This document shows, in pieces, positions 1 to 64,000 of a stretch of 64,000 bases of DNA; position 1 is the first letter of the stretch; each line of letters starts with the position of its first letter. This DNA is from Sulfurovum sp. AR (GTDB lineage: Bacteria; Campylobacterota; Campylobacteria; Campylobacterales; Sulfurovaceae). A model generated the notes under the pieces. The model had not been told where the DNA came from. It searched no databases and was given only the letters and a program-made list of their open reading frames with translations. Both the position numbers and the translations under genes were made by a program. The DNA is taken from assembly GCF_000296775.1 (NCBI RefSeq), contig NZ_AJLE01000006.1, positions 186,001 through 250,000 of the forward strand. Reading direction: 5' to 3'.

Positions 1-21
1 AACTCTTGGAAACAATCATTT

Positions 22-1044
22 ATGGTTAATGTCAAAGGCTATATATCATCAAACTTTACCAAGTCATTTTTGATGATATTCCTGCCATTTTTCATTATTA
101 TATCTCTCGTATTTTTTGTCAAAATATCAGCACTGACCTCCAAAATACAGATCAGTTTTGCAGAATTGATCCTCCTTTACAGTTATTCTATACCAGAAAT
201 TATTTTTTATACGATACCCCTCTCTTTTGTCGCCGCCTTGGCAAATGTACTGATCAATCTCTCTCAGGGCAATGAACTTATTGCCCTCTATGCACTCGGA
301 CTGAAAGCAAAAAAGATACTCAGCAGTCTGCTGCTGCTCGGTCTTCTTTTTTCACTCCTATTGGCCAGTATCTCTTTTCTAGCTATGCCATTGAGTAAAC
401 AATTCTATAAAGCCTTCAAAGAAGAGAAAAAAAATGAAGCAAAACTGAACATCATTCCTGGTGAACTGGGTCAAAAATTTGGAGACTATTATATGTATGT
501 CAAAGAGAAAACAGGGGATACTTTTCATGATATTGTCATCTATAACCATACAAATAAAGCAGATGAACAGTTCTTTTCATCTCAAACAGGTCACATCAAT
601 AACAATGAAAATCTGACTTCTCTACTTCTGCATAAGGGATATGGATATACCTATGCAAAAACAAAATTACAACAGGCAGAATATGAAACCATGGAAGTTT
701 TTGACAGGTCTAAAAGCCAAGGATTTCAATTTCAAAGTATCCTCTCCTATTGGAGTGAAGGGAAAGAAAGCAGAGAGAAGGTAATGCATAGAATCCTATT
801 TTATGTTTTCACAAGCCTTATTCCTTTGCTTTCAGTCTATCTTGTTGCTTCTTTTACCATGATCAATCCTCGTTATCAACAAAACCGTTCATTTCTTATC
901 ATCTTTGTCACGACACTGTTCTTCTATGTCATCGCGTCGTCTTTAGAAAAATGGGGAAATCCTCTTATCTTGGTCCTTACTATCAGTGCTGTTACCATAC
1001 TAGGTCAATGGCTCTTTAAAAAACGTGTAGCCAAGTACTTCTAA
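22..1044 (+). CDS. LptF/LptG (YjgP/YjgQ) family permease
   Basis: Inner-membrane subunit of the LptBFG ABC exporter that extracts lipopolysaccharide from the inner membrane and passes it to the periplasmic Lpt bridge (family knowledge). The 340-residue protein shows the family layout: hydrophobic segments at about 13-35, 45-75 and 98-125, a hydrophilic periplasmic domain at about 130-255, then three more hydrophobic segments to the end. The ATG has a GGAA-type ribosome site just upstream. It sits 10 bases before truA on the same strand, so the two are probably co-transcribed. Whether it is LptF or LptG cannot be decided by eye. lptD lies elsewhere in this window at 41-43 kb. Confidence 0.85.
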   Translation: MVNVKGYISSNFTKSFLMIFLPFFIIISLVFFVKISALTSKIQISFAELILLYSYSIPEIIFYTIPLSFVAALANVLINLSQGNELIALYALGLKAKKILSSLLLLGLLFSLLLASISFLAMPLSKQFYKAFKEEKKNEAKLNIIPGELGQKFGDYYMYVKEKTGDTFHDIVIYNHTNKADEQFFSSQTGHINNNENLTSLLLHKGYGYTYAKTKLQQAEYETMEVFDRSKSQGFQFQSILSYWSEGKESREKVMHRILFYVFTSLIPLLSVYLVASFTMINPRYQQNRSFLIIFVTTLFFYVIASSLEKWGNPLILVLTISAVTILGQWLFKKRVAKYF

Positions 1045-1054
1045 GGGGCTTTCT

Positions 1055-1780
1055 ATGCGTGTAAAAGCTGTGATCAGTTATGATGGAAGTCCCTATCAGG
1101 GCTTTCAAAAACAAAAATCTACCAAAATGACCATTACTGCTGCTATAGAGAAGGCACTTGCCTCTTTACAGATAGATTCACCTATCGTTGGAAGTGGAAG
1201 AACAGATTCCGGCGTACATGCTACCGGTCAGGTCATACACTTTGACCTACCGGATTTCTGGAGCGACCTGGAGAAACTCAAACATAATTTAAACCGAAAA
1301 TTGACGGATATCTCTTTCAAACATATCTCGGTTGCAGCCAATGATTTTCATGCACGTTTCAGTGCGAAAAAAAGAGTCTACCGTTATGTATTTAAAACAC
1401 ACAAACCTTCTGTTTTTGAACATAAATATATTTCATATTATGAAGCATTCGATCCTGCTCTATTGATCAATGCACTCAAAATATTTGAGGGCGAACATGA
1501 TTTTAATTTCTTTCATAAGACAGGTACGATTACACATACTACTATCCGGAAGATCTATCGTACCGATTATGTCGAACGTAACGGATATCACTTTATCTAT
1601 TTTCAAGCCAATGGCTTTTTACGCTCTCAGGTACGTATGATGGTGGATGCGGCGATGCGTTGTGCCAGGGGGGATATGAGTATCACACAACTTCAAGAAC
1701 AACTCACATGCCAAAAAAAACATACCACCAAACTTGCTCCTCCGGAAGGACTTTATCTTTCAAGAATTGTCTATGGATGA
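1055..1780 (+). CDS. truA: tRNA pseudouridine(38-40) synthase TruA
   Basis: Converts uridines 38-40 in the anticodon arm of tRNAs to pseudouridine. The 241-residue length fits the family. The catalytic aspartate is D51 in the hallmark GSGRTDSGVHATGQV segment, and the conserved N-terminal YDGSPYQGFQ and C-terminal FLRSQVRMMV motifs are present. An AAGGGG ribosome site precedes the ATG. It follows the LptF/G-type permease by 10 bases, probably in one operon. Confidence 0.97.
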   Translation: MRVKAVISYDGSPYQGFQKQKSTKMTITAAIEKALASLQIDSPIVGSGRTDSGVHATGQVIHFDLPDFWSDLEKLKHNLNRKLTDISFKHISVAANDFHARFSAKKRVYRYVFKTHKPSVFEHKYISYYEAFDPALLINALKIFEGEHDFNFFHKTGTITHTTIRKIYRTDYVERNGYHFIYFQANGFLRSQVRMMVDAAMRCARGDMSITQLQEQLTCQKKHTTKLAPPEGLYLSRIVYG

Positions 1781-1846
1781 CCCTTTTCTTTTTCTATCTA
1801 CAATTTTTTGTTAGAATGTCATAACAATACAGCAAGGATATACCTT

Positions 1847-2200
1847 TTGAAGAAACTCTTTATTTTTACCGCCATATTATGCTTTTCTCATGCGAATAAC
1901 GAAATGGAAGCACTCTACCTGCAAAATGGATGCAATGGATGTCATGGAATGTATGGAGAAGGTATGGGTGCATCCCCCAGACTGCAAGGGGTAAGGGAAG
2001 AGGTATTATTGAGAAGACTTAAAGATCTACAAAAGGGAAAGACCCGTTCTGCTTTTGGTACGATCATGGTATCATTTGCCAAAGCACTTGATCAAAATCA
2101 AACCATAGAGATGGCAAAGTATCTATCAAATCTGGAAACAAAAGTGGATGATGAGCGTTATGAAATAGAGTATACACCCGCCGGAGATGGCGGATCATAA
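1847..2200 (+). CDS. small periplasmic c-type cytochrome
   Basis: Single-haem class I cytochrome c expected to carry electrons in the periplasm. The TTG at 1847 is chosen as start because an AAGGA ribosome site lies about ten bases upstream and the product then begins with a proper signal peptide (LKKLFIFTAILCFSHA); a TTG at 1808 would add 13 unlikely residues. The 117-residue product carries one CNGCH haem site in QNGCNGCHGMYGEG. A methionine axial ligand is plausible in the FGTIMVSFAKAL segment. The partner oxidase or reductase is not nearby. It is convergent with the DUF2231 gene. Confidence 0.85.
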   Translation: MKKLFIFTAILCFSHANNEMEALYLQNGCNGCHGMYGEGMGASPRLQGVREEVLLRRLKDLQKGKTRSAFGTIMVSFAKALDQNQTIEMAKYLSNLETKVDDERYEIEYTPAGDGGS

Positions 2201-2216
2201 GATAAAAGATGGCTAC

Positions 2217-2945
2217 TTAATGTGTAGCAATTTCCGGTTGTACCATCTCTTCTGGCATGCCTTCTACTTGTAGTGTTTCCACTTCTTTTTTCACTTCAGT
2301 TTCAACAGGCGTAGTCTCTACAGCTGTTTCTGCTTCAGTCTGAGTAGTGTTTGTTTCTATGTTCTCTTCTTTCTCTGTTTCTACTGAAGCTTTCATCTCT
2401 TCGAGTTCTTCTATCGTTTCATCAAGTTCTTCTTGCACATCAAAGAGTTCATCATCGAGTACTTTAACTTGTGCAACATTTAGCCCATGTTTGTACACAA
2501 GTTCTCCACCCTCTTCACCTTGTTCAAAAATACCTGCAACAAATACGATAAGAATGAAGATATATATGACTCTTATAATACTTTTATCTGTAAGCATGGA
2601 GATTAATTTGAAAAGTAAAAGAACCCCTGAGGCCAACATCAGGTAGGTCCCTAAATTTTTGTGCGCAGCAAGAGCTTCTTTAGCCGCATCATTCAATGTA
2701 GGGTAAGCTTCGCTTCCATCCACCAGTCCTGTAAAATATGCGCCAATCGCTGCGAACACAGTGAAAAGAATCAAAAAGAAAGACATACCGCTGATTGCTT
2801 TCTTTCTCAACACTAAATTGACAAGCTCCAACAAGAGGATCACAACTGGTAGAGCGATCACGAAATGGTCTACGACAGGGTGCCATAAAACAGGGATATC
2901 AAACGGAAATTCTACTTTTGGTAATGAGATAGCTGGTAATTGCAT
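2217..2945 (-). CDS. DUF2231 membrane protein with acidic C-terminal tail
   Basis: Resembles DUF2231, a family of small integral membrane proteins of unknown function. The first 150 residues hold four hydrophobic segments. Family-like features are the N-terminal WHPVVDHFVIALP segment and YKHGLNVAQ after the last membrane span. Residues about 165-242 form a highly charged, Glu-rich tail of coiled-coil character with TTQTE/VETTPVETE pseudo-repeats, longer than I expect for the family. A GGAG ribosome site precedes the ATG. The gene is monocistronic or leads nothing recognisable. The role is unknown. Confidence 0.75.
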   Translation of the reverse strand: MQLPAISLPKVEFPFDIPVLWHPVVDHFVIALPVVILLLELVNLVLRKKAISGMSFFLILFTVFAAIGAYFTGLVDGSEAYPTLNDAAKEALAAHKNLGTYLMLASGVLLLFKLISMLTDKSIIRVIYIFILIVFVAGIFEQGEEGGELVYKHGLNVAQVKVLDDELFDVQEELDETIEELEEMKASVETEKEENIETNTTQTEAETAVETTPVETEVKKEVETLQVEGMPEEMVQPEIATH

Positions 2946-3056
2946 ACTATTCTCCTTTTCTAATATATTTTTGAGAGGTTAAAAGCTCTCTGATGGTACG
3001 CACTAAAGCTTTGGTATATACTCAAGATTATAGTGATTGATTATAACACAAATGCA

Positions 3057-3491
3057 TTAAAAGGGCTTAACTACTACCATAATCACAATAAATATCATAA
3101 GCAGGGTCGGTATTTCATTATAGATCCTGAAGTATTTGCTGCTTTTATAGTGTGGATCATCGATCAGTGTTCTTCGAATACTCTCTAAAGAGAAGTGATA
3201 GGCTATAAGAAACGCAAGAAGCAGCAATTTGGCATGCATCCATCCGCCACTTGAGAAAATGCCTGAATTCAGATAAAGCATAAACGCACCGGAGATGATC
3301 GTTGCCCACATAGCCGGCACACCTATATATTTAAAGAGTTTATACTCTTGTATCTCCACAATATCTGTAAATGCTTTCGTATCAGCATTTTCACGATGAT
3401 AGATAAACAATCTCGGCAGATAAAACAACATCGCCATCCAAGAGACAAAGCTCATCACGTGAAATGCCAAGATCCAACTATAATATGCCAT
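3057..3491 (-). CDS. hemJ: Protoporphyrinogen IX oxidase HemJ
   Basis: HemJ (UPF0093) carries out the six-electron oxidation of protoporphyrinogen IX to protoporphyrin IX in the inner membrane, the penultimate haem step in bacteria lacking HemG and HemY. The 144-residue protein has four hydrophobic segments and the conserved N-terminal WILAFHVMSFVSWMAMLFYLP with its histidine, plus EIQEYKLFKYIGVPAM and GGWMHAKLLLL. The ATG at 3491 is preferred to the one at 3503 because a GGGAG ribosome site lies five bases before it. It starts two bases after the EEP-family gene stop, so the pair is co-transcribed. hemD is at 45-46 kb. Confidence 0.92.
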   Translation of the reverse strand: MAYYSWILAFHVMSFVSWMAMLFYLPRLFIYHRENADTKAFTDIVEIQEYKLFKYIGVPAMWATIISGAFMLYLNSGIFSSGGWMHAKLLLLAFLIAYHFSLESIRRTLIDDPHYKSSKYFRIYNEIPTLLMIFIVIMVVVKPF

Positions 3492-3493
3492 AT

Positions 3494-5050
3494 TTACTCC
3501 CATACCTCAAAATCTTTTTTAGTGTATATCACTACTTGTAGCTTCTTATAATAACCAAGATGTGCATAGTGTATCTTTAGACGACTACCATTTTCAGGGG
3601 CAAGTTTCTTCTTTTTAAAATAGACTGGAACCTTTTTCTCGTTGACATACAAAAAATTATTTTTATACATACCTGAGATCCCTTTAAGCACTTCGTTCTG
3701 TTGTATCTTTTTTGGCATAAATGTATCACTACTCAGCATATATTGTTCATTATCTACAGCACCATTGTCTTTGACTCTATAGGCATGGGTGATCTCTTTT
3801 AATCCGTGATATGTTTTGATACCCTCTACAAGAAGATCATACCTATGCCCCTCTTCCAATCTGTCTGCACAACCGTATAAGTAAATACCTCGTCCATGTA
3901 TACTCTGTTTCACTACGGCACTACGACCTCTTTTTAATACCACTACGACATTTTCAAGTTTGATCTTCCCTTCCAATGCTTCTATAGTATAGAGATCCTC
4001 AATACACTTTATCTCTACTTTTTGTACATTTCTTTTTTTCTTTTCAGCGATATAAGGCGCTGTATCAAAATAGGCATACACAGGTAAATGGTCAGAATAT
4101 CCTTTTGCCCTGTGTTTACCATTTTTATACTCCCACTTGTTGATGTACCCTTTCTTTGTAAAAAGATACGATCTCTTAAAGACTTTAAAAGAGTTGTTGA
4201 CATAATCTACACCCTTCTTGTCAAACATCTGTTTGGGAAGTACGATCTGATCCAAACTGGATTTTTTTCCATAAAACTTATGGCTCCAACGCTGATCAAC
4301 CGGTAACTCCTTCCACAATGTATAATGCACCCCTTTATCTGCTTTTACCATTTCGTCTTCTTCGACGAGATAGTCACCTACTTTGGTTTTCAGCACATCA
4401 TTGAATGCTGTTTTACCATGCGTGTCGTTGATCTTATTCTCTAAAGTTAGATGAGCATTATGATCACTGTTAAAATCTCCCAATATGATATACTCTTTTG
4501 TCTCTGGCATCTTTGCGATACGAGACTGCAAAGCCTTCGCATACTTGATACGTTTACTCTCATACCCTTGATAGGCCTTGGATTTCCAATGGTTCACAAA
4601 CAATGTTAAGGGTTTCCCTTTTATATCTACCTCCACTTCCAATATATTTCTCACACCTGCAGCCACACTCACCTCAATGTCACTTTGTCTTTTTATAGGA
4701 TAACGAGATAAAAGAGCCACCTGAATAGATGCATTCTTTTTATGAGTGATTGCCGAATATCTATAGGGGCATCCTACTCTCTTTAACCGGGTCATCAGCT
4801 GTTGAAGTATATGAGCATTCTCTACTTCCTGAAGCCCCAGTATATCTGCATCAAGATCACAGATGACCTCAGCAGTATGGTTCAGTTTGATGTCCACCAT
4901 ACGTTGTGTCCAATTGTGTTTTACCGTGTAGTCATCATACTCCGTACCGACATACTCTGCATCAAAAAGGTTTTCCACATTATAAGTGGCTACTTTAAAA
5001 GGTTTGGAAAAAATTAATAGTGGCAGTAAAAATAAAAGCAAGTATCGCAC
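3494..5050 (-). CDS. secreted endonuclease/exonuclease/phosphatase (EEP) family protein
   Basis: The N-terminus is a signal peptide (MRYLLLFLLPLLIFSKP). Residues about 19-330 form an EEP (DNase I-like) domain: FKVATYNVENLFD, ILGLQEVEN with the metal-binding Glu, VNHWKSKAY, ILGDFNSDHN and the closing YSDHLPVYAYF with the catalytic Asp-His. About 190 C-terminal residues form an extra region of unknown function, possibly an OB-like nucleic-acid-binding domain. Substrate could be extracellular DNA or a phosphoester; sequence alone does not tell. It is directly upstream of and coupled to hemJ, which suggests a shared transcript rather than a shared function. Confidence 0.8.
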   Translation of the reverse strand: MRYLLLFLLPLLIFSKPFKVATYNVENLFDAEYVGTEYDDYTVKHNWTQRMVDIKLNHTAEVICDLDADILGLQEVENAHILQQLMTRLKRVGCPYRYSAITHKKNASIQVALLSRYPIKRQSDIEVSVAAGVRNILEVEVDIKGKPLTLFVNHWKSKAYQGYESKRIKYAKALQSRIAKMPETKEYIILGDFNSDHNAHLTLENKINDTHGKTAFNDVLKTKVGDYLVEEDEMVKADKGVHYTLWKELPVDQRWSHKFYGKKSSLDQIVLPKQMFDKKGVDYVNNSFKVFKRSYLFTKKGYINKWEYKNGKHRAKGYSDHLPVYAYFDTAPYIAEKKKRNVQKVEIKCIEDLYTIEALEGKIKLENVVVVLKRGRSAVVKQSIHGRGIYLYGCADRLEEGHRYDLLVEGIKTYHGLKEITHAYRVKDNGAVDNEQYMLSSDTFMPKKIQQNEVLKGISGMYKNNFLYVNEKKVPVYFKKKKLAPENGSRLKIHYAHLGYYKKLQVVIYTKKDFEVWE

Positions 5051-5146
5051 ATAAACCCCATAGTTTTAATAACATTCTATCGAAGTATAAAAAAGAATAC
5101 GATAAGTATGACATATTGTCATACAAAGAGTAAATACATGAGATTC

Positions 5147-5181
5147 AAAACCTTATAAAGTTATATATTTTATAAGGTTTT
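5147..5181. repeat. inverted repeat copy A of the CCTTATAA family
   Basis: Two perfect 13-base arms, AAAACCTTATAAA at 5147-5159 and its complement at 5169-5181, flank a 9-base AT spacer. It lies in the divergent gap between the EEP gene and the AT-rich orphan gene, so it is not a simple transcription terminator. Related copies occur at 5997-6027 and 6079-6116, on the other side of the orphan gene. Confidence 0.8.
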
Positions 5182-5286
5182 AGAACAAGCTATTTCTATA
5201 TACTCTTAATACTGAAATATCATAATAGCAGGACAAAGTCTTCGGCTAATAAATAGTTATATGAAAATGCTCAAATTAGGAGAATT

Positions 5287-5832
5287 ATGAATAAAAAGTC
5301 AATATTAATATGGTTGATAATTATTTTTTTACCTACTATATTTTTCGTATTAAAACTTCTATTAGGCATACCCGGTCAATTAGCTTATGTAGGTTATTAC
5401 TTTCCCTTGCGGGAACTAGGTGAACCATTTTTTATACATGTCAAAAATGTGGACTGGTATCTTCCTACACTATATGGACAATTAATTACAGCAGTAATTT
5501 ACTCAGTTTTATACTGGATGATTTTTTTAATTATCAAAATAATAAAAATCGATATTTTTTGGAAAAAAATTGTTTTAAAAAATCCAATAGCTATTAAAGT
5601 AATAGAAAAAACAATACTACTTTCATTACTACTATTCATACCAATTGTTCAACTCTATCCAACATTAATTGCTTTCCCTCTCTTTTTATTTCCAGAAATT
5701 AATAAATCAATGGCATGGGTATTCATATATTTTTATCCAAAAAGTTTTTTAACTATACTAATATTCGTAATTTATTATTTTCTAGTTTTTTATATTTATG
5801 AACTTTTTAAAAAATGGTATAAGAGTTTGTAA
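5287..5832 (+). CDS. AT-rich orphan membrane protein, unknown function
   Basis: I do not recognise this 181-residue protein. It has about four hydrophobic segments (roughly 5-27, 65-87, 105-130, 140-175) and a Lys-rich cytoplasmic-looking linker around 88-100. An AGGAG ribosome site sits just before the ATG. Base composition is markedly more AT-rich than its neighbours, with long A and T runs and Ile/Phe/Lys-biased codons, and it is bracketed by three copies of one inverted-repeat family. Both points suggest recent acquisition (inference). It is translated-looking but could be a non-essential cargo gene. Confidence 0.6.
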   Translation: MNKKSILIWLIIIFLPTIFFVLKLLLGIPGQLAYVGYYFPLRELGEPFFIHVKNVDWYLPTLYGQLITAVIYSVLYWMIFLIIKIIKIDIFWKKIVLKNPIAIKVIEKTILLSLLLFIPIVQLYPTLIAFPLFLFPEINKSMAWVFIYFYPKSFLTILIFVIYYFLVFYIYELFKKWYKSL

Positions 5833-5969
5833 GGGTAATATATTACAAAGTTTTAGCAAACTTTGGAAGTTGTCAGTTCAGACTTGTTAAGTTGTATATA
5901 ACTTTTTTAAAACATATAATGAATACGCGGAACGCAATCTGTTACGCAAGCAGAAAATTATCGCTCACG

Positions 5970-6048
5970 ACAAACGTTTTATCTCATAAGAATCAAAACC
6001 TTATAATCTAACATATTTTATAAGGTTATTCACTGTAGTAACGTTTGT
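5970..6048. repeat. inverted repeat copy B with nested outer arms
   Basis: Inner arms AACCTTATAA at 5997-6006 and TTATAAGGTT at 6018-6027 match copy A. Around them lies a second perfect inverted repeat, ACAAACGTT at 5970-5978 and AACGTTTGT at 6040-6048, giving a nested cruciform-capable structure of about 79 bases between the convergent orphan and DUF937 genes. Confidence 0.75.
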
Positions 6049-6078
6049 AGACTATAAATCTTTACTCTTCAATAGAAA

Positions 6079-6116
6079 ACCTTATAAAATGTTCTATATA
6101 GAAGGTTTTATAAGGT
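6079..6116. repeat. inverted repeat copy C of the CCTTATAA family
   Basis: Arms ACCTTATAAAA at 6079-6089 and TTTTATAAGGT at 6106-6116 are perfect complements across a 16-base spacer. This copy lies about 50 bases after copy B and just beyond the 3' end of the DUF937 gene. It could act as a bidirectional terminator here, although copy A in a divergent gap argues against that as the general role. Confidence 0.75.
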
Positions 6117-6151
6117 ATGAGAGAAATTAGAGAAATATCTATCTAAACGGT

Positions 6152-6598
6152 TTAACGGAACATTTTGCTCAGCATCTCCATAGCCCCATTAGATCCACCT
6201 GTATTGGCAAGCATTTCATCCATAATCGTACCTTCTCCTCTTGTTGCCAGATCTACAACCTGGGGTATGACATTGGCTAAAGCACGTGCTGCACTCTCTT
6301 TGGATAGACAAAGATCAGAAGCAAAGGTAGCCACATTTTCAGCACCCAGCAGTGTCGTGATCTGCTCCATGGAGATAGCTTTGTTCTCGCCGTTTCCTAA
6401 CCATGATCCCACGATCTCACCCAGACCATTTTGAGACAACCCGCCTACAAATTTCACAAGATCAAGTCCTCCTGCTCCATTTCCTACAAGGGTATTGAGC
6501 GCATTAACGATATGATTCTCATCAAGTCCAGCGGTTGTATCATCACCATTTTTTTGTATCATAGAAGCTGCCGTTTTCAATAAATCTGCTAATTCCAT
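6152..6598 (-). CDS. DUF937/YidB-like protein
   Basis: A 148-residue soluble protein resembling the YidB/DUF937 family, whose function is unsettled. The family look comes from Gly-rich helical segments (GNGAGGLDLVKFVGGLSQNG) followed by LGEIVGSWLGNGENKAISMEQITTLLG, matching the conserved 'G-[DE]-[IV]-V-x-SW-[IL]-x-x-G-x-N-x-x-[IV]' pattern. It has no signal peptide or membrane segment. The start has an AAGGAAAAG ribosome site. It lies 33 bases after the CvfB-like gene on the same strand, possibly one transcript. Confidence 0.75.
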   Translation of the reverse strand: MELADLLKTAASMIQKNGDDTTAGLDENHIVNALNTLVGNGAGGLDLVKFVGGLSQNGLGEIVGSWLGNGENKAISMEQITTLLGAENVATFASDLCLSKESAARALANVIPQVVDLATRGEGTIMDEMLANTGGSNGAMEMLSKMFR

Positions 6599-6631
6599 AT
6601 CTTTTCCTTTTCTCTTTCTATACCCAGTATA

Positions 6632-7492
6632 TTACAACAGAACAATTGCATCATCCAGCAATTCTATCTTTTTAGCTTCGATAAGTTCTGTCAGCGTACG
6701 TTTAAAATTCTTCTTACTCATGCCGAAAACTTTTTTGATCTCTTCGGCATCACTTTTATAGGTAAAAGGCAAAGTGCCGTCCGCTTCTTTCAATAATTGC
6801 AAGATAGTGCCTTCAGCTTCACTTATCTTTGCTTGTTTTCCAATGGGCTGTAACGAAAGATCCAATTTATAGTCTTTTCTTACTTTTTTGATATAGACTT
6901 GTTTACGGTCACCTACACGTATCACTTCAAAGATCTCATTATCAAAAAGCATCCCCTCATACTGGTTGTCCGCTACAACTTTAAAACCTAGTGGTGTCTT
7001 AGCCAGAACAATGGCATCCAATTTTTTATTTTGATGCAGGCCACTCATGTCTCTGTTGAAATATTTACCTATTTTCTGCGTACCATAAAGACGGCCCGTT
7101 TGTTCATCCAGACAGACACGTAAAAGATACTTTTTGCCGATATTAAAATACTCTTTTTGTTGGGAAAGAGGCACAAAGAGGTCTTTAGGGAGTCCCCAGT
7201 TTACAAATGCACCATAAGACTTATAGTCCACCACCGTAAAATAGCCATACTCACCCAATTTGGCATAAGGCATTTTAGTAGTCGCTACAGGGCGGTCTTC
7301 ACTGTCTGTATAGATGAATACATCTATCAGTGCGCCAATAGGCATCTCATCTTCCATGACGTATACATTCGGAAGCAGTACTTCACTGTCATCTTTTGCT
7401 TCTAAAAATAATCCGTAATCCGTATCTCTAGCAACTTCGAGGGTATTGATTTTTCCGATCTCTATATGTAAGTTTTTTGATTTTTCATTCAT
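6632..7492 (-). CDS. CvfB-like S1-domain RNA-binding protein
   Basis: Predicted nucleic-acid-binding protein of the CvfB family, which combines several S1-like beta-barrels with a C-terminal winged helix. S1-like blocks are visible around LGEYGYFTVVDYKSYGAFVNWGLPKDLFVP and KLDAIVLAKTPLGFKVVADNQYEGMLF (each described here only by its core), and the end (about 225-286) has the helix-turn-helix look with KKVFGMSKKNFKRTLTEL. The ATG at 7492 is preferred to the annotated-length start at 7546 because a GGAA ribosome site precedes it and the extra 18 residues look non-coding. The target RNA is unknown. Confidence 0.75.
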   Translation of the reverse strand: MNEKSKNLHIEIGKINTLEVARDTDYGLFLEAKDDSEVLLPNVYVMEDEMPIGALIDVFIYTDSEDRPVATTKMPYAKLGEYGYFTVVDYKSYGAFVNWGLPKDLFVPLSQQKEYFNIGKKYLLRVCLDEQTGRLYGTQKIGKYFNRDMSGLHQNKKLDAIVLAKTPLGFKVVADNQYEGMLFDNEIFEVIRVGDRKQVYIKKVRKDYKLDLSLQPIGKQAKISEAEGTILQLLKEADGTLPFTYKSDAEEIKKVFGMSKKNFKRTLTELIEAKKIELLDDAIVLL

Positions 7493-7621
7493 TTGTGTTA
7501 TTCCGTTTCTTTGTATTGTGATATACTCACAATGTGATAGTGACATTATAGCTGAATAATGTACTAACCTGTACTATAATTGGCTGCAGAAAGATAACTA
7601 TCCTTCTACATATAAACCCCA

Positions 7622-7738
7622 TTAGTATTTGTAATCAAACATCACCCAGTATTTATTCGTATCTACATAACTCGTTGCAGCATCACCTTTCGCATACATT
7701 GCACCTTTGAACATCATAGGGACCCTATAAGATTCAAT
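7622..7738 (-). pseudogene. C-terminal remnant of an outer-membrane porin
   Basis: Reading the minus strand, an open stretch with no start ends in RVPMMFKGAMYAKGDAATS followed by YVDTNKYWVMFDYKY and a stop. This has the alternating pattern, aromatic girdle and terminal aromatic residue of the last strands of a Campylobacterota OprD/MOMP-type porin. Upstream, an in-frame stop appears after about 45 codons and nothing else of a porin remains. It lies between the CvfB-like gene and dsbD, so it looks like the scar of a deleted porin gene. Confidence 0.6.
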
Positions 7739-7783
7739 AGAAAAAAGAAGAAAAATGCTTTATATAGCAAAAAGCATGAAAGC

Positions 7784-9571
7784 TTATTGCGTGATACGCT
7801 CCAAATGTGTGGCGAAATCTTCAGGAGGGATAAATCCTGTCAAACTTTTTTCAGGCAAGTAATTATTTGCTTTATCAAAAAAGATGATGTTTGGAGTACC
7901 GAAGAGTTCAAACTTCTTCAGTAATGCTTTGTCTGCATCCGTATTGTCTGTAAGATCTATCTTGATAAACGTGAAGTTTTTAAGATGCTCTTGTACACGT
8001 GGATCGGGAAATGTGATCTCTTCGAGTTCTGTACATGCAGTACAAGACTTTTTCCCAAAGTCCACCACTACAGGCTTCTCTGATTCACGTACCTCTTTCA
8101 TAAGTCGCTCAACACTATAGCCTCTGTGACTCTCTTTGTCTGCACTCATAGATGCAGTAGGTGTTACACTGGTTTGCACCTGTGTAAATTTTTCAAAAGG
8201 TCTGATCATTGAACTTGCACCACTGATACCGCCGATGAAGAGTGATACCCCGTAGAGTAAAAATACCATAGCCAATAGCTGAAACAGTTTCTTTGCGCCA
8301 TGTGTTGCACTGCTAGGATTAAATACTCCCATATAGAGTGCTGAACCTATCAACAACAATGCCCACAATATCATCGTAAGACTGTCCGGAAGTATACGTG
8401 AAAGCATAAAGATACCAAGACCCAGCATCATCACACCAAATGTTTGAGAAACCGCTGTCATCCATCCACCAGGTTTTGGCATAAATTTACCTGCTCCCAG
8501 TCCGACAATAAGTAGTGGCATACCCATACCTATACTCATGATAAAGAGTGCTGCCCCTCCCAGAAGTGCATCACCCGTATGGGAAATGAACAGTACAGCC
8601 CCGCCAAGCGGTGGTGCAACACACGGCCCGACGATCAATGCAGAGAGCAATCCCATAACAGCCGTACCCAAGATACCCTTACCTTGGGCATTGTCACTTA
8701 CACTGCTTAATTTCGACTGCCATGAAGCTGGAAGCCCTATCTCATAATATCCAAATAGGGAGAATGCCAAAGCCACGAACATCGCTGCAAAAAGCGTCAA
8801 GACCCAAGGTGTCTGCATCGCGGTCTGGATATCTGCACCGACTAGTCCCGCTATGATCCCTACCGCTGTATAGGTCAGCGCCATAGAAACGACATAGACC
8901 AAAGAGGTGAAAAATGCCTGGGCTACGCTTGGTTTTTCATTTCCTCCCTGCTGCGAAACGATAATCGAAGACAAGATGGGTATCATAGGGAAAATACATG
9001 GTGTCAACGATAGCAATAAACCAAAAATAAAGAAAAGAAGCAAGATGAATATAGAGCTTTCATTCACCAATATATCTGCTATTTTCGCTGTATTACCCTC
9101 ATTTACGAGTTTTGATATCTTATCAAACAGACCGAGTTCTGCTCCTTTGAAATCAAAAGTTTTTTTAATCGGCTGATAACAGATGCCTGCATCTGAACAC
9201 CCTTGAAACTCGATCTCAAGTGTGTAATCACCTTTAACTTTGGACGCGATCTCTTTGACAGGAATAAGGACAAGTACCTCTTTTTCGTACACCATATCAC
9301 CATCAAAATCATGTGCTTGTGGTTTTGTAACGGTCAATGCAATAGAGGAAGGAGAAATGATTCTATATATTAGTGAATTTTCATACACATGAATTTTATC
9401 TGCCATGTTGATCTTGGTTTCTATCACTTCATCTTTGAGTACTGCACTTACTTGGAATGCTTCATCCGGCGATAAAAACTTCTGTTTTTTCAGTACACTC
9501 TCAAACCCTGCAGATGCAAATGTACTGAAAAGGAAACTCAATAAGAGTAACTTTTTTACTAAATCATTCAT
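7784..9571 (-). CDS. dsbD: Thiol:disulfide interchange protein DsbD
   Basis: Carries reducing power from cytoplasmic thioredoxin across the inner membrane to periplasmic thiol proteins, including those in cytochrome c maturation. The 595 residues show a signal peptide; an N-terminal periplasmic domain with the cysteine pair CSDAGIC; a central eight-helix domain with the cysteines of SLTPCIFPMIP and VGPCVAPPLGG; and a C-terminal thioredoxin-like domain with KKSCTACTELEE as the CxxC site. This is the full three-domain architecture. A GAGAA ribosome site precedes the ATG. It fits the c-type cytochrome at 1.8 kb. It is divergent from the YyaL-type gene. Confidence 0.95.
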   Translation of the reverse strand: MNDLVKKLLLLSFLFSTFASAGFESVLKKQKFLSPDEAFQVSAVLKDEVIETKINMADKIHVYENSLIYRIISPSSIALTVTKPQAHDFDGDMVYEKEVLVLIPVKEIASKVKGDYTLEIEFQGCSDAGICYQPIKKTFDFKGAELGLFDKISKLVNEGNTAKIADILVNESSIFILLLFFIFGLLLSLTPCIFPMIPILSSIIVSQQGGNEKPSVAQAFFTSLVYVVSMALTYTAVGIIAGLVGADIQTAMQTPWVLTLFAAMFVALAFSLFGYYEIGLPASWQSKLSSVSDNAQGKGILGTAVMGLLSALIVGPCVAPPLGGAVLFISHTGDALLGGAALFIMSIGMGMPLLIVGLGAGKFMPKPGGWMTAVSQTFGVMMLGLGIFMLSRILPDSLTMILWALLLIGSALYMGVFNPSSATHGAKKLFQLLAMVFLLYGVSLFIGGISGASSMIRPFEKFTQVQTSVTPTASMSADKESHRGYSVERLMKEVRESEKPVVVDFGKKSCTACTELEEITFPDPRVQEHLKNFTFIKIDLTDNTDADKALLKKFELFGTPNIIFFDKANNYLPEKSLTGFIPPEDFATHLERITQ

Positions 9572-9671
9572 TATTTTCTCTTTTATATTAAACTTTTATA
9601 GTATTCTATTGTACTATTCGTGTATACGCTGTGTAATATTACCAATAATTGGTTAACAATAAAGGTTAAAA

Positions 9672-11603
9672 ATGGCAAATCGTCTTAAAAATGAGCACTC
9701 CCCTTACTTACAGCAACATGCTGATAATCCTGTAGACTGGTACCCTTGGGGAGAAGAAGCCTTTGAAAAAGCACGAAAAGAAAACAAGGCGATCTTTCTT
9801 TCCATAGGGTACAGTTCTTGTCACTGGTGCCATGTGATGGAAGATGAATCTTTTAAAGATGAAGCGACTGCGAAGATACTGAATAAACACTTTGTTGCAG
9901 TCAAAGTAGACAGGGAAGAGCGTCCGGATATAGACAAACATTTTCAGGAAGTTTACCAGCTGATGAACCAGCGTCCGGGGGGCTGGCCTACGTCCATCTT
10001 TCTCACACAAGAACGAAAGCCTTTTTACTCTGCTACATATATACCTGATGAGCCACGTTATGGGATGATGAGCTTTTCAAGCCTACTCGAAGTCATCGCT
10101 GACAAATACAGCAAAGAAAAAGCTCTGCTTACCGAAAAAGCCGATGAGATACTCCGTTTTCTCAATCCTAAAGAAGATAGAATACAGGCTACAAAATTGG
10201 ACCTCAGCATCATAGGAAGGGTTTCAGACCAGGCCAAACAACTCTTTGATAATACAAACGGCGGCTTTAACAAAGCGCCTAAATTCCCTCAAGCCTCGAT
10301 GCTTGATCTACTCTTAGACCTCTACCGTATCACAGGAGATAAAGAGACACGTGACATGGCACTACACTCACTCACCTGTATGGCAAAAGGTGGATTGAGA
10401 GATCTTGTGGAGGGTGGTTTTTGCCGTTACTCTACCGATAATGAATGGCTCGTACCTCATTTTGAAAAGATGACATATGACAATGCCCTGCTGGCAGAAG
10501 TCTACCTCAAAGCCTATCATGTAAGTGGAAAGGATTTTTACAGATCTGTTGCTTTTGAAACGATAGATTTTATGATAGAAGAAATGAGTGAGGATGGTCT
10601 TTTCTACTCTGCCTCTGATGCCGATACGGAAGGAGAAGAAGGCAAATACTTTGTCTATACCTATGAAAAAGCGTTAAAGTCTTTTGATAAAGCAGGTATC
10701 CCTAAGGAGGAGCACACTGCTCTTGCCGAGGCACTGCATATCACAAAAGAAGGAAACTTTGAAGGTAAAAACATTGTACGTATAGAGGATCCCACACATA
10801 ACGATATCCCTTACTATGATGAAGCGATACAGGCACTTAGAAAACGTAGAGAAAAGCGTACTCACCCTTTCATAGATAAAAAAGTCCTTGTTTCATGGAA
10901 TGCTATGATGATCAAAACGCTCTTCAAAGCCTCTCGTGCAGATAATGCTTATCTAAAACCAGCGCTCAGATCCCTGGATGCATTACTGAAAAGTATGTAC
11001 ATCAATTCTGAACTCTTTCACTCTACGCTGATGGGTAAAAAACCAAAGATCAAAGCATTTTTGGAAGATTATGCCTATCTTGCAGAAACGCTTATTGAAG
11101 CCTATGAAAGTACACTTGATGAAACCTATCTTATGACGGCAACCAAACTGACGAACAGTGCCATTGAAAAATACTTTGTCCAGGGAAAATGGAAGTTCTC
11201 ACGCGGAGAGTTTGAAACCAATGCGGACATCTATGACAGCTCCTATCCCTCTTCCGTTGCTACCATGCTCTCCGTGCTTTACAGCATCTCTTCTTTGGTG
11301 GATGTCGTCTATAAAAAGTTTGTCTTTAAAACACTCGAGATCTACTCTTATGATATTATGCGCCAACCCATCTCTACTCCACGTATGAGCCGCATGGTGG
11401 TCCGTTATCTCAAAGATGATGTCATTATCAAAGCCAAAGAGGATGTCCTGAAAACACATATAAAAGAGCTAGATATCCTCCCTCATCCTTTCTCGCTATT
11501 GAAAAATGACACCAATGACGGTTTTATGCTGTGTAATTCCAACAGCTGTTTTGGACATGAAAAAGATTTTAAAGGCATCATAGAAATTTTAGAGAAACGT
11601 TAA
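9672..11603 (+). CDS. YyaL/DUF255 thioredoxin-domain protein
   Basis: Member of the large YyaL/SSP411 family: an N-terminal thioredoxin-like domain (about 1-165) fused to an (alpha/alpha)6 barrel related to N-acylglucosamine 2-epimerases and cellobiose epimerases. Diagnostic segments are [31 protein letters not shown] with the CxxC pair, [25 protein letters not shown]-like text, and [18 protein letters not shown]. The 643-residue length fits. The reaction of the bacterial proteins is not established. Its stop overlaps the apbE start by one base, so the two are translationally coupled. Confidence 0.88.
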
Positions 11604-12466
11604 TGCGACGTCTCTTTGTTCTTTTATTTCCTCTGTTTGTACTTGCACAAGAGGAACTGCAAACACGTACACAAGTACTTATGGGTACTTTTGTAAGCAT
11701 TTCATTACCACCAAAATACAATCAGGAGATCACCCAATCATTTGAACTACTCAAACGTATCGAAAATTCCCTCTCTACCTATGATGAGACTGCTGTACTG
11801 GCAAACTTGAATAAGGACCATCATGTAAAGTATGATCCTTATCTGGCTGAAGCCCTTACACTATCAAGAGATTATTATGAACAAACTAATGGTTATTTTG
11901 ATATTACAATTGGATCGATCTCCAAAAAACTCTATCATTTTGGTGAAGAAAAAACCTATTCCCCCTCTAGACAAGCATTGCAAAGTGCCCATCTGGATAT
12001 CCACGGTATCCAGATAGATAACAAGCAGATCATCACAGATAAAAACATCACCATAGACTTGGGTGGTATGGGGAAAGGCTATGGTGCAGATAAGGTTTCC
12101 GAATACCTTAACGATAAAAATATTACAAAAGGGACCATCGCTCTGAGCGGAGATATCAGATGTTTGGATCGTTGTGAGGTTTATCTTCAGTCACCCTACT
12201 CTGAACAGACATTTGCCAAAATCCAAAGTAAAAACCCTCAGCTCTCCATTTCTACAAGCGGGACCTACAGGAGATTTGCCACCACACAATCAGAACATCA
12301 CCTCATCAATCCAAAAACAGCTTCACAGGGCCGTGAATTTGTGTCCGTATCACTTTTTACCACTGCAAACAATGCAAAGATCGATGCCTATGCCACAGCA
12401 CTTTCTGTCATGTCCAGAACAGAAGCATTGGCATTTTTAAAAAAAATAAAGAGATTGGTTTTGTAG
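11603..12466 (+). CDS. apbE: FAD:protein FMN transferase ApbE (3' frameshifted)
   Basis: ApbE transfers FMN from FAD to a Thr/Ser of exported flavoproteins in the periplasm. A signal peptide ([16 protein letters not shown]) is followed by family motifs: TRTQVLMGTFVSISLP, the flavin-binding DLGGMGKGYGADKV and the metal-binding DAYATALSVMS. The frame shifts at an A8 run (12439-12446): the product ends KKIKRLVL, while one added A would restore an ApbE-like end (NKEIGFVVVDKEGKILY...). The loss is close to the C-terminus, so activity may survive. The likely substrate, an FMN-binding protein at 13454-13981, is encoded in the operon facing it. Confidence 0.88.
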   Translation: MRRLFVLLFPLFVLAQEELQTRTQVLMGTFVSISLPPKYNQEITQSFELLKRIENSLSTYDETAVLANLNKDHHVKYDPYLAEALTLSRDYYEQTNGYFDITIGSISKKLYHFGEEKTYSPSRQALQSAHLDIHGIQIDNKQIITDKNITIDLGGMGKGYGADKVSEYLNDKNITKGTIALSGDIRCLDRCEVYLQSPYSEQTFAKIQSKNPQLSISTSGTYRRFATTQSEHHLINPKTASQGREFVSVSLFTTANNAKIDAYATALSVMSRTEALAFLKKIKRLVL

Positions 12467-12648
12467 TGGTAGATAAAGAAGGAAAGATACTTTATGGAAA
12501 TTTAACCAATCTCCTTGACATAGAGTGGTTAGATTATAAGGAAAACCCGACCAGTCCAAGTATAAGTAAAAATAACAGTACAAAACCTGAAAGTGCTACG
12601 AGTTTGATCCATCCCGATACCACAAGTCCAAAGGCAATGGCAAAATAA
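12447..12648 (+). pseudogene. out-of-frame 3' end of apbE
   Basis: After the A8 run the ApbE-like sequence continues in the +1 frame with EIGFVVVDKEGKILYGN and LLDIEWLDYKEN, the expected C-terminal strand region of the family. The open frame then runs on to 12648, overlapping the 3' end of the convergent membrane-protein gene by 115 bases; the last 25 or so codons look like antisense of that gene rather than ApbE. Either a true one-base deletion, slippage during transcription, or an assembly error. Confidence 0.65.
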
Positions 12649-12977
12649 GAAAAGATATCAAACAATGCAAAAACAAAGAGAAACATTGCCACGATAAAAG
12701 ACAATTTTTGTGAAAATTTGGTACTGAACAACATAAAATGTGCTGTGACAAAGATCAGTGTTCCTATAGCAAAAAGATGCGGCGTAGCTACTTCTATCAG
12801 ACCTTCTACACTCTTTTCTACAGGAGATGCTATGATATTTTTCAGTGTACTTATCACAGTGTCACTGCACTCTAATCCCTGAGAAAGTAAAAAAAGCCAT
12901 ATTCCGCTCATTAAGATCAAAAGAACATAAATGAGCATATATCTGATAGGAAGACTATAGAGTGCTATATTTTTCAT
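12534..12977 (-). CDS. small membrane protein, putative haem-b binding subunit
   Basis: I do not recognise the family. The 147-residue product has about four membrane segments. Its third hydrophobic stretch, ATPHLFAIGTLIFVTAHFML, carries H67 and H80, thirteen residues apart on one predicted helix, a spacing typical of membrane cytochromes that bind two b haems. C37 and E36 lie in the short first loop. The ATG at 12977 overlaps the previous stop as ATGA, so translation is coupled to the 157-residue neighbour. Last gene of the porin/FMN-protein operon; convergent with apbE. Haem binding is inference. Confidence 0.65.
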   Translation of the reverse strand: MKNIALYSLPIRYMLIYVLLILMSGIWLFLLSQGLECSDTVISTLKNIIASPVEKSVEGLIEVATPHLFAIGTLIFVTAHFMLFSTKFSQKLSFIVAMFLFVFALFDIFSYFAIAFGLVVSGWIKLVALSGFVLLFLLILGLVGFSL

Positions 12978-13447
12978 TTGAACAAGAGTTTCTTTAAAAT
13001 GATAATAGCAACTATAGAAGCCAGCACATGCCATAGTACAAAACTGATCAACCACATAGCAGTAAATGACGGACTGACAAAATAGGCAAGTAACAATGTC
13101 ATAGGTGCTAACATTCCCATGATAAAGAGAAGATGTACAACCCATTTTGTCATCACTTTATCCGAATAAAGACGAATATAGATAGAGGAAAGTATTAAGA
13201 GTGCAAAGAGTGTCATAAACAGATCAATATGCACTTGAAGCAGCAGTGAATCTATCAGTATTGGTTCTACAAAGTTCTCTACATCCCCAAAAAGTGTCAC
13301 TGAAGCACTATCGATATCCAAACCGATAACATACGCGTGAAGCACTGCATCAAATCCAAGATAGAGAAATATCGCAAATACAACACTGCCCATCAGATAA
13401 TTGAGTAAGGTAGAGTGTGCCAGATCTTTTGTCACTAAAAATTTCAT
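12974..13447 (-). CDS. His-rich four-helix membrane protein of the FMN module
   Basis: Unrecognised 157-residue integral membrane protein with about four membrane segments. Histidines H11, H37, H73, H105 and H140 lie in or beside them (for example AVLHAYVIGL, LQVHIDLFM, FVLWHVLAS), which would suit haem or metal ligation. It follows the FMN-binding protein gene by six bases and overlaps the next membrane gene by four bases. In flavinylation gene clusters, small membrane proteins next to FMN-binding proteins are commonly electron-transfer partners (established pattern); the specific role here is inference. Confidence 0.65.
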   Translation of the reverse strand: MKFLVTKDLAHSTLLNYLMGSVVFAIFLYLGFDAVLHAYVIGLDIDSASVTLFGDVENFVEPILIDSLLLQVHIDLFMTLFALLILSSIYIRLYSDKVMTKWVVHLLFIMGMLAPMTLLLAYFVSPSFTAMWLISFVLWHVLASIVAIIILKKLLFK

Positions 13448-13453
13448 AATCGA

Positions 13454-13981
13454 TTACTTCAAAACAATTTCATAAATGGCTCTGGCTACTCTTGCACCTT
13501 CTGTGATCGACCTAGCAGAAAGAGTGGAACCACTGATCGTAGGGATATCTTTTCCTACGGTCAGTGTTGCCGACGCATCTCTATTCTGCAGTTGGCCCAT
13601 CCATGTTTTGTTCGGTATGTACTCCGGTGGTTCGCCAAATGCCATAATTTCCGTAAATTTCAAGGTACCGCAGTTATCAAATGCATAGAGTACTGTGGCC
13701 TTCTTTCCTCTTACTTTTCTTGCTATCAATACCGCATATCCTAATCTTTCAGTTTGACTTTTAATATCGTAATAACGGTAAATTTTAGTTCTCACAGCTG
13801 TTTTCGCTCTGGACTGTACCTGAGAAAACTGTTTTTTTGTCAGTATAATCTGTTTTGGATCTATGGTAGTCACATCGGTAAATGAAGATTTGATCACATC
13901 ATCTACAGACGCTTTGCTACCGGCAACACTGCTTTGGGACAGCAGTGTCCCGAGTAGCAGTGTAAACAAGATTTTTTTCAT
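13454..13981 (-). CDS. periplasmic FMN-binding domain protein (covalent flavin acceptor)
   Basis: A 175-residue exported protein with signal peptide MKKILFTLLLGTLLSQSSVAG and an FMN-binding domain like that of NqrC/RnfG. The ApbE modification site is the SGSTLSARSI segment about 25 residues from the end, where the Thr would carry FMN. FGEPPEYIPNKTWMGQLQNR resembles the usual segment preceding the acceptor. It lies 14 bases after the porin gene and 6 before a His-rich membrane gene, with apbE facing the operon. Together they read as a periplasmic flavin electron-transfer module. Confidence 0.85.
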   Translation of the reverse strand: MKKILFTLLLGTLLSQSSVAGSKASVDDVIKSSFTDVTTIDPKQIILTKKQFSQVQSRAKTAVRTKIYRYYDIKSQTERLGYAVLIARKVRGKKATVLYAFDNCGTLKFTEIMAFGEPPEYIPNKTWMGQLQNRDASATLTVGKDIPTISGSTLSARSITEGARVARAIYEIVLK

Positions 13982-13995
13982 TGTGTATCCACGTA

Positions 13996-15252
13996 TTAAA
14001 ATATAAAGCCTAGACCGAAAGAAAATGTATTAGTATCTACATTATTCACTTCTTTCATCGCGTAGTCAGCTTTCAAGACCACCTGATCCGCAGGGAAGAA
14101 ATTTAAACCGATTGTAACAATTTCTGTCTGAAATGTATCTTCATTTGATCCATTCACTGTCTTTTCTACAGGGTTAAAGTCTTGATACTGTGCAAAAACC
14201 GGTAATTTATAATCAAGTCCTACTAACGAAGAGACATCATAAGATGCATTCACATAATAACCACTTGCTTTTTCAACTGCATTACCACTTAACTTCTCTG
14301 CACCATCCAAGTTTGTCTGTGTGTAAAGCCCGTACATTGAGAATGGACCGTTATCATAGCTTGCATGGATATCAAACATTGTAGTGGTGAGTCCAGATAC
14401 ATCCTGAATTGGATCAGTTGCTTTTGGATCTTTAAGGTTTGAACCTTCGCCATAATATACAGAAGCACCAACCATCAGTCCATTGATACCAGTATAATCC
14501 ACTCGTCCTACAAATGCAGGTTCAAAAGATGCATCCTTACTCGCACCGAGTCTACCTTCTCTTATCCATTTACTCTGAGTATCATCGCCTCTTGTATATT
14601 CACTGTTTAGATTCAATGCATTGATCATACCCACTGTATAGTCAATATCTGCACTGTCGAATCTACCATAGACCAATGCTCCATTTTCATGCCAAGTACT
14701 TGGAAGAAGGTGTTTTTCAATATCTGGTCTTTGTACTGTGTTGAAGAGTGTCGGTTCATGTCTGAGGTTTACCAGCCCCATTGGTGTAAGTACATGCCCG
14801 AGTCTTAAGTTAGCTTGCTCACTAAGTAAGAAGTCAAGATAGAAAAACTCTACAACTACTTTACCACCATTTCCAGCATCAGCACCATGCTCAAACTCTA
14901 TCTCTGTGTTCAGTACGATCCAGTCATTGAATTTGTATCCAAAATAGGTAATGAATCTATAGACATCTGCAAAATCATCTCCATTATCAGGATTTGCATA
15001 GAACATCTCGCCATATCCACCTATAGAGAGTGGGTTTTTAGAGAAATAGACTTTAGAAGCTGCTGGTCCCATACCGCTGTATGATTTTTGTGTGTCTACC
15101 AGTGTAAAACCACCTGTTTGTGTAGCAAGTACCTCTTCTGTAAGTACTGTGTTCTGTTCTTCTAATGCTGTCACTCTCTCCTCTAGTGATGCTGCTTGAA
15201 CTCCTGTTGCCAATATAGCTGCTAGGCTTAATGCCGTAGTTACTCTTTTCAT
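13996..15252 (-). CDS. outer-membrane porin (OprO/OprP-like) with N-terminal coiled coil
   Basis: The 418-residue product has a signal peptide (MKRVTTALSLAAILATGVQA), a short coiled coil (LEERVTALEEQNTVLTEE), then a beta-barrel that ends in SFGLGFIF with a terminal Phe. Segments such as SIGGYGEMFYANPD, EIEFEHG, LRLGHVLTPMGLVNLRHEPT and WHENGALVYG resemble the phosphate-selective porin O/P family. True substrate unknown. It is the first gene of an operon with the FMN-binding protein and two membrane proteins, and two Fur-box-like palindromes lie upstream, so iron-responsive expression is likely. A GGGAA ribosome site precedes the ATG. Confidence 0.82.
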   Translation of the reverse strand: MKRVTTALSLAAILATGVQAASLEERVTALEEQNTVLTEEVLATQTGGFTLVDTQKSYSGMGPAASKVYFSKNPLSIGGYGEMFYANPDNGDDFADVYRFITYFGYKFNDWIVLNTEIEFEHGADAGNGGKVVVEFFYLDFLLSEQANLRLGHVLTPMGLVNLRHEPTLFNTVQRPDIEKHLLPSTWHENGALVYGRFDSADIDYTVGMINALNLNSEYTRGDDTQSKWIREGRLGASKDASFEPAFVGRVDYTGINGLMVGASVYYGEGSNLKDPKATDPIQDVSGLTTTMFDIHASYDNGPFSMYGLYTQTNLDGAEKLSGNAVEKASGYYVNASYDVSSLVGLDYKLPVFAQYQDFNPVEKTVNGSNEDTFQTEIVTIGLNFFPADQVVLKADYAMKEVNNVDTNTFSFGLGFIF

Positions 15253-15283
15253 TTGTATTCCCTTTTCTTTTTTTCATTTAAAT

Positions 15284-15298
15284 TGATAATTATTATCT
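15284..15298 (-). promoter_or_regulatory. Fur-box-like palindrome (proximal)
   Basis: TGATAATTATTATCT matches the 7-1-7 Fur consensus TGATAATnATTATCA at 13 of 14 informative positions, and GATAAT/ATTATC is a perfect 6-1-6 palindrome. It lies about 30 bases upstream of the porin ATG, where a bound repressor would block the promoter. Binding is inferred from the consensus only. Confidence 0.65.
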
Positions 15299-15352
15299 AA
15301 ATTATTACCTAGGCGGAAATTTATCAAAAGAATTCTTAAGAGTTTATTAAAT

Positions 15353-15367
15353 TGATAACAATTATTA
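15353..15367 (-). promoter_or_regulatory. Fur-box-like palindrome (distal)
   Basis: TGATAACAATTATTA matches the 7-1-7 Fur consensus at 12 of 14 informative positions. It lies 69 bases upstream of the proximal site in the same leader. Paired sites strengthen the case for iron control of the porin operon, but the region is AT-rich, so a chance match is possible. Confidence 0.45.
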
Positions 15368-15578
15368 AAATAAAAACAAAAAAATACTTTTGAATCATTT
15401 TCACCATTTCCTGTACCGTAGTTACAAATCAATATCATGTTGAAAATGAAAATATACCGCAAAATCTTTGTAGAGAGGTAAGATTACATATTCTATGCTA
15501 CAAAGATACAACATGCGTTACACACTTACTCCCCACCACTATGTCATAATGGCATTATCATCATTAAAGGAGTCGATC

Positions 15579-15776
15579 ATGACATGCAATATAGGAAAAG
15601 TAGATAGAATCATTAGGATTGTACTGGGTGTAGCACTACTGGGTTGGGGTATCATGAATGGCAATATCATTGCTGATGTGGTTGGAGGCGTACTTCTCTT
15701 TACTGCGATCATCGGATGGTGTCCACCCTATGCCCTGTTTGGGATCAATACTGGATGTAACCCGAAGAAAGATTAA
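15579..15776 (+). CDS. DUF2892 small membrane protein
   Basis: A 65-residue protein matching DUF2892, found alone or fused to rhodanese domains as in YgaP. The family pattern is visible: MTCNIGKVDRIIRIVLG, then two membrane segments and WCPPYALFGINTGC at the end. Cysteines at 3, 49 and 60 are the family-typical ones. The ATG at 15579 is chosen because an AAAGGAG ribosome site lies 6 bases before it; the open frame extends 28 codons further upstream without support. Function unknown, often tied to sulfur metabolism. Confidence 0.85.
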   Translation: MTCNIGKVDRIIRIVLGVALLGWGIMNGNIIADVVGGVLLFTAIIGWCPPYALFGINTGCNPKKD

Positions 15777-15877
15777 GTTTTAAACCCTGAACTGTGAGAC
15801 TTGAAACCAAAGGATACAATTTTACATTTCTATCGAAGAAAATATACTTTTATGGCATATAATAATCTTATAATAGA

Positions 15878-15883
15878 TATAAT
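15878..15883 (+). promoter_or_regulatory. -10 box for DUF1538 operon, near-leaderless
   Basis: TATAAT ends 8 bases before the ATG at 15892, and no ribosome site lies between. The predicted transcript would start within 0-3 bases of the start codon. No clear -35 element is seen, as usual in this phylum. Confidence 0.6.
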
Positions 15884-15891
15884 TTCTTTCT

Positions 15892-17427
15892 ATGAAAGAA
15901 AGTTTAAATATATTTTACGGAGATCTAAAAAATTCTTTTAAAGATCTCCTTCCCATTATCATTGTCGTGGCGCTGTTTCAAGGTATTATCATCCGAACTG
16001 TGCCTGATAATCTCACTTCGATCATCATAGGTCTTACGATAGTGGCTGTAGGCTTGGCGCTTTTTATCCGTGGTCTTGAACTGGGTATCTTCCCTATAGG
16101 TGAAGGATTGGCCATAGACTTTGCTAAAAAAGGCTCGGTCTTTTGGCTATTGCTTTTTGCTTTTACCATAGGATTTTCAACCACTGTCGCAGAGCCTGCA
16201 CTTATCGCTATTGCAGATAAGGCTGCACTGATATCTAATGGTCTGGTAGATGCATTCTGGCTTCGTATGACCGTGGCGCTCTCTGTAGGTTTTGCCATTG
16301 CATTGGGGACACTTCGTATCTTATTGGGTCATCCTATCGCCTACTATATCATTACAGGGTACATCTTGGTCGTACTCGTAACATTTTTTGCGCCTAAAGA
16401 GATCATAGGACTGGCATATGACAGTGGAGGAGTCACCACTTCTACGGTCACAGTGCCACTGGTTGCTGCACTGGGAATCGGTTTGTCTTCAAGTATCAAA
16501 GGCCGTAACCCTGCCATAGACGGTTTTGGTCTCATCGCTTTTGCATCTCTGACACCTATGATATTTGTACAGATTTATGGCATTATTGTCTATAGTTTAG
16601 GAGAGACAAGCAGCGCAGCACCCGTTGTTTCAGAAGTAGTTGAAACTGTAAGGTCTGCAGCAACTGCATATACATTTTCTGCAATGGATACCTTTATGGA
16701 ACTTCTGGGTGTGATCAAGGATGTTGCCCCTATTCTCATAGTCATATTCTTTTTTCAGTATCTCATTATCAAAAAACCTGTAGCACACTTACATAAAATA
16801 GCTACTGGTATCATTATGGTGATCCTGGGACTGTATGCATTCATCGTAGGACTTGAAATGGGGCTTTTCCCTATAGGAGAGACGATTGCCTTTCAGCTCA
16901 CAGATATGGGCAACAACCTGCTTATTTATCTGTTTGCATTTCTCATAGGTTTCTCTACAACGATGGCAGAACCTGCTCTTTTGGCTATAGCAATCAAAGC
17001 AGAAGAGATAAGTGAAGGGAAAATTAAACAAAATATACTTAGAATGATAGTCGCATTTGGTGTAGCTATTGGGATTGGTTTAGGCTCATACCGTATCGTT
17101 GCCGGTGATCCGATACATTACTATATAATTGTAGGCTATATCTTTGTTATTATATTTACCTATTTCGCACCAAATTACATTATACCTATTGCCTATGACA
17201 GTGGTGGGGTTACTACTTCAACGGTCACTGTACCATTGGTGGCAGCACTGGGCTTGGGATTGGCAGAGAACATAGAGGGACGTAATCCATTGATAGATGG
17301 ATTTGGTCTCATTGCCTTTGCCTCCCTGTTTCCAATGCTTACTGTGATGGGGTATGGTATTCATGCAGAGTATTATAAAAAGAGACAGAAGGTAGAACCA
17401 TCCAATATTGAAGGAGAAGTATTATGA
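15892..17427 (+). CDS. DUF1538 duplicated membrane protein, putative transporter
   Basis: A 511-residue integral membrane protein of the DUF1538 family, function unknown. It is an internal duplication: each half has GLE[LM]G[IL]FPIGE, GFSTT[VM]AEPAL[IL][23 protein letters not shown] and [15 protein letters not shown], first at about residues 63-225 and again at about 325-490. Two-fold duplication with conserved helix-breaking Gly/Ser/Thr motifs in each half is typical of secondary transporters with inverted repeats (inference). Its stop overlaps the start of a P-II-like gene, and a CBS-domain gene follows, which suggests nucleotide-gated control of transport. Confidence 0.85.
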
Positions 17428-17774
17428 AATTTACAGCACTGATCGTCATCATACAAGATAAAGATGAAGAAGCCGCTATCGAAGCTGCCAAGGGAGCAGG
17501 AGCAGGCTCTGTGACCATCCTACATGGAAAGAATATCGGGCTTGAAGAGAAAAAGGTATTCTTTGGTCTTACACTTGAAGAAAATGTCTCTGTGCTGCTT
17601 TTTGTCTTACCAAGAAAACTCTCACTGCAGGTCATGCGATTACTTCGTGAAAAGTTCGATCTGGACAACCCGGAAAACAGTGGCTTGGCATTTACGCTAC
17701 CATTAACGCATGTTGCAGGTCTTGATACAAAAGAGTTACACAAATTTGAACATGATATCAAATCGATGATATAA
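17424..17774 (+). CDS. P-II-like signalling protein
   Basis: A 116-residue protein resembling the P-II (GlnB) fold: [25 protein letters not shown] with [10 protein letters not shown] corresponds to the first beta-alpha-beta unit of P-II, and [16 protein letters not shown] to the C-terminal strand. It lacks the classical uridylylated Tyr T-loop, so it is a P-II-like rather than a GlnB protein. P-II-like proteins commonly bind adenine nucleotides and control a neighbouring membrane transporter. Its ATG overlaps the DUF1538 stop by four bases, implying a stoichiometric pair. Confidence 0.78.
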
Positions 17775-17785
17775 AGGAGGAATAG

Positions 17786-18178
17786 ATGTTAGTAGAAAAT
17801 GTAATGACACCTAAAGAAAAATTGATAGTGATCTCACCGATGTCTACAGTAAGAGAAGCACTAAAGTTAATGAAAGAACATAAAGTACGCTCTGTTATTG
17901 TAGATAAAAACACAGAAGATGGTGCCTATGGTCTTTTGACCTTTAAAAATATTCTACAAAGTATTGTTGCAGAAGATGGTGACATAGACCTGCTTAATGT
18001 CTATGATATCGCTACAACACCAGCCTTCTCAGTCTCTGCAAAACTAGATGTAAAATATGCGGCAAAAATGATGGTACAAAACAGTATTAAACGTCTACTG
18101 GTCATTGATAACAATGAACTTTACGGTATCCTCACCATGACCGATATCATTGGTATCCTTATGGACAGCGTAGAATAA
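17786..18178 (+). CDS. tandem CBS-domain protein
   Basis: A 130-residue protein consisting only of two CBS motifs: VENVMTPKEKLIVISPMST...VRSVIVDKN in the first half and YDIATTPAFSVSAKL...IKRLLVIDNNELYGILTM in the second. CBS pairs form a Bateman module that binds AMP, ATP or related ligands. An AAAGGAGG ribosome site precedes the ATG. It is third in the DUF1538/P-II-like operon, adding a second likely nucleotide sensor. No catalytic domain is attached. Confidence 0.88.
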   Translation: MLVENVMTPKEKLIVISPMSTVREALKLMKEHKVRSVIVDKNTEDGAYGLLTFKNILQSIVAEDGDIDLLNVYDIATTPAFSVSAKLDVKYAAKMMVQNSIKRLLVIDNNELYGILTMTDIIGILMDSVE

Positions 18179-18180
18179 CT

Positions 18181-19311
18181 TTATTTTTTTACGACAGGAA
18201 AAGTAAGTATAAAAGTACTTCCTTCTCCTTTTTTAGACTCCAGGTCTAATTTTATTTTGTATTGTTTACAAATAGCAAGTACGATATTCAATCCTATCCC
18301 AAAACCTCCACGTTCATCATTTTCTCTATAATAACGTTTAAAGATATCCTCCTGTACATTTTTATCTATACCGACCCCCGTATCTTTCACTTTTAAGACA
18401 TGATCTTTCAACGTAATACCAATGCTATCTCCTACATCAGAATATTTAATAGCATTAGAGAGTAAATTATCTATGAGTCTATATGAAGAGGTTTTAGGCA
18501 TCAGCACTTCTGTAGGTTCAAGATCCAATGATATATGCAGACGTTTGGAATCAATGAGTTCCTTCACATACTCAACCCTCTCTTTTACCACATCGGAAAA
18601 ACACAATACTTCTGAGGGCTCTACCTTCCCCTCAAGTCTATAGGTGAGAGAACTGTACATCACAGAAAGCCTTTTGGCACTGGCTTCCAAACGTTGCAAT
18701 TTTTTAGGCTCGATATCTTTAAGAGACTGTATCGTCATCAATATGGCTGAAATGGGTGTATTGAGTTCATGTGTAGTATCTGAAATAAAATTATCCAAAG
18801 ACTCTATCTGTTCTCTGACAGGTCTTAGAAACAGGCGGCCTAAAAAATATCCTACGATTCCCATCAGTATGAATGATAATACCAGATAGCCTATGATCTT
18901 GATACGTAAACTCTGTACATTTTTTGAAAGCGCATTCTCTTTTAACACGATATAATGCACACCTAAATGGTCGCTCTTATCTTCCATAACTGTGTAAGCA
19001 CTTCCATCTTCAATAAAGAAGCTTTGATCCGTCACTTTAAACTCATCGACTTCTGAGTATATAGGTTTTTTGTCCTTATCATAGTATCCTACTTGAAAAC
19101 GGCAATGTTTTAAATGTTTTAAAAAGTCATGTTGACTCGCCAAATCCATCTCGTTTTTTGTGTCATCATCCATAGCCTTCATCACGATGGATGATGACAA
19201 CATACGCGCCTGGTACATCATTTCAAATTTCATGGCATTTTGCATAGAAACACGGTTATTTTCAAAGAAAAGGTATCCTATGATAGCAAGTAAAATAAAG
19301 ACTGATATCAA
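18181..19311 (-). CDS. sensor histidine kinase (true start uncertain)
   Basis: Membrane sensor kinase partnered with the OmpR-type regulator just upstream. It has a first membrane segment, a periplasmic sensor (about 20-125), a second membrane segment (about 135-158), the H-box DTTHELNTPISAI, and HATPase motifs LLSNAIKYS, VKDTGVGIDK and GGFGIGLNIV. Taking TTG at 19311 leaves no charged residues before the first membrane helix. In frame upstream lies LTSYERKSLFSFLAVYL, a typical N-terminus for such kinases in this phylum, but no ATG, GTG or TTG exists before the preceding stop. The gene overlaps the regulator's 3' end if that stretch is translated. Confidence 0.88.
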   Translation of the reverse strand: MISVFILLAIIGYLFFENNRVSMQNAMKFEMMYQARMLSSSIVMKAMDDDTKNEMDLASQHDFLKHLKHCRFQVGYYDKDKKPIYSEVDEFKVTDQSFFIEDGSAYTVMEDKSDHLGVHYIVLKENALSKNVQSLRIKIIGYLVLSFILMGIVGYFLGRLFLRPVREQIESLDNFISDTTHELNTPISAILMTIQSLKDIEPKKLQRLEASAKRLSVMYSSLTYRLEGKVEPSEVLCFSDVVKERVEYVKELIDSKRLHISLDLEPTEVLMPKTSSYRLIDNLLSNAIKYSDVGDSIGITLKDHVLKVKDTGVGIDKNVQEDIFKRYYRENDERGGFGIGLNIVLAICKQYKIKLDLESKKGEGSTFILTFPVVKK

Positions 19312-19345
19312 ATAAACAGCTAAAAAACTAAAAAGTGATTTACGC

Positions 19346-19999
19346 TCATACGATGTTAAAACGATAACCTTCTCCTTTTATGTTCTCAAAATATTCTTTA
19401 TCAAACATCTTTCTCAGATTTTTAATATACGTACGTATGGTCGCATGGGCAGGAATATTTTCATCATCCCAGACATTTTCTATGATCTCATCACAAGAGA
19501 TGATCTTTCCTATATTGCGGATAAAGTACTCCAGTACCTGTGATTCTTTCTGTCTCATCTCGATCACACCGTCTTTTAGAAAAATTTGATGTGCTTTAGG
19601 AATAAACTTCATTCCGTCAAACTCTATCTCTTCTTGTAATCGGTAAAGTCTAACAATATGTTCAATCCGGGCATTTAATTCTTCAAGTTCAAAAGGCTTT
19701 TTCAAGTAATCATCTGCACCCAGATCAAAACCTTTTTTGAGATCCTCTATCCCTGAAAGAGAGGTGATATATATCGCTGGTGTTGTATTACCGATCTCAC
19801 GTAGATAGGAGAGTATTTCAAAACCATCAATATTGGGTACATTCACATCTAAAAGCAGCATATCATAAGAACCGGAACCTATCGCGTCAAGTGCTTTTTC
19901 ACCATCAAAAAAACTCTCTACTTGATACCCTTTTTCTACAAGAAACTCCTCTATGATCTCCTGTAATATCACATCATCTTCAAGTAGTAAGATATTCAT
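19346..19999 (-). CDS. OmpR-family response regulator
   Basis: A 217-residue two-domain regulator. The receiver domain has the acidic pocket (LLLEDDVILQE), the phospho-acceptor Asp in MLLLDVNVPNIDGFEIL, the switch Thr/Ser in AIYITSLSG and the Lys in YLKKPFELEEL. Residues about 125-217 are a winged-helix DNA-binding domain with RQKESQVLEYFIRN and the recognition region ATIRTYIKNLRKMF. An AAGG ribosome site precedes the ATG. The cognate kinase gene follows directly. The signal and regulon are unknown; the adjacent DUF1538 and Omp85 genes are possible targets. Confidence 0.93.
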   Translation of the reverse strand: MNILLLEDDVILQEIIEEFLVEKGYQVESFFDGEKALDAIGSGSYDMLLLDVNVPNIDGFEILSYLREIGNTTPAIYITSLSGIEDLKKGFDLGADDYLKKPFELEELNARIEHIVRLYRLQEEIEFDGMKFIPKAHQIFLKDGVIEMRQKESQVLEYFIRNIGKIISCDEIIENVWDDENIPAHATIRTYIKNLRKMFDKEYFENIKGEGYRFNIV

Positions 20000-20122
20000 G
20001 CTAAACCTTCTTTTAATTCAATGATATATTTTATCATACTCTTTGTGTAGATGAGTACACAAAGAGTCTATGCTATAATCCCGCCCGACAAGGGTTAACA
20101 ATTCATTACAGGGAGGCACTCT

Positions 20123-20308
20123 ATGCCAAGTTTTAAACAATCAACACTCTATCTATTCATCACTCTTCTTTTCTTATCCGGCTGTACGCAAGTGGTAACT
20201 GCACCCATCTCTGTTGCAGGTTCTGTTGTGGGTACCACCTTAGATGTCGCAGGGGGTACAGTTGGTGTCATTACAGGTTCAGACGATGAAGATGATGAAG
20301 AAGATTAA
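20123..20308 (+). CDS. small lipoprotein with acidic tail
   Basis: A 61-residue lipoprotein: signal sequence ending in the lipobox LLFLSGC, then a Gly/Val-rich segment (VAGSVVGTTLDVAGGTVGVI) and the acidic tail SDDEDDEED. A TATAAT box about 50 bases upstream and a GGGAGG ribosome site support expression. Its stop overlaps the 3' end of the convergent chorismate mutase gene by four bases. Function unknown. The Val/Gly repeat could insert in or lie on the membrane. Confidence 0.75.
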   Translation: MPSFKQSTLYLFITLLFLSGCTQVVTAPISVAGSVVGTTLDVAGGTVGVITGSDDEDDEED

Positions 20309-20604
20309 TATCTCTGTGCATTCTTAAATTCGGAGATCTCACTCTCCACCATCTCATCTATCATTCTTACATAGAGATCATTGATAAGATTAGGAGAGAG
20401 GCCAAGAGAAATAGCTTGTTCTCTTACATGGGCGATCACATCTGCGATCCTATCCTCTGCTTTGACCTCATCTACACTGGTTTTAAAATGTGCGATCTGT
20501 TTAATATACTCATTGCGTTTAGCAATCAGTTCTACTATCTCTCTATCCACACTATCGATCTCACTTCTCGCTTCTTCAAGTGTGCTACACTTTTTCATTT
20601 CCAT
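20305..20604 (-). CDS. chorismate mutase, AroQ type
   Basis: A 99-residue all-helical AroQ-class domain that converts chorismate to prephenate in Phe/Tyr synthesis. Key residues: Arg of ARSEIDSVDREIVELIAKR (helix 1), Lys in YIKQIAHFKTS, and RIADVIAHVREQA with the active-site Arg. Isochorismate-pyruvate lyase PchB has the same fold, so that activity cannot be excluded, but no salicylate or siderophore genes lie nearby. An AAGGA ribosome site precedes the ATG. Confidence 0.85.
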   Translation of the reverse strand: MEMKKCSTLEEARSEIDSVDREIVELIAKRNEYIKQIAHFKTSVDEVKAEDRIADVIAHVREQAISLGLSPNLINDLYVRMIDEMVESEISEFKNAQRY

Positions 20605-20674
20605 ATTCTATCCTTAAATCGTATCGCTATCATAGATGTATTATAGCCTAAAATATCCAAAGTAATATTTTGGA

Positions 20675-20680
20675 TATAAT
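20675..20680 (+). promoter_or_regulatory. -10 box placing a leaderless start on the Omp85-like gene
   Basis: TATAAT is followed by exactly six bases and then the ATG at 20687. There is no ribosome site, so the transcript is expected to begin at or within a base of the start codon. Confidence 0.65.
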
Positions 20681-20686
20681 AGTCGA

Positions 20687-21997
20687 ATGAAGAATAAAAA
20701 GTATTTATTATTTATTTTGTTAAGTAGCACACTTTTAAGTGCAGTGGAAAATGACAGTAATACAACAAAATGTAAAACATGGATCTTTTTACCTTATGCA
20801 TTTTCCAGTGATGCTACAGGATTTGCAGGAGGGATAAGTACAATGAGAAGAAGCTTGTTCCAACCTCAAACTAGATTTACAGCCACACTCTTTACCGGCC
20901 TTCCACAAGATGTGACCATCAATGAGCAGCCGGATGAAGCGACCTTTTCCGGAGGATTTATTTCCTTTTCAGACTATAAACTTCCTTACACCGATCGACT
21001 CTTTTTTTCTTTTATGGCTTTCAAAAGTTATTTCCCAAAAAACCGCTACTATATAGATGGCTCACATACATCTAATAAAGATGATGTCTACATAAGTTCA
21101 GGTGATTCAGATTTCTTTACCACTACCTTCAGATACACACTTCCCATAGGAGAAGGAGTGGACAACCCTGAAGGCCTCTATAGACTGGAAGGAGGTTTTT
21201 GTGTAGGTAGAGAGGATTGTGGAGGCGGTGTACCTTTCATAACCGGTAGAACTTCTGTAGGGATACGGACATTTTCCCAAACAGACAATACAGAGAATAC
21301 AGAGATGTGGGAAGATTCTATTTGGTGGGAAAACGGGACATCTCGCCCCACATGGAATACCAATGGAGTGAGATTTTTTCTTACTCATGATAACACTGAT
21401 CTTGATATTAACCCCTCTAGAGGATACCAGTTCCAAGTGCAATACTCAAAAGATTTTGGCTGGGGAGACTCTCTTCAGAGTTGGGACTTTTTAGAGTTTA
21501 AGTATAATCACTACTTTGAACTTGACACTTTTTCTTTCACAAAACAAAATGTCCTGGCTTTAAGTCTATGGACAGGGTACTCATTCTCCTGGGATAATGA
21601 TACAGAGATCTCTACCGGGTTTGATGCACATCGTCCCCCTATGTGGGAAGGGGCAAGACTGGGTGGATTTAACAGGATGAGAGGCTATGATCAAGATCGT
21701 TTTTCAGACAAGGCAGCCTTGTACGCTGCTGCGGAATACAGAGCTATCATCGACTACAATCCTCTGAAGGACATCTCCTGGATACCAGCAAAAGTAGATT
21801 GGTTTCAGGTCGTTCTGTTTGCAGAAGCCGGAAGGGTACATGATCAATACACGATTGATCTTGTCAATGACATGAAATATGATGCAGGGATCAGTCTACG
21901 TGCCATGGTATCCGAATTACCGATACGGTTTGATGTAGCAACTAGTGAAGAGGGTACGTACCTATGGTTGATGGCACAGCATCCATTTGACTTTTGA
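20687..21997 (+). CDS. Omp85-superfamily outer-membrane barrel without POTRA domains
   Basis: A 436-residue protein with a signal peptide and a single beta-barrel of the Omp85 (bacterial surface antigen) type. The signature lid-lock element GGFNRMRGYDQDRFSDKAAL with RGY is present at about 325, and the protein ends HPFDF with a terminal Phe. Residues just after the signal go straight into barrel strands, so no POTRA domains are present. Such barrels occur alone or fused to patatin domains and may export or anchor proteins; function here is unknown. A -10 box six bases upstream predicts a leaderless mRNA. Confidence 0.8.
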   Translation: MKNKKYLLFILLSSTLLSAVENDSNTTKCKTWIFLPYAFSSDATGFAGGISTMRRSLFQPQTRFTATLFTGLPQDVTINEQPDEATFSGGFISFSDYKLPYTDRLFFSFMAFKSYFPKNRYYIDGSHTSNKDDVYISSGDSDFFTTTFRYTLPIGEGVDNPEGLYRLEGGFCVGREDCGGGVPFITGRTSVGIRTFSQTDNTENTEMWEDSIWWENGTSRPTWNTNGVRFFLTHDNTDLDINPSRGYQFQVQYSKDFGWGDSLQSWDFLEFKYNHYFELDTFSFTKQNVLALSLWTGYSFSWDNDTEISTGFDAHRPPMWEGARLGGFNRMRGYDQDRFSDKAALYAAAEYRAIIDYNPLKDISWIPAKVDWFQVVLFAEAGRVHDQYTIDLVNDMKYDAGISLRAMVSELPIRFDVATSEEGTYLWLMAQHPFDF

Positions 21998-22089
21998 TTC
22001 ATAGAACACTTGATTATAGTCATATTTTATAGAAGAAGTAAAACTCAAAATAAAAAATCTTTATCTCTTATTTTCAATTTTATTCCAAT

Positions 22090-22113
22090 CATAAGAGGCG
22101 TATGCCTCTTATG
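22090..22113. terminator. hairpin between convergent Omp85-like gene and dnaK
   Basis: CATAAGAGGC and GCCTCTTATG form a perfect 10-bp stem around the loop GTAT. It lies between the 3' ends of two convergent genes. Neither strand shows a strong T run, so termination strength is uncertain. Confidence 0.55.
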
Positions 22114-22140
22114 AATAGTATGGCTTATCAAAGCAGAGAC

Positions 22141-24015
22141 TTACTCTACTTCAGCATCGATAACATCGTCATCGTCTGCTTTTTTTGCTTCTGGGTTTGC
22201 ACCGCCTTGCTCTTTAGCGTACATAGCTTCAGCAAGCTTGTGACTTTTTTCAGTCAATGCTTTTACTTTTTCTTCTATCTGCTCTTTTGTTGCAGAGTCA
22301 TCTTTAATTACAGCTTCAAGCTCTTCAATAGCCGCTTCAATACTTGCTTTTTCTGTCTCATCAAAGTTTTCGCCTAGATCACTCAATGACTTTTTCGTCT
22401 GATGAACCAGTGCATCTGCCTGATTTCTTGCTTCAACTACTGCCTTTCTTTTTTCATCTTCAGCTTTGTGCGCTTCAGCATCTTGAACCATTTTTTCGAT
22501 CTCTTCATCAGAAAGTCCTGACGAACCAGTGATCTTGATCTCTTGAGATTTACCAGTACCTTTGTCTTGTGCAGATACAGTCAAGATACCATTCGCATCG
22601 ATATCAAATGTTACTTCGATCTGTGGCACACCTCTTGGTGCTGCCGGGATATCTCTAAGTTCGAACATACCTAGTGATTTGTTGTCTTTAGAGAACTCTC
22701 TTTCACCTTGAAGTACATGGATGCTCACTGCTGGCTGGTTATCTTCAGCTGTTGAGAACACTTGTGACTTCTTCGCTGGAATTGTTGTTCCTTTTTCAAT
22801 CACTTTAGTTGTTACACCACCTAATGTTTCAATACCAAGAGAAAGTGGTGTTACATCAAGCAATAGTACATCTTTTACATCACCTGCAAGTACACCACCT
22901 TGGATAGCCGCTCCAAGTGCAACCACTTCATCAGGGTTTACAGATTTGTTAAGTTCTTTACCAAAGAATTTTTTCATCTCTTCTTGAACCAATGGTACTC
23001 TTGTAGAACCACCAACCATAACGATTTCGTTAATGTCAGAAGTGTTAAGCCCAGCATCTTTAAGTACACCTTGTACTGTTTTGATCGTACTTGCTACCAA
23101 ATCACCGATAAGCGATTCAAATTTTGCTCTAGTGATCTTTGTCACTAAGTGTTTTGGTCCCGATGCATCAGCAGTAATGAACGGAAGGTTGATTTCCGTC
23201 TCTGTTGAACTTGAAAGCTCTTTTTTTGCTGTTTCTGCTGCATCTTTAACTCTTTGAAGCGCCATCACATCCGCTTTTATATCTATACCAGTATCTGCTT
23301 TGAACTCATTGGCTACAAAATCAATGATCTTGTTATCAAAGTCATCACCACCAAGGAATGCATCCCCACCTGTTGCCATAACTTCAACGACACCATCACC
23401 CGTCTCAAGTGCAGTAACGTCAAATGTACCACCACCAAGGTCATATACTACTATCTGTTCTGATTCTTTTTTGTCAAGACCATATGCAAGTGCAGCTGAT
23501 GTTGGTTCGTTGATAATACGAAGTACATTCAATCCTGCGATCGTTCCAGCTTCTTTTGTTGCTTTTCTTTGTGCATCATTGAAATATGCCGGTACTGTAA
23601 TAACTGCATCTGTTACAGTCTCACCAAGATATGCTTCTGCATCCTCTTTCATTTTCATAAGTACTTTTGCAGAGATCTCTTGTGGTGTATACGTTTTACC
23701 TGCCACTTCGATAGCACAAGCACCAGATCTGTCTATGATGTGGTAAGGAAGCTTGCTTTGTGCTTCTTTAGCCTTCTCTTCACTCATCATAAGACCCATA
23801 ATTCTTTTAATAGAGTAAATTGTCTTCTCAGGGTTTGTGATCGCTTGTCTTTTTGCAGACTCACCTACAAGTACTTCACCCTTATCTGTAAATGCTACGA
23901 TAGAAGGTGTGGTATTTTTACCCTCTTTGTTTGCAATGATCTTTGCCTCACCATTATCATACACTGCCATCGCAGAGTTTGTTGTTCCTAAATCTATTCC
24001 TAATACTTTTGCCAT
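22141..24015 (-). CDS. dnaK: Hsp70 chaperone DnaK
   Basis: ATP-dependent chaperone that cycles with DnaJ and GrpE. The 624-residue protein begins [20 protein letters not shown], contains the family motifs [26 protein letters not shown] and [14 protein letters not shown], and ends in the acidic [11 protein letters not shown]. It follows grpE by 31 bases. dnaJ is separate, at 27.9-29.0 kb, and no hrcA is adjacent. Confidence 0.98.
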
Positions 24016-24046
24016 ATTAAATCCTTAATTATTCTATATTCATTTC

Positions 24047-24592
24047 TTATTTACAGGTTGAAACCATCGCTGGTCTCAATACACGATCTTTGATCATATA
24101 CCCTTTTTGCATCACTTGAACGATGTCACCTGCTTCATGTGCATCACTTTCCACTTGCATGATCGCTTGATGCACTTCCGGATCAAATTCACCTTCACAC
24201 TCCACTTCTTTGATATGGTTTTTTTCCAATATCTTTTTAAGCTGATCATAGGTTAAGTTGACTCCCTCCTTCATCTTTTCAAGTACTTCCGAACTATTTT
24301 CTTCATCTGCACTTTTCATAGATGCAAGTGCGTTCTCAAAAGAGTCCATAACTGCTAAAATGTCTTTTGCAAAGCTTTCATTTGCATAAGATACAGCATT
24401 CATTTTATCTTTCTCTAAACGCTTTTTAGTGTTTTCAAAGTCAGCATGGGCTCTGAGGTACTTATCTTTATAGTCAGCAGCTTCTGCACGTGCAGCTTCA
24501 AGGGGATCAACTTCCGCAGTCTCCTCTCCTTCTGTCTGCTCTTCGAGTTCTTCTGCCTGAGGTTCCTCAAGATTTTCATTCTCTTGACTCAT
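24047..24592 (-). CDS. grpE: nucleotide exchange factor GrpE
   Basis: Releases ADP from DnaK. The 181-residue protein has an acidic disordered start (about 1-35), a long coiled coil (AEAADYKDKYLRAHADFENT), and the C-terminal beta wing with GEFDPEVHQAIMQVESD and VMQKGYMIKDRVLRPAMV. An AAAGGAGG ribosome site precedes the ATG. It is first in the grpE-dnaK operon, behind a consensus sigma-70 promoter, with no CIRCE element. Confidence 0.97.
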   Translation of the reverse strand: MSQENENLEEPQAEELEEQTEGEETAEVDPLEAARAEAADYKDKYLRAHADFENTKKRLEKDKMNAVSYANESFAKDILAVMDSFENALASMKSADEENSSEVLEKMKEGVNLTYDQLKKILEKNHIKEVECEGEFDPEVHQAIMQVESDAHEAGDIVQVMQKGYMIKDRVLRPAMVSTCK

Positions 24593-24657
24593 ATACAGAC
24601 CTCCTTTTGTTTATAAATTTTATAAATAGTGCATCTTCATATCTAATGCTTGCGGCA

Positions 24658-24687
24658 ATTATACAACATTGAGTGTATCTTTGTCAA
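24658..24687 (-). promoter_or_regulatory. consensus sigma-70 promoter of grpE-dnaK
   Basis: On the minus strand TTGACA (24682-24687) and TATAAT (24658-24663) are both perfect, with an 18-base spacer, about 70 bases before the grpE ATG. No inverted repeat of the CIRCE type and no clear HspR operator was found around it, so the heat-shock control of this operon is not evident. Confidence 0.8.
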
Positions 24688-24836
24688 GTACTAGTTGAGT
24701 TGATATGACTAAACTTAGTAAAAAGTGCCTAAATGTCTATTTGTAAGTTAGCAAATTGATGTGTAACTTGTGTGTAAAATAAAGTGTTTTTGGGAATTGG
24801 ATGGGAAAAGTATTTGTAGTTTAGTGTGTATAGAAT

Positions 24837-24858
24837 TTATCAGCCCAAAGGCTGATAA
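24837..24858 (-). terminator. hairpin after rpsO
   Basis: TTATCAGCC and GGCTGATAA form a perfect 9-bp stem around a 4-base loop just after the rpsO stop. The tract beyond it on the minus strand (AATTCTAT) is only weakly T-rich, so this is a probable but imperfect intrinsic terminator. Confidence 0.6.
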
Positions 24859-24869
24859 GAGATGAAGTA

Positions 24870-25139
24870 TTAGTTTCTAATACCAAGATCTGCTTTGATA
24901 GTGTTCCATCTAGCAAGATCTGTATTTTTAAGATATCTCATAAGTCTTCTTCTTTGACCTACTAGTTTAAGTAGTCCTAGTCTTGAAGAGTGATCTTTTT
25001 TGTTTGTTTTAAGGTGATCAGTTAAGTATTTAATTCTCTCTGTAATAAGAGCTACTTGTACTTCTGTTGAACCTGTATCGCCGTTTCCTCTAGCATATTT
25101 AGCAATAATTTCTGCTTTTTTCGCCTGATCTAAAGCCAT
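24870..25139 (-). CDS. rpsO: 30S ribosomal protein S15
   Basis: Binds the central domain of 16S rRNA and contributes to subunit bridge formation. The 89-residue protein starts MALDQAKKAEIIAKYARGNG and contains the family signature DHSSRLGLLKLVGQRRRLMR. The ATG at 25139 has an AGGAGGT ribosome site; the longer open frame upstream adds 17 unlikely residues. It is not beside pnp here, which lies at 38-40 kb. Confidence 0.98.
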   Translation of the reverse strand: MALDQAKKAEIIAKYARGNGDTGSTEVQVALITERIKYLTDHLKTNKKDHSSRLGLLKLVGQRRRLMRYLKNTDLARWNTIKADLGIRN

Positions 25140-25250
25140 AATGACCTCCTGATTGGTATTTAATTTCCAAAATTCAATTTGGGAACGCAATCATAGCATA
25201 ATAAGCTTAGACGAATATTGGCAGATACCATGCCTATATTTTAATAATAA

Positions 25251-25270
25251 TTAGAGTAAAATACTCCTAA
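25251..25270 (+). promoter_or_regulatory. palindromic operator candidate before the Rrf2 gene
   Basis: TTAGAGTAAAATACTCCTAA is a near-perfect inverted repeat (TTAG.GTA / TAC.CTAA, one base offset). It lies 20 bases before the regulator's ATG, over the expected -10 region. Autorepression by the Rrf2 protein is the natural reading, but it is inference. Confidence 0.45.
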
Positions 25271-25289
25271 TTAAGAAAAAGGTTTGATT

Positions 25290-25688
25290 ATGCTATTGAC
25301 CCGTGCAAGTGAATATGCTCTACTCTCTTTAGATGCTATACGAAAATCTGACAGTCCTATCGGTGCAGAACAGTTGGCTAATGAACTCTGTATCCCTAAA
25401 AGTTTTCTTGCAAAGATTTTACAAAGTCTTGCAAAACAAGGTATCCTTGAATCACGCAAAGGTGCGCATGGTGGATTTATCTTAGCCAAAGAAGTAAATG
25501 AGATCAGTGTGAAAGATATCATTATTGCTGCTGAAGGTAAAGCACCTGCTGTCTTTGACTGTACCAGCTATACAAGTACCTGTCCAAATGGGACCATAGG
25601 AAGTTGTGCTATCTCACCTTTTCTCATCAATTTTCAAACGAAGATAGATGATTTTTTAAATGGTTTAACACTGGGCGACATACTTTAA
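25290..25688 (+). CDS. Rrf2-family Fe-S transcriptional regulator
   Basis: A 132-residue winged-helix regulator of the IscR/NsrR/CymR type. The N-terminal helix-turn-helix is MLLTRASEYALLSL through IPKSFLAKILQSLAKQG, followed by the wing RKGAHGGFILAK. Three cysteines, C91, C98 and C106 (spacing C-x6-C-x7-C), match the cluster-ligand region of the family, so it likely senses Fe-S status, NO or redox. The ATG at 25290 follows an AAAAAGG ribosome site. A palindrome overlaps its promoter. No isc/suf operon is adjacent, so the regulon is open. Confidence 0.9.
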   Translation: MLLTRASEYALLSLDAIRKSDSPIGAEQLANELCIPKSFLAKILQSLAKQGILESRKGAHGGFILAKEVNEISVKDIIIAAEGKAPAVFDCTSYTSTCPNGTIGSCAISPFLINFQTKIDDFLNGLTLGDIL

Positions 25689-25788
25689 CCCTATCACCAT
25701 TTACATCTCTTCAGGGGTCGATTCTATCGACCTACAAGTACTTCATTGTATAATACATTTATATTTTACCCTCAAAAGGCATATTTTT

Positions 25789-26832
25789 ATGAAACAACAT
25801 GTTTACCACCTCTCCCATATCGATCTTGATGGTTACGGATGTCAATATCTCTCAGAACAATGTTTCGACATCATCGACTGCTATAATGCAAACTATGGCC
25901 CGGAAGTAACGGCAAGACTGGCTGAGATCGTTAAAAAGATCGAACAGGATAAGTTTTTACATGGAGATGATGTCGAAGCACTCATTCTCATTACAGACCT
26001 CAATCTTACTACCAAAGAGGGTACTTGGATAGAGAATGAAGCTGTACGTATCGGTGCGAAGCTTCAACTGCTTGATCATCATGCTACAGGAGCACCTGCT
26101 GCAGAACGTTTTGCCTGGTATAAACTTGACACCACACGTTGTGCTACGCTTATTACCTATGACTGGCTGCAGCAACATTATGAATTTGATAAGAGCAGTG
26201 ATTTCGCTACTATCGTAAACGCGATCAATGCCATCGATATCTGGCTCAGTGATGATACACTGTTCGAATATGGAAAAGTGATGCTTGGTATGATCTCCGG
26301 GGCAAGAGAAGTCAACCGTATTTTATTTCCGGCAGAGGACAGAGCCTTTAAACTCTCTCTTATAGAAGCTGCAAAACAAAGAGTAAGCGAAGAAGATGCA
26401 CCCATACAACTGGATGATGATCTACACCAGATCAAAAAAGCATTTTTTAGGCAAGGTGAAAACAACACCAAAGACAACCTGGTTGCCTTTTATGTCACAG
26501 ACCTGCTTACCAAGGACAAACAACGACTTACCATCCACTACAAAGGCTATAGGGGTATACTTGGCTACAATGTAGGGAATACTTCCCTCATAGGAAATGC
26601 CTGTATGGTAGAAAATGATGACTATGACTTCTATATGGATGTGAACTTCAGAGGACATTTTTCACTGAGAAGTAACAACAAAATGGATGTCTCTGCTATG
26701 GCTGCTCACATCGGAAATGGTGGTGGACACCCCAATGCGAGCGGTGGAAAAATAGAGGGGTATAAAGATTCTTTTGTCTATGCAGAGGTACGTCAATTTG
26801 TGCAGGAGTATATAGACAAGAAGTGCGAATAG
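25789..26832 (+). CDS. DHH/DHHA1 phosphoesterase
   Basis: A 347-residue phosphoesterase. N-terminal DHH domain: HIDLDGYGCQ with metal-binding Asp residues, ITDLNLT and LLDHHATG, the DHH signature. C-terminal DHHA1 domain: GNGGGHPNASGGKI, which binds the substrate phosphate or nucleobase. Relatives include nanoRNases and cyclic-di-nucleotide hydrolases; the domain set alone does not select among them. It lacks membrane or GGDEF-like parts, unlike GdpP. An AAAGG ribosome site precedes the ATG. It is convergent with recR. Confidence 0.85.
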   Translation: MKQHVYHLSHIDLDGYGCQYLSEQCFDIIDCYNANYGPEVTARLAEIVKKIEQDKFLHGDDVEALILITDLNLTTKEGTWIENEAVRIGAKLQLLDHHATGAPAAERFAWYKLDTTRCATLITYDWLQQHYEFDKSSDFATIVNAINAIDIWLSDDTLFEYGKVMLGMISGAREVNRILFPAEDRAFKLSLIEAAKQRVSEEDAPIQLDDDLHQIKKAFFRQGENNTKDNLVAFYVTDLLTKDKQRLTIHYKGYRGILGYNVGNTSLIGNACMVENDDYDFYMDVNFRGHFSLRSNNKMDVSAMAAHIGNGGGHPNASGGKIEGYKDSFVYAEVRQFVQEYIDKKCE

Positions 26833-26852
26833 ACTCTCTATCCGCTACACTG

Positions 26853-27422
26853 CTAGATCTTCACTCTCGCTTCTAAAGCACGTGAAAGTGACATCACATC
26901 TATGTTCTCCAGGTCTACCCCTGTAGGTACACCCTGGGCGATCTTCGTAAAGTTTATCTCAAGCCCCTTAAGCTTATCTTCTATGTAAAGGATCATTGTA
27001 TCTGTAGCAATGCTCGGAGGAAATGCAAAGATGATCTCATCCACCCCTCCTACTGCATAAAATAGATGTGCTTCATCCAGATCGCCTACCTCAGTTACCA
27101 CATAATAGACACCGTCAAACTGTCCACTCTCTTCTATGGTCAAGATATCTTTAGCACTTTGTACAATACACAGTTTTGTATTATCTCTGTAGGGATCGGA
27201 ACAAATGGCACAAAGCTCATCTTCACTCATATTGTGGCATTTGCTGCATTTTTGTATGGCATTGACACCTGTTTCCAGTGCATGTGCTAGTTTCATAGCC
27301 CCAAATCCGTCTTCCATCACTGCATGATAGGCTAAACGAATCGCTGTTTTTTTACCAATGGAAGGTAAAGAACCAAAGGCCTCCACCAGGTTTTCAAAGG
27401 CTTCTATCTTGTAGTGTTTCAT
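26853..27422 (-). CDS. recR: recombination mediator RecR
   Basis: Works with RecFO to load RecA on gapped DNA. The 189-residue protein has an N-terminal helix-hairpin-helix (LVEAFGSLPSIGKKTAIRLA), a zinc finger with four cysteines in CSKCHNMSEDELCAIC, and a Toprim domain with CIVQSAKDILTIEESGQFDG. Upstream, between the Dabb gene and recR, a 25-codon open frame ends in TAATG overlapping the recR start; it may only couple translation. Confidence 0.95.
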   Translation of the reverse strand: MKHYKIEAFENLVEAFGSLPSIGKKTAIRLAYHAVMEDGFGAMKLAHALETGVNAIQKCSKCHNMSEDELCAICSDPYRDNTKLCIVQSAKDILTIEESGQFDGVYYVVTEVGDLDEAHLFYAVGGVDEIIFAFPPSIATDTMILYIEDKLKGLEINFTKIAQGVPTGVDLENIDVMSLSRALEARVKI

Positions 27423-27502
27423 TAGGACGCCGCCTTCATAGCTATACTACGTTCCGACCACTTCGGTTCCGAAGCTAAAATCATGAAACTATTCATCATT
27501 TC

Positions 27503-27796
27503 TTAACGCTTCTCATAATCTACAACTTTAGAGTATTCAACCACTGTTTTGATAAAGTCTACCACTTTAAGATGTTCTGGATGTATCGCATAAGCATCCA
27601 ATCCTTCTTTGCTTTCAAATACCGTAATGATACTGAGATCCATCGCGCGTTCTTCCGTAGAGAAATTCAAACCTACATCTATACTTCTTAGTGTCGGTAC
27701 CGCCCCCATAAGATTTTCCAACATCTGTTTTGCCTGTATGATATTGGCTTTTTTATTTTCTTCTTTAAATTTAAATGTGACGATATGTACAACCAT
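27503..27796 (-). CDS. Dabb (stress-responsive alpha/beta-barrel) protein
   Basis: A 97-residue ferredoxin-like fold protein of the Dabb family, dimeric barrels found in stress and polyketide-type proteins. Family features: MVVHIVTFKFKEENKKANI, LRSIDVGLNFS, and the C-terminal YAIHPEHLKVVDFIK with the conserved HP.H motif. It has no signal peptide. It is 80 bases upstream of recR on the same strand. The substrate is unknown. Confidence 0.85.
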   Translation of the reverse strand: MVVHIVTFKFKEENKKANIIQAKQMLENLMGAVPTLRSIDVGLNFSTEERAMDLSIITVFESKEGLDAYAIHPEHLKVVDFIKTVVEYSKVVDYEKR

Positions 27797-27887
27797 AATA
27801 AACTACCTATTATTTATATTTTTGTGATTATAACCAAATTATGGTAGAATTCGCCCCAAAACATTCCCTAGCTATGGAGATATATCA

Positions 27888-29024
27888 ATGACAGATTTAG
27901 ATTATTATGAAGTACTTGAAGTCAGCAAAGACTGTTCAGGTGCTGAGCTTAAGAAATCATACAGAAAACTTGCGATGAAATATCATCCAGACAGAAATCC
28001 TGATGATAAAGAAGCGGAAGATAAGTTCAAAATAGTCAACGAAGCCTACCAGGTACTCAGCGATGAAGAAAAAAGAGCGATCTATGACCGTTACGGTAAA
28101 GCAGGTCTCGAAGGCCAAGGCGGCATGGGCGGTGGATTTGGCGGTGCGAACATGGATGATATCATGGATATCTTTAACTCTATGTTCGGAGGCTCTGGCG
28201 GTGGATTCGGCGGTTTTGGCCAAGCGCGCAGAGACCCGGGCCAAAAATATGCACTGGACTTTGAGATAGAAGTGCCTTTAAAATTTCATGAAGCGGTCTT
28301 TGGCTGTGAAAAGAAAATAGAGATCCGTTACAAAACACCTTGTGATGACTGTCAAGGTACGGGTGCAAAAGATGCAAAACTGGAAACATGTGACTATTGT
28401 CAAGGACAGGGACAGGTGCTAATGAGACAAGGGCCTATGCAGTTTGCCCAAACATGTCCAAAATGCCATGGTCAAGGACAAAGTATTAAAGAGGAGTGTG
28501 GGAGCTGTCATGGTAAAGGGTATCATGAAAAAGAAGATACCGTTACTGTGAACATTCCTGCTGGAGTAGATTCTGGTAACCGCCTAAGAGCACAAGGCTA
28601 CGGAAACGAAGCCAAAAACGGACAACGTGGTGACCTCTACCTTACCTTCCATGTAGAAGAAGACGAAAACTTCATACGTAATGGAAACGATATCTATATA
28701 GAAGTACCTGTCTTCTTCACACAAGCGATCCTAGGAGAAACTATCTCCATCCCTGCGCTTGACGGTGAATTGGAACTGGAGCTTAAACAAAGCACCAAAG
28801 ATAAAGAACAGTTCGTCTTCAATGGTGAAGGTGTGGCTGATGTACATAGCGGAAGAAGAGGACGTCTTATCGCACAAGTACGTATGGTACTTCCTAAGAA
28901 GATCAGTGATGAACAAAAAGAGCTTCTCGAAAAACTCCAAGAGAGTTATGGTGTGGAGAGTAGACCACACAAAAGCACTTTCGAATCAGCATTTGACAGA
29001 GTTAAAAGCTGGTTTGGCAACTAG
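27888..29024 (+). CDS. dnaJ: co-chaperone DnaJ
   Basis: Delivers clients to DnaK and stimulates its ATPase. The 378-residue protein has the J-domain with [11 protein letters not shown], a Gly/Phe-rich linker (about 75-115), four CxxCxGxG-type zinc repeats ([36 protein letters not shown]) and the C-terminal substrate domains. This is a complete type I Hsp40. A TAGAAT -10 box at 27845-27850 and a GGAG ribosome site precede it. dnaK-grpE is 4 kb away on the other strand. Confidence 0.97.
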
Positions 29025-29027
29025 CCT

Positions 29028-29717
29028 TTAGCTTTTTTTATCTTCTAATAAAAGAACTGGGTCTTCTCCCTGTTCTTTGAGCATTTTCACTAACTCTTTT
29101 TTGATATTTTTATCTGTTTTTTCATCCACTACGATCTCTAACATTTTTGTGACCTTTTCATGATGCTGCTGACTTGCTTGCATAAACTCCTCGTGTCTTA
29201 AAGAGGCTTCATGCATCTTTGCTTCATGGGCTTTGTTCTTTTTATGGATCCATAGCAGAAGTAGTAAAATAAGCAATACAAGCAACGTACTTACGATGAG
29301 TATGATCTGGGACAGTCTGTTTTGATTCCCCTGGTTAGATAGAAGCCGTTCTTCCTGAAGCATAGTAAGTTCTTTCTCCTGAGCAAGTTTCATGCCCTGC
29401 AGCTCTTTTTCATACGCTAATTTACTCTCCTGTAATTTAGCTGCCTCTTGCGCTTGCAGTTTTGTCTGCTCCAGTTCCAGTGTTTTAAGTTGCTGAAGTT
29501 TCTCTGATTCGATTTTTGCTAAAGCGATCTGGTTAGCCCCGACCAGTTTTTGAAGTTCCAAGGTTTCATTCGCTTCTTTATATGCCTGCTTATCAGATGC
29601 TCCAGCCTCCTGTTTTTTCGTCGTATCTTCCATCAGACGGGCTTTAGAAACATTACCCTGTTCACATCCATAAAATATTACCAATACCACTGCCAGAAAA
29701 AAATATCTTATTTTCAA
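29028..29717 (-). CDS. coiled-coil lipoprotein with one membrane span
   Basis: I do not recognise a family. The 229-residue product starts from TTG (29717) with a signal ending in the lipobox VIFYGC. Residues about 50-125 are a long coiled coil rich in Gln, Leu, Lys and Glu (EKLQQLKTLELEQTKLQAQ), then a single membrane helix (about 137-157, LSQIILIVSTLLVLLILLLL), then a second charged helical region (HKKNKAHEAKMHEASLRH). A lipid anchor plus a later membrane helix suggests a looped periplasmic coiled coil, unless the Cys is not modified. It is convergent with dnaJ. Confidence 0.65.
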   Translation of the reverse strand: MKIRYFFLAVVLVIFYGCEQGNVSKARLMEDTTKKQEAGASDKQAYKEANETLELQKLVGANQIALAKIESEKLQQLKTLELEQTKLQAQEAAKLQESKLAYEKELQGMKLAQEKELTMLQEERLLSNQGNQNRLSQIILIVSTLLVLLILLLLLWIHKKNKAHEAKMHEASLRHEEFMQASQQHHEKVTKMLEIVVDEKTDKNIKKELVKMLKEQGEDPVLLLEDKKS

Positions 29718-29859
29718 ATTCTACCCTCTCTATCTCTTTTCAGTATTTTAGCCAATTTTTCGTTAGTACATAAAAAAAGAACTATTTCCCTTTAAGTTTA
29801 ATAGCGTTACAATGAACAAAGGATAATTTTTTTCCTTAATAACTTTGAAAGGATCTAGT

Positions 29860-30375
29860 ATGGCAAAAAGAGGTAATTCGATTATCAAAGGTTTAGATAT
29901 CAATGAGATTATTTCAATGCTCAATAAAGCGTATGCGGATGAATGGTTGGCTTATTATCAATATTTCATTGAAGCCAAAGTCATCAAGGGTATTATGAAG
30001 GATGCAGCTATAGCAGAACTGACACAGCATGCGACAGATGAACTCAGACATGCAAATATGGTAGCAGACAGAATTCTTCAGCTTGGTGGGACTCCTCTCC
30101 TCAATCCACAAGAGTGGTTTACGCATACGAACTGTGGATATGAAGAACCAAAAGATTTTGATGTAGTAAGTATACTTGAAGATTCAATTAAAGGAGAACA
30201 GTGTGCTATCTCAGTCTATTCAAAACTCGCAGATATGACACGAGATAAAGATATCGTAACGTATGACATCGTCTCAGAAATACTTGCAGATGAGGTAGAA
30301 CATGAAGAGGATCTTCAGGCACTACATGATGATATCACTGAGTTTATAACAGACCTCAAAAAAAATATGCACTAA
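29860..30375 (+). CDS. ferritin-like/bacterioferritin-type protein
   Basis: A 171-residue four-helix protein with the ferritin-like di-iron pattern: ADEWLAYYQYFIEAKV (Glu of helix A), HATDELRHANMV (ExxH of helix B), SIKGEQCAISVYSKLAD (Glu/Tyr of helix C) and EILADEVEHEEDLQAL (ExxH of helix D). It likely oxidises and stores iron or removes peroxide. The ATG at 29860 follows a GAAAGGA ribosome site; the TTG at 29845 lies within that site. No Fur-like palindrome is evident upstream. It is upstream of the ZIP transporter gene. Confidence 0.85.
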   Translation: MAKRGNSIIKGLDINEIISMLNKAYADEWLAYYQYFIEAKVIKGIMKDAAIAELTQHATDELRHANMVADRILQLGGTPLLNPQEWFTHTNCGYEEPKDFDVVSILEDSIKGEQCAISVYSKLADMTRDKDIVTYDIVSEILADEVEHEEDLQALHDDITEFITDLKKNMH

Positions 30376-30449
30376 AAAGTGATGATTGAAACTTAGGCTG
30401 ACAGATAGTGAGTATCTCATAATGTAATAAAATATGATGGAGTAGAAAG

Positions 30450-31286
30450 ATGCAAGCATTGACCATCGCAGAGATGTTACCTGCATTTTTGTTAACCTTG
30501 TTTGCAGGTCTTTCTACTGCCCTTGGTGCTCTCTTTACTTTTTGGGGCGGTGCGAAAAATACAAAATTTTTATCCGTAGGTCTAGGCTTCTCTGCAGGCG
30601 TTATGATCTATGTCTCATTTGTAGAGATCCTTGTCAAATCCCAAGATGCTTTTACGTTAAAATATGGAGAGATTTTAGGTGAAAGCTTAGGCCTTGTTGC
30701 TTTTTTTGTAGGTATTGCACTCTCATTTGTCATTGATCAATTAATTCCTGACAATATCAATCCCCACCATACCCTTGATATTGAAAACAGTATAGATAAC
30801 AAGGATACACAAACTATCCAAAACTATAGAGCACCACTGGCACGTATGGGGTTCTTTACGGCTATTGCCATTGCCTTACATAACTTTCCAGAGGGATTTG
30901 CTACTTTTGTATCAGCCCTAAATAATATGACTACCGGGATATCTATTGCACTAGCCATAGCACTTCACAACATTCCAGAAGGATTGGCCATCGCTCTTCC
31001 AGTCTATCATGCAACAGGAGATCGTAAAAAAGCCTTTCTTTATGCCTTGGGCTCTGGATTAGCAGAGCCTGTAGGTGCGATCATTGGATTCCTCATTTTG
31101 GTACCTATCATGGGAGATCTGGCATTAGGGATCACATTTGGTGTGGTTGCAGGTATTATGGTCTATATCTCATTTGATGAACTCTTACCTGCTGCTAGAG
31201 TCTATGGTAATGACCATACCACCATCTTTGGCCTTGTGATCGGTATGCTTGTGATGTCTGCAAGCCTCATTCTTTTTAAACTATGA
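30450..31286 (+). CDS. zupT: ZIP-family zinc/divalent metal importer (ZupT type)
   Basis: Imports Zn2+ and often Fe2+ or other divalent metals across the inner membrane. The 278-residue protein has eight hydrophobic segments and both binding-site motifs: ALHNFPEGFATFVSAL and ALHNIPEGLAIALPVY, followed by SGLAEPVGAIIGF. A His-containing loop (NINPHHTLDIENS) lies between spans three and four. It follows the ferritin-like gene by about 75 bases. The C-terminal LFKL overlaps the 3' end of the convergent next gene by six bases. Confidence 0.92.
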   Translation: MQALTIAEMLPAFLLTLFAGLSTALGALFTFWGGAKNTKFLSVGLGFSAGVMIYVSFVEILVKSQDAFTLKYGEILGESLGLVAFFVGIALSFVIDQLIPDNINPHHTLDIENSIDNKDTQTIQNYRAPLARMGFFTAIAIALHNFPEGFATFVSALNNMTTGISIALAIALHNIPEGLAIALPVYHATGDRKKAFLYALGSGLAEPVGAIIGFLILVPIMGDLALGITFGVVAGIMVYISFDELLPAARVYGNDHTTIFGLVIGMLVMSASLILFKL

Positions 31287-32081
31287 GCTTACTTTTTGGT
31301 GTAATATAACCTTGTGAGCCGATGGTTCTATACTTGAGTCCTCTGTACGATGGTCATAAGCAATGACATAGACTTCATCTCCACTTTTTAAATAATTCTT
31401 TTTACCAAACTCTGCGTAGGCTGTCGCACCTATAGAGATGAGGGCTTGTTTAGGATAATGTGTTGCTTGAAGATGTGCAGCGATGTTTTCCAGAGGTCCG
31501 AAATCTTCTTGGGTGTTCATTTTGTCGATCAACCATGTTTTCAGCTTCGTATAGAAGTAAGAGTATCCTAACAGTGGGGCATCCACACCGTAGGGATGTA
31601 AGATACCTTCACGTTTTACAAAAGAACATAAATGATAATGATCCATCACACCACCCTCTTCAAATCTGTCAATAGGTATCCATGTATCACCAATACCCTT
31701 AGAATTGCGCCCCCATGACTTTTTCTCTGAAATCTTTTTTGCCCCTTCTTTACGGATAGTACAGTCATTGAACGTAGTAAATTTTTGAGCGATGAGATCA
31801 ATGACCTTTTTCCCCTCATCATAGACTATATCAAAGAGTACAGCGATCTCCGGTTCAACTTGTGCATTGGCTTCATACTCTGGAAGGGTAAGTCTGTCTG
31901 TACCTATAGAGTACACGCCTAAAAAAGAATCTGATCCAGGGAGATAAAAAGGAAATATACCTTTGGGTGCATCAGGTTCAGCAGTCATGACATTTTCGAA
32001 ATCTTTGAGTTCACCTGCTTGTTCTAAATGGTGTGCAAAGTTCCCTGCCACACCTAAACATATTGTATGTTGTAATTGCAT
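31281..32081 (-). CDS. DUF5718-like conserved protein of unknown function
   Basis: A 266-residue soluble protein that I associate with DUF5718, conserved in Campylobacterota and some Gammaproteobacteria. Telling segments: CLGVAGNFAHHLEQAGELKD, APKGIFPFYLPGSDSFLG, VEPEIAVLFDI, FNDCTIRKEGAKKISEKKSW and LLGYSYFYTKLKTWL. The fold resembles fumarylacetoacetate hydrolases (an acidic VEPEIAVL metal-site-like motif), but the reaction is unknown. An AAGGA ribosome site precedes the ATG. No operon partner is seen. Confidence 0.65.
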   Translation of the reverse strand: MQLQHTICLGVAGNFAHHLEQAGELKDFENVMTAEPDAPKGIFPFYLPGSDSFLGVYSIGTDRLTLPEYEANAQVEPEIAVLFDIVYDEGKKVIDLIAQKFTTFNDCTIRKEGAKKISEKKSWGRNSKGIGDTWIPIDRFEEGGVMDHYHLCSFVKREGILHPYGVDAPLLGYSYFYTKLKTWLIDKMNTQEDFGPLENIAAHLQATHYPKQALISIGATAYAEFGKKNYLKSGDEVYVIAYDHRTEDSSIEPSAHKVILHQKVSS

Positions 32082-32170
32082 AAATATCCTTAGAAAAAAT
32101 AATAATGTAGTATATCTTAGGGATGGTTATAGGGTGTTTTAAAAATGTAAGGGGAAATAACGTGAAGAGT

Positions 32171-32194
32171 ATCTACTACCATTAGGTAGTAGAT
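32171..32194 (-). terminator. hairpin after the HU gene
   Basis: ATCTACTACC and GGTAGTAGAT form a perfect 10-bp stem around a 4-base loop, just after the HU stop. The following bases on the minus strand are only moderately T-rich. Confidence 0.55.
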
Positions 32195-32206
32195 ATGGTA
32201 ATGAAC

Positions 32207-32488
32207 TTAGTTACCTGCTACAGCGTCTTTAAGTGTTTTACCCATTTTGAACTTAGGTGCTGTGTGTGCTGGTTTTGTATAAGTTTTATCAGTTCCTGGA
32301 ACTTTACCACTTTTTTCTGCTACGTCTACTGTAGAGAATGTTCCGAAACCTACCAATGATACAGTTTCTTTTTTTACTAATGCTTCAGTTACTGAAGTGA
32401 TAAATGCTTTTACCGCTCTCTCTGCTGCTGCTTTACTTTCAAACTCACCGTTTTTCTGTACCAATTCTACGAAATCTGCTTTTGTCAT
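32207..32488 (-). CDS. hup: HU-family nucleoid protein
   Basis: Small basic dimeric protein that bends and compacts DNA. The 93-residue sequence has the HU/IHF pattern: TKADFVELVQKNGEFESKAA, SLVGFGTFSTVDVAEKSG and the arm region KTYTKPAHTAPKFKMGKTLK. The arm matches HU rather than IHF subunits. The promoter -10 TATAAT lies at 32517-32522 on the minus strand and an AAGGAAG ribosome site precedes the ATG. Confidence 0.95.
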   Translation of the reverse strand: MTKADFVELVQKNGEFESKAAAERAVKAFITSVTEALVKKETVSLVGFGTFSTVDVAEKSGKVPGTDKTYTKPAHTAPKFKMGKTLKDAVAGN

Positions 32489-32937
32489 TCTACTTCCTTG
32501 TTTTTAAGATGGAATCATTATATCACAACTAATTCTTAAAAAAAGATAAAAATATAATAAAAAGCCCTATTTTACGGCATTTCATACACTTTTGTTAAAA
32601 AAAAGACTAAATATAATATTATATTATTTAAATAGATAATAGTTAATATACGTATAGATTATATTCTATAGCCTATATCATGACAATATGGCCTATAAAA
32701 GACGGTGTAAGCATCATTCCATTCATCTGACATAGATCCTTAAAAATAAAATTATGTACCTTTTGATAATCAAATTAGTTCTCTATATAAACACGAAACA
32801 CTTCAAAACCTGAACCAATATGTACAATAGCATTTGAATGTCAGAAAATAAAAAAGTGCAGTAATCGAATTTTGTATGGATATCAATACAGTAAAGATAC
32901 AGGATGAAATATAACTATTTAAAAGGTTTGAGAAAGA
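32489..32937. other. AT-rich intergenic region
   Basis: About 450 bases between HU and tRNA-Leu. Besides the HU promoter at its left end I see no gene. The centre (32580-32660) is almost pure A/T with TATA-like runs. No convincing RNA fold or ORF was found. Confidence 0.6.
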
Positions 32938-33022
32938 TGGTGCGTCAGAGAGGATTTGAACCTCCACACCCGTAGGGCACTACCCCCTCAAGGTAGCGTG
33001 TCTACCGTTCCACCACTGACGC
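32938..33022 (-). tRNA. tRNA-Leu (anticodon GAG)
   Basis: On the minus strand the gene starts GCGTCAG and ends CTGACGCACCA, with the CCA encoded (32938-32940). The acceptor stem pairs perfectly. The anticodon loop TTGAGGG between CTACC and GGTAG gives GAG. The long variable arm (TGCCCTACGGGTG region) marks a class II tRNA, and the T loop is GTTCAAATC. Length 85. It lies downstream of atpE on the same strand. Confidence 0.95.
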
Positions 33023-33078
33023 ACATAGACTTGTAGTTTAAAAGTACTACTGGACTTTACAAAATGAGGGTTTGAAAA

Positions 33079-33105
33079 GTTGTGACGGATTATATCCATC
33101 ACAAC
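33079..33105 (-). terminator. intrinsic terminator of atpE
   Basis: A 12-bp stem (33079-33090 with 33094-33105) around a 3-base loop; on the minus strand the only mismatch becomes a G-U pair, and the stem is followed by CTTTTC on that strand. It lies between the atpE stop and the tRNA-Leu gene. Confidence 0.7.
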
Positions 33106-33123
33106 CTTTCAGTGTCTTTAAGA

Positions 33124-33435
33124 TTAACCGATAAATGGGTTAGCGTAAAGAGCGATAAGCGCAATTACCAATGTATAGATAACTTGTGCTTCGATCATTG
33201 CAAGAGCGATGAACATTGTAGTCATTAGTTTACCACCAAGACCTGGGTTTCTAGCAGTACCAGCGATAGTCGCAGCAGCAGTGTTACCCATACCAACAGC
33301 ACCACCAAGTGCAGCAAGACCAAGACCGATACCAGCAGCAACTACTGAATATGCTTTGATCATAGATTCACCATCTGCTTCACCAGCAAATGCAACAGCA
33401 CCAAGTGCTAAGAAAAGTAAGAAAAACTTTTTCAT
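33124..33435 (-). CDS. atpE: F0 ATP synthase subunit c
   Basis: Forms the rotor ring of F0. The 103-residue product has a signal-peptide-like N-terminus (MKKFFLLFLALGAVAFAGEA) followed by two membrane helices, the Gly-rich GIGLGLAALGGAVGMGNTAA, the polar loop GTARNPGLGG and the proton-carrying Glu in ALAMIEAQVIY. The extra N-terminal leader and the stand-alone location, away from the main atp operon, are typical of Campylobacterota. The Glu-to-Gln context here suggests H+ coupling, but this is not certain. Confidence 0.97.
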   Translation of the reverse strand: MKKFFLLFLALGAVAFAGEADGESMIKAYSVVAAGIGLGLAALGGAVGMGNTAAATIAGTARNPGLGGKLMTTMFIALAMIEAQVIYTLVIALIALYANPFIG

Positions 33436-33738
33436 TTTATATCCTTTAAATTAATGGGTTTTAAGTCTCTTCGACTGTTCTAGAAGTCTGTTCGGATAGC
33501 GTAAACGATACTAAATGATCGCCAACATAGACATAAATGCCTACATTTCCCTACTGATCACTTCAAATAACGTCGAATTATATCTTTATCATGATTAAAT
33601 TTTGTTAAATGCAAATCTATTTAGAATCACTTTTGTACTACCCTACCCGTATAGGGATTGATACATTCATTATCCCCCCTCATAATATGTACTATTTGAC
33701 TGAAAACTACATATGGTGTGCAATAAGCACTATGGTGC
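33436..33738. other. intergenic region between atpE and the exosortase gene
   Basis: About 300 bases between divergent genes, presumably holding the atpE promoter on the minus strand. I see no ORF. Near 33700-33744 short repeats (GTGCAATAAGCAC, GGTGCTATAG) surround the promoter of the next gene. Confidence 0.5.
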
Positions 33739-33744
33739 TATAGT
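33739..33744 (+). promoter_or_regulatory. -10 box placing a leaderless start on the exosortase gene
   Basis: TATAGT is followed by exactly six bases (ATTATT) and the ATG at 33751, and there is no ribosome site. The spacing equals that of three other genes in this window. Confidence 0.5.
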
Positions 33745-33750
33745 ATTATT

Positions 33751-34230
33751 ATGAAACGATTTGTATCTTTATACTTTTTATATTTGATAGTACTCTTTAT
33801 CTTGTTTTACAATGAAACTTCAATATTGAGTACTTTTATCAATGAAGTACAAACAAAACTCACACTTTTTTTTCTGGAAATATTTTTACAGCCAGGACAA
33901 CTTCAAGGTATTGATATTTGGATAAACCCCCAGTATAAAATTATTATTAACCATACATGTAATGGCATCATACCTATACTCTTTTTGTTTGCATCCATAC
34001 TTGCATACCCTTCTGGGCTATGGTATAAAATAGTGTGGATGAGTCTTGGATATACAATATTTTCATTTATAAATGTTTTTCGTATATTGTTAGTAGTCTA
34101 TTTTGTAGAACAAGAAGGAGAACAAGAAAATTTTTATTGGTCGCATGACCTTATTGGCAATGCGCTATTGATAAGTGTTGGATTGGGACTTTTTATAGCA
34201 TTTATCAAACTATCAAGAAAACGGAGTTAG
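33751..34230 (+). CDS. exosortase/archaeosortase-family transpeptidase
   Basis: A 159-residue multi-pass membrane protein with the catalytic triad of the exosortase/archaeosortase family: Cys in INHTCNGIIPILF, Arg in FINVFRILLVVYF and His in FYWSHDLIGNAL. Such enzymes cleave a C-terminal sorting signal and attach the substrate to a carrier or lipid (family knowledge). It is short, near the minimal size for the family. A 958-residue DUF11 protein with a sorting-signal-like tail is encoded 0.7 kb away and is the evident substrate. No EPS operon is nearby, unlike classical PEP-CTERM systems. Confidence 0.82.
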   Translation: MKRFVSLYFLYLIVLFILFYNETSILSTFINEVQTKLTLFFLEIFLQPGQLQGIDIWINPQYKIIINHTCNGIIPILFLFASILAYPSGLWYKIVWMSLGYTIFSFINVFRILLVVYFVEQEGEQENFYWSHDLIGNALLISVGLGLFIAFIKLSRKRS

Positions 34231-34257
34231 ATCATTCTCTAACTCTGTAGTTTCTTA

Positions 34258-34929
34258 TTAAAAGTCGTAAGTGATACCGAAACTAACTATATTTGTTTTA
34301 TAGTTATCTGGTCCCTTATTATGCATAAGATTTTGATAATCTATCCAAAGGCCCCAGCCTTTTTCTTGATCGCCATGTCCATCAAATTCTCTATCAAAAG
34401 TCAGAACATCCGATTCATTCTCTTTGTGGGCCTCATAGTCATCCTCTTTATCAGAAAGGTCATATTCAAGTCCTATACCATAACTGAAACCATTATAGGT
34501 ATATTCATCCTTTAGAAAAGGACAGTCAGTTTCGACTTTTGTATGACCATATCCAAGAAGACCATAGATATTCATCTGTTCACCTACTGGCATCATTGGT
34601 TTAAGAAAAATGCCGTAATGTGTTGTTTTATCTGCCCAGTCACTCTCTATACTTGATTGAAGTGCACGAGCTTCTATCCCGATATATTGATTATAATCAT
34701 ACCCTGCTCTTACTATTCCTCCCCATGTGGAATCTTTCAATCTGACATTTCTATCAGGAGGACAAAAACAATCTCTGCTTATTCCTGCCCAAAGAAGACC
34801 TACACCGACATAAAAAGGATTTGGATCAACCTCTTCTATCGGTACCACTGGAGCGATATTACCCCCTCCAAATAGACTGCTTGTTGCCATAAGTGAACTA
34901 AGCGTCATTATTTGTATTGTTTTTTTCAT
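34258..34929 (-). CDS. outer-membrane beta-barrel protein (OmpW/OmpA-barrel type)
   Basis: A 223-residue protein with a signal peptide (MKKTIQIMTLSSLMATSS) and an eight-strand-like small barrel: NPFYVGVGLLWAG, GIVRAGYDYNQYIGIEARAL, MNIYGLLGYGHTKVE, YNGFSYGIGLEYDL and the closing NIVSFGITYDF with terminal Phe. One extracellular loop holds CFCPPD, and one holds an acidic DKEDDYEAHKENESD stretch. The ATG at 34929 has a strong GGGAGGGG ribosome site. It lies 13 bases after the DUF11 protein gene, so the two form an operon. Confidence 0.75.
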   Translation of the reverse strand: MKKTIQIMTLSSLMATSSLFGGGNIAPVVPIEEVDPNPFYVGVGLLWAGISRDCFCPPDRNVRLKDSTWGGIVRAGYDYNQYIGIEARALQSSIESDWADKTTHYGIFLKPMMPVGEQMNIYGLLGYGHTKVETDCPFLKDEYTYNGFSYGIGLEYDLSDKEDDYEAHKENESDVLTFDREFDGHGDQEKGWGLWIDYQNLMHNKGPDNYKTNIVSFGITYDF

Positions 34930-34942
34930 CTTTACCCCTCCC

Positions 34943-37819
34943 TTATCTTTCATTTCTGTTATATTTTTCTTCTCTTCTGACAAAAATAAGTCCGATCAGC
35001 AGAGTCATACATATCATCAATAGACCGACTGTTTTATTCATAGCTGAAGCACTATCACTTGAAATGTTGTCACATGGACAGCCAACTATCACAATTGCAG
35101 TAGCTTTATCATTTTCACCATTTGTATCATTCTGGTCAAGTCTCTCGGTATCGATTATAACATTGTTGATCAGTATATCACCCGTACTATTGAGATCTAC
35201 CATTGCTGTAACCGTTAGAACAGCTGTTTGACTAACATTAAGCTCAGGTATATGCCACCATGGTGCATTGAAGGTTCCAAGTGTAGTATCTGTCCCTGTG
35301 ATTGAAAGATTACCATCAAATGGCTCTTCTTGGACATAAATATTAGTTGCATCAAGTGGGCCATAATTTGTCACACTGATCGTATATACAATAGTATCAC
35401 CTTCTTGAGGGTTTGGATTATCTACTGTTTTCGTTATACCCAAGTCTGCAGGGTTACTAGCATTAAATGTAGCAGATGCAATATCATCATCAGGATTGGT
35501 GTCAGTGGTGTCAGTACTCACAGATGCTGTATTTACAATAGGATTATGTAATGTTGCATTGGTATCAACAGTAGCTTGAATTATGAGAGTCTCAACAGAA
35601 TTACTCATTGTACCAATATCCCATATTCCAGTTGTCTCATCATAACTTCCTACGGATGCAGTAGAATCAACATAGCTGACCCATGGAGGCAAGATATCGT
35701 TCACTACAACATTTTCCGCATCATCAATACCAAATTTTGTCACTGTGATAGTATAGTTGATATCTTCTCCCTCATAAGGAGTTGGATTACTGACAGTTTT
35801 GACTATTTGGAGATTAACCACAGGGATATGAATGGCAGTAATGTTTGCATCATCCTGATCATTGGTATCGGTATCATTTGTATCAGTAGTAGATGCGATA
35901 TTTTGAATCACTGTCAAATCTCCTGCTGTCTGACTTACATTGACATCGATAAATAGCTCTGCACTACCATCAAGAGCCAAATTACCAACCATCCACTGTC
36001 CAGCTCCATATGTTCCCTGGGTGGCATAATAGCCGATATAGTTCACGTTAGCAGGGAGCACATCATTTACCGTAACATCCGTTGCACCATCTGGTCCGTT
36101 ATTGGTAACGGTTATCCTGTAATAAGCTGGACTTCCTTCACTGAGCTCGATTGTGTCCACCCAACTTGCATTATCATCACTGACTTCTTTTGTGATGTCA
36201 AGGTCAAAATTAAGAGGAAGCACACGGATCTGATCATATACAACGGCACTCTTGTTAACTGCACAGCTCGTAGTTGTAGCATTGATCTCACCCGTAGCAA
36301 TATTATCATCCAAACCGGTTGGAAGTCCTATTTTGACAAGGAGATTGATCGATTCACCTGCACCAAGGGCTAGAGGTCCTCCGGTTAAGTTTTCCTCACC
36401 TAGATCTTCTACACCATTACCATTAGCATCATTATAATACTCTATATAGGTGACAGTAAAATCACTCTCTGTTTGGGTTAAACTTAAAGTTAAATTCTCA
36501 TCCCCATTTCCAGTATTGGTAAGATTATGTTCAAAGTAAACTGGTCCAACAGAACCACTAGGAAGTATGATAGAACGATCCGGCACCAACGTAACACCAC
36601 AATACCTAAGTGTCGCTTCACCATAACATCCTGCCATATTATCATCAACCTGACCTGGAGGATTGTTATCATTGACTGAAGAATTCATAGTACTGATATG
36701 GTAAGTAATTCCCTGGAATGGCGTTAATCCGATGGCATCCCAGCGAACACGCCACTCCATTGTAACACCTGCATCATCAAGTCCTCCACTAGCTTCAGTC
36801 ACTCCCTGTGCAAGACCATTACCTGCAGCGATTAAATCTACACCACTGCCTGTATCAAGATTTCCTGCCAGCGTATAGCCATCTCCAGATCCTATCCAAG
36901 AAGTGTCTGGTGTCTGTCCACCAGGAGGCAATTTACCTGCATCTATATCTGCCTGTGTCCATACCATAGAATCACCATTCACAAGATCAGCAGGTAAATA
37001 AGGATAATAATACAGTGATGTTGCTCCCGTATTACCCTGCCAACCAGCTACAAGTGCGAAATCCTCTGCTTCCATTCTACCATCACCATCTCTATCTGCA
37101 TAATAGATAAATGTCTGAGTATTGGTACTTGAACCTACTCTTCGCGTAAATCCATAGGCAAAGTCATTATCTCCCGTCCATGTAAACTGAACCAGGTTTC
37201 TACCTGTAGATTGAACAATCGCATCTTTGTCTTCTGAATCTCCATGGTCACATACATTATTGTCGGCATCCGTATGAACACTTTCCCAATCACTAACATC
37301 ACCGTTAATATTTATCGTTTTTTTAATAATAATGCCATCTGCACCCTCACAGACACAATCCCCACCAAATTGAAATCCAAAGTCCTGATTTTCATAAATT
37401 GTATCCTCTTCTCCAGGATCAATAGTATAGTATGTCTCACCGTTTGTTCGGTTTGTATCAGTCCCATCACCCAATGGATCCACTGTGAAGTGAGTATTTA
37501 CCGGAGGGGTAGCTACTGTATCTTTTCCATCAGCATTATTGTCAAGAAAAACTTTAAATTGTCCTGTTTTACTATGTGTATTGAACTCAAAATAACCTGA
37601 TGTTTCAGGATCTATACTGTAAAGATTTTTAGATACCTCTACATGCCCAGTAGAAAGATTTACAATCTTTGCCCAAACAGCCTCCTCTGCACAAATTTCC
37701 CCGGGATCTTTAATACCATCCCCATTCACATCCTCAAAACAATAGCCTGAAATCACTGCAGCCGAAAGATTTGTCAACAACAGTGCACCTAAGATCATTA
37801 TTAATTTGATTAATTTCAT
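34943..37819 (-). CDS. large DUF11-repeat surface protein with exosortase-type C-terminal signal
   Basis: A 958-residue exported protein (signal MKLIKLIMILGALLLTNLSA). An SdrD_B-like domain with Ca-loop-like DVNGDGIKDPGE opens it; then a carbohydrate-binding/DOMON-like region (about 165-400, with YYADRDGDGRMEAEDF); then DANGNGVEDLGEENL; then three DUF11 repeats starting near DLDITKEVSD, NLQIVKTVSN and DLGITKTVDN. The end reads SDSASAM, a hydrophobic helix (VGLLMICMTLLIGLIFV) and basic RREEKYNRNER, the three-part layout of an exosortase signal, but without a PEP or IPTL motif. Likely anchored on the cell surface by the neighbouring enzyme. Confidence 0.8.
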   Translation of the reverse strand: MKLIKLIMILGALLLTNLSAAVISGYCFEDVNGDGIKDPGEICAEEAVWAKIVNLSTGHVEVSKNLYSIDPETSGYFEFNTHSKTGQFKVFLDNNADGKDTVATPPVNTHFTVDPLGDGTDTNRTNGETYYTIDPGEEDTIYENQDFGFQFGGDCVCEGADGIIIKKTININGDVSDWESVHTDADNNVCDHGDSEDKDAIVQSTGRNLVQFTWTGDNDFAYGFTRRVGSSTNTQTFIYYADRDGDGRMEAEDFALVAGWQGNTGATSLYYYPYLPADLVNGDSMVWTQADIDAGKLPPGGQTPDTSWIGSGDGYTLAGNLDTGSGVDLIAAGNGLAQGVTEASGGLDDAGVTMEWRVRWDAIGLTPFQGITYHISTMNSSVNDNNPPGQVDDNMAGCYGEATLRYCGVTLVPDRSIILPSGSVGPVYFEHNLTNTGNGDENLTLSLTQTESDFTVTYIEYYNDANGNGVEDLGEENLTGGPLALGAGESINLLVKIGLPTGLDDNIATGEINATTTSCAVNKSAVVYDQIRVLPLNFDLDITKEVSDDNASWVDTIELSEGSPAYYRITVTNNGPDGATDVTVNDVLPANVNYIGYYATQGTYGAGQWMVGNLALDGSAELFIDVNVSQTAGDLTVIQNIASTTDTNDTDTNDQDDANITAIHIPVVNLQIVKTVSNPTPYEGEDINYTITVTKFGIDDAENVVVNDILPPWVSYVDSTASVGSYDETTGIWDIGTMSNSVETLIIQATVDTNATLHNPIVNTASVSTDTTDTNPDDDIASATFNASNPADLGITKTVDNPNPQEGDTIVYTISVTNYGPLDATNIYVQEEPFDGNLSITGTDTTLGTFNAPWWHIPELNVSQTAVLTVTAMVDLNSTGDILINNVIIDTERLDQNDTNGENDKATAIVIVGCPCDNISSDSASAMNKTVGLLMICMTLLIGLIFVRREEKYNRNER

Positions 37820-38030
37820 TTTCTTTCCCTTCCTCGTATATTATTTTATTGTACATCAATAATATAAAAATATCAATATTAATCATAATTATATTTATTG
37901 AAATTACTTAGGGAGAAAAGGGATTTTTAAAATACGAATTTTATAGAATATGTAGAAAAGTATATAACATATACTGAGAATAAACCTTCTGTACTTTTGC
38001 CAAAAATGGACAAAGTATAGAAGAAAAAAT

Positions 38031-40163
38031 TTACGCTAAAAACTCAGGGGTTGCCAACTCAACCTTTTTGCCTTTTTGTTCCATCACTACAACAGTGATC
38101 GTATCACCTTCGCTGTATCTTTCTGAAAGGTTATTAACACGTTCTTTGGCTACTTTTGAAATATGGAGCAGTGCATCAAAGCCATCTGGCATTTCAACAA
38201 AGAGTCCGAAATCTACGATCTTTTTCACTTTACCTTCATAGCTCTCACCGACTTTATATTCCATCTGCTTTTTCACAGGGGATGAAGCGATCTCTTCTAT
38301 ATGGGCTTTTGCGTCTGCTACTTTTTCTTTGTCTTCACCTGAAATTTTTACGCCACCTACATCACGGTCAAGATCAACGGAGACTTCAAACTTTTCTATG
38401 ATCTCACGGATCGTTGCACCTGCTTTCCCGATGATATCTACTATCTTGCTTGGATGTACTGTAAAATGTTCTGTACTAGGAAGTGCAGCACTTGAAACAA
38501 TGTTTTTTTCTGCTTCTTCCATAATATTAAGAATATGATTCTTACCCTGGCTGGCTTTTTGTAATGCATCTCTTAGTACAGCCAAGTCTATACCACCGAG
38601 TTTCATGTCCATTTGAAGTGCGGTGATACCCTTTGAAGTACCTGCTACTTTAAAATCCATATCCCCATCATGGTCTTCCAGCCCCATGATATCTGTCAGT
38701 ACAGCATACTTGTCACCTTCACTCACTAGACCCATAGCGATACCTGCCACAAGTGCTGTAGTATGTACCTCAGCAGCACGCAATGCCAATGCACCACCAC
38801 AGATAGTCGCCATAGAGGACGAACCATTACTTTCTAAAATTTCCGAGACCAAACGGATACTTCCATCATAGTTTAGATCTAAAGTAGGCTCTAATGCTCT
38901 TTTTCCTAAATTACCATGTCCAAGCTCTCTTCTACCAGGCGCACCTATAAATTTCGCTTCTCCTACAGAGTAACCTGGGAAGTTATAATGTACCATGAAG
39001 TTCTCTGACTGAGCGTTTTTCTCAGTGATCAGTTCATACATCTGTGCATCTTTTTTATCGCCAAGTGTCACCGTGACAAGTGCCTGAGTCTGGCCACGTG
39101 TAAAAAGACATGACCCGTGTACAGAAGGTAAAAGATTTGTCTCGATGCTGATAGGTCTTACTTCATCGAGTGTTCTGCCGTCTGCACGAATATTTTTATC
39201 TAGAATCATCGCTCTAACCACTGTTTTTTTGTAGCGTTCCAGGACTTTGGATACCAGTTCTTTATCTGCCTCTTTACCCTCTGATTCTAGAGCTTCCATG
39301 ATTTTCGTACGCACTTTTTTAAGTTCAGTAGAACGCTCACTCTTTGCCATATGTGAGATAGCTTTTTCGACATCCGCTGCATAATTCTTTTCTATCATTG
39401 CATACAGTGATGCATCTATTTTCTCTTCAGCTAATGGTAGGTCCAGCGGTTGTCTTACCATAGGAGTAAAGGCATCTGCATAAGCAGTTGATGCTGCATC
39501 TATAGCTTCTGCTGCCATTGCGATCACATCAACCAGTGCTGACTCATCAAACTCATTGGCACTTTGTCCCTCTTCACCCTCAGTGGCAAGTGTACGCATC
39601 TCTATCATCACTACATCTTTACCTGAACCAACAACCAAAAGATCCAGTTCACTCTCTGCCTGTTGTGTAAGTGTCGGATTGATAACGATATCATCTCCGA
39701 CTGTACCAACTCTGACTGCAGCGATACTTGTGGTCACTGGGATATCTGAAACATACAGTGCTGCATTTGCCGCATGTAAAGCAGCTACCTGCATATCAAC
39801 CTCTGAATCTGCACTTATCACCATCACTGTGATCGTTACAGGATAGTGAAACCCTTTAGGGAATAACGGACGTAAAGAGCGGTCAACAATACGAGATGTC
39901 AGTGTTTCAAAGTCACCAGGCTTTGTCTCTCTCTTGATGAAACCGCCAGGGATCTTGGCTGCAGCATAAGATTTTTCCATATACTGCACAGTTAAAGGAA
40001 GAAAATCCTCATCGACTGCTTTTTCATCGACTGCAACAGCTGCTATCAGTACCGCTTTCCCCTGTCGGTACATCACTGCACCACTTGCCTGCTTTGCTAT
40101 TTTATTAAATTCATATTTTTCTTCGAGACTGTTTACCTTGATCTCTATGTTTTGTTCTTTCAT
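38031..40163 (-). CDS. pnp: polyribonucleotide nucleotidyltransferase (PNPase)
   Basis: 3'-5' phosphorolytic exoribonuclease of RNA decay. The 710-residue protein has two RNase PH domains (GGFIKRETKPGDFETLTSRI; FMVHYNFPGYSVGEAKF and LGHGNLGKRAL), a KH domain (VDIIGKAGATIREIIEKF, about 570-620) and a C-terminal S1 domain (GESYEGKVKKIVDFGLFVEM, about 630-700). Complete. An AAGGAAAG ribosome site precedes the ATG. rpsO is not adjacent, unlike in enterobacteria. Confidence 0.97.
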   Translation of the reverse strand: MKEQNIEIKVNSLEEKYEFNKIAKQASGAVMYRQGKAVLIAAVAVDEKAVDEDFLPLTVQYMEKSYAAAKIPGGFIKRETKPGDFETLTSRIVDRSLRPLFPKGFHYPVTITVMVISADSEVDMQVAALHAANAALYVSDIPVTTSIAAVRVGTVGDDIVINPTLTQQAESELDLLVVGSGKDVVMIEMRTLATEGEEGQSANEFDESALVDVIAMAAEAIDAASTAYADAFTPMVRQPLDLPLAEEKIDASLYAMIEKNYAADVEKAISHMAKSERSTELKKVRTKIMEALESEGKEADKELVSKVLERYKKTVVRAMILDKNIRADGRTLDEVRPISIETNLLPSVHGSCLFTRGQTQALVTVTLGDKKDAQMYELITEKNAQSENFMVHYNFPGYSVGEAKFIGAPGRRELGHGNLGKRALEPTLDLNYDGSIRLVSEILESNGSSSMATICGGALALRAAEVHTTALVAGIAMGLVSEGDKYAVLTDIMGLEDHDGDMDFKVAGTSKGITALQMDMKLGGIDLAVLRDALQKASQGKNHILNIMEEAEKNIVSSAALPSTEHFTVHPSKIVDIIGKAGATIREIIEKFEVSVDLDRDVGGVKISGEDKEKVADAKAHIEEIASSPVKKQMEYKVGESYEGKVKKIVDFGLFVEMPDGFDALLHISKVAKERVNNLSERYSEGDTITVVVMEQKGKKVELATPEFLA

Positions 40164-40239
40164 TCGTTTCTCTTTCCTTTTAACTGTTAAATACTTTCAT
40201 ACTATGCTGTTTTGCATGTTTATTTTCATAAAAATATAT

Positions 40240-40926
40240 TTATTCTACTTCTTTTGGTTTTACTTCTTGATCATGGACCATGAAGGATATCTCTTCAAAA
40301 TTCAATCTTTCAAAATCTTTGTAATAGTATTCTATCGAAATATAGTCTTGTATCTTATGAGGACAAAATACACCATCACACACCGTAAGAAGATTTTGAT
40401 AGACACCTTTATCCAATATAGGTGTTGCAATAAAAATATTTTTAGCTCCTCTTGCGATGACCGACTTCAGTGCAACCATCATGGTCAGTCCTGTTTCTAT
40501 ACACTCATCAGCTAAGATAACATATTTCCCCTTGAGAGAGATCAAATCCTTGCCTTTTCGATATTTATAGACATAAGAGAGTACTTCTTCTTCATACTTT
40601 CTGTGGGCTTCGCCATAGACATAGTCTTCATTGATCTCAAATGCATCTACCAGTGCTTTATGTATCACCACATCTTCTGTTTCGGAGACCATTGCGATAG
40701 CCAACTCAGGGTTATTCGGTGCCAATATAGGTTCTGCGAGTAAAATATCCATCTGTGCATTAATAGACTTGGATATCTTATCTGCAAAATAAACGCCCCC
40801 TTCACTGACACCTATCACTACCGTTTCATTTTTTGTGAATAGCTCTATAGGAAGCGTCTCGATCAACTGTTTTGAGGCATCTTCTCTATCTTCAAAATAG
40901 GCATTAGGGTTTGAATCGTTGGGCAT
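40240..40926 (-). CDS. phosphoribosyltransferase-family protein
   Basis: A 228-residue type I phosphoribosyltransferase-fold protein. The PRPP loop is YVILADECIETGLTMM, in the place of the usual acidic-pair motif VVLVDD..TG. The ATG at 40926 has an AGGAG ribosome site; the longer frame adds 14 residues over the J-protein end. Its start overlaps the J-domain gene's 3' end by about 20 bases. The substrate base is unknown. Many such proteins in this phylum are linked to competence or regulation rather than salvage. Confidence 0.75.
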   Translation of the reverse strand: MPNDSNPNAYFEDREDASKQLIETLPIELFTKNETVVIGVSEGGVYFADKISKSINAQMDILLAEPILAPNNPELAIAMVSETEDVVIHKALVDAFEINEDYVYGEAHRKYEEEVLSYVYKYRKGKDLISLKGKYVILADECIETGLTMMVALKSVIARGAKNIFIATPILDKGVYQNLLTVCDGVFCPHKIQDYISIEYYYKDFERLNFEEISFMVHDQEVKPKEVE

Positions 40927-41176
40927 AATCTGCTCCTGGGAATTGTTTGGAAATCTCTTCTTCATCAAAAGTATAACGAAACTCTTCTATATACTTCATC
41001 AATAATTTATACGCATGATTTAACTGCTCCATGTTTTCAACCTCTCCACCCAGGTCAGGGTGATTCTTTTTAGCCAAAAAATGGTACTGTTTTTTTATAT
41101 CTGCTTTGCTGATCAACTTAGGCAGATGTAATATCTCTAACGCTTTTTCTATCTCATCTTTAGGATTGATATTCAT
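40904..41176 (-). CDS. minimal J-domain protein
   Basis: A 90-residue protein that is little more than a J-domain: ISKADIKKQYHFLAKKNHPDLGGEVENME has the HPD tripeptide needed to stimulate an Hsp70 ATPase. There is no Gly/Phe, zinc or substrate domain, so it probably recruits DnaK to one specific client. It begins at the base where lptD ends and overlaps the phosphoribosyltransferase gene. LPS-assembly folding is a possible but unproven client link. Confidence 0.85.
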   Translation of the reverse strand: MNINPKDEIEKALEILHLPKLISKADIKKQYHFLAKKNHPDLGGEVENMEQLNHAYKLLMKYIEEFRYTFDEEEISKQFPGADYAQRFKP

Positions 41177-43257
41177 TATTCTGTTCCTACTGCACCAAAA
41201 GGAATAAAGTTCAACTGCAAATAGAAAGTAGTATCCTCTGTATAGCCTGTTGGCCTAGGTACAATGTCTTGTCGAACAGAAGCTGTAGCATTCCAGCAAT
41301 CACGATGATAACTCCCCCCAAATCTCCACTGCTTACTTGATGCATCATCCACATCATATGTGACACCGCCATTCAACTGCATTTGTTCATTGAGTGTATA
41401 TTCAAAAGAAAAATAGACTTCATTTGCATTGATATTACCGGTAATATACGTCGGTACATCAGGTAATATTTGTTTATAGGTATGCCCCAAACTAAAATGG
41501 GAACCTTGTTCATTCAAGGTAACACGGCTGGCTGACTCACGTATTTTACCATACTCATATGAATAGATCACATTATTATACAAACTCCACCCATTCCAGT
41601 TGTACTGCATTTCATTACTCAGATCAGCAAACTCATAGCTTCTGTCAGGGTTATAGGTCTGCGTCAATCTTTGAAAAAACTTTAAATTCATCATTTCATC
41701 ATAAAAGTATTGGCTTAAATTAAATGCATAGTGCTCTTCTGGTAACCCTACCGTGAACAATGCTGTTTGGTTCACATCCAGTGCAGACAATGAAGGGGAC
41801 TTGTATTCATTCCCAGGTCTAATGTATGCTAAAGCCGGTTGCAGTACATGGATAAAGCCATCATATTTTTTCGTTAGATCTGTAAAAAGTTTTACCTTAT
41901 GTATATTACTATAATACTCAAAATCATCATAAAGGTACTCTCCATTACCAAAAAAGAATTTACTGTAATATAACTCTTCTCCAAAGGAGAGGTTCAAAAA
42001 ATCATCAAAAAAGGAGGTCGTGAATTCCACTGGTACCTTGATCTCTGCCTGACGCATAGTTGTACCTTTTTCTCTATCAAAATTATTGATACGGAGATCT
42101 GCACTATAGGTAAGATTATCCCATAGTAAATGACTTAAGTATTTATGTAATTGTATAGAAGGTAGTATCTGTAATGTATCACTATTATCTTCTTTTCTTG
42201 TATCGATAAAATATTTGCTATTGAATCCTGCATAATAATCATTGTTATAAAGAAAATAATTCACTCTGGATTCCTGTAAAGGAATAAGTCCAAAATGTTT
42301 CAAATGACTTTGCTGTAAATTCAAATAATCGATATCATTCAGATAAGTGGTATTGATATAGAGAGCATCTGTAAATCCAGTGGGTAATTTATGAGAAAAT
42401 ACTTTAGAAGATTCATAGTTGAACTCTACCCCATAATGACTACCATTTGGAAGAGAATTCTCCTCTATATACTCCGTTTTATCTTTGAAATATCCTACCC
42501 TTAACTTTCCAGATGAATACGCTGAGTCAACAAAACGTAACGTACTATACATCCCTATACTTCTTGCCGTTCGAATCTGAGGGTTAAACTCCATATCCAT
42601 ACTTGGAGAAATAGCCCAAAAGATAGGTTGTTCATACAAAAATCCCCCATTGGATGAATACCCAAAAGCAGGGAAGAGAAGCCCTGAACTTCTTTCTTTA
42701 TCAGTAGAAAAAGCTAAATACGGTGTGTAAAACACAGGAATATCCCATAAATATACTTTTGCCCCATAGATCTTTATATAATTTGTATCACTATCGTATA
42801 AAGCATCTGAAAAAGCCATTTTCCATAAAGGATCTGCTATATCACAACTGGATATCAGAGATGCACCCAACGTGTAGTTGCTTTCTTCTTTATGTGCATC
42901 ATCCGAAAAGATCCACACATCATTTTTACCGATAAAAAAGAGTTCGTCAAAAGTGACCTCTTTCGACTCTGTATGAATTTCAAGATGATTGGTATGAACT
43001 TTACTTCCTTGATATCCCAGCATTTCGATCTGACCATCAAGCACAAGTATTTTCGCGCTTTTGTCAAAATATGCAGAAGATGCTTTTATCACAGAATCTT
43101 CATAATATACGACCACATTCTCTCTAGCTTTGACTAAGTTTTTAGTCGCATCCACATGTTTTGCTGTGATCTCTATCTTACTGTTATCTGAAGCAGCATG
43201 CAGTATTTGCACACCCATTACCATAGATACAAGAAAAAAAAAGATCTTTTTAGTCAT
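41176..43257 (-). CDS. lptD: LPS-assembly protein LptD
   Basis: Outer-membrane translocon that inserts LPS into the outer leaflet. The 693-residue protein has a signal peptide, an N-terminal OstA-type beta-jellyroll (KIEITAKHVDATKNLVKARE, about 25-150) and a large beta-barrel with the family's VYLWDIPVFYTPYLAF segment. It ends FIPFGAVGTE. Cysteines that might form the LptD disulfides are few (one near CDIADPLW), which differs from E. coli. It overlaps the RDD gene's stop by eight bases. Confidence 0.92.
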   Translation of the reverse strand: MTKKIFFFLVSMVMGVQILHAASDNSKIEITAKHVDATKNLVKARENVVVYYEDSVIKASSAYFDKSAKILVLDGQIEMLGYQGSKVHTNHLEIHTESKEVTFDELFFIGKNDVWIFSDDAHKEESNYTLGASLISSCDIADPLWKMAFSDALYDSDTNYIKIYGAKVYLWDIPVFYTPYLAFSTDKERSSGLLFPAFGYSSNGGFLYEQPIFWAISPSMDMEFNPQIRTARSIGMYSTLRFVDSAYSSGKLRVGYFKDKTEYIEENSLPNGSHYGVEFNYESSKVFSHKLPTGFTDALYINTTYLNDIDYLNLQQSHLKHFGLIPLQESRVNYFLYNNDYYAGFNSKYFIDTRKEDNSDTLQILPSIQLHKYLSHLLWDNLTYSADLRINNFDREKGTTMRQAEIKVPVEFTTSFFDDFLNLSFGEELYYSKFFFGNGEYLYDDFEYYSNIHKVKLFTDLTKKYDGFIHVLQPALAYIRPGNEYKSPSLSALDVNQTALFTVGLPEEHYAFNLSQYFYDEMMNLKFFQRLTQTYNPDRSYEFADLSNEMQYNWNGWSLYNNVIYSYEYGKIRESASRVTLNEQGSHFSLGHTYKQILPDVPTYITGNINANEVYFSFEYTLNEQMQLNGGVTYDVDDASSKQWRFGGSYHRDCWNATASVRQDIVPRPTGYTEDTTFYLQLNFIPFGAVGTE

Positions 43258-43705
43258 TCACAACTACGCAGTTAGAGAGTTTATCATGCAGCGTTTGTCT
43301 AAGAGGTACAAAAAATGCCATAAGAAAGCCTAAGTAAAAGAGTACCTCACTCGGTATTCTCACTGCAGCGCGTAAAAATGCCTTTTGAAAACCAGGAGTT
43401 TCTCCTGTTTCTAAGTCTATGACTTTTATCTTCATAAAATACTTACCTAGTGTCATACCGTTTTGCCATATCAAAACAGTATGATAGAGGAGTTTTATAG
43501 AGAGTACCACCAAAAGGTTTTGAGCGATAAAAGCATTGATATTTTCAAGTGCTGCTTCATCTACCACTGTGATATTTGAAAAAACCGCAGAGAACTGATC
43601 ATAAAAAATAATAATAAAAAACAGTGTGATAACAATATCATCTATCACAAAAGAAGTAATTCTTTTGTGAAAACTTGCAATAGGCAAGGAGAGAGATTCA
43701 GACAT
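43250..43705 (-). CDS. RDD-family membrane protein
   Basis: A 151-residue integral membrane protein of the RDD family (Arg-Asp-Asp type), with three membrane segments: FHKRITSFVIDDIVITLFF at the start, LLYHTVLIWQNGMTLGKYFM in the middle and LRAAVRIPSEVLFYLGFLMA near the end. The conserved Asp-Asp pair of the first helix is present. The family may include Na+/H+ antiporters or transport-related proteins, but function is not established. The ATG at 43705 follows an AGGAAG ribosome site. It overlaps lptD and follows purD by ten bases. Confidence 0.85.
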   Translation of the reverse strand: MSESLSLPIASFHKRITSFVIDDIVITLFFIIIFYDQFSAVFSNITVVDEAALENINAFIAQNLLVVLSIKLLYHTVLIWQNGMTLGKYFMKIKVIDLETGETPGFQKAFLRAAVRIPSEVLFYLGFLMAFFVPLRQTLHDKLSNCVVVND

Positions 43706-43714
43706 CCCCACTTC

Positions 43715-44983
43715 CTAGAGTGCTTGATATGCAATGTCTGTACGACACTGCTTGCCTGCAAAATGTACCTGCCCTACTAACATATAGGCACGCCTTTGTG
43801 CCTCTTTGATACTGTCACCAACACCTACACAAACGAGTACTCTACCGCCTGTTGCATAGAGTTTTCCATCTTCACCACGCGTGACTCCCGCATATGAGAT
43901 ATGTGCATTTTCCTTTACCTCTTCATGGTAGATATCATCTACAATGATCTCTGCAGGCGGTGTACTTTTATAAGGATAGTCTTTACTTGCCATAACGACA
44001 CCAACTGCATATTTGTCATGAAACTCTATCTTGGCATTTTTAAGATCACCCGTTGCTGCCTTATAGAAGAGTTCAGAAGCCGGAGACTTAAGCAGTGGCA
44101 TCAACTCTTCACATTCAGGGTCACCAAAACGTACATTATACTCAAGAATTATAGGCTCACCTTTTACCACCATCACACCGATAAAAAGTACACCCGTAAA
44201 CGGCATACCTTCAGCTTCCATACCCTTCAGTGTAGGCTCTATCACTCTTTCGTTCAGCTTACGATAGATCTCATCATTGACCAGCGGTGTAGGCGCGTAT
44301 GCACCCATACCACCGGTATTTGGACCTTCATCATTATTAAGAAGTCTTTTATGGTCTTGTGCAGCAGGTAAAACCACATAATCTTTTCCATCACAGATAG
44401 CAAATACAGAAAGCTCATAGCCATCCAGGAACTCTTCCACAACGATACTGGTTCCCGCAGCACCAAATGCATTGCCTGAAAGCATTTCACCTGCGGCTTT
44501 TTTTGCCTCGTCATGGCTTTGCGCGATGATCACACCCTTACCAGCACAAAGTCCGTCTGCTTTCACTACAATCGGTGTATCAAGTGTCATGATAAAATCA
44601 TAGGCATCCTGCAATGAATCAGTTTCAATATATTTTGCTGTAGGAACATTGTGTCGCGCAAGAAAGTTTTTCATAAAGATCTTGGAACCTTCAAGTTGTG
44701 CAGCTTGGGCTGTGGGTCCAAAGATCGTAAGACCTCTCTCTTTAAATACATCAACAATACCACTGACCAATGGTGCTTCAGGCCCCACAATAGTCAGTTC
44801 GATACCATTGGCTTCAACAAAATCTGCCAATGCAGAAAAATCACTGATCTTTAAGTTCTCACCTAATGTGTCTGTTGCTCCGTTACCCGGTGCAAAATAG
44901 ATCTTCTCTACATTCTCATCTTTTGTCAATGCCAAACCAATAGAATATTCTCTACCGCCGGCACCTATTATCAATACGTTCAT
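43715..44983 (-). CDS. purD: phosphoribosylamine--glycine ligase
   Basis: Joins glycine to phosphoribosylamine in purine synthesis. The 422-residue ATP-grasp protein begins MNVLIIGAGGREYSIGLAL, with GPEAPLVSGIVD, VVKADGLCAGKGVIIAQ and the metal-site region YNVRFGDPECEELMPLL. A GGAG ribosome site precedes the ATG. It lies after a structured RNA region that separates it from hemD; RNA genes next to purD are a known arrangement for 6S RNA in this phylum (recalled, not checked). Confidence 0.96.
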   Translation of the reverse strand: MNVLIIGAGGREYSIGLALTKDENVEKIYFAPGNGATDTLGENLKISDFSALADFVEANGIELTIVGPEAPLVSGIVDVFKERGLTIFGPTAQAAQLEGSKIFMKNFLARHNVPTAKYIETDSLQDAYDFIMTLDTPIVVKADGLCAGKGVIIAQSHDEAKKAAGEMLSGNAFGAAGTSIVVEEFLDGYELSVFAICDGKDYVVLPAAQDHKRLLNNDEGPNTGGMGAYAPTPLVNDEIYRKLNERVIEPTLKGMEAEGMPFTGVLFIGVMVVKGEPIILEYNVRFGDPECEELMPLLKSPASELFYKAATGDLKNAKIEFHDKYAVGVVMASKDYPYKSTPPAEIIVDDIYHEEVKENAHISYAGVTRGEDGKLYATGGRVLVCVGVGDSIKEAQRRAYMLVGQVHFAGKQCRTDIAYQAL

Positions 44984-45062
44984 TTACAATTCTCCGAAAA
45001 AAGTTTAATTATCACCATAATATGCGGTCTGATTAGCAGGGATACCATTGTCCGTAGAGGGT

Positions 45063-45113
45063 TTTGGAAAGGTAAGAAGGCGAACTTCCTTGTCCGTCAA
45101 TGACCTTTCCAAA
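45063..45113 (-). other. strong hairpin in the purD leader
   Basis: TTTGGAAAGGT (45063-45073) and ACCTTTCCAAA (45103-45113) are perfect complements, enclosing a second small stem (AAGG/CCTT). It lies between the structured RNA and the purD start. It may be part of the RNA, a processing site, or a leader control element; no T run follows. Confidence 0.6.
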
Positions 45114-45115
45114 GT

Positions 45116-45333
45116 CCTATGCGTGCAAACATCGTCACTAATAAGACCCGGGCGAGCGTTCTGTGTCAAGTCGGCCCTATATAGCCAACGGTGTAGGAGA
45201 GAGTCTCTCTTTAGGGGATGATCCCTCGCTGACCAAGTCAAGCTCAAACGAAAACATCCACACACTAAGAGACTACATGTCCCACTAAGAATAAATGTTG
45301 GACCCCAAATACAGTAGTCGCATCACCTAGGCT
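45116..45333 (-). ncRNA. structured RNA upstream of purD, candidate 6S RNA
   Basis: A non-coding, GC-richer island in an otherwise AT-rich gap. A perfect -10 TATAAT lies at 45340-45345 on the minus strand. The predicted transcript of about 215 bases is closed by its own ends: CCTA...ATGCG near 45330 pairs with CGCATAGG at 45116-45123. Inside are nested stems, including GACTAC/GTAGTC and GCGAG/CTCGC. Size, closing stem and position by purD fit a 6S RNA. RNase P, SRP and tmRNA signatures were looked for and not found. The class is a guess; that it is a structured RNA is firmer. Confidence 0.5.
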
Positions 45334-45347
45334 AAATATATTATAAC

Positions 45348-46013
45348 CTATTTGGAGTTAGAAGTGAGTAAAATTTGCTTTGCTTTTAGTATACAGGCAT
45401 CTATTGTTGGTCTATCCGCGGCTTCGTAGTGTACCCCGTCAGGTAAATGTACTTTTGTCGCTTCACCTATCACAACAGCTGTATAACTATCGTCCCATTG
45501 AAAATTTTTCAAGAAACAATGAATCGTCGAGGGAGATGTGAAGATGATAATGGCATTTCTACCTGGTTTATCTTGTTTATCATAGCGAATGCAGGATGTT
45601 TCATAAATAATTTGTTCCTGAAGTGCTATCCCTGCCGTGGCTAAAATTTTTTTGGACTCAAAAGAGACTTCTTTGGGACGTAAGTATAAAATCTTTTTAT
45701 CTTGAAATTGTGTGATGATATCTTGACTGAGTCTCTCAGCATAAAATGATTTGGGTTGATAGATCACGTTTCCACCCAAAGATTCTATCTCTTTTGCCGT
45801 TGCTGAACCTATGGCTATACATGGATATTTTTTCCATTCAGGATTTAATGCTTCTGCACTTTTAACCGCCTGCTTGGAGGTAAAGAGAAGGGTGTCACAT
45901 TTTGAAAGATCTAGCGCTGAATGTAGAAGCGAAAAACGTATCATGGGTAGATGTATCGTTCCTTCCTTGCGTAGAGGGGATAAAAGATAAATCATACCAT
46001 CATTTTGAGTCAT
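45348..46013 (-). CDS. hemD: uroporphyrinogen-III synthase
   Basis: Closes hydroxymethylbilane to uroporphyrinogen III in haem and sirohaem synthesis. The 221-residue protein is a poorly conserved two-domain family: LLFTSKQAVKSAEAL, CIAIGSATAKEIESLGG and IIFTSPSTIHCFLKNF with TAVVIGEATKVHL are the usual landmarks. It starts two bases after the CDF transporter gene. Other haem genes in this window are hemJ. Confidence 0.88.
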   Translation of the reverse strand: MTQNDGMIYLLSPLRKEGTIHLPMIRFSLLHSALDLSKCDTLLFTSKQAVKSAEALNPEWKKYPCIAIGSATAKEIESLGGNVIYQPKSFYAERLSQDIITQFQDKKILYLRPKEVSFESKKILATAGIALQEQIIYETSCIRYDKQDKPGRNAIIIFTSPSTIHCFLKNFQWDDSYTAVVIGEATKVHLPDGVHYEAADRPTIDACILKAKQILLTSNSK

Positions 46014-46015
46014 GA

Positions 46016-46954
46016 TTACTTGTTTGCCACTCTGGATAAATGCTCACCATTCAGCATCGCCACATTCATACGTTCGTCATCATAAGGATCAAAGTGTGGT
46101 GTGATGACCCAGTTTTTATTGGTATCTAGTAAAAAGATTTGATCCTCTACTTGATCGGCGATACGGTGTGCTTCAAGCAGCAACATATTAGGGCGTAAAA
46201 CCATATGAAATTCTACAAAGTTGGTGGTACCGTCCGTACGAGTTTTAAGCCAATGGTGACTTGTGATTTCAGGATGATTCGAGAGGATCTTTGCAATGTT
46301 TTCCACCATATCTGCATCCAGTGCACGGTCTAAAAGTATCTCTATACCTTCTTGAATGATCTCGTAGGCAGAGTAGATAATATAAAATCCTATTCCTAAA
46401 CCAAAGATCGCATCGATAGCATCAATTCCTGTCATATAAACCAGCCCCAGTGCCAGCAGAACAGCAGCATTGCTCCATAGGTCTGTTGTATAATGTAAAG
46501 CATCTGCTTTGATCACAAGATTGTCTGTTTCCTTTGCAACTTTCAAAAGATACTTAACTAAAAGATAGGTAATGATGATAGAAAGTGTCATTGCCACAAT
46601 GGAAGGGGTAAGAAGCGTGGTTACAGATCCACTGCTTAACTTTTTAAACGCCTCATAAATGATATAGATACCCGACATAGTAATGATCGTCCCTTCTATA
46701 ACCGCAGCAATAGCTTGGATCTTACCTTTACCATAGTGGTATTCATCATCTGGATGTTCTTCTGACTTTTTAATCGCAAAAAAGTTAAACCCGGACACCA
46801 ACATATCTAAAAGTGAGTCAATTGCAGAAGCAAGTACCGCCACTGATCCGCTTGCTATACCCAAGACCAATTTTAAGATCACCAAAAGTGTTGCAACCGA
46901 ACTTGACACAAGTGTGGCTCGTTTTTGTGGTGACATTTTTAACGCCTGACTCAT
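46016..46954 (-). CDS. cation diffusion facilitator (FieF/CDF) metal exporter
   Basis: Exports Zn2+ or Fe2+ in exchange for protons. The 312-residue protein has six membrane segments; metal-site residues lie in SAIDSLLDMLVSG (helix 2) and DALHYTTDLWSN (helix 5), the HxxxD pattern of zinc/iron transporters, and the linker HPDDEYHYGKGKIQ is diagnostic. A cytoplasmic C-terminal domain has HHWLKTRTDGTTNFVEFH. The ATG at 46954 is preferred because the AGGAG ribosome site is too close to the upstream ATG at 46960. It follows an orphan membrane gene by two bases. Confidence 0.93.
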   Translation of the reverse strand: MSQALKMSPQKRATLVSSSVATLLVILKLVLGIASGSVAVLASAIDSLLDMLVSGFNFFAIKKSEEHPDDEYHYGKGKIQAIAAVIEGTIITMSGIYIIYEAFKKLSSGSVTTLLTPSIVAMTLSIIITYLLVKYLLKVAKETDNLVIKADALHYTTDLWSNAAVLLALGLVYMTGIDAIDAIFGLGIGFYIIYSAYEIIQEGIEILLDRALDADMVENIAKILSNHPEITSHHWLKTRTDGTTNFVEFHMVLRPNMLLLEAHRIADQVEDQIFLLDTNKNWVITPHFDPYDDERMNVAMLNGEHLSRVANK

Positions 46955-46956
46955 AT

Positions 46957-47610
46957 TCATACTCCTCTTTTTTCTTTCATCATTGTCAACCCATTGAGTG
47001 TTAACAATCCCATAGATACCATAAAATAAATTATAAGAAGTATCCATAATCCACGACTTACTACATCCAAGAAGGTGAAGAAAAGTGTAATACGATACAG
47101 TATACCTAGTAGGACTGTATATTTCACCATATTGTGTAAACGTGTATAGAATGTAACAATCGTTATTTCACGGCAATTGTCACATCGGTTTTCAATCGCT
47201 TTTTGCTGATGTTTATCCAAGAATGCATAGACAAACTTTAACATATAACGTGACAAAGTAATGATCACAGCTATTCTAATGATAACAAAAAATGCCTCTA
47301 ACCAAAATCCCTCTGGTATCTTATCCCATAATTCAAAAAGAAGTGCTTTAAGACTCATCCCCTCTGAGAGATAATAGCTACCAAATATAAAGACACCTAT
47401 GAGCCCTACCCATAACAACACCTTCAGTACAAAAAAAAGATAGTGTTTGGCTTTCTCTATTTTAGCCTGATGTGTTTCATATGAAGAGGTATTTTTCATC
47501 AACCCGAAAGCAAACTGGTAATGCAATTTAAGCATAAAATAGAGTGCTACTACAGCGAAAAGAAGCGATCCAAATGCAATCACTTCTTCGTATAAATTTG
47601 GGATGTTCAT
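46957..47610 (-). CDS. orphan membrane protein with a CxxC loop
   Basis: I do not recognise this 217-residue protein. It has about five membrane segments, and a cytoplasmic-looking loop (about 125-150) reads ALENRCDNCREIT-like text with one CxxC pair. The N-terminal ATG at 47610 (MNIPNLYEEV) is favoured; the 30 residues before it are unlikely. It is coupled to the CDF exporter, ending two bases before that start. Distant similarity to the membrane part of MscS-type channels is possible but not demonstrated. Confidence 0.6.
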   Translation of the reverse strand: MNIPNLYEEVIAFGSLLFAVVALYFMLKLHYQFAFGLMKNTSSYETHQAKIEKAKHYLFFVLKVLLWVGLIGVFIFGSYYLSEGMSLKALLFELWDKIPEGFWLEAFFVIIRIAVIITLSRYMLKFVYAFLDKHQQKAIENRCDNCREITIVTFYTRLHNMVKYTVLLGILYRITLFFTFLDVVSRGLWILLIIYFMVSMGLLTLNGLTMMKEKRGV

Positions 47611-47844
47611 ATATGATGGCCTCAATGTTAAATGAAAAATGATTTTAGCATAGTTAGATTTAAATGGCACGGGTAACATTTCTATACTATCAGAGAGCAA
47701 AAATAATTTTTATAGTTATTTTAAATACACTCCATACAAATAGTAGGATTTGATAATTAAAATAAACTTATGATATAATAATCAAATAACTTATAGTATG
47801 CCTATGTATTAAGTATATACATATTATTGGATGGACTTCCCTAC

Positions 47845-50187
47845 ATGACTAAAAGACCTAATGTTACAGAAGAAAATACTTTAGACCAAGCTATAGACAA
47901 CGTAGAAATATCATTTGAAAAACGACTTGCCTATGACAAAATGGGGTTCTACTATATCTCATCCCCTATTATGCTTTTTGGAAATCTTTTTGGTACACTC
48001 CTTCTGTGTGCTATCCAATTAGGATCTGTAGATCTGTATTCAATTACTATCTGGCTTCTGGTCAGTTGTATTATGTTCCTTTATCAATTTTATCACTATT
48101 ATCTGTTCAAACGTGAAAGCGAACATAATAAACTTAGGGATTCAAAAATCTGGCTTGATAAATACTATACGAACATCTTGCTCAATGGTATTGTCTGGGG
48201 GAGTAGTGCATTTTTAATATTTCCTGAGTCTGAACTTTTAAATCAAATGGTCGTGATCTTCTTTTTATTTGCTATTGGTTTTTCAGCCATGGGTATATTG
48301 GCATCCAAACGTAATCTTGTATTAACTTATGCATTGGTCACATACTCTCCTATAATTCTACGTCTCTTTTTTATTGAAGGAGAAATTTATACAAAGATCG
48401 CATATATTATTCTTGCATTAATGCTCATCATGATACTCACAGCGAACTATTATGGAAAAGTGATCAATAATGCATTAAACAATCGTCAACACTTTATCAG
48501 TATCAAACATACACACGAAAAACTCAAAGAACGTTTTTTTGCACTATTTGAACGTGCACCTGTGGGGATTTATTACTATAACCCGGCTTTGAAACTTGAA
48601 GATGTCAACATGCACTTTATGCATATTAATAAGATAGAAGACAAAGAAATGTTGATAAATTCAGATATTCATGGTTCACCATATCAACAAATGATCGAAG
48701 CGCATCAAGAAGTCTTACAAGGCAAAACAGGCAATTATCGTGGCCCTTTTCAAATTCCCCATAGTACGCAGAATCTTTATGTAAACCTTTCAACCGTCCC
48801 CATGCTTGATGCAGAAGGCAATGTTGCCGGAGGTATCACCATTATAGATGATATCACCAATGAAGTGTTAGCCAAAGAAGAAATGATTAGAAATGCCTAC
48901 TATGATATGCTTACCAATATCCCAAATCGTACACTCCTTTTAGACAAGCTCAAAGCCTTTCTTGGAAAAAAACGACAAAGTAAGGAGTACTCTGCCTTAC
49001 TGTTCCTTGATATTAATCACTTTAAGAAGGTCAATGAGACTTATGGACATGATATAGGTGACCATTTACTTCAACTGGTGGTCAAACGTGTAGATGACAA
49101 TATAGACAGTCATGAGATATTTGCACGTGTCACTGGGAATAAATTTGTCATACTCCTTCCTTCTTTAGCCATAGAGCAGGAACTCTCCAAAGAAATGACA
49201 TTAAAATATATCAATAAAATTCATGATATTTTTACTCCGCCTTTTAACCTTGCAGGTGATGAGTATCATGTAAATTTCACTATAGGTATTGTACTTTTCA
49301 ATGACATTGATGTATCAGCCTATGATCTTCTTAAACGTGCTGAGACAGCGATGTATGAAGCAAAGAAAAGTGCAAGGGGTACATACCAATTCTATCAAAA
49401 CAGTATGAGTCAAGAGACACATGAAACACTCATGTTAGAAAACGATATGCACAAGGCACTGATCAATAATGAATTCATTGTATATTATCAACCACAGTTG
49501 GATATAGAACAAAACAAGATTATCGGTGCAGAATCACTCATACGATGGCATCATCCCAAAAAAGGTTTTATCTCTCCTGCACAATTCATACCTATTGCTG
49601 AGGAGAGTGGTACTATCATCAAACTTGAAGAGTGGATCATCGATAAAGTTTTCAGTGAAGTAAAAAGTTTAAGTCAGTGCATGGGTGGCTTCCTGTTAGA
49701 TCATATCGCTATCAATATCTCTACCATACACTTCTTACAGCCTCACTTTGTTGAAAAGCTGATGGTGCAGCTTCAGAAACACGATGTAAAGGCAGAATGG
49801 TTTGAACTAGAAATCACAGAGAGTGGTATCATGCGAAATATGTCTGATGCTGTAAAAAAGATCAAAGAATTAAAAAATTTCGGTTTTACTTTTGCCATAG
49901 ATGATTTTGGAACAGGGTATTCGTCCCTTTCATATCTCAAGGAGCTCCCTGTCGATATAGTAAAAATAGATCAATCTTTTATTATGAATATGCATGAAAG
50001 TAAAGGTGATATTGCCATTGTTGAAGCTGTTACTGCAATCGCACAAAAGTTTAATTTTAAAGTATTAGCAGAAGGTGTAGAGAATGAAAAAACGTTAAAT
50101 GCTTTAAAAAAATTAGAGTGTCATGCTTACCAAGGCTACTATGCACATAAACCTATGCCTATAAAAAAGTTTGAGGAACTTCTTTGA
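47845..50187 (+). CDS. membrane PAS-GGDEF(degenerate)-EAL c-di-GMP phosphodiesterase
   Basis: A 780-residue signalling protein: four to five N-terminal membrane segments (about 30-210), a PAS-like region (about 230-350), a GGDEF domain and an EAL domain. The GGDEF signature is replaced by VTGNKFVILL, so cyclase activity is probably lost. The EAL domain keeps its catalytic residues: GAESLIRW (ESL for EAL), ELEITES, FAIDDFGTGYSSLSYL and VLAEGVENE, so phosphodiesterase activity is likely. The ATG at 47845 follows a GGATGG site. A GEMM-I riboswitch at 62.1 kb shows that the cell uses this messenger. Confidence 0.92.
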   Translation: MTKRPNVTEENTLDQAIDNVEISFEKRLAYDKMGFYYISSPIMLFGNLFGTLLLCAIQLGSVDLYSITIWLLVSCIMFLYQFYHYYLFKRESEHNKLRDSKIWLDKYYTNILLNGIVWGSSAFLIFPESELLNQMVVIFFLFAIGFSAMGILASKRNLVLTYALVTYSPIILRLFFIEGEIYTKIAYIILALMLIMILTANYYGKVINNALNNRQHFISIKHTHEKLKERFFALFERAPVGIYYYNPALKLEDVNMHFMHINKIEDKEMLINSDIHGSPYQQMIEAHQEVLQGKTGNYRGPFQIPHSTQNLYVNLSTVPMLDAEGNVAGGITIIDDITNEVLAKEEMIRNAYYDMLTNIPNRTLLLDKLKAFLGKKRQSKEYSALLFLDINHFKKVNETYGHDIGDHLLQLVVKRVDDNIDSHEIFARVTGNKFVILLPSLAIEQELSKEMTLKYINKIHDIFTPPFNLAGDEYHVNFTIGIVLFNDIDVSAYDLLKRAETAMYEAKKSARGTYQFYQNSMSQETHETLMLENDMHKALINNEFIVYYQPQLDIEQNKIIGAESLIRWHHPKKGFISPAQFIPIAEESGTIIKLEEWIIDKVFSEVKSLSQCMGGFLLDHIAINISTIHFLQPHFVEKLMVQLQKHDVKAEWFELEITESGIMRNMSDAVKKIKELKNFGFTFAIDDFGTGYSSLSYLKELPVDIVKIDQSFIMNMHESKGDIAIVEAVTAIAQKFNFKVLAEGVENEKTLNALKKLECHAYQGYYAHKPMPIKKFEELL

Positions 50188-50234
50188 TACTAATGTGCAA
50201 GGTACACTAGAATGGTGTACCTGCTCAGATAAGC

Positions 50235-52097
50235 TTACAGTGCTTTTGTCGCTAAAGAAGCTACGCGTTGTGCAAATGCTCCTTTATCCTTAGGCTCAAG
50301 TCCTTCAGAGAGTTTTGCAGAATCCAAAAGTATCCATGATAGATCGGAAAAGAGAGATTCGTCATCGAGTTTATCAAGCTTTTTGATCATTTCATGGTCA
50401 GGATTGATCTCCAGTATCAAAGGTATCTCCGGCATTTCCTGTCCCATTTGTGCAAACATCGCTGCCATACTCGCCATAGGATCTGAGCTGTCTTTCAGTA
50501 CACATGATGGACTGGATGTCAGTCTTGTGGAAGTTTTCACCTCTTTAACCTCTTCACCCAATACCTCTTTGATCTTATCCGTAAGCGATTTGAACTCTTT
50601 AGAGATCTCTTCTTTCTCTTCTTCCGTCTTAGAGTCTGGTGCTTCAATCGTTGTAATGTCTTTAAAGTTCCACTCTTTATAGGCACCTATCATAGGAGTA
50701 ACGATACTGTCCACCTCTTTATCATCCATGATAAGTACTTCGATATTTGCTTTTTTATAAGCTTCAAGAAGTGGAGAGTTTCTGAGTACTTTTTCATCAT
50801 CACCTACCATATAGTAGATCTCTTTTTTCTCAGAATCACCACGGCTCACATACTCTTCAAACGATACAAGACCTTCCTCTGTCGAACTTTTATACTTTAC
50901 GATATCGAGCAATAACTCTTTGTTCACATGGTCTGTGTAGATACCCTCTTTCATTACTCTATTGTATTGTCCAATAAATGTATCTGCCTCTTCACCGCTT
51001 AGTTTCTTAATAGCCTGGAGTATCTTCTTTGTTGAATTTTGCTTAATGTTAGCCAAAATTCTGTTTTCCTGGAGTAACTCACGAGAGACATTCAACGGCA
51101 GGTCCTCAGAATCAATGATTCCCTTTACAAAACGCAGATACGGTGGCAGTAACTCTTTGTTATCATCGGTTATAAATACACGCTTCACATAGAGTTTAAC
51201 CCCTGCTTCATAATCTGCTCTGTACATATCCATAGGCGCAGTTTTAGGGATATAGAAAAGTGTGGTAAACTCATTGGCACCCTCTACTCTATTGTGTAGA
51301 TAGCTCAATGGTTCATTATCTCCATGGGCCAATGTTTTATAGAACTCTACATAATCCTCTTTCTTCAAATCAGATTTTGGAAGTGTCCAGAGTGCAGTAG
51401 CCGCATTGATCTGTTCTGATTTATGGACCATTTTAGTCGTTGCTTCATCCCCCTCACCTTCTGTCTCCTCTTCAGAGTAGTTCAACATAATAGGGTATGC
51501 AATGTGGTTTGAGTACTTCTTCACCACCTCTTGTACTCTCCACTTATCTAAGAACTCTTTTTCATCCTCTTTAAGTTTGATATAGATGATCGTTCCATGC
51601 GCTTCCTTCGTCACAGGTTTCACTTCATACTCACCTGTACCGTCAGTGCTGAACATGTAAGCCTGCTCTTCACCTGCCTTTTTAGAGATCACATCTACTT
51701 TGTCTGCAACCATGAACACAGAGTAGAACCCTACCCCGAACTGACCGATAAGATTTGAATCTTTTTTAGCATCACCGGTCAAGTTTTCCATGAATGCTTT
51801 TGTACCAGACTTGGCAATGGTCCCTAAGTGGTCCATCAAATCGGTCTCATTCATCCCTATACCATTATCACCGATGGTAAGAGAGTTATCCTCTTTATCT
51901 AATTTAATAAATACTTTTCCAGACCACTCATTTTTCTTGAACTTTTCATCTGTAAGAGAAAGATAATTAAATTTATCTAACGCATCTGAAGCATTAGATA
52001 CAAGTTCACGTATAAATATCTCTTTGTTTGAATAAAGAGAGTGTGTCATCAGTTTTAAGAGTTGACCGATCTCTGTTTGAAATTGATGTTTTGCCAT
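50235..52097 (-). CDS. htpG: Hsp90 chaperone HtpG
   Basis: The 620-residue ATP-dependent chaperone has the N-terminal GHKL ATPase: LVSNASDALDKFNYLS, IGDNGIGMNETDL and GQFGVGFYSVFM; the middle domain with LYVKRVFITDD and LNVSRELLQENR; and a C-terminal dimerisation domain. The C-terminal MEEVD of eukaryotic Hsp90 is absent, as in all HtpG. A GGAG ribosome site precedes the ATG. Confidence 0.97.
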   Translation of the reverse strand: MAKHQFQTEIGQLLKLMTHSLYSNKEIFIRELVSNASDALDKFNYLSLTDEKFKKNEWSGKVFIKLDKEDNSLTIGDNGIGMNETDLMDHLGTIAKSGTKAFMENLTGDAKKDSNLIGQFGVGFYSVFMVADKVDVISKKAGEEQAYMFSTDGTGEYEVKPVTKEAHGTIIYIKLKEDEKEFLDKWRVQEVVKKYSNHIAYPIMLNYSEEETEGEGDEATTKMVHKSEQINAATALWTLPKSDLKKEDYVEFYKTLAHGDNEPLSYLHNRVEGANEFTTLFYIPKTAPMDMYRADYEAGVKLYVKRVFITDDNKELLPPYLRFVKGIIDSEDLPLNVSRELLQENRILANIKQNSTKKILQAIKKLSGEEADTFIGQYNRVMKEGIYTDHVNKELLLDIVKYKSSTEEGLVSFEEYVSRGDSEKKEIYYMVGDDEKVLRNSPLLEAYKKANIEVLIMDDKEVDSIVTPMIGAYKEWNFKDITTIEAPDSKTEEEKEEISKEFKSLTDKIKEVLGEEVKEVKTSTRLTSSPSCVLKDSSDPMASMAAMFAQMGQEMPEIPLILEINPDHEMIKKLDKLDDESLFSDLSWILLDSAKLSEGLEPKDKGAFAQRVASLATKAL

Positions 52098-52227
52098 GCT
52101 ATTTCTCCTATAGTGTATTAATTTTGTGGGATTATAATATATTTTTCTAAATTTTACAAGTTTTCTGAAGGAAACTTTAGTGTTATTGACTAAAGTATTT
52201 TTGTTTTAAAATATTTCTTTATCTTGC

Positions 52228-52233
52228 TATAAT
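52228..52233 (+). promoter_or_regulatory. -10 box placing a leaderless start on sixA
   Basis: TATAAT is followed by exactly six bases (AAAAAT) and the ATG at 52240. No ribosome site is possible, so the transcript should begin at or next to the start codon. Confidence 0.7.
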
Positions 52234-52239
52234 AAAAAT

Positions 52240-52731
52240 ATGAAAAATTTATACCTTATAAGACATGCAAAATCAGATTGGAGTGATGAGAGTCAAAGTG
52301 ACTTCGATAGGGGTCTCAATAAAAGAGGTGAAAAAGCGATCCCTACCATGGCAAATGCACTCAAAGAGAAAAAAGTAATGCCGGATCTCATACTCTCCAG
52401 TTCAGCCAAAAGAGCCCAACTCACAACCAAAGGTTTAGCCAAAGAGATAGGTTATACGGGAAAAATAAAATATATCGATGCTCTTTATATGGCAGAACCT
52501 CTGGATGTCATTTCCATTATTAAAGAGATCAAAGACAAATATGATGATGTGTTTATCGTTGGGCACAATCCCGAAACAACTGAATTAACAGACCTGATGC
52601 TCGATGACTACATTGACAATGTACCTACTTTAGGTATCGTCGCTTTGAAACTTCCTATCAAGCATTGGAAGAAATTAAAACCCGAAAAAGCAAAACTGAA
52701 CTTTTTTATTTACCCCAAAATGTATACATGA
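52240..52731 (+). CDS. sixA: SixA-type histidine phosphatase
   Basis: A 163-residue histidine phosphatase family member like SixA, which removes phosphate from phosphohistidine proteins. The RH motif is YLIRHAKSDWSD and the second catalytic His is in VFIVGHNPETTEL. Its length is that of SixA rather than phosphoglycerate mutase. The only ribosome signal is the ATG itself. It is convergent with the transglutaminase gene, three bases apart. Confidence 0.85.
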   Translation: MKNLYLIRHAKSDWSDESQSDFDRGLNKRGEKAIPTMANALKEKKVMPDLILSSSAKRAQLTTKGLAKEIGYTGKIKYIDALYMAEPLDVISIIKEIKDKYDDVFIVGHNPETTELTDLMLDDYIDNVPTLGIVALKLPIKHWKKLKPEKAKLNFFIYPKMYT

Positions 52732-52734
52732 CCT

Positions 52735-53337
52735 TTACTCTTTCCACTCTAGACTCTCTATAGAAAGTTTTTCGTTTGAGAATGGCTCGACAATGACATC
52801 GATCTGATCCAGTGTATAACGTAAAGGAAAACCTATATTTGAATTTCTGGCTGTACTTTCGAGGATAAAGTATTTCTTGTTATTGACCCAAAGCCCTTTT
52901 GTCTTATCTAAACGTTCATCCTCTATGGCTGTAATGACGAAAATGTGTTTGGGTACCAAAACAAAATAGGCTTCTATCCCTAATGCATGTAGCATAGAAA
53001 TAAGTAAATTACTCTTATCATCACAATCTCCAAAATTCTGCTGTATTGTTTTTTGTGCAGAATACTGCTGAAAAGTGTTGGTCTGGTAAGGGATATTGGT
53101 CACAAAATCCAATAAGGATTGTATTTTACAGAGTTCATCGGAACAATGCGCTGTTAGTGCAAATGCTTTCTCTTGTATCTCTTGGGAGGTCGTAACATAG
53201 GATCTATAGAACCCATTAGATGTATCTATATGGGTCCTGTCTACGATATCCATCGCTCTGATCGTACCGTAGATAAAGGCTATAAAAGAAATAGCCATAA
53301 TAAGAAGGGATAGATGTTTTTTACTTTCGCTTTTCAT
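52735..53337 (-). CDS. membrane-anchored transglutaminase-like protein
   Basis: A 200-residue protein with one N-terminal membrane anchor (about 10-30) and a transglutaminase-like catalytic domain: Cys in QQNFGDCDDKSNLLISMLHA, His in VLVPKHIFVITAI and Asp/Glu-type acid in KYFILESTARN. Such periplasmic domains act as cysteine proteases or amidases. The substrate is not known. It lies 36 bases downstream of the four-repeat lipoprotein gene and shares its strand, which makes that protein a candidate partner or substrate (inference). Confidence 0.82.
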   Translation of the reverse strand: MKSESKKHLSLLIMAISFIAFIYGTIRAMDIVDRTHIDTSNGFYRSYVTTSQEIQEKAFALTAHCSDELCKIQSLLDFVTNIPYQTNTFQQYSAQKTIQQNFGDCDDKSNLLISMLHALGIEAYFVLVPKHIFVITAIEDERLDKTKGLWVNNKKYFILESTARNSNIGFPLRYTLDQIDVIVEPFSNEKLSIESLEWKE

Positions 53338-53373
53338 ACCAAAACTACACCCATTTCAAAATATATTTTCTTA

Positions 53374-54549
53374 TTATTCTTCAGCTGATTTACAACCCTG
53401 TTTTTGACGCTCTGCTGAAAGTTCTACACGTTTTCTCTCTGCATCTCTTAACATTTTCTTTTTATTATGACTCACCGTAATCCCCGGTACTGGCATTGCT
53501 TGAAGCTTTTCTTCTAAATGGAAAGCACTGGTATTCTTTACCATAATCATAAATTCATACAGTTCGATTAGTTCTTTATCAAGCCCATCACATACATCAG
53601 ACGACGTATCAGGTGTACTTGCCACTGCATTTTTCTCAACCACTTGAGTAGTGCCAGAAGATCTAGGGGTTGTATCAGTATATTTTTGACTTTCTACTTC
53701 AAGTTCTGCATTTTTTTTCTGTTCAATACTGAGTGTTTGTTCTTTCTTCTCATTCATTGTGATTGCTGGTGCCGGAAGTGCTACAGCTTTTTCTTTCATA
53801 TCGACAGTACCGATAGTGTTTACCTTAGTGGTCAATGGATCTGCTTTCATCATTTTTTTATCACTATCTGCTGATAGTTCAGTCACCGACACAGGTTTTT
53901 CTGCCACTTCTTTTTTATCTGGTATGTCAGCAGTGTGTATAGGCATAGGTGTTTGACAACTGTATGCTTGGCGTTCTACCGTATACTCTGCATATTTTTT
54001 CTTTGCATCTTTCAGCATCTGCTTTCTATTATTGCTGACTGTGATCCCCGGTACCGAAAGTGCCGCGGCTTTTTCTTCCAAATGAAAAGCGCTGGTATGG
54101 TTGACCATGACGATAAATTCATCCAACTTTATCAGTTTTTTATCGATAGTATCACATCGGTTAGATAAGAGAGCAGCTTTACTTACCACTGCCATTTGTG
54201 CAGTGCTTGTATGTATAGAAGATTCACAACCGTATTTTTGATGCTCTGCAGCATACTCTGCATATTTTTTCTCTGCATCTTTTAGCATTTTTTTTCTATT
54301 GGTACTGACTGTGATCCCCGGTACTGTCAGCGCAGCAGCTTTTTCTTCTAAATGAAAAGCACTGGTGTTTTGTACTACTTCAGTAAATCTATCCAATCTC
54401 ACCACTTTTTGATCGATCACAGCACAAGGATCAGAAGATAAAGATGGGGGTCCTACTACAGCCATTTTATCAGTCATTTGACCACTGCAGGCAGTCAACA
54501 ATGTTGTAACAACAAGAGATGAAAGTGTGTAAATAAGCCTTTGTTTCAT
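53374..54549 (-). CDS. lipoprotein with four tandem copies of an unrecognised domain
   Basis: A 391-residue lipoprotein (lipobox LLTAC, Cys 21). Four copies of an approximately 67-residue domain follow, each with the core NTSAFHLEEK, then A..VPGITVS and MLKDA.KKYAE. Copies 1, 2 and 4 (residues 42-108, 131-197, 320-386) begin and end with a Cys exactly 66 residues apart, suggesting a disulfide per domain; copy 3 (about 230-297) is degenerate and lacks both. Spacers are Ser/Thr- and Lys-rich. An AAAGGA ribosome site precedes the ATG. I know no family for this domain; function unknown. Confidence 0.8.
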   Translation of the reverse strand: MKQRLIYTLSSLVVTTLLTACSGQMTDKMAVVGPPSLSSDPCAVIDQKVVRLDRFTEVVQNTSAFHLEEKAAALTVPGITVSTNRKKMLKDAEKKYAEYAAEHQKYGCESSIHTSTAQMAVVSKAALLSNRCDTIDKKLIKLDEFIVMVNHTSAFHLEEKAAALSVPGITVSNNRKQMLKDAKKKYAEYTVERQAYSCQTPMPIHTADIPDKKEVAEKPVSVTELSADSDKKMMKADPLTTKVNTIGTVDMKEKAVALPAPAITMNEKKEQTLSIEQKKNAELEVESQKYTDTTPRSSGTTQVVEKNAVASTPDTSSDVCDGLDKELIELYEFMIMVKNTSAFHLEEKLQAMPVPGITVSHNKKKMLRDAERKRVELSAERQKQGCKSAEE

Positions 54550-54615
54550 AAGAGGTTCCTTTAAAAAATAGTATAGTTGAAGTACTTCAAATAAACGCTA
54601 TGTCTGTAGGTATCA

Positions 54616-54906
54616 TTACTGCAAACGATTTTGGGTCACTTCATCAGGTTCAACTTCACATAACATTGTATCTTGTCCGCAATGACGGCAAGTTGTTCTC
54701 ACAGTAAAGAAATACCAGCCATTTTTGTCTTTCAATAGGGAGTTACCGCACTTAGGACAGGTGATACGGCTCTGAAGTATAGCAAAGACCATTGCTACTC
54801 CTAGCTGAAGTGTACTATGTGTATAAAAGATTGACAAGATGATAAAAAGACCGACCATTACACCTAGGAGAATATACTTAATATATGCGGGGATACATTT
54901 CATCAT
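54616..54906 (-). CDS. small membrane protein with zinc ribbon
   Basis: A 96-residue protein with two hydrophobic segments (about 8-30 and 32-46) and a cytoplasmic-looking zinc ribbon, TCPKCGNSLL ... TTCRHCGQDTM (two CxxC knuckles 21 residues apart). Two ATGs in tandem start the frame (54906 and 54903) after a GGAAATAG site. It lies 66 bases upstream of the four-repeat lipoprotein gene on the same strand. Function unknown. Confidence 0.7.
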   Translation of the reverse strand: MMKCIPAYIKYILLGVMVGLFIILSIFYTHSTLQLGVAMVFAILQSRITCPKCGNSLLKDKNGWYFFTVRTTCRHCGQDTMLCEVEPDEVTQNRLQ

Positions 54907-55077
54907 TCTATTTCCTTTTTATTTGTAAATACTATTGTAACACAATGGACTTGCATCTAACGGTATGCCTAGGATTCTCTTTCTTTCTCATTGGTATTGG
55001 ATTCAAGGGTTGTTAAGAAGAAGCTTGCGAAGTCACATGACTGACTGAACAAACTCCCATAGATCAAATAGGAGAAC

Positions 55078-56616
55078 TTACTCCCACTCGATGGTTGCAG
55101 GAGGCTTAGAGCTGATATCATAAACCACTCTATTGATCCCGTCAATTTCATTGATGATCCTTCTACTCATGCCCTCAAGTACATCATGCGGGACATGTGC
55201 AAACGTAGCTGTCATACCATCTACTGACTCTACCATACGGATACAGACCGTATTGTCATATGTACGGTTGTCCCCCATCACTCCTACAGACTGTACATTC
55301 AGCAGTACGGTAAATGCCTGCCATACTTTGTCATAGTAACCTGTTGCTTTGAGTTCCTCTTGCATGATGGCATCTGACTCACGAAGCAGTCTCAAAGCCT
55401 CTTCATTGACTTCACCCATCACTCTTATGGCAAGACCTGGGCCAGGAAAAGGGTGTCTGCCTATCATATGCTTTGGAAGTCCAAGTTCAAGACCCAGTTT
55501 TCTTACCTCATCTTTAAAGATCTCTCTCAGCGGTTCAACCAGTTCAAATGTCATCCAGTCAGGAAGTCCACCTACGTTATGGTGAGATTTGATCGTCTTT
55601 GATGGCCCTTTGACCGAGACCGACTCGATGACATCTGTATAGAGCGTTCCTTGTGCCAGGAAACTTACATCTGTATGTTTCTTTGCTTCTTTATCAAACA
55701 CTTCAATGAACTTCTCACCGATCGCTTTTCTTTTTGTCTCTGGGTCCGTTACCCCTGCCAATGCTTCCATGAACTCTTGTTTTGCATCGATCGTGATCAA
55801 AGGTATACCGACCAATTTAAACATATCCTGTACCTGCTCTGCTTCATCTTTACGAAGCAGTCCTTGGTCCACAAATACACAGATCAGTTGTTCTTTAGGT
55901 AATGCTTCGTTGAGCATAGCAGCAACAACAGAAGAGTCTACTCCCCCACTTACACCACAAAGGACTTTTCTGTCACCCACTTGGGCTCTAATAGCAGCGA
56001 TTTTCTCTTTGGCAAAGCTCCCCATGTTCCAAGTACTGTCACAACCACAGATGTGTTTAGCGAAGTTCTTCAACATCGCAGTACCCTCAACAGAGTGATG
56101 TACTTCCGGGTGGAATTGGAATGCATAGATGTTTCTACTCTCATTAGCTATAGCTGCATACGGTGAGTTTTCACTGGTTCCGATCACTTCAAAACCATCA
56201 GGTATACGTTCTGCTCTATCACCATGACTCATCCATACGATAGAGTCATTTGAGATATTGTTGAAGATACCGCCATTGTTTTCTATGTGAAGTTTTGCTT
56301 TTCCGTATTCATGATGATCCGCTGCAATCACGCTTCCGCCAAAGTGCTGTGTGATAAGCTGCATACCATAACAGATACCCAAGATAGGTAGTCCCAGGTC
56401 CCACACGCCATCATCTGGTTTATACGCATCTTCCGCATAAACAGAAGCCGGGCCACCAGAAAGGATAATACCTTGCGGCTTTCTGGCCTTAATGTCTTCA
56501 ATACTCTCACGATACGGTACCACTTCTGTGTACACACCACTCTCTCTCAGTTTTCTAGCGATAAGCTGCGTATATTGTGATCCGAAGTCTAAGACTAATA
56601 TAGGTACTTGTTTCAT
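55078..56616 (-). CDS. guaA: GMP synthase (glutamine-hydrolysing)
   Basis: Converts XMP to GMP with glutamine and ATP. The 512-residue protein has the class I amidotransferase domain (catalytic Cys in [15 protein letters not shown], His/Glu in [11 protein letters not shown]), the ATP-pyrophosphatase P-loop [13 protein letters not shown] and the C-terminal dimerisation domain ending KPPATIEWE. The ATG at 56616 is chosen from two adjacent ATGs because the AAGGA site is spaced correctly for it. It is the last gene of a group with nhaD and nadB. Confidence 0.97.
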
Positions 56617-56681
56617 CATCTTTCCTTGTATATGTATGGTTAAATCTTTCAAAAAAAACTTAACTATAAAAATACGTTTTT

Positions 56682-56710
56682 AGTAGTTCTAAGGGATGTT
56701 CAGAACTACT
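56682..56710. terminator. hairpin between nhaD and guaA
   Basis: AGTAGTTCT and AGAACTACT form a perfect 9-bp stem with an 11-base loop. On the minus strand it is followed by A rather than T, so it is a terminator-like fold without the usual tail. Confidence 0.35.
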
Positions 56711-56737
56711 AATTCCATAAACCAAACCTACGTAAGG

Positions 56738-58084
56738 TTACGCGCCTATTCCAAGTATAAGAAACTGCACATACCAGACAGAGACAGATACGATATAACC
56801 TACCAGTACGGTCCAAGCCAGTTTTAAATGTGCACCAAATGTATAGATACCATGAAGTTTACCCATGACACCCACACCGGCAGCAGAACCAAACGAGATA
56901 AGCGAACCACCCACACCAGCCGTAAGTGTTACAAGCATCCATTGTGCATGTGCAGAAGCACCCATGTCCGGACTTGACTTAAGTACTGCTGACATCACAG
57001 GTACGTTATCCACGATTGCAGAAAGGAATCCTACCCCGATATTCACGGTAGTTGCACCAAACTGAGAATAAAGTGCCGTGAAATATTCTAAGAAACCTAA
57101 AAAGTGAAGCCCGCCAACCGCAGCTAAAATACCAAAGAAGAAAAGCAGTGTATCATTTTCAATTTTAGCAATGAATGAGAAAACATTGACCGGAGGACAT
57201 ACAATACCATCACTATCATATCTTACTTCTCTGCTCATTCTATAAATATAGAGTTTAAGCACAGCCAAACCGAACATCATTCCCCACATTGCAGGCAGAT
57301 GAAGCACTTGATGCGAGAGAACTGCTGAAGCAATGGTTAAAGCGAAAAGACCCATGATCACTTTTCCACCTGCAGAAATATACACCTTTTTTTCATCAGC
57401 TGCAAATGGTGGTGTACCGTTCGGTACAAAACGGCTCAATAGAAATGCCGTGACAAACCAGCCCAGTATAGATGCAGGGAAAAGATAAAGGAAATCAACA
57501 AATGCCCCCTTGCCATCAACCCATACCATCAATGTAGTGATATCACCAAACGGTGACCAGGCACCACCTGCATTTGCCGCAACAACGATATTGATCGCGG
57601 AAGGTACAATAAAGGCTTTATTCGTCTTATCAATGGTGATCAATACCGTTGAAAGGATCAATGCTGTGGTGAGGTTATCGGCAACAGGAGAAATGAAGAA
57701 AGCCAAAAGACCTGTGATCCAGAACAGTTTTTTATAGCTATACCCTTTAGAGACAAGATTGTAACGTAAAGCAGAAAACACATTCCTATCGATCATCGCT
57801 TCAATATAGGTCATAGCCACATAAAGGAAGAAGAATATCCCTGCGATCTCATAAATAAGCAACTCTATTTCGTGGTGCAGATGTGCCCCGTCTAAACCAT
57901 TGATAGCATAATAGACACCGATCAACATAAAAATCATTGTTCCTGCAAAAAGTGCCGGTTTTGCTTTGTTTATAAGGTATTTATCTTCCGCTGCAATAAA
58001 GTAGTATCCTACGACAAATATGATAAGTGAAGCGATCCCCACCCATGTGGTTGTCAAATCTGTGTGTAATATCTCTGTGGTCAT
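56738..58084 (-). CDS. nhaD: NhaD-type Na+/H+ antiporter
   Basis: Exports Na+ in exchange for H+. The 448-residue protein has about twelve hydrophobic segments and belongs to the ion transporter superfamily; diagnostic parts are SPVADNLTTALILSTVLIT, NIVVAANAGGAWSPFGDI and FLSAIVDNVPVMSAVLKSS, with GSAAGVGVMGKLHGIYTF near the end. The ATG at 58084 has a TAGGAGA ribosome site; an upstream ATG at 58129 would add 15 doubtful residues. It fits a marine or saline habitat. It lies between guaA and nadB, 52 bases after nadB. Confidence 0.92.
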   Translation of the reverse strand: MTTEILHTDLTTTWVGIASLIIFVVGYYFIAAEDKYLINKAKPALFAGTMIFMLIGVYYAINGLDGAHLHHEIELLIYEIAGIFFFLYVAMTYIEAMIDRNVFSALRYNLVSKGYSYKKLFWITGLLAFFISPVADNLTTALILSTVLITIDKTNKAFIVPSAINIVVAANAGGAWSPFGDITTLMVWVDGKGAFVDFLYLFPASILGWFVTAFLLSRFVPNGTPPFAADEKKVYISAGGKVIMGLFALTIASAVLSHQVLHLPAMWGMMFGLAVLKLYIYRMSREVRYDSDGIVCPPVNVFSFIAKIENDTLLFFFGILAAVGGLHFLGFLEYFTALYSQFGATTVNIGVGFLSAIVDNVPVMSAVLKSSPDMGASAHAQWMLVTLTAGVGGSLISFGSAAGVGVMGKLHGIYTFGAHLKLAWTVLVGYIVSVSVWYVQFLILGIGA

Positions 58085-58135
58085 TAATTGTTCTCCTAAT
58101 TCTTTGGTATGCCATATCTGTCCATACATGGAACG

Positions 58136-59587
58136 TTATAAAGACTCTATATAGTGCGAGCCCAAAGACTCTTTTCTCGCAAGTGCTGCATCTACAATGG
58201 CAGAAGCAGTATTTAGTCTAAGTTTAAGTAATCTGCCTATCTCTTTATTTTTCATATCATAAATGAGATTTTTAGCTTCATGCAAACCTTTTCTTGTCCT
58301 GATAATCCCTATATCATCCCACATCACTTGACGCAATTTTTGTTTATAGATTTTATCGTTTTCTTTGTGCAGAATATTACCGTAATCTTTCTCAAAAAGA
58401 GGTGTTTTCATGGCTTTATGCTCTTTGGAAAGCAGATGGTCCACTGCACGTTTTGCAAAGACCACCCCTTCAAGCAGTGAATTGGATGCAAGACGATTTG
58501 CACCATGCACACCTGTTCTAGCGGCTTCACCTATGACATATAGGCCTTCCATACCGTCTATACAGCCATTGGTATCGCATTTAATACCCCCGTTAGAGTA
58601 GTGAAATGCAGGAGAAATAGCGATCTTATCTTTCGGAAATTTATAGCCAAGTCTGGCAAAAGTATGTGTGATATTAGGGAAACGATGTTCAAACCATTTC
58701 TCTTCGAACATGGAAAAATCAAGATAAGCTTTTTGTCCCGTTTTTCGCTTATGATTGAAAATACCGCGAGCCACAATATCACGACTGGCCAATTCTCCTC
58801 TCTCGTCATAATCAAACAAGAAACGTCTTCCCTCTTCATCCACTACATGTGCACCCTCACCCCTAAGTGCTTCAGTCAGTAACAGTTTTCTTGCAAAAGG
58901 GGTCTCAACAAATACCGTAGGGTGAAACTGCATAAATTCCATATCGGCAAGTTCTATACCTTTTTCCACACAAATACCATGTATATCAGCACTAACGGTA
59001 CGGGAGTTTGTATTGTACGCATAAAGAGAGCCTATACCTCCAGAAGCGATGATCACATCATCCGCATAGATGGTCGTAGGTTCATAATTGACCGTTGCTT
59101 TGACTCCAAAACATCTGCCATTGTCTATAAGCAGATCATACACCAGTGTATTTTTCTGAAGTTGGTGTTTGTTTTGCACCATCATAAAGTAGTGCATATA
59201 ACGCCCCGTAGCATCTCCTCCAGCATGGATAATACGCTCTACAGAGTGTGCAGCCTCTTTCGTATATAATATGTTCCCCACTTCATCTGTATCAAACTCC
59301 ATCCCTCTAGAAATGATGTCAGGCGTGGTCTCCAGTGAAGTACGTGAAAGTATCTCCACAGCCTCTTTATTATTATGATACGAACCTGCAGCCATGGTAT
59401 CTTCGACATGAAGAGGAATATCCGCTTCATTCAAAGCGGTTGTCATACCACCCTGGGCATAAAACGTGTTACACTCCCAAGGGATGTCTTTACAGACTAC
59501 TAAGACTTTTTTACTTGCAGGTAGCTGCATGGCTGCATAGAGTCCTGCTATACCTGCACCTATGATCAATACATCATACTTCTGCAT
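58136..59587 (-). CDS. nadB: L-aspartate oxidase
   Basis: First step of NAD synthesis, oxidising aspartate to iminosuccinate with FAD; couples to quinones or fumarate in anaerobes. The 483-residue protein has the FAD-binding start VLIIGAGIAGLYAAMQL, the active-site EFMQFHPTVFVETP with the catalytic His, TEALRGEGAHVVDEEGRRF, and VHGANRLASNSLLEGVVF. Complete. It starts two bases after a 48-residue lipoprotein gene, whose 3' end carries its AAGG ribosome site. Confidence 0.95.
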   Translation of the reverse strand: MQKYDVLIIGAGIAGLYAAMQLPASKKVLVVCKDIPWECNTFYAQGGMTTALNEADIPLHVEDTMAAGSYHNNKEAVEILSRTSLETTPDIISRGMEFDTDEVGNILYTKEAAHSVERIIHAGGDATGRYMHYFMMVQNKHQLQKNTLVYDLLIDNGRCFGVKATVNYEPTTIYADDVIIASGGIGSLYAYNTNSRTVSADIHGICVEKGIELADMEFMQFHPTVFVETPFARKLLLTEALRGEGAHVVDEEGRRFLFDYDERGELASRDIVARGIFNHKRKTGQKAYLDFSMFEEKWFEHRFPNITHTFARLGYKFPKDKIAISPAFHYSNGGIKCDTNGCIDGMEGLYVIGEAARTGVHGANRLASNSLLEGVVFAKRAVDHLLSKEHKAMKTPLFEKDYGNILHKENDKIYKQKLRQVMWDDIGIIRTRKGLHEAKNLIYDMKNKEIGRLLKLRLNTASAIVDAALARKESLGSHYIESL

Positions 59588-59589
59588 CT

Positions 59590-59736
59590 TTAACCTTCTG
59601 TCTTCGTACTTGTATTGTTCTCTACAGTCTCTTCTACATAGACAGGGTCAGTTTTGTAGCCACACCCTGTTAAGATGATACAGCAAAGTGATGATATAAT
59701 CGCTTTATGAAAAAAGCCAATATAATTTTGTCTCAT
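59590..59736 (-). CDS. small LptM-like lipoprotein
   Basis: A 48-residue ORF too short for usual gene calls. MRQNYIGFFHKAIISSLCCI leads into the lipobox IILTGC, followed by GYKTDPVYVEETVENN. The CGYKTDPVY start after the lipid Cys resembles the CG.KGP-type proteins such as LptM, which accompany LptD biogenesis. A GAGAAG ribosome site precedes the ATG. It ends two bases before nadB and shares its strand. Its first 30 bases overlap the divergent DciA-like gene's 5' end. A start further in would reduce the overlap but no ATG, GTG or TTG is available. Confidence 0.7.
   Translation of the reverse strand: MRQNYIGFFHKAIISSLCCIILTGCGYKTDPVYVEETVENNTSTKTEG
59695..59700 (+). promoter_or_regulatory. 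-10 box placing a leaderless start on the DciA-like gene
   Basis: TATAAT is followed by exactly six bases (CGCTTT) and the ATG at 59707, with no ribosome site. The box lies inside the divergently encoded small lipoprotein gene. Confidence 0.7.
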
Positions 59737-60150
59737 TTATCTTCTCAGCCTCAGTTTAAATCATTAAAACGGCAGGAGTGTTACCAAAAGTTTATCGATC
59801 TTCTGAGTCCCAAATGGCAAAAAGCTATTGCTTTTGTATACATCAAAGATGAAACACTCTTTATAGCAGTCACACACCCCGGTTTTAAAATGGAACTTAA
59901 TTATAATAGAGATTTATTAAAAACCCTATTAACACAGCTTAACGAACATGATGAAGCGTGTAAGATGATGCAGGCTGAAAAAGTTGTGGTATTTCATAGC
60001 AAGTATTATGCGATGCCTCAGGAAAAAGTCTCTTATGTCAGTGTCCCGCATTATCATGAACGCGCCAAGGGAAATTTTGAAACACCTTCAGATAACGAAC
60101 TCAAAGAAAAATTTGAACGTATTAAAGCCATAGTCACATGCAATCAGTAA
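59707..60150 (+). CDS. DUF721/DciA-like protein
   Basis: A 147-residue protein resembling DUF721, the family of DciA, the ancestral loader of the replicative helicase DnaB. The N-terminal half has KRQECYQKFIDLLSPKWQKA, then AFVYIKDETLFIAVTHPGF and NRDLLKTLLTQLN, matching the KH-like domain. The last 30 residues are charged and of low complexity. Its 3' end overlaps the uvrC start by 13 bases. The DciA name is inference from the short conserved core. Confidence 0.7.
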   Translation: MKKANIILSHLSSQPQFKSLKRQECYQKFIDLLSPKWQKAIAFVYIKDETLFIAVTHPGFKMELNYNRDLLKTLLTQLNEHDEACKMMQAEKVVVFHSKYYAMPQEKVSYVSVPHYHERAKGNFETPSDNELKEKFERIKAIVTCNQ

Positions 60151-61781
60151 TCCAAGATCTACCCGCCTCTGCAGGCGTTTACCAGTATTTTGACACAAAC
60201 GGCAAACTGCTCTATGTAGGAAAAGCCAAAAACCTTAAAAACAGGGTCAAAAGCTATTGGCGTTTTTCTCCTGAATTCAGACCCAATCCTACGCAAAGTT
60301 CTCGCATCATCAAAATGCTCTATGAAGCCAGTAGACTTGAGTATATCGTAGTTGAAACAGAAGAGGATGCACTCATCCTGGAAAACTCGCTGATCAAGCA
60401 GCTCAAACCCAAATACAACATTTTACTTCGTGATGATAAAACCTACCCCTACATATATATCGATGAATCTGTCGCATATCCCAGATTTGAGATTACTAGA
60501 AAGGTCATCAAAGGAAAAAACATTACCTACTATGGCCCTTTCCCTACCGGTGGGAAAGCCTTGCTTGATGCACTCTATGAGGTCTATCCGCTTGTACAAA
60601 AAAAGTCTTGTTTAAAAGAAGGAAAAGCCTGTCTTTTCTACCAGATCAAAAAGTGTCTGGCACCCTGTGAAGGAAAAGTATCACCTGAAGCCTATGGAGA
60701 GATCGTCACGCAGGCCAAAACATCCATTGTCAAACGTAAAGATCTACTCTCTGCCCTTGAAGAGAAGATGACAAACCTTGCTATGCAAGAACGTTATGAG
60801 GAAGCAGCGGCTATGCGCGACAGCATCAATGCTATCTCTTCACTCACCATCTCATCGAACATCGATTTTGCAAATGCAATGGACCTTGATATCTTTGCCA
60901 TACTTAATGGTGATGAAAAAGGAGTGATCGTCAAACTCTTTATGCGCGGAGGAAAGATCATCTCATCCTCATACTCCTACTTCAGACATACACATATTTT
61001 TGATGAGAATGAAGCCTACAAACAAGCTTTATTGGAATTCTATACCATCGATACCCCTAATATAAGCAAACAGATCCTTACGGCCCATACCTTTGAAGAC
61101 TCAGAACAGGTGGCACACAGTCTCTCTGCCCGCTTTAACAAAAAAATAGAGATACTTACCCCTCAACGCGGCCCTAAAGCCAAACTGATCTCTCTAGCCC
61201 TGCAGAACTGCGAAGAGTTATTGCGTAAAACGCAAAGCGATACGCTCATGGAACAAAAAATAGCAGATCTCTTTGACCTTTCTGTCATTCCTTACCGTGT
61301 AGAAACTTTTGATAACTCTCATCTTATGGGAGCTGCTACCGTGGGTGGTATGGTAGTCTGGGATGAAAACAAATGGGATAAAACAGCATACCGACGATAC
61401 ATCCTGCATGAACGTGATGAGTATGGACAGATGAAAGAGATGCTCTCCAGACGGATAGAGAAGTTCAAAGAAGAACCTGCTCCAGACCTATGGATACTTG
61501 ATGGAGGACAAGCCAATCTCAATCTTGCAAAAAAACTTCTAAAAGAAGCCCATGTCAATCTTGATGTCATAGCTATAGCCAAAGAGAAGCTCGATGCCAA
61601 AGCACACCGTGCGAAAGGTGCGGCCAAGGACATCCTTTATACCTCCCATGGTGTTCTTGAGCTCAAAGCAAATGACAAACGTCTGCACTGGATACAGCGC
61701 CAAAGAGATGAAGCACACCGTTATGCCATCACCTACCACCAAAACAAAAACGTAAAGAGGATACACAAATCTCACTTCTGA
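60138..61781 (+). CDS. uvrC: excinuclease subunit UvrC, C-terminally frameshifted
   Basis: Nicks DNA on both sides of a lesion in nucleotide excision repair. The 547-residue product has the GIY-YIG nuclease (PASAGVYQYFDTNGKLLYVG), the UVR motif (ALEEKMTNLAMQERYEEAAA) and the RNase H-like nuclease (VETFDNSHLMGAATVGGMVV, WILDGGQANL). After HQNKNVKRIHKS the frame shifts: one missing base near 61772 leads to a stop at 61781, while the +1 frame continues as the helix-hairpin-helix tail. With the tail the length would be about 597, the family norm. The present frame would lack the DNA-binding tail needed for efficient 5' incision. Confidence 0.93.
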   Translation: MQSVIQDLPASAGVYQYFDTNGKLLYVGKAKNLKNRVKSYWRFSPEFRPNPTQSSRIIKMLYEASRLEYIVVETEEDALILENSLIKQLKPKYNILLRDDKTYPYIYIDESVAYPRFEITRKVIKGKNITYYGPFPTGGKALLDALYEVYPLVQKKSCLKEGKACLFYQIKKCLAPCEGKVSPEAYGEIVTQAKTSIVKRKDLLSALEEKMTNLAMQERYEEAAAMRDSINAISSLTISSNIDFANAMDLDIFAILNGDEKGVIVKLFMRGGKIISSSYSYFRHTHIFDENEAYKQALLEFYTIDTPNISKQILTAHTFEDSEQVAHSLSARFNKKIEILTPQRGPKAKLISLALQNCEELLRKTQSDTLMEQKIADLFDLSVIPYRVETFDNSHLMGAATVGGMVVWDENKWDKTAYRRYILHERDEYGQMKEMLSRRIEKFKEEPAPDLWILDGGQANLNLAKKLLKEAHVNLDVIAIAKEKLDAKAHRAKGAAKDILYTSHGVLELKANDKRLHWIQRQRDEAHRYAITYHQNKNVKRIHKSHF

Positions 61782-61927
61782 ATAAAAAAGGCATAGGTAA
61801 AGCAACCCTCAAAAAGTTGATCGACTATTTCGGAACATTTGAAGCCATAGAGAATGCATCTTACGAAGAAATAGAAAAAGTTACGAATAAAAAAATCTCT
61901 AACATTATTAAAAATTATAATCTATAA
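61772..61927 (+). pseudogene. out-of-frame helix-hairpin-helix end of uvrC
   Basis: In the +1 frame, 51 codons read SLLNKKGIGKATLKKLIDYF and then GTFEAIENASYEEIEKVTNK, ending IKNYNL and a TAA. This is the UvrC C-terminal (HhH)2 domain with its GIG.AT hairpin. It joins the uvrC frame if one base is inserted near 61772. No homopolymer is present at the junction. Confidence 0.85.
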
Positions 61928-62071
61928 ACAACCATAATTTAATATTTTTTACTAAAAAACTTCTTAATTCAATCTATTTTTAGTTTAGTTGTTATAGAGT
62001 TTTAGCAGTGCTATTATGTTTGCAGTATTTCCAGACAACAATGTTCTAGTGCATCTTATGTAATACATAAC

Positions 62072-62150
62072 GTTAAATTAAAAGCTAAACTCATTGTGAA
62101 GTGAGGACAGAAAGCCATGGGTCTTATAAAGATTGCCAGGCTGCAAACAG
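62072..62150 (+). promoter_or_regulatory. c-di-GMP-I (GEMM-I) riboswitch
   Basis: Signature parts of a GEMM-I aptamer lie in order: AAAAGCTAAACTCA, then the P1b hairpin CTCATT-GTGA-AGTGAG with a GNRA tetraloop, then GGACAGAAAGCC (consensus GGACGCAAAGCC), then ATGGGTCTTATAAAGATTGC and CAGGCTGC. A following TAAACTT/AAGTTTA stem without a T run suggests control at the level of translation. The strong site AAGGGGGGAG precedes the PAS gene 75 bases on. The GGACAG in place of GGACGC is an unusual change. Confidence 0.7.
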
Positions 62151-62225
62151 TAAACTTTATGATTGTAAGTTTATTGGAACTACACTTCTTACACTACACA
62201 CTACAAAAGGGGGGAGAATAATACA

Positions 62226-62639
62226 ATGAATAGACCTGATCCAATTGATGAAGAGTATATCTTTGAAAAAGGCTTGATCGTAAGTTCTACAGATCTTAAA
62301 GGCATCATTACATACGCGAATAGAAAATTCTGTGAAATAGCAGGATATACCAAAGATGAACTCGTAGGCAAAAATCACAATATCGTCAGACATCCAGATA
62401 TGCCAAAAGCAGCATTCAAAGAACTTTGGGACACGATACAGGGCGGAAAAGAGTGGACCGGTATCGTAAAGAACCTAAGAAAAGATGGCAGATATTATTG
62501 GGTTTATTCACATATTTCACCTATCATCGTTGATGGAGAGATCACTGGTTATACTGCAGCCAGAAGACCGGCATCTGAAACAGAAGTAACAGAGACAATT
62601 CCTATATACAGGGATTTATTAGAAAAAGAAAGTAATTAA
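62226..62639 (+). CDS. PAS-domain protein, Aer-type
   Basis: A 137-residue single PAS domain without output domain. It has the Aer pattern: KGLIVSSTDLKGIITYANRK, FCEIAGYTKDELVGKNHNIV with RHPDMPKAAFKELWDTI, and KNLRKDGRYYWVYSHISPI, which in Aer form the FAD pocket. It likely senses redox state or oxygen and passes the signal to a separate partner, perhaps the Hpt protein that follows 18 bases later. A GEMM-I aptamer and a strong AAGGGGGGAG site lie upstream, so c-di-GMP probably sets its synthesis. Confidence 0.88.
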   Translation: MNRPDPIDEEYIFEKGLIVSSTDLKGIITYANRKFCEIAGYTKDELVGKNHNIVRHPDMPKAAFKELWDTIQGGKEWTGIVKNLRKDGRYYWVYSHISPIIVDGEITGYTAARRPASETEVTETIPIYRDLLEKESN

Positions 62640-62657
62640 AGAGAGGTTGTCAACAAA

Positions 62658-64000
62658 ATGTACTATATACTAAATGAAACAAATCAAATTATCGCTGCAG
62701 ATAAGAGTCTATTGGAATTATGCGGTTTATCGCATATAGATGAATTATCATTAAAAATTGCATTAGGCGATACAAGATTTGATTTATCCGAAACAGATAT
62801 CAAGATCACAACAGGTCAAGATGATACAATGTTTCCGGTCTCTAAAACTTCCCTTTCAAGTATGCTTGGTCGTATCACATTGGTTGAAATCCAAACAGAA
62901 GAGGAAAAAGCTGCTGAAGATGATCTATCGGTATTAACGCTTGATGATACTATAGAAAATATCGCACCTCTCGAAATAGAGGAAAGCAGTGAAGAAAAAG
63001 AAGTGGCTATCGATGACAACGAACTCTTTGATCTTGTCATGGAAGAGGAAACAGAAAGTATCACTCCTCTTGGTAGTCAAGATACAAGTAAAGAGGCGGA
63101 GCTTGCCATAGAGGATAACGAACTCTTTGACCTTGTTATGGAAGAGGAGACAGAGCGCAGTGTTGAAACGGTAGAAGCACCACTCGATATTATGACCGAA
63201 GATACAGAGATCCTTGACTTGGGCTTATCCGATAAAGAAGAGGAAGTAGCTAGTGAGAAAACTGTGTCAGAAGAGAGTGCTGAAATTCTTGTAGATATCG
63301 ATAAAGTGTGTCAACAGATCGGTATTTCTCATGAAGACTACGATACATTCCTCAATGAATATATCGATACGGCACTGGGACTTGAGCAGGATCTACAGAG
63401 TGAAGAGAGTACAAAACGTTCCAATGCTGTTGCAACACTTTCCCATCTTGGTGAGGTATTACAACTACCGGTTATCGGAGACATCATAGCCAAAATAGAT
63501 ACTGTACCTGCAGATGAGCTAAAAGCAACTGTAGAATCTTTTTACGCAACTCTCTCAAGAATCACTACAACACCAACTTCTCAAGCAGAACCTGAAATGA
63601 CACTCCTTGATACCCAAGAAGAAGATAAGATGGATCTTTTCGATGTAGAAGAAAAAGAAGTTGAACTAGAAGCGCCTATCAATGAAAAGGGATTTGGTAC
63701 GATTTCACTTGAAGGTATCAAACCTATTCACTTTGACTTTCAACTTGAAGAAGCTGCTAATGATCTCTCTTTACCGGTTGACCTTATTGAAGAATTTGTA
63801 CATGATTTTATCGAGCAATGTCATATTGAGACCAAAAATATGCTCAAAGCCTATGAAGAGGGCGATCTGGATGCCATTCAGAAAATAGGACATCTGCTTA
63901 AAGGTGCAGCAAGTAACCTTCGTATCAATCCACTCTCTGATACGCTCTATAAGATACAGTTTTGTGAAGACAGCAGTACTTTAGAAGCTTTGATCAAAGA
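62658..64000 (+). CDS. long acidic protein with Hpt domain, incomplete at window end
   Basis: An open frame of at least 447 codons starting at ATG 62658 and still open at the window edge. The start resembles a short PAS-like fold (YYILNETNQIIAADKSLLEL). A Glu/Asp-rich middle (about 85-190) holds two near-identical blocks, DNELFDLVMEEETE, at residues about 118-131 and 152-165. Two helical regions follow (about 215-295 and 370-445); the second carries QKIGHLLKGAASNLRI, an Hpt phosphotransfer site with the phospho-acceptor His. It probably relays phosphate in the system to which the upstream PAS protein belongs. The end of the gene is outside the window. Confidence 0.8.
   Translation, partial: MYYILNETNQIIAADKSLLELCGLSHIDELSLKIALGDTRFDLSETDIKITTGQDDTMFPVSKTSLSSMLGRITLVEIQTEEEKAAEDDLSVLTLDDTIENIAPLEIEESSEEKEVAIDDNELFDLVMEEETESITPLGSQDTSKEAELAIEDNELFDLVMEEETERSVETVEAPLDIMTEDTEILDLGLSDKEEEVASEKTVSEESAEILVDIDKVCQQIGISHEDYDTFLNEYIDTALGLEQDLQSEESTKRSNAVATLSHLGEVLQLPVIGDIIAKIDTVPADELKATVESFYATLSRITTTPTSQAEPEMTLLDTQEEDKMDLFDVEEKEVELEAPINEKGFGTISLEGIKPIHFDFQLEEAANDLSLPVDLIEEFVHDFIEQCHIETKNMLKAYEEGDLDAIQKIGHLLKGAASNLRINPLSDTLYKIQFCEDSSTLEALIK

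Follow-up and report, generated by a model that had tools for sequence, protein, structure and literature searches.

The window comprises 64,000 nucleotides (G000:C6:186001-250000) of a Sulfurovum-like genome of 2.13 Mb. Between its atpE and pnp genes lies a cassette of three genes (33586..37978). They code for an exosortase-family protein of 159 amino acids (33751..34230, plus strand), placed by profiles and motif conservation in an unnamed subtype nearest XrtH and XrtX; an outer-membrane beta-barrel protein of 223 amino acids (34258..34929, minus strand); and a DUF11-repeat surface adhesin of 958 amino acids, the presumed substrate, which was recognized as an open reading frame and by the DUF11 profile (34943..37819, minus strand). 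The exosortase gene lies on the strand opposite to the adhesin gene and is convergent with the barrel gene. Between the two convergent genes the sequence contains a perfect inverted repeat of 8 bp, GAGTTAGA tcattc TCTAACTC (34224..34245), which is possibly a two-way terminator for both. The ends of the exosortase and adhesin genes are 712 bp apart, in agreement with the 0.7 kb given in an earlier note on this DNA. The barrel protein is OmpX-like (PF13505, E 2.7e-18), and its gene, the partner of the adhesin gene, starts 13 bp past the adhesin stop codon; a gap of this size places both genes in the same operon, as the note had also stated.

Profile searches of the genome yielded exactly one exosortase (PF09721), one DUF11 protein and one match to the signal profile described below; the search for further proteins with the signal, which the earlier note had recommended, thus returned the adhesin itself. 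Relatives keep all three, and these single matches, together with the conservation, indicate that the pairing is more than chance. The trio behaves as one cassette in the window genome. In the same-species genome G453 the flanking DNA matches the window at 98.6% identity on both sides, ending at 33585 and resuming at 37979. The stretch between, 33586-37978, corresponds exactly to the three genes of the cassette, and in its place G453 has about 7.6 kb with a polysaccharide-type cassette (glycosyltransferase, TPR/barrel protein, DUF2334, GH26). This exosortase-minus genome represents a clean joint replacement of the whole trio and is a natural knockout. In another genome, G326, the exosortase is a pseudogene interrupted by stop codons, and the signal profile gave a weak, degraded match. 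The expression "self-contained", which had been applied to the system, is appropriate for the trio as a unit of replacement; with respect to function it is doubtful, since crossing of the outer membrane probably needs type II secretion (T2SS).

Properties of the exosortase and the sorting signal

The enzyme scored 42.6 bits against PF09721 (cut-off 25.7) and 53.2 bits against TIGR04178 (cut-off 23). Comparison with 20 relatives showed that the predicted nucleophile Cys70 (codon 33958..33960) and the predicted catalytic residues Arg111 (34081..34083) and His132 (34144..34146), all on the plus strand, are invariant. Their contexts are CNG, NxxR and HDxxGN, with C70-N-G72, N108..R111 and H132..G136 invariant in the same set, and all superfamily motifs, CxG, NxxR and HxxxG (PMC1569441), are present. 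Helices were modelled for residues 2-20, 25-45, 73-85, 90-122 and 125-158 (model pLDDT 79.9); no structural match of this fold in the PDB was found at E <= 0.001, nor was there a match when the PDB was searched by sequence. Judged by profiles and motifs, the protein is a member of the exosortase/archaeosortase superfamily and a real exosortase, as had been proposed from its Cys, Arg and His residues. The designation "minimal" had to be dropped: 159 amino acids are normal for the class, and the XrtH and XrtX models comprise 158 and 168 positions, respectively.

Subtype definitions were taken from NCBIfam, and the window enzyme remained far under the cut-off of every one of them. The nearest was XrtH (TIGR04177, cut-off 86 bits), with 44.6 bits for the window enzyme and 44.1 and 45.2 bits for the members from G163 and G251, and the other near subtype was XrtX (NF046081, cut-off 170 bits), with 38.1 bits for the window enzyme and 66 bits for the G163 member; all 20 family members matched XrtX at E <= 1e-3. 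Because no cut-off was reached, the enzyme is regarded on profile scores as a new variant, not as XrtH.

The adhesin begins with a signal-peptide-like stretch, MKLIKLIMILGALLLTNLSA, predicted from the sequence (37760..37819, minus strand), and contains three DUF11 repeats (216 bits; 35096..36205, minus strand, with units at 35096-35446, 35468-35812 and 35846-36205). DUF11 (CLIPPER) repeats, many of which are isopeptide-bonded, are known to build the stalks of fibrillar adhesins (PMC12617251). The tail, SDSASAMNKTVGLLMICMTLLIGLIFVRREEKYNRNER, has the tripartite layout of motif, helix and basic residues and starts at residue 921; the putative sorting signal, SDSASAM...VRREEKYNRNER, comprises residues 921-958 (34946..35059, minus strand) and was identified from the sequence and by the signal profile. 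The earlier description of a 958-residue DUF11 protein with such a C-terminus is therefore borne out by both the tail and the three repeats.

Signal profile A1 was built from nine DUF11 tails. From 42 relatives a consensus was obtained, as the earlier note had suggested for homologous pairs: [KRTS]SD[SG]G[DSP][AT][LM]G-helix-VR[RK]EE. Serine is present in 41 of the 42 tails, aspartate in 39, and a glycine before the tail also in 39; the motif usually continues as G[DSP][AT][LM]G, and after the helix T and G are near-invariant and VR[RK]EE follows. A hydrophobic tail arising by chance was discarded as an explanation, as 42 tails conserve the element and nearly all genomes without an exosortase lack it. 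Nor was DUF11 as such accepted as the sorting determinant: in the same genus, other proteins with DUF11 repeats, encoded next to minor pilins, carry no SD signal.

On their scores, the named enzyme and signal types considered, i.e., the exosortase subtypes, IPTL, PEP, LPXTG and MYXO, were rejected. IPTL-CTERM (TIGR04174, cut-off 20.5) had no match above cut-off in 18 genomes. Among 34 signals, two matched IPTL_CTERM at E <= 0.05 (best 0.0027), one of them with 14.7 bits, and one matched the PEP-CTERM models of Pfam weakly (E 0.024). TIGR01167 (LPXTG) was matched weakly by some tails through helix and basic residues, the LPXTG motif being absent. The invariant signature cysteine of MYXO-CTERM is lacking: a Cys often precedes SD by a few residues, yet several signals are without it, e.g., VMVEGTRSDSGDA. 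The tails APSLGTWG (G163) and GDTLGNWS (G224) resemble IPTLxxWG, which suggests descent from, or convergence with, IPTL. By these comparisons enzyme and signal are both outside the named types, and the earlier supposition of a possibly new signal, without PEP or IPTL, has held.

Distribution of enzyme, signal and barrel

Profiles A1 and PF09721 were each searched across 78 genomes of the genus, mostly fragmented assemblies, 40 of which formed a high-quality set (>= 90% complete, <= 5% contaminated). A failure of enzyme and substrate to co-occur in other genomes had been named beforehand as the result that would speak against the pairing. In the high-quality set both were present in 23 genomes and neither in 16, no genome had the exosortase alone, and one had the signal alone (Fisher p 2.7e-10); in the latter, G439, the signal is on a contig of 3.5 kb and no exosortase was found. 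Exosortases without signal were seen in G442, G443, G427 and G434, none of which is more than 90% complete. An order-wide search detected the signal also in sister genera. For six of their genomes with a signal and no PF09721 match (G025, G308, G320, G041, G368, G094), profile A4, which was built from the family and has one row from G025 itself, found the exosortase in all six; three of the signal matches were weak, those in G368 (E 7.7e-4) and G094 (E 9.7e-4) and that in G041, which covers only part of the model. The A4 search found no exosortase in G453, G206 or G152, nor in the majority of the remaining genomes without a signal. In signal-free G424 it detected a distant exosortase, encoded adjacent to a protein that ends in another kind of tail, GSAPAFN; if G424 is scored as having an exosortase, the p value becomes 6e-9.

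Since the genomes are related, a Pnp tree of 29 genomes was constructed, from which a 375-aa ORF of G421 was excluded. Presence changes state 9-10 times on this tree. In six independent contrasts across well-supported branches, signal and exosortase change in parallel in 5.8 on average and in opposite directions in none; the sign test gave p 0.03, the floor value for six contrasts. Exosortase and signal therefore change together on the tree and co-occur across the genus.

The comparison of genomes also showed linkage to the barrel. A gene for this barrel comes immediately after the signal gene in 35 of the 50 cases that could be tested; the two are mostly separated by 0-20 bp or overlap slightly, and an adjacent barrel gene is missing in the other 15. 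A high-scoring barrel subfamily (E < 1e-35, a threshold picked after a gap in the scores was visible) was present in 22 of the 24 genomes with a signal and in none of 16 others; G224 and G449, which both have a signal, seem to be without it. Modelling of the barrel from its single sequence reached a pLDDT of 30. The claim of one dedicated neighbouring substrate is correct for the window genome and does not extend to the genus: elsewhere in it a genome may have up to several signal genes, and the enzyme gene is usually distant from them, most often in a T2SS cluster.

Location of the exosortase gene at type II secretion genes

By coordinates, the exosortase gene lies within 2 kb of gspG in 26 of 40 exosortase-bearing genomes of the genus; two more, G426 and G441, have gspF or gspI as its neighbour, so that about 26-28 of 40 place it in a T2SS cluster. 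In G141 it is exactly between gspF and gspI (L168); nothing is present there in the close relative G206 or in the window genome (L169, own locus L167), whose exosortase is not near T2SS genes. Sister genera showed other positions: beside gspI (G308), after a gspJ-like gene (G368), and after gspE together with the barrel (G094, G251). G094 (L259) has T2SS genes, barrel, exosortase and adhesin in one uninterrupted block. Other settings are next to glmS, in several genomes, or next to the adhesin. T2SS itself was found in 40 of 40 high-quality genomes of the genus, with or without an exosortase, and the argument is therefore positional, since presence does not discriminate. Within the cluster the exosortase gene is antisense to its neighbours and thus not simply co-transcribed there. 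Among the papers searched, none reports an exosortase within a T2SS cluster, and none deals with an exosortase of Sulfurovum or Campylobacterota.

Inheritance of one insertion from a common ancestor accounts for much of the 26 of 40. On one view, proximity to T2SS is a historical accident, a single gspF-gspI insertion inherited in the genus without functional link. The shared position in most genus members, the antisense orientation and the ubiquity of T2SS would all fit, but positions differ in the sister-genus genomes G368, G094 and G251, and a rough estimate of the chance of at least three T2SS placements among about ten distinct locations, counted by hand, is 1e-4. We regard an accident as somewhat doubtful, though by no means far-fetched.

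Proposed route to the surface and related systems

The preferred reading, a functional sorting system, would operate as follows. The adhesin would be exported by Sec through its signal peptide, and its C-terminal helix would hold it in the inner membrane, with SD[SG] at the periplasmic face. The exosortase, by means of Cys70, Arg111 and His132, would cut near SD[SG] and take off helix and basic tail; enzymes of the EpsH family have been proposed to use Cys, Arg and His for cutting the tag on the outer side of the inner membrane (PMC1569441). The cut adhesin might be released, or handed to an acceptor, presumably a lipid; archaeosortase substrates become lipid-anchored (PMC7157517). Being very large and folded, the adhesin would cross the outer membrane most likely by T2SS, in analogy to the substrates of rhombosortase and myxosortase, which carry analogous tags and take this route (PMC11980579). 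It could then be held at the surface for adhesion, with the co-encoded barrel as its putative outer-membrane partner. A new exosortase/sorting-signal subtype of this kind, with a dedicated cassette, cutting near SD[SG], T2SS export and surface hold with the barrel, appears quite probable to us. That an exosortase lineage is wired to T2SS, trimming tethered adhesins at SD[SG] for export and delivering them to the barrel, is put forward more tentatively.

Similarities to known systems bear on two further alternatives. The cassette could be a divergent XrtH/IPTL-CTERM system, with the same enzyme subtype and signal after drift and nothing new. Both have a short exosortase with Cys, Arg and His and a motif-helix-basic tag, among the named subtypes XrtH gives the window enzyme its best score, and some signals align with IPTLxxWG, as noted above. 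On the other side, the conserved element is SD[SG] and not IPTL, the XrtH cut-off was not approached and no tested signal reached that of IPTL, XrtX matches equally many members with a better best score, and the barrel partner and the linkage to T2SS genes are, as sampled here, features of the window family; drift from XrtH is thus considered unlikely. The likeness to XrtX, in turn, ends at 38 and 66 bits. With PEP-CTERM and EpsH, exosortase A (PMC1569441), the system shares the three catalytic motifs, the tripartite tag and a substrate signal peptide, but it has no PEP motif, about 159 amino acids compared to an enzyme with eight transmembrane segments, no exopolysaccharide locus adjacent to the cassette in the window genome, and usually one or few substrates.

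Alternatively, the exosortase would only cut off the helix and the adhesin would be released in soluble form, without anchoring, the barrel being an unrelated outer-membrane protein co-transcribed for assembly or regulation. In favour of this, no enzyme for a lipid or glycan acceptor was noticed beside the trio, and rhombosortase substrates are known to be released by T2SS (PMC11980579). The adhesin and barrel genes are, however, repeatedly and tightly paired, and this, like the stalk architecture of the DUF11 repeats, points to retention at the surface; mere release seems rather improbable. Rhombosortase/GlyGly-CTERM and myxosortase/MYXO-CTERM resemble the window system in the tripartite tag and in a tendency to adjacent, dedicated enzyme-target pairs (PMC3237569, PMC11980579), although the enzyme families are unrelated to exosortase. 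For rhombosortase, Haft et al. (2011) were unable to establish a link with a subclass of T2SS (PMC3237569), whereas in the window family the gene for the sorting enzyme lies in T2SS clusters.

The cited literature leaves open by which path exosortase substrates of Gram-negative bacteria leave the inner membrane and reach the surface. The system described here is small and often has a single substrate, two candidate partners (barrel and T2SS), a same-species knockout and a decaying relative, and the question of export thus becomes approachable with one enzyme and one adhesin. The analysis also provides models in the style of NCBIfam for the unnamed enzyme and its signal. If an exosortase wired to T2SS is true, bacterial exosortases would gain an export route across the outer membrane. 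Sulfurovum is abundant at vents and seeps, and the source of the window is a deep-sea bacterium; for these organisms the cassette would represent a candidate mechanism of adhesion.

The atpE-pnp slot

The slot between atpE and pnp (33436-38030 in the window; also loci L140 and L188-L191 of compared genomes) seems to be a surface-cassette hotspot. It is occupied by the sortase/adhesin trio in the window genome and in genome G374, by a glycosyltransferase/DUF2334/GH26 cassette in G453, which is of the same species, and is empty in G412; DUF2334- and GH26-type genes also adjoin pnp in G415, G416 and G420. The G374 adhesin (L077), located beside pnp, appears as two ORFs of 310 and 828 aa, which may be due to a frameshift or an assembly error.

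Exosortases at other loci

In G424 (L255:4022-5532), a more distant exosortase gene immediately follows that of a 333-aa protein with the C-terminal end GSAPAFNMGSILVICFMFVLLFYRKRVSRRS, and a barrel-like gene is present upstream; enzyme and protein may make up a second pair of enzyme and signal, in which the motif is a different one. Five genomes carry an exosortase gene immediately after glmS (G302, G405, G409, G442, G443; L171-L173, L175, L176); the SD signal, the adhesin's C-terminal sorting tag, was not found in G442 and G443. Another family of the order possesses a distinct set of short exosortases (L004, L005, L015, L018, L026), each followed by a conserved protein of about 200 aa; one such neighbour has the JDVT-like tail NDVTVPLSPFALLLLVILMGFFGYRKAY.

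DUF11 proteins beside minor pilins

Long DUF11 proteins with a common conserved C-terminus adjoin minor-pilin genes (L071, L078, L080, L086, L087). The SD signal is absent from these proteins, which makes them a useful internal control.
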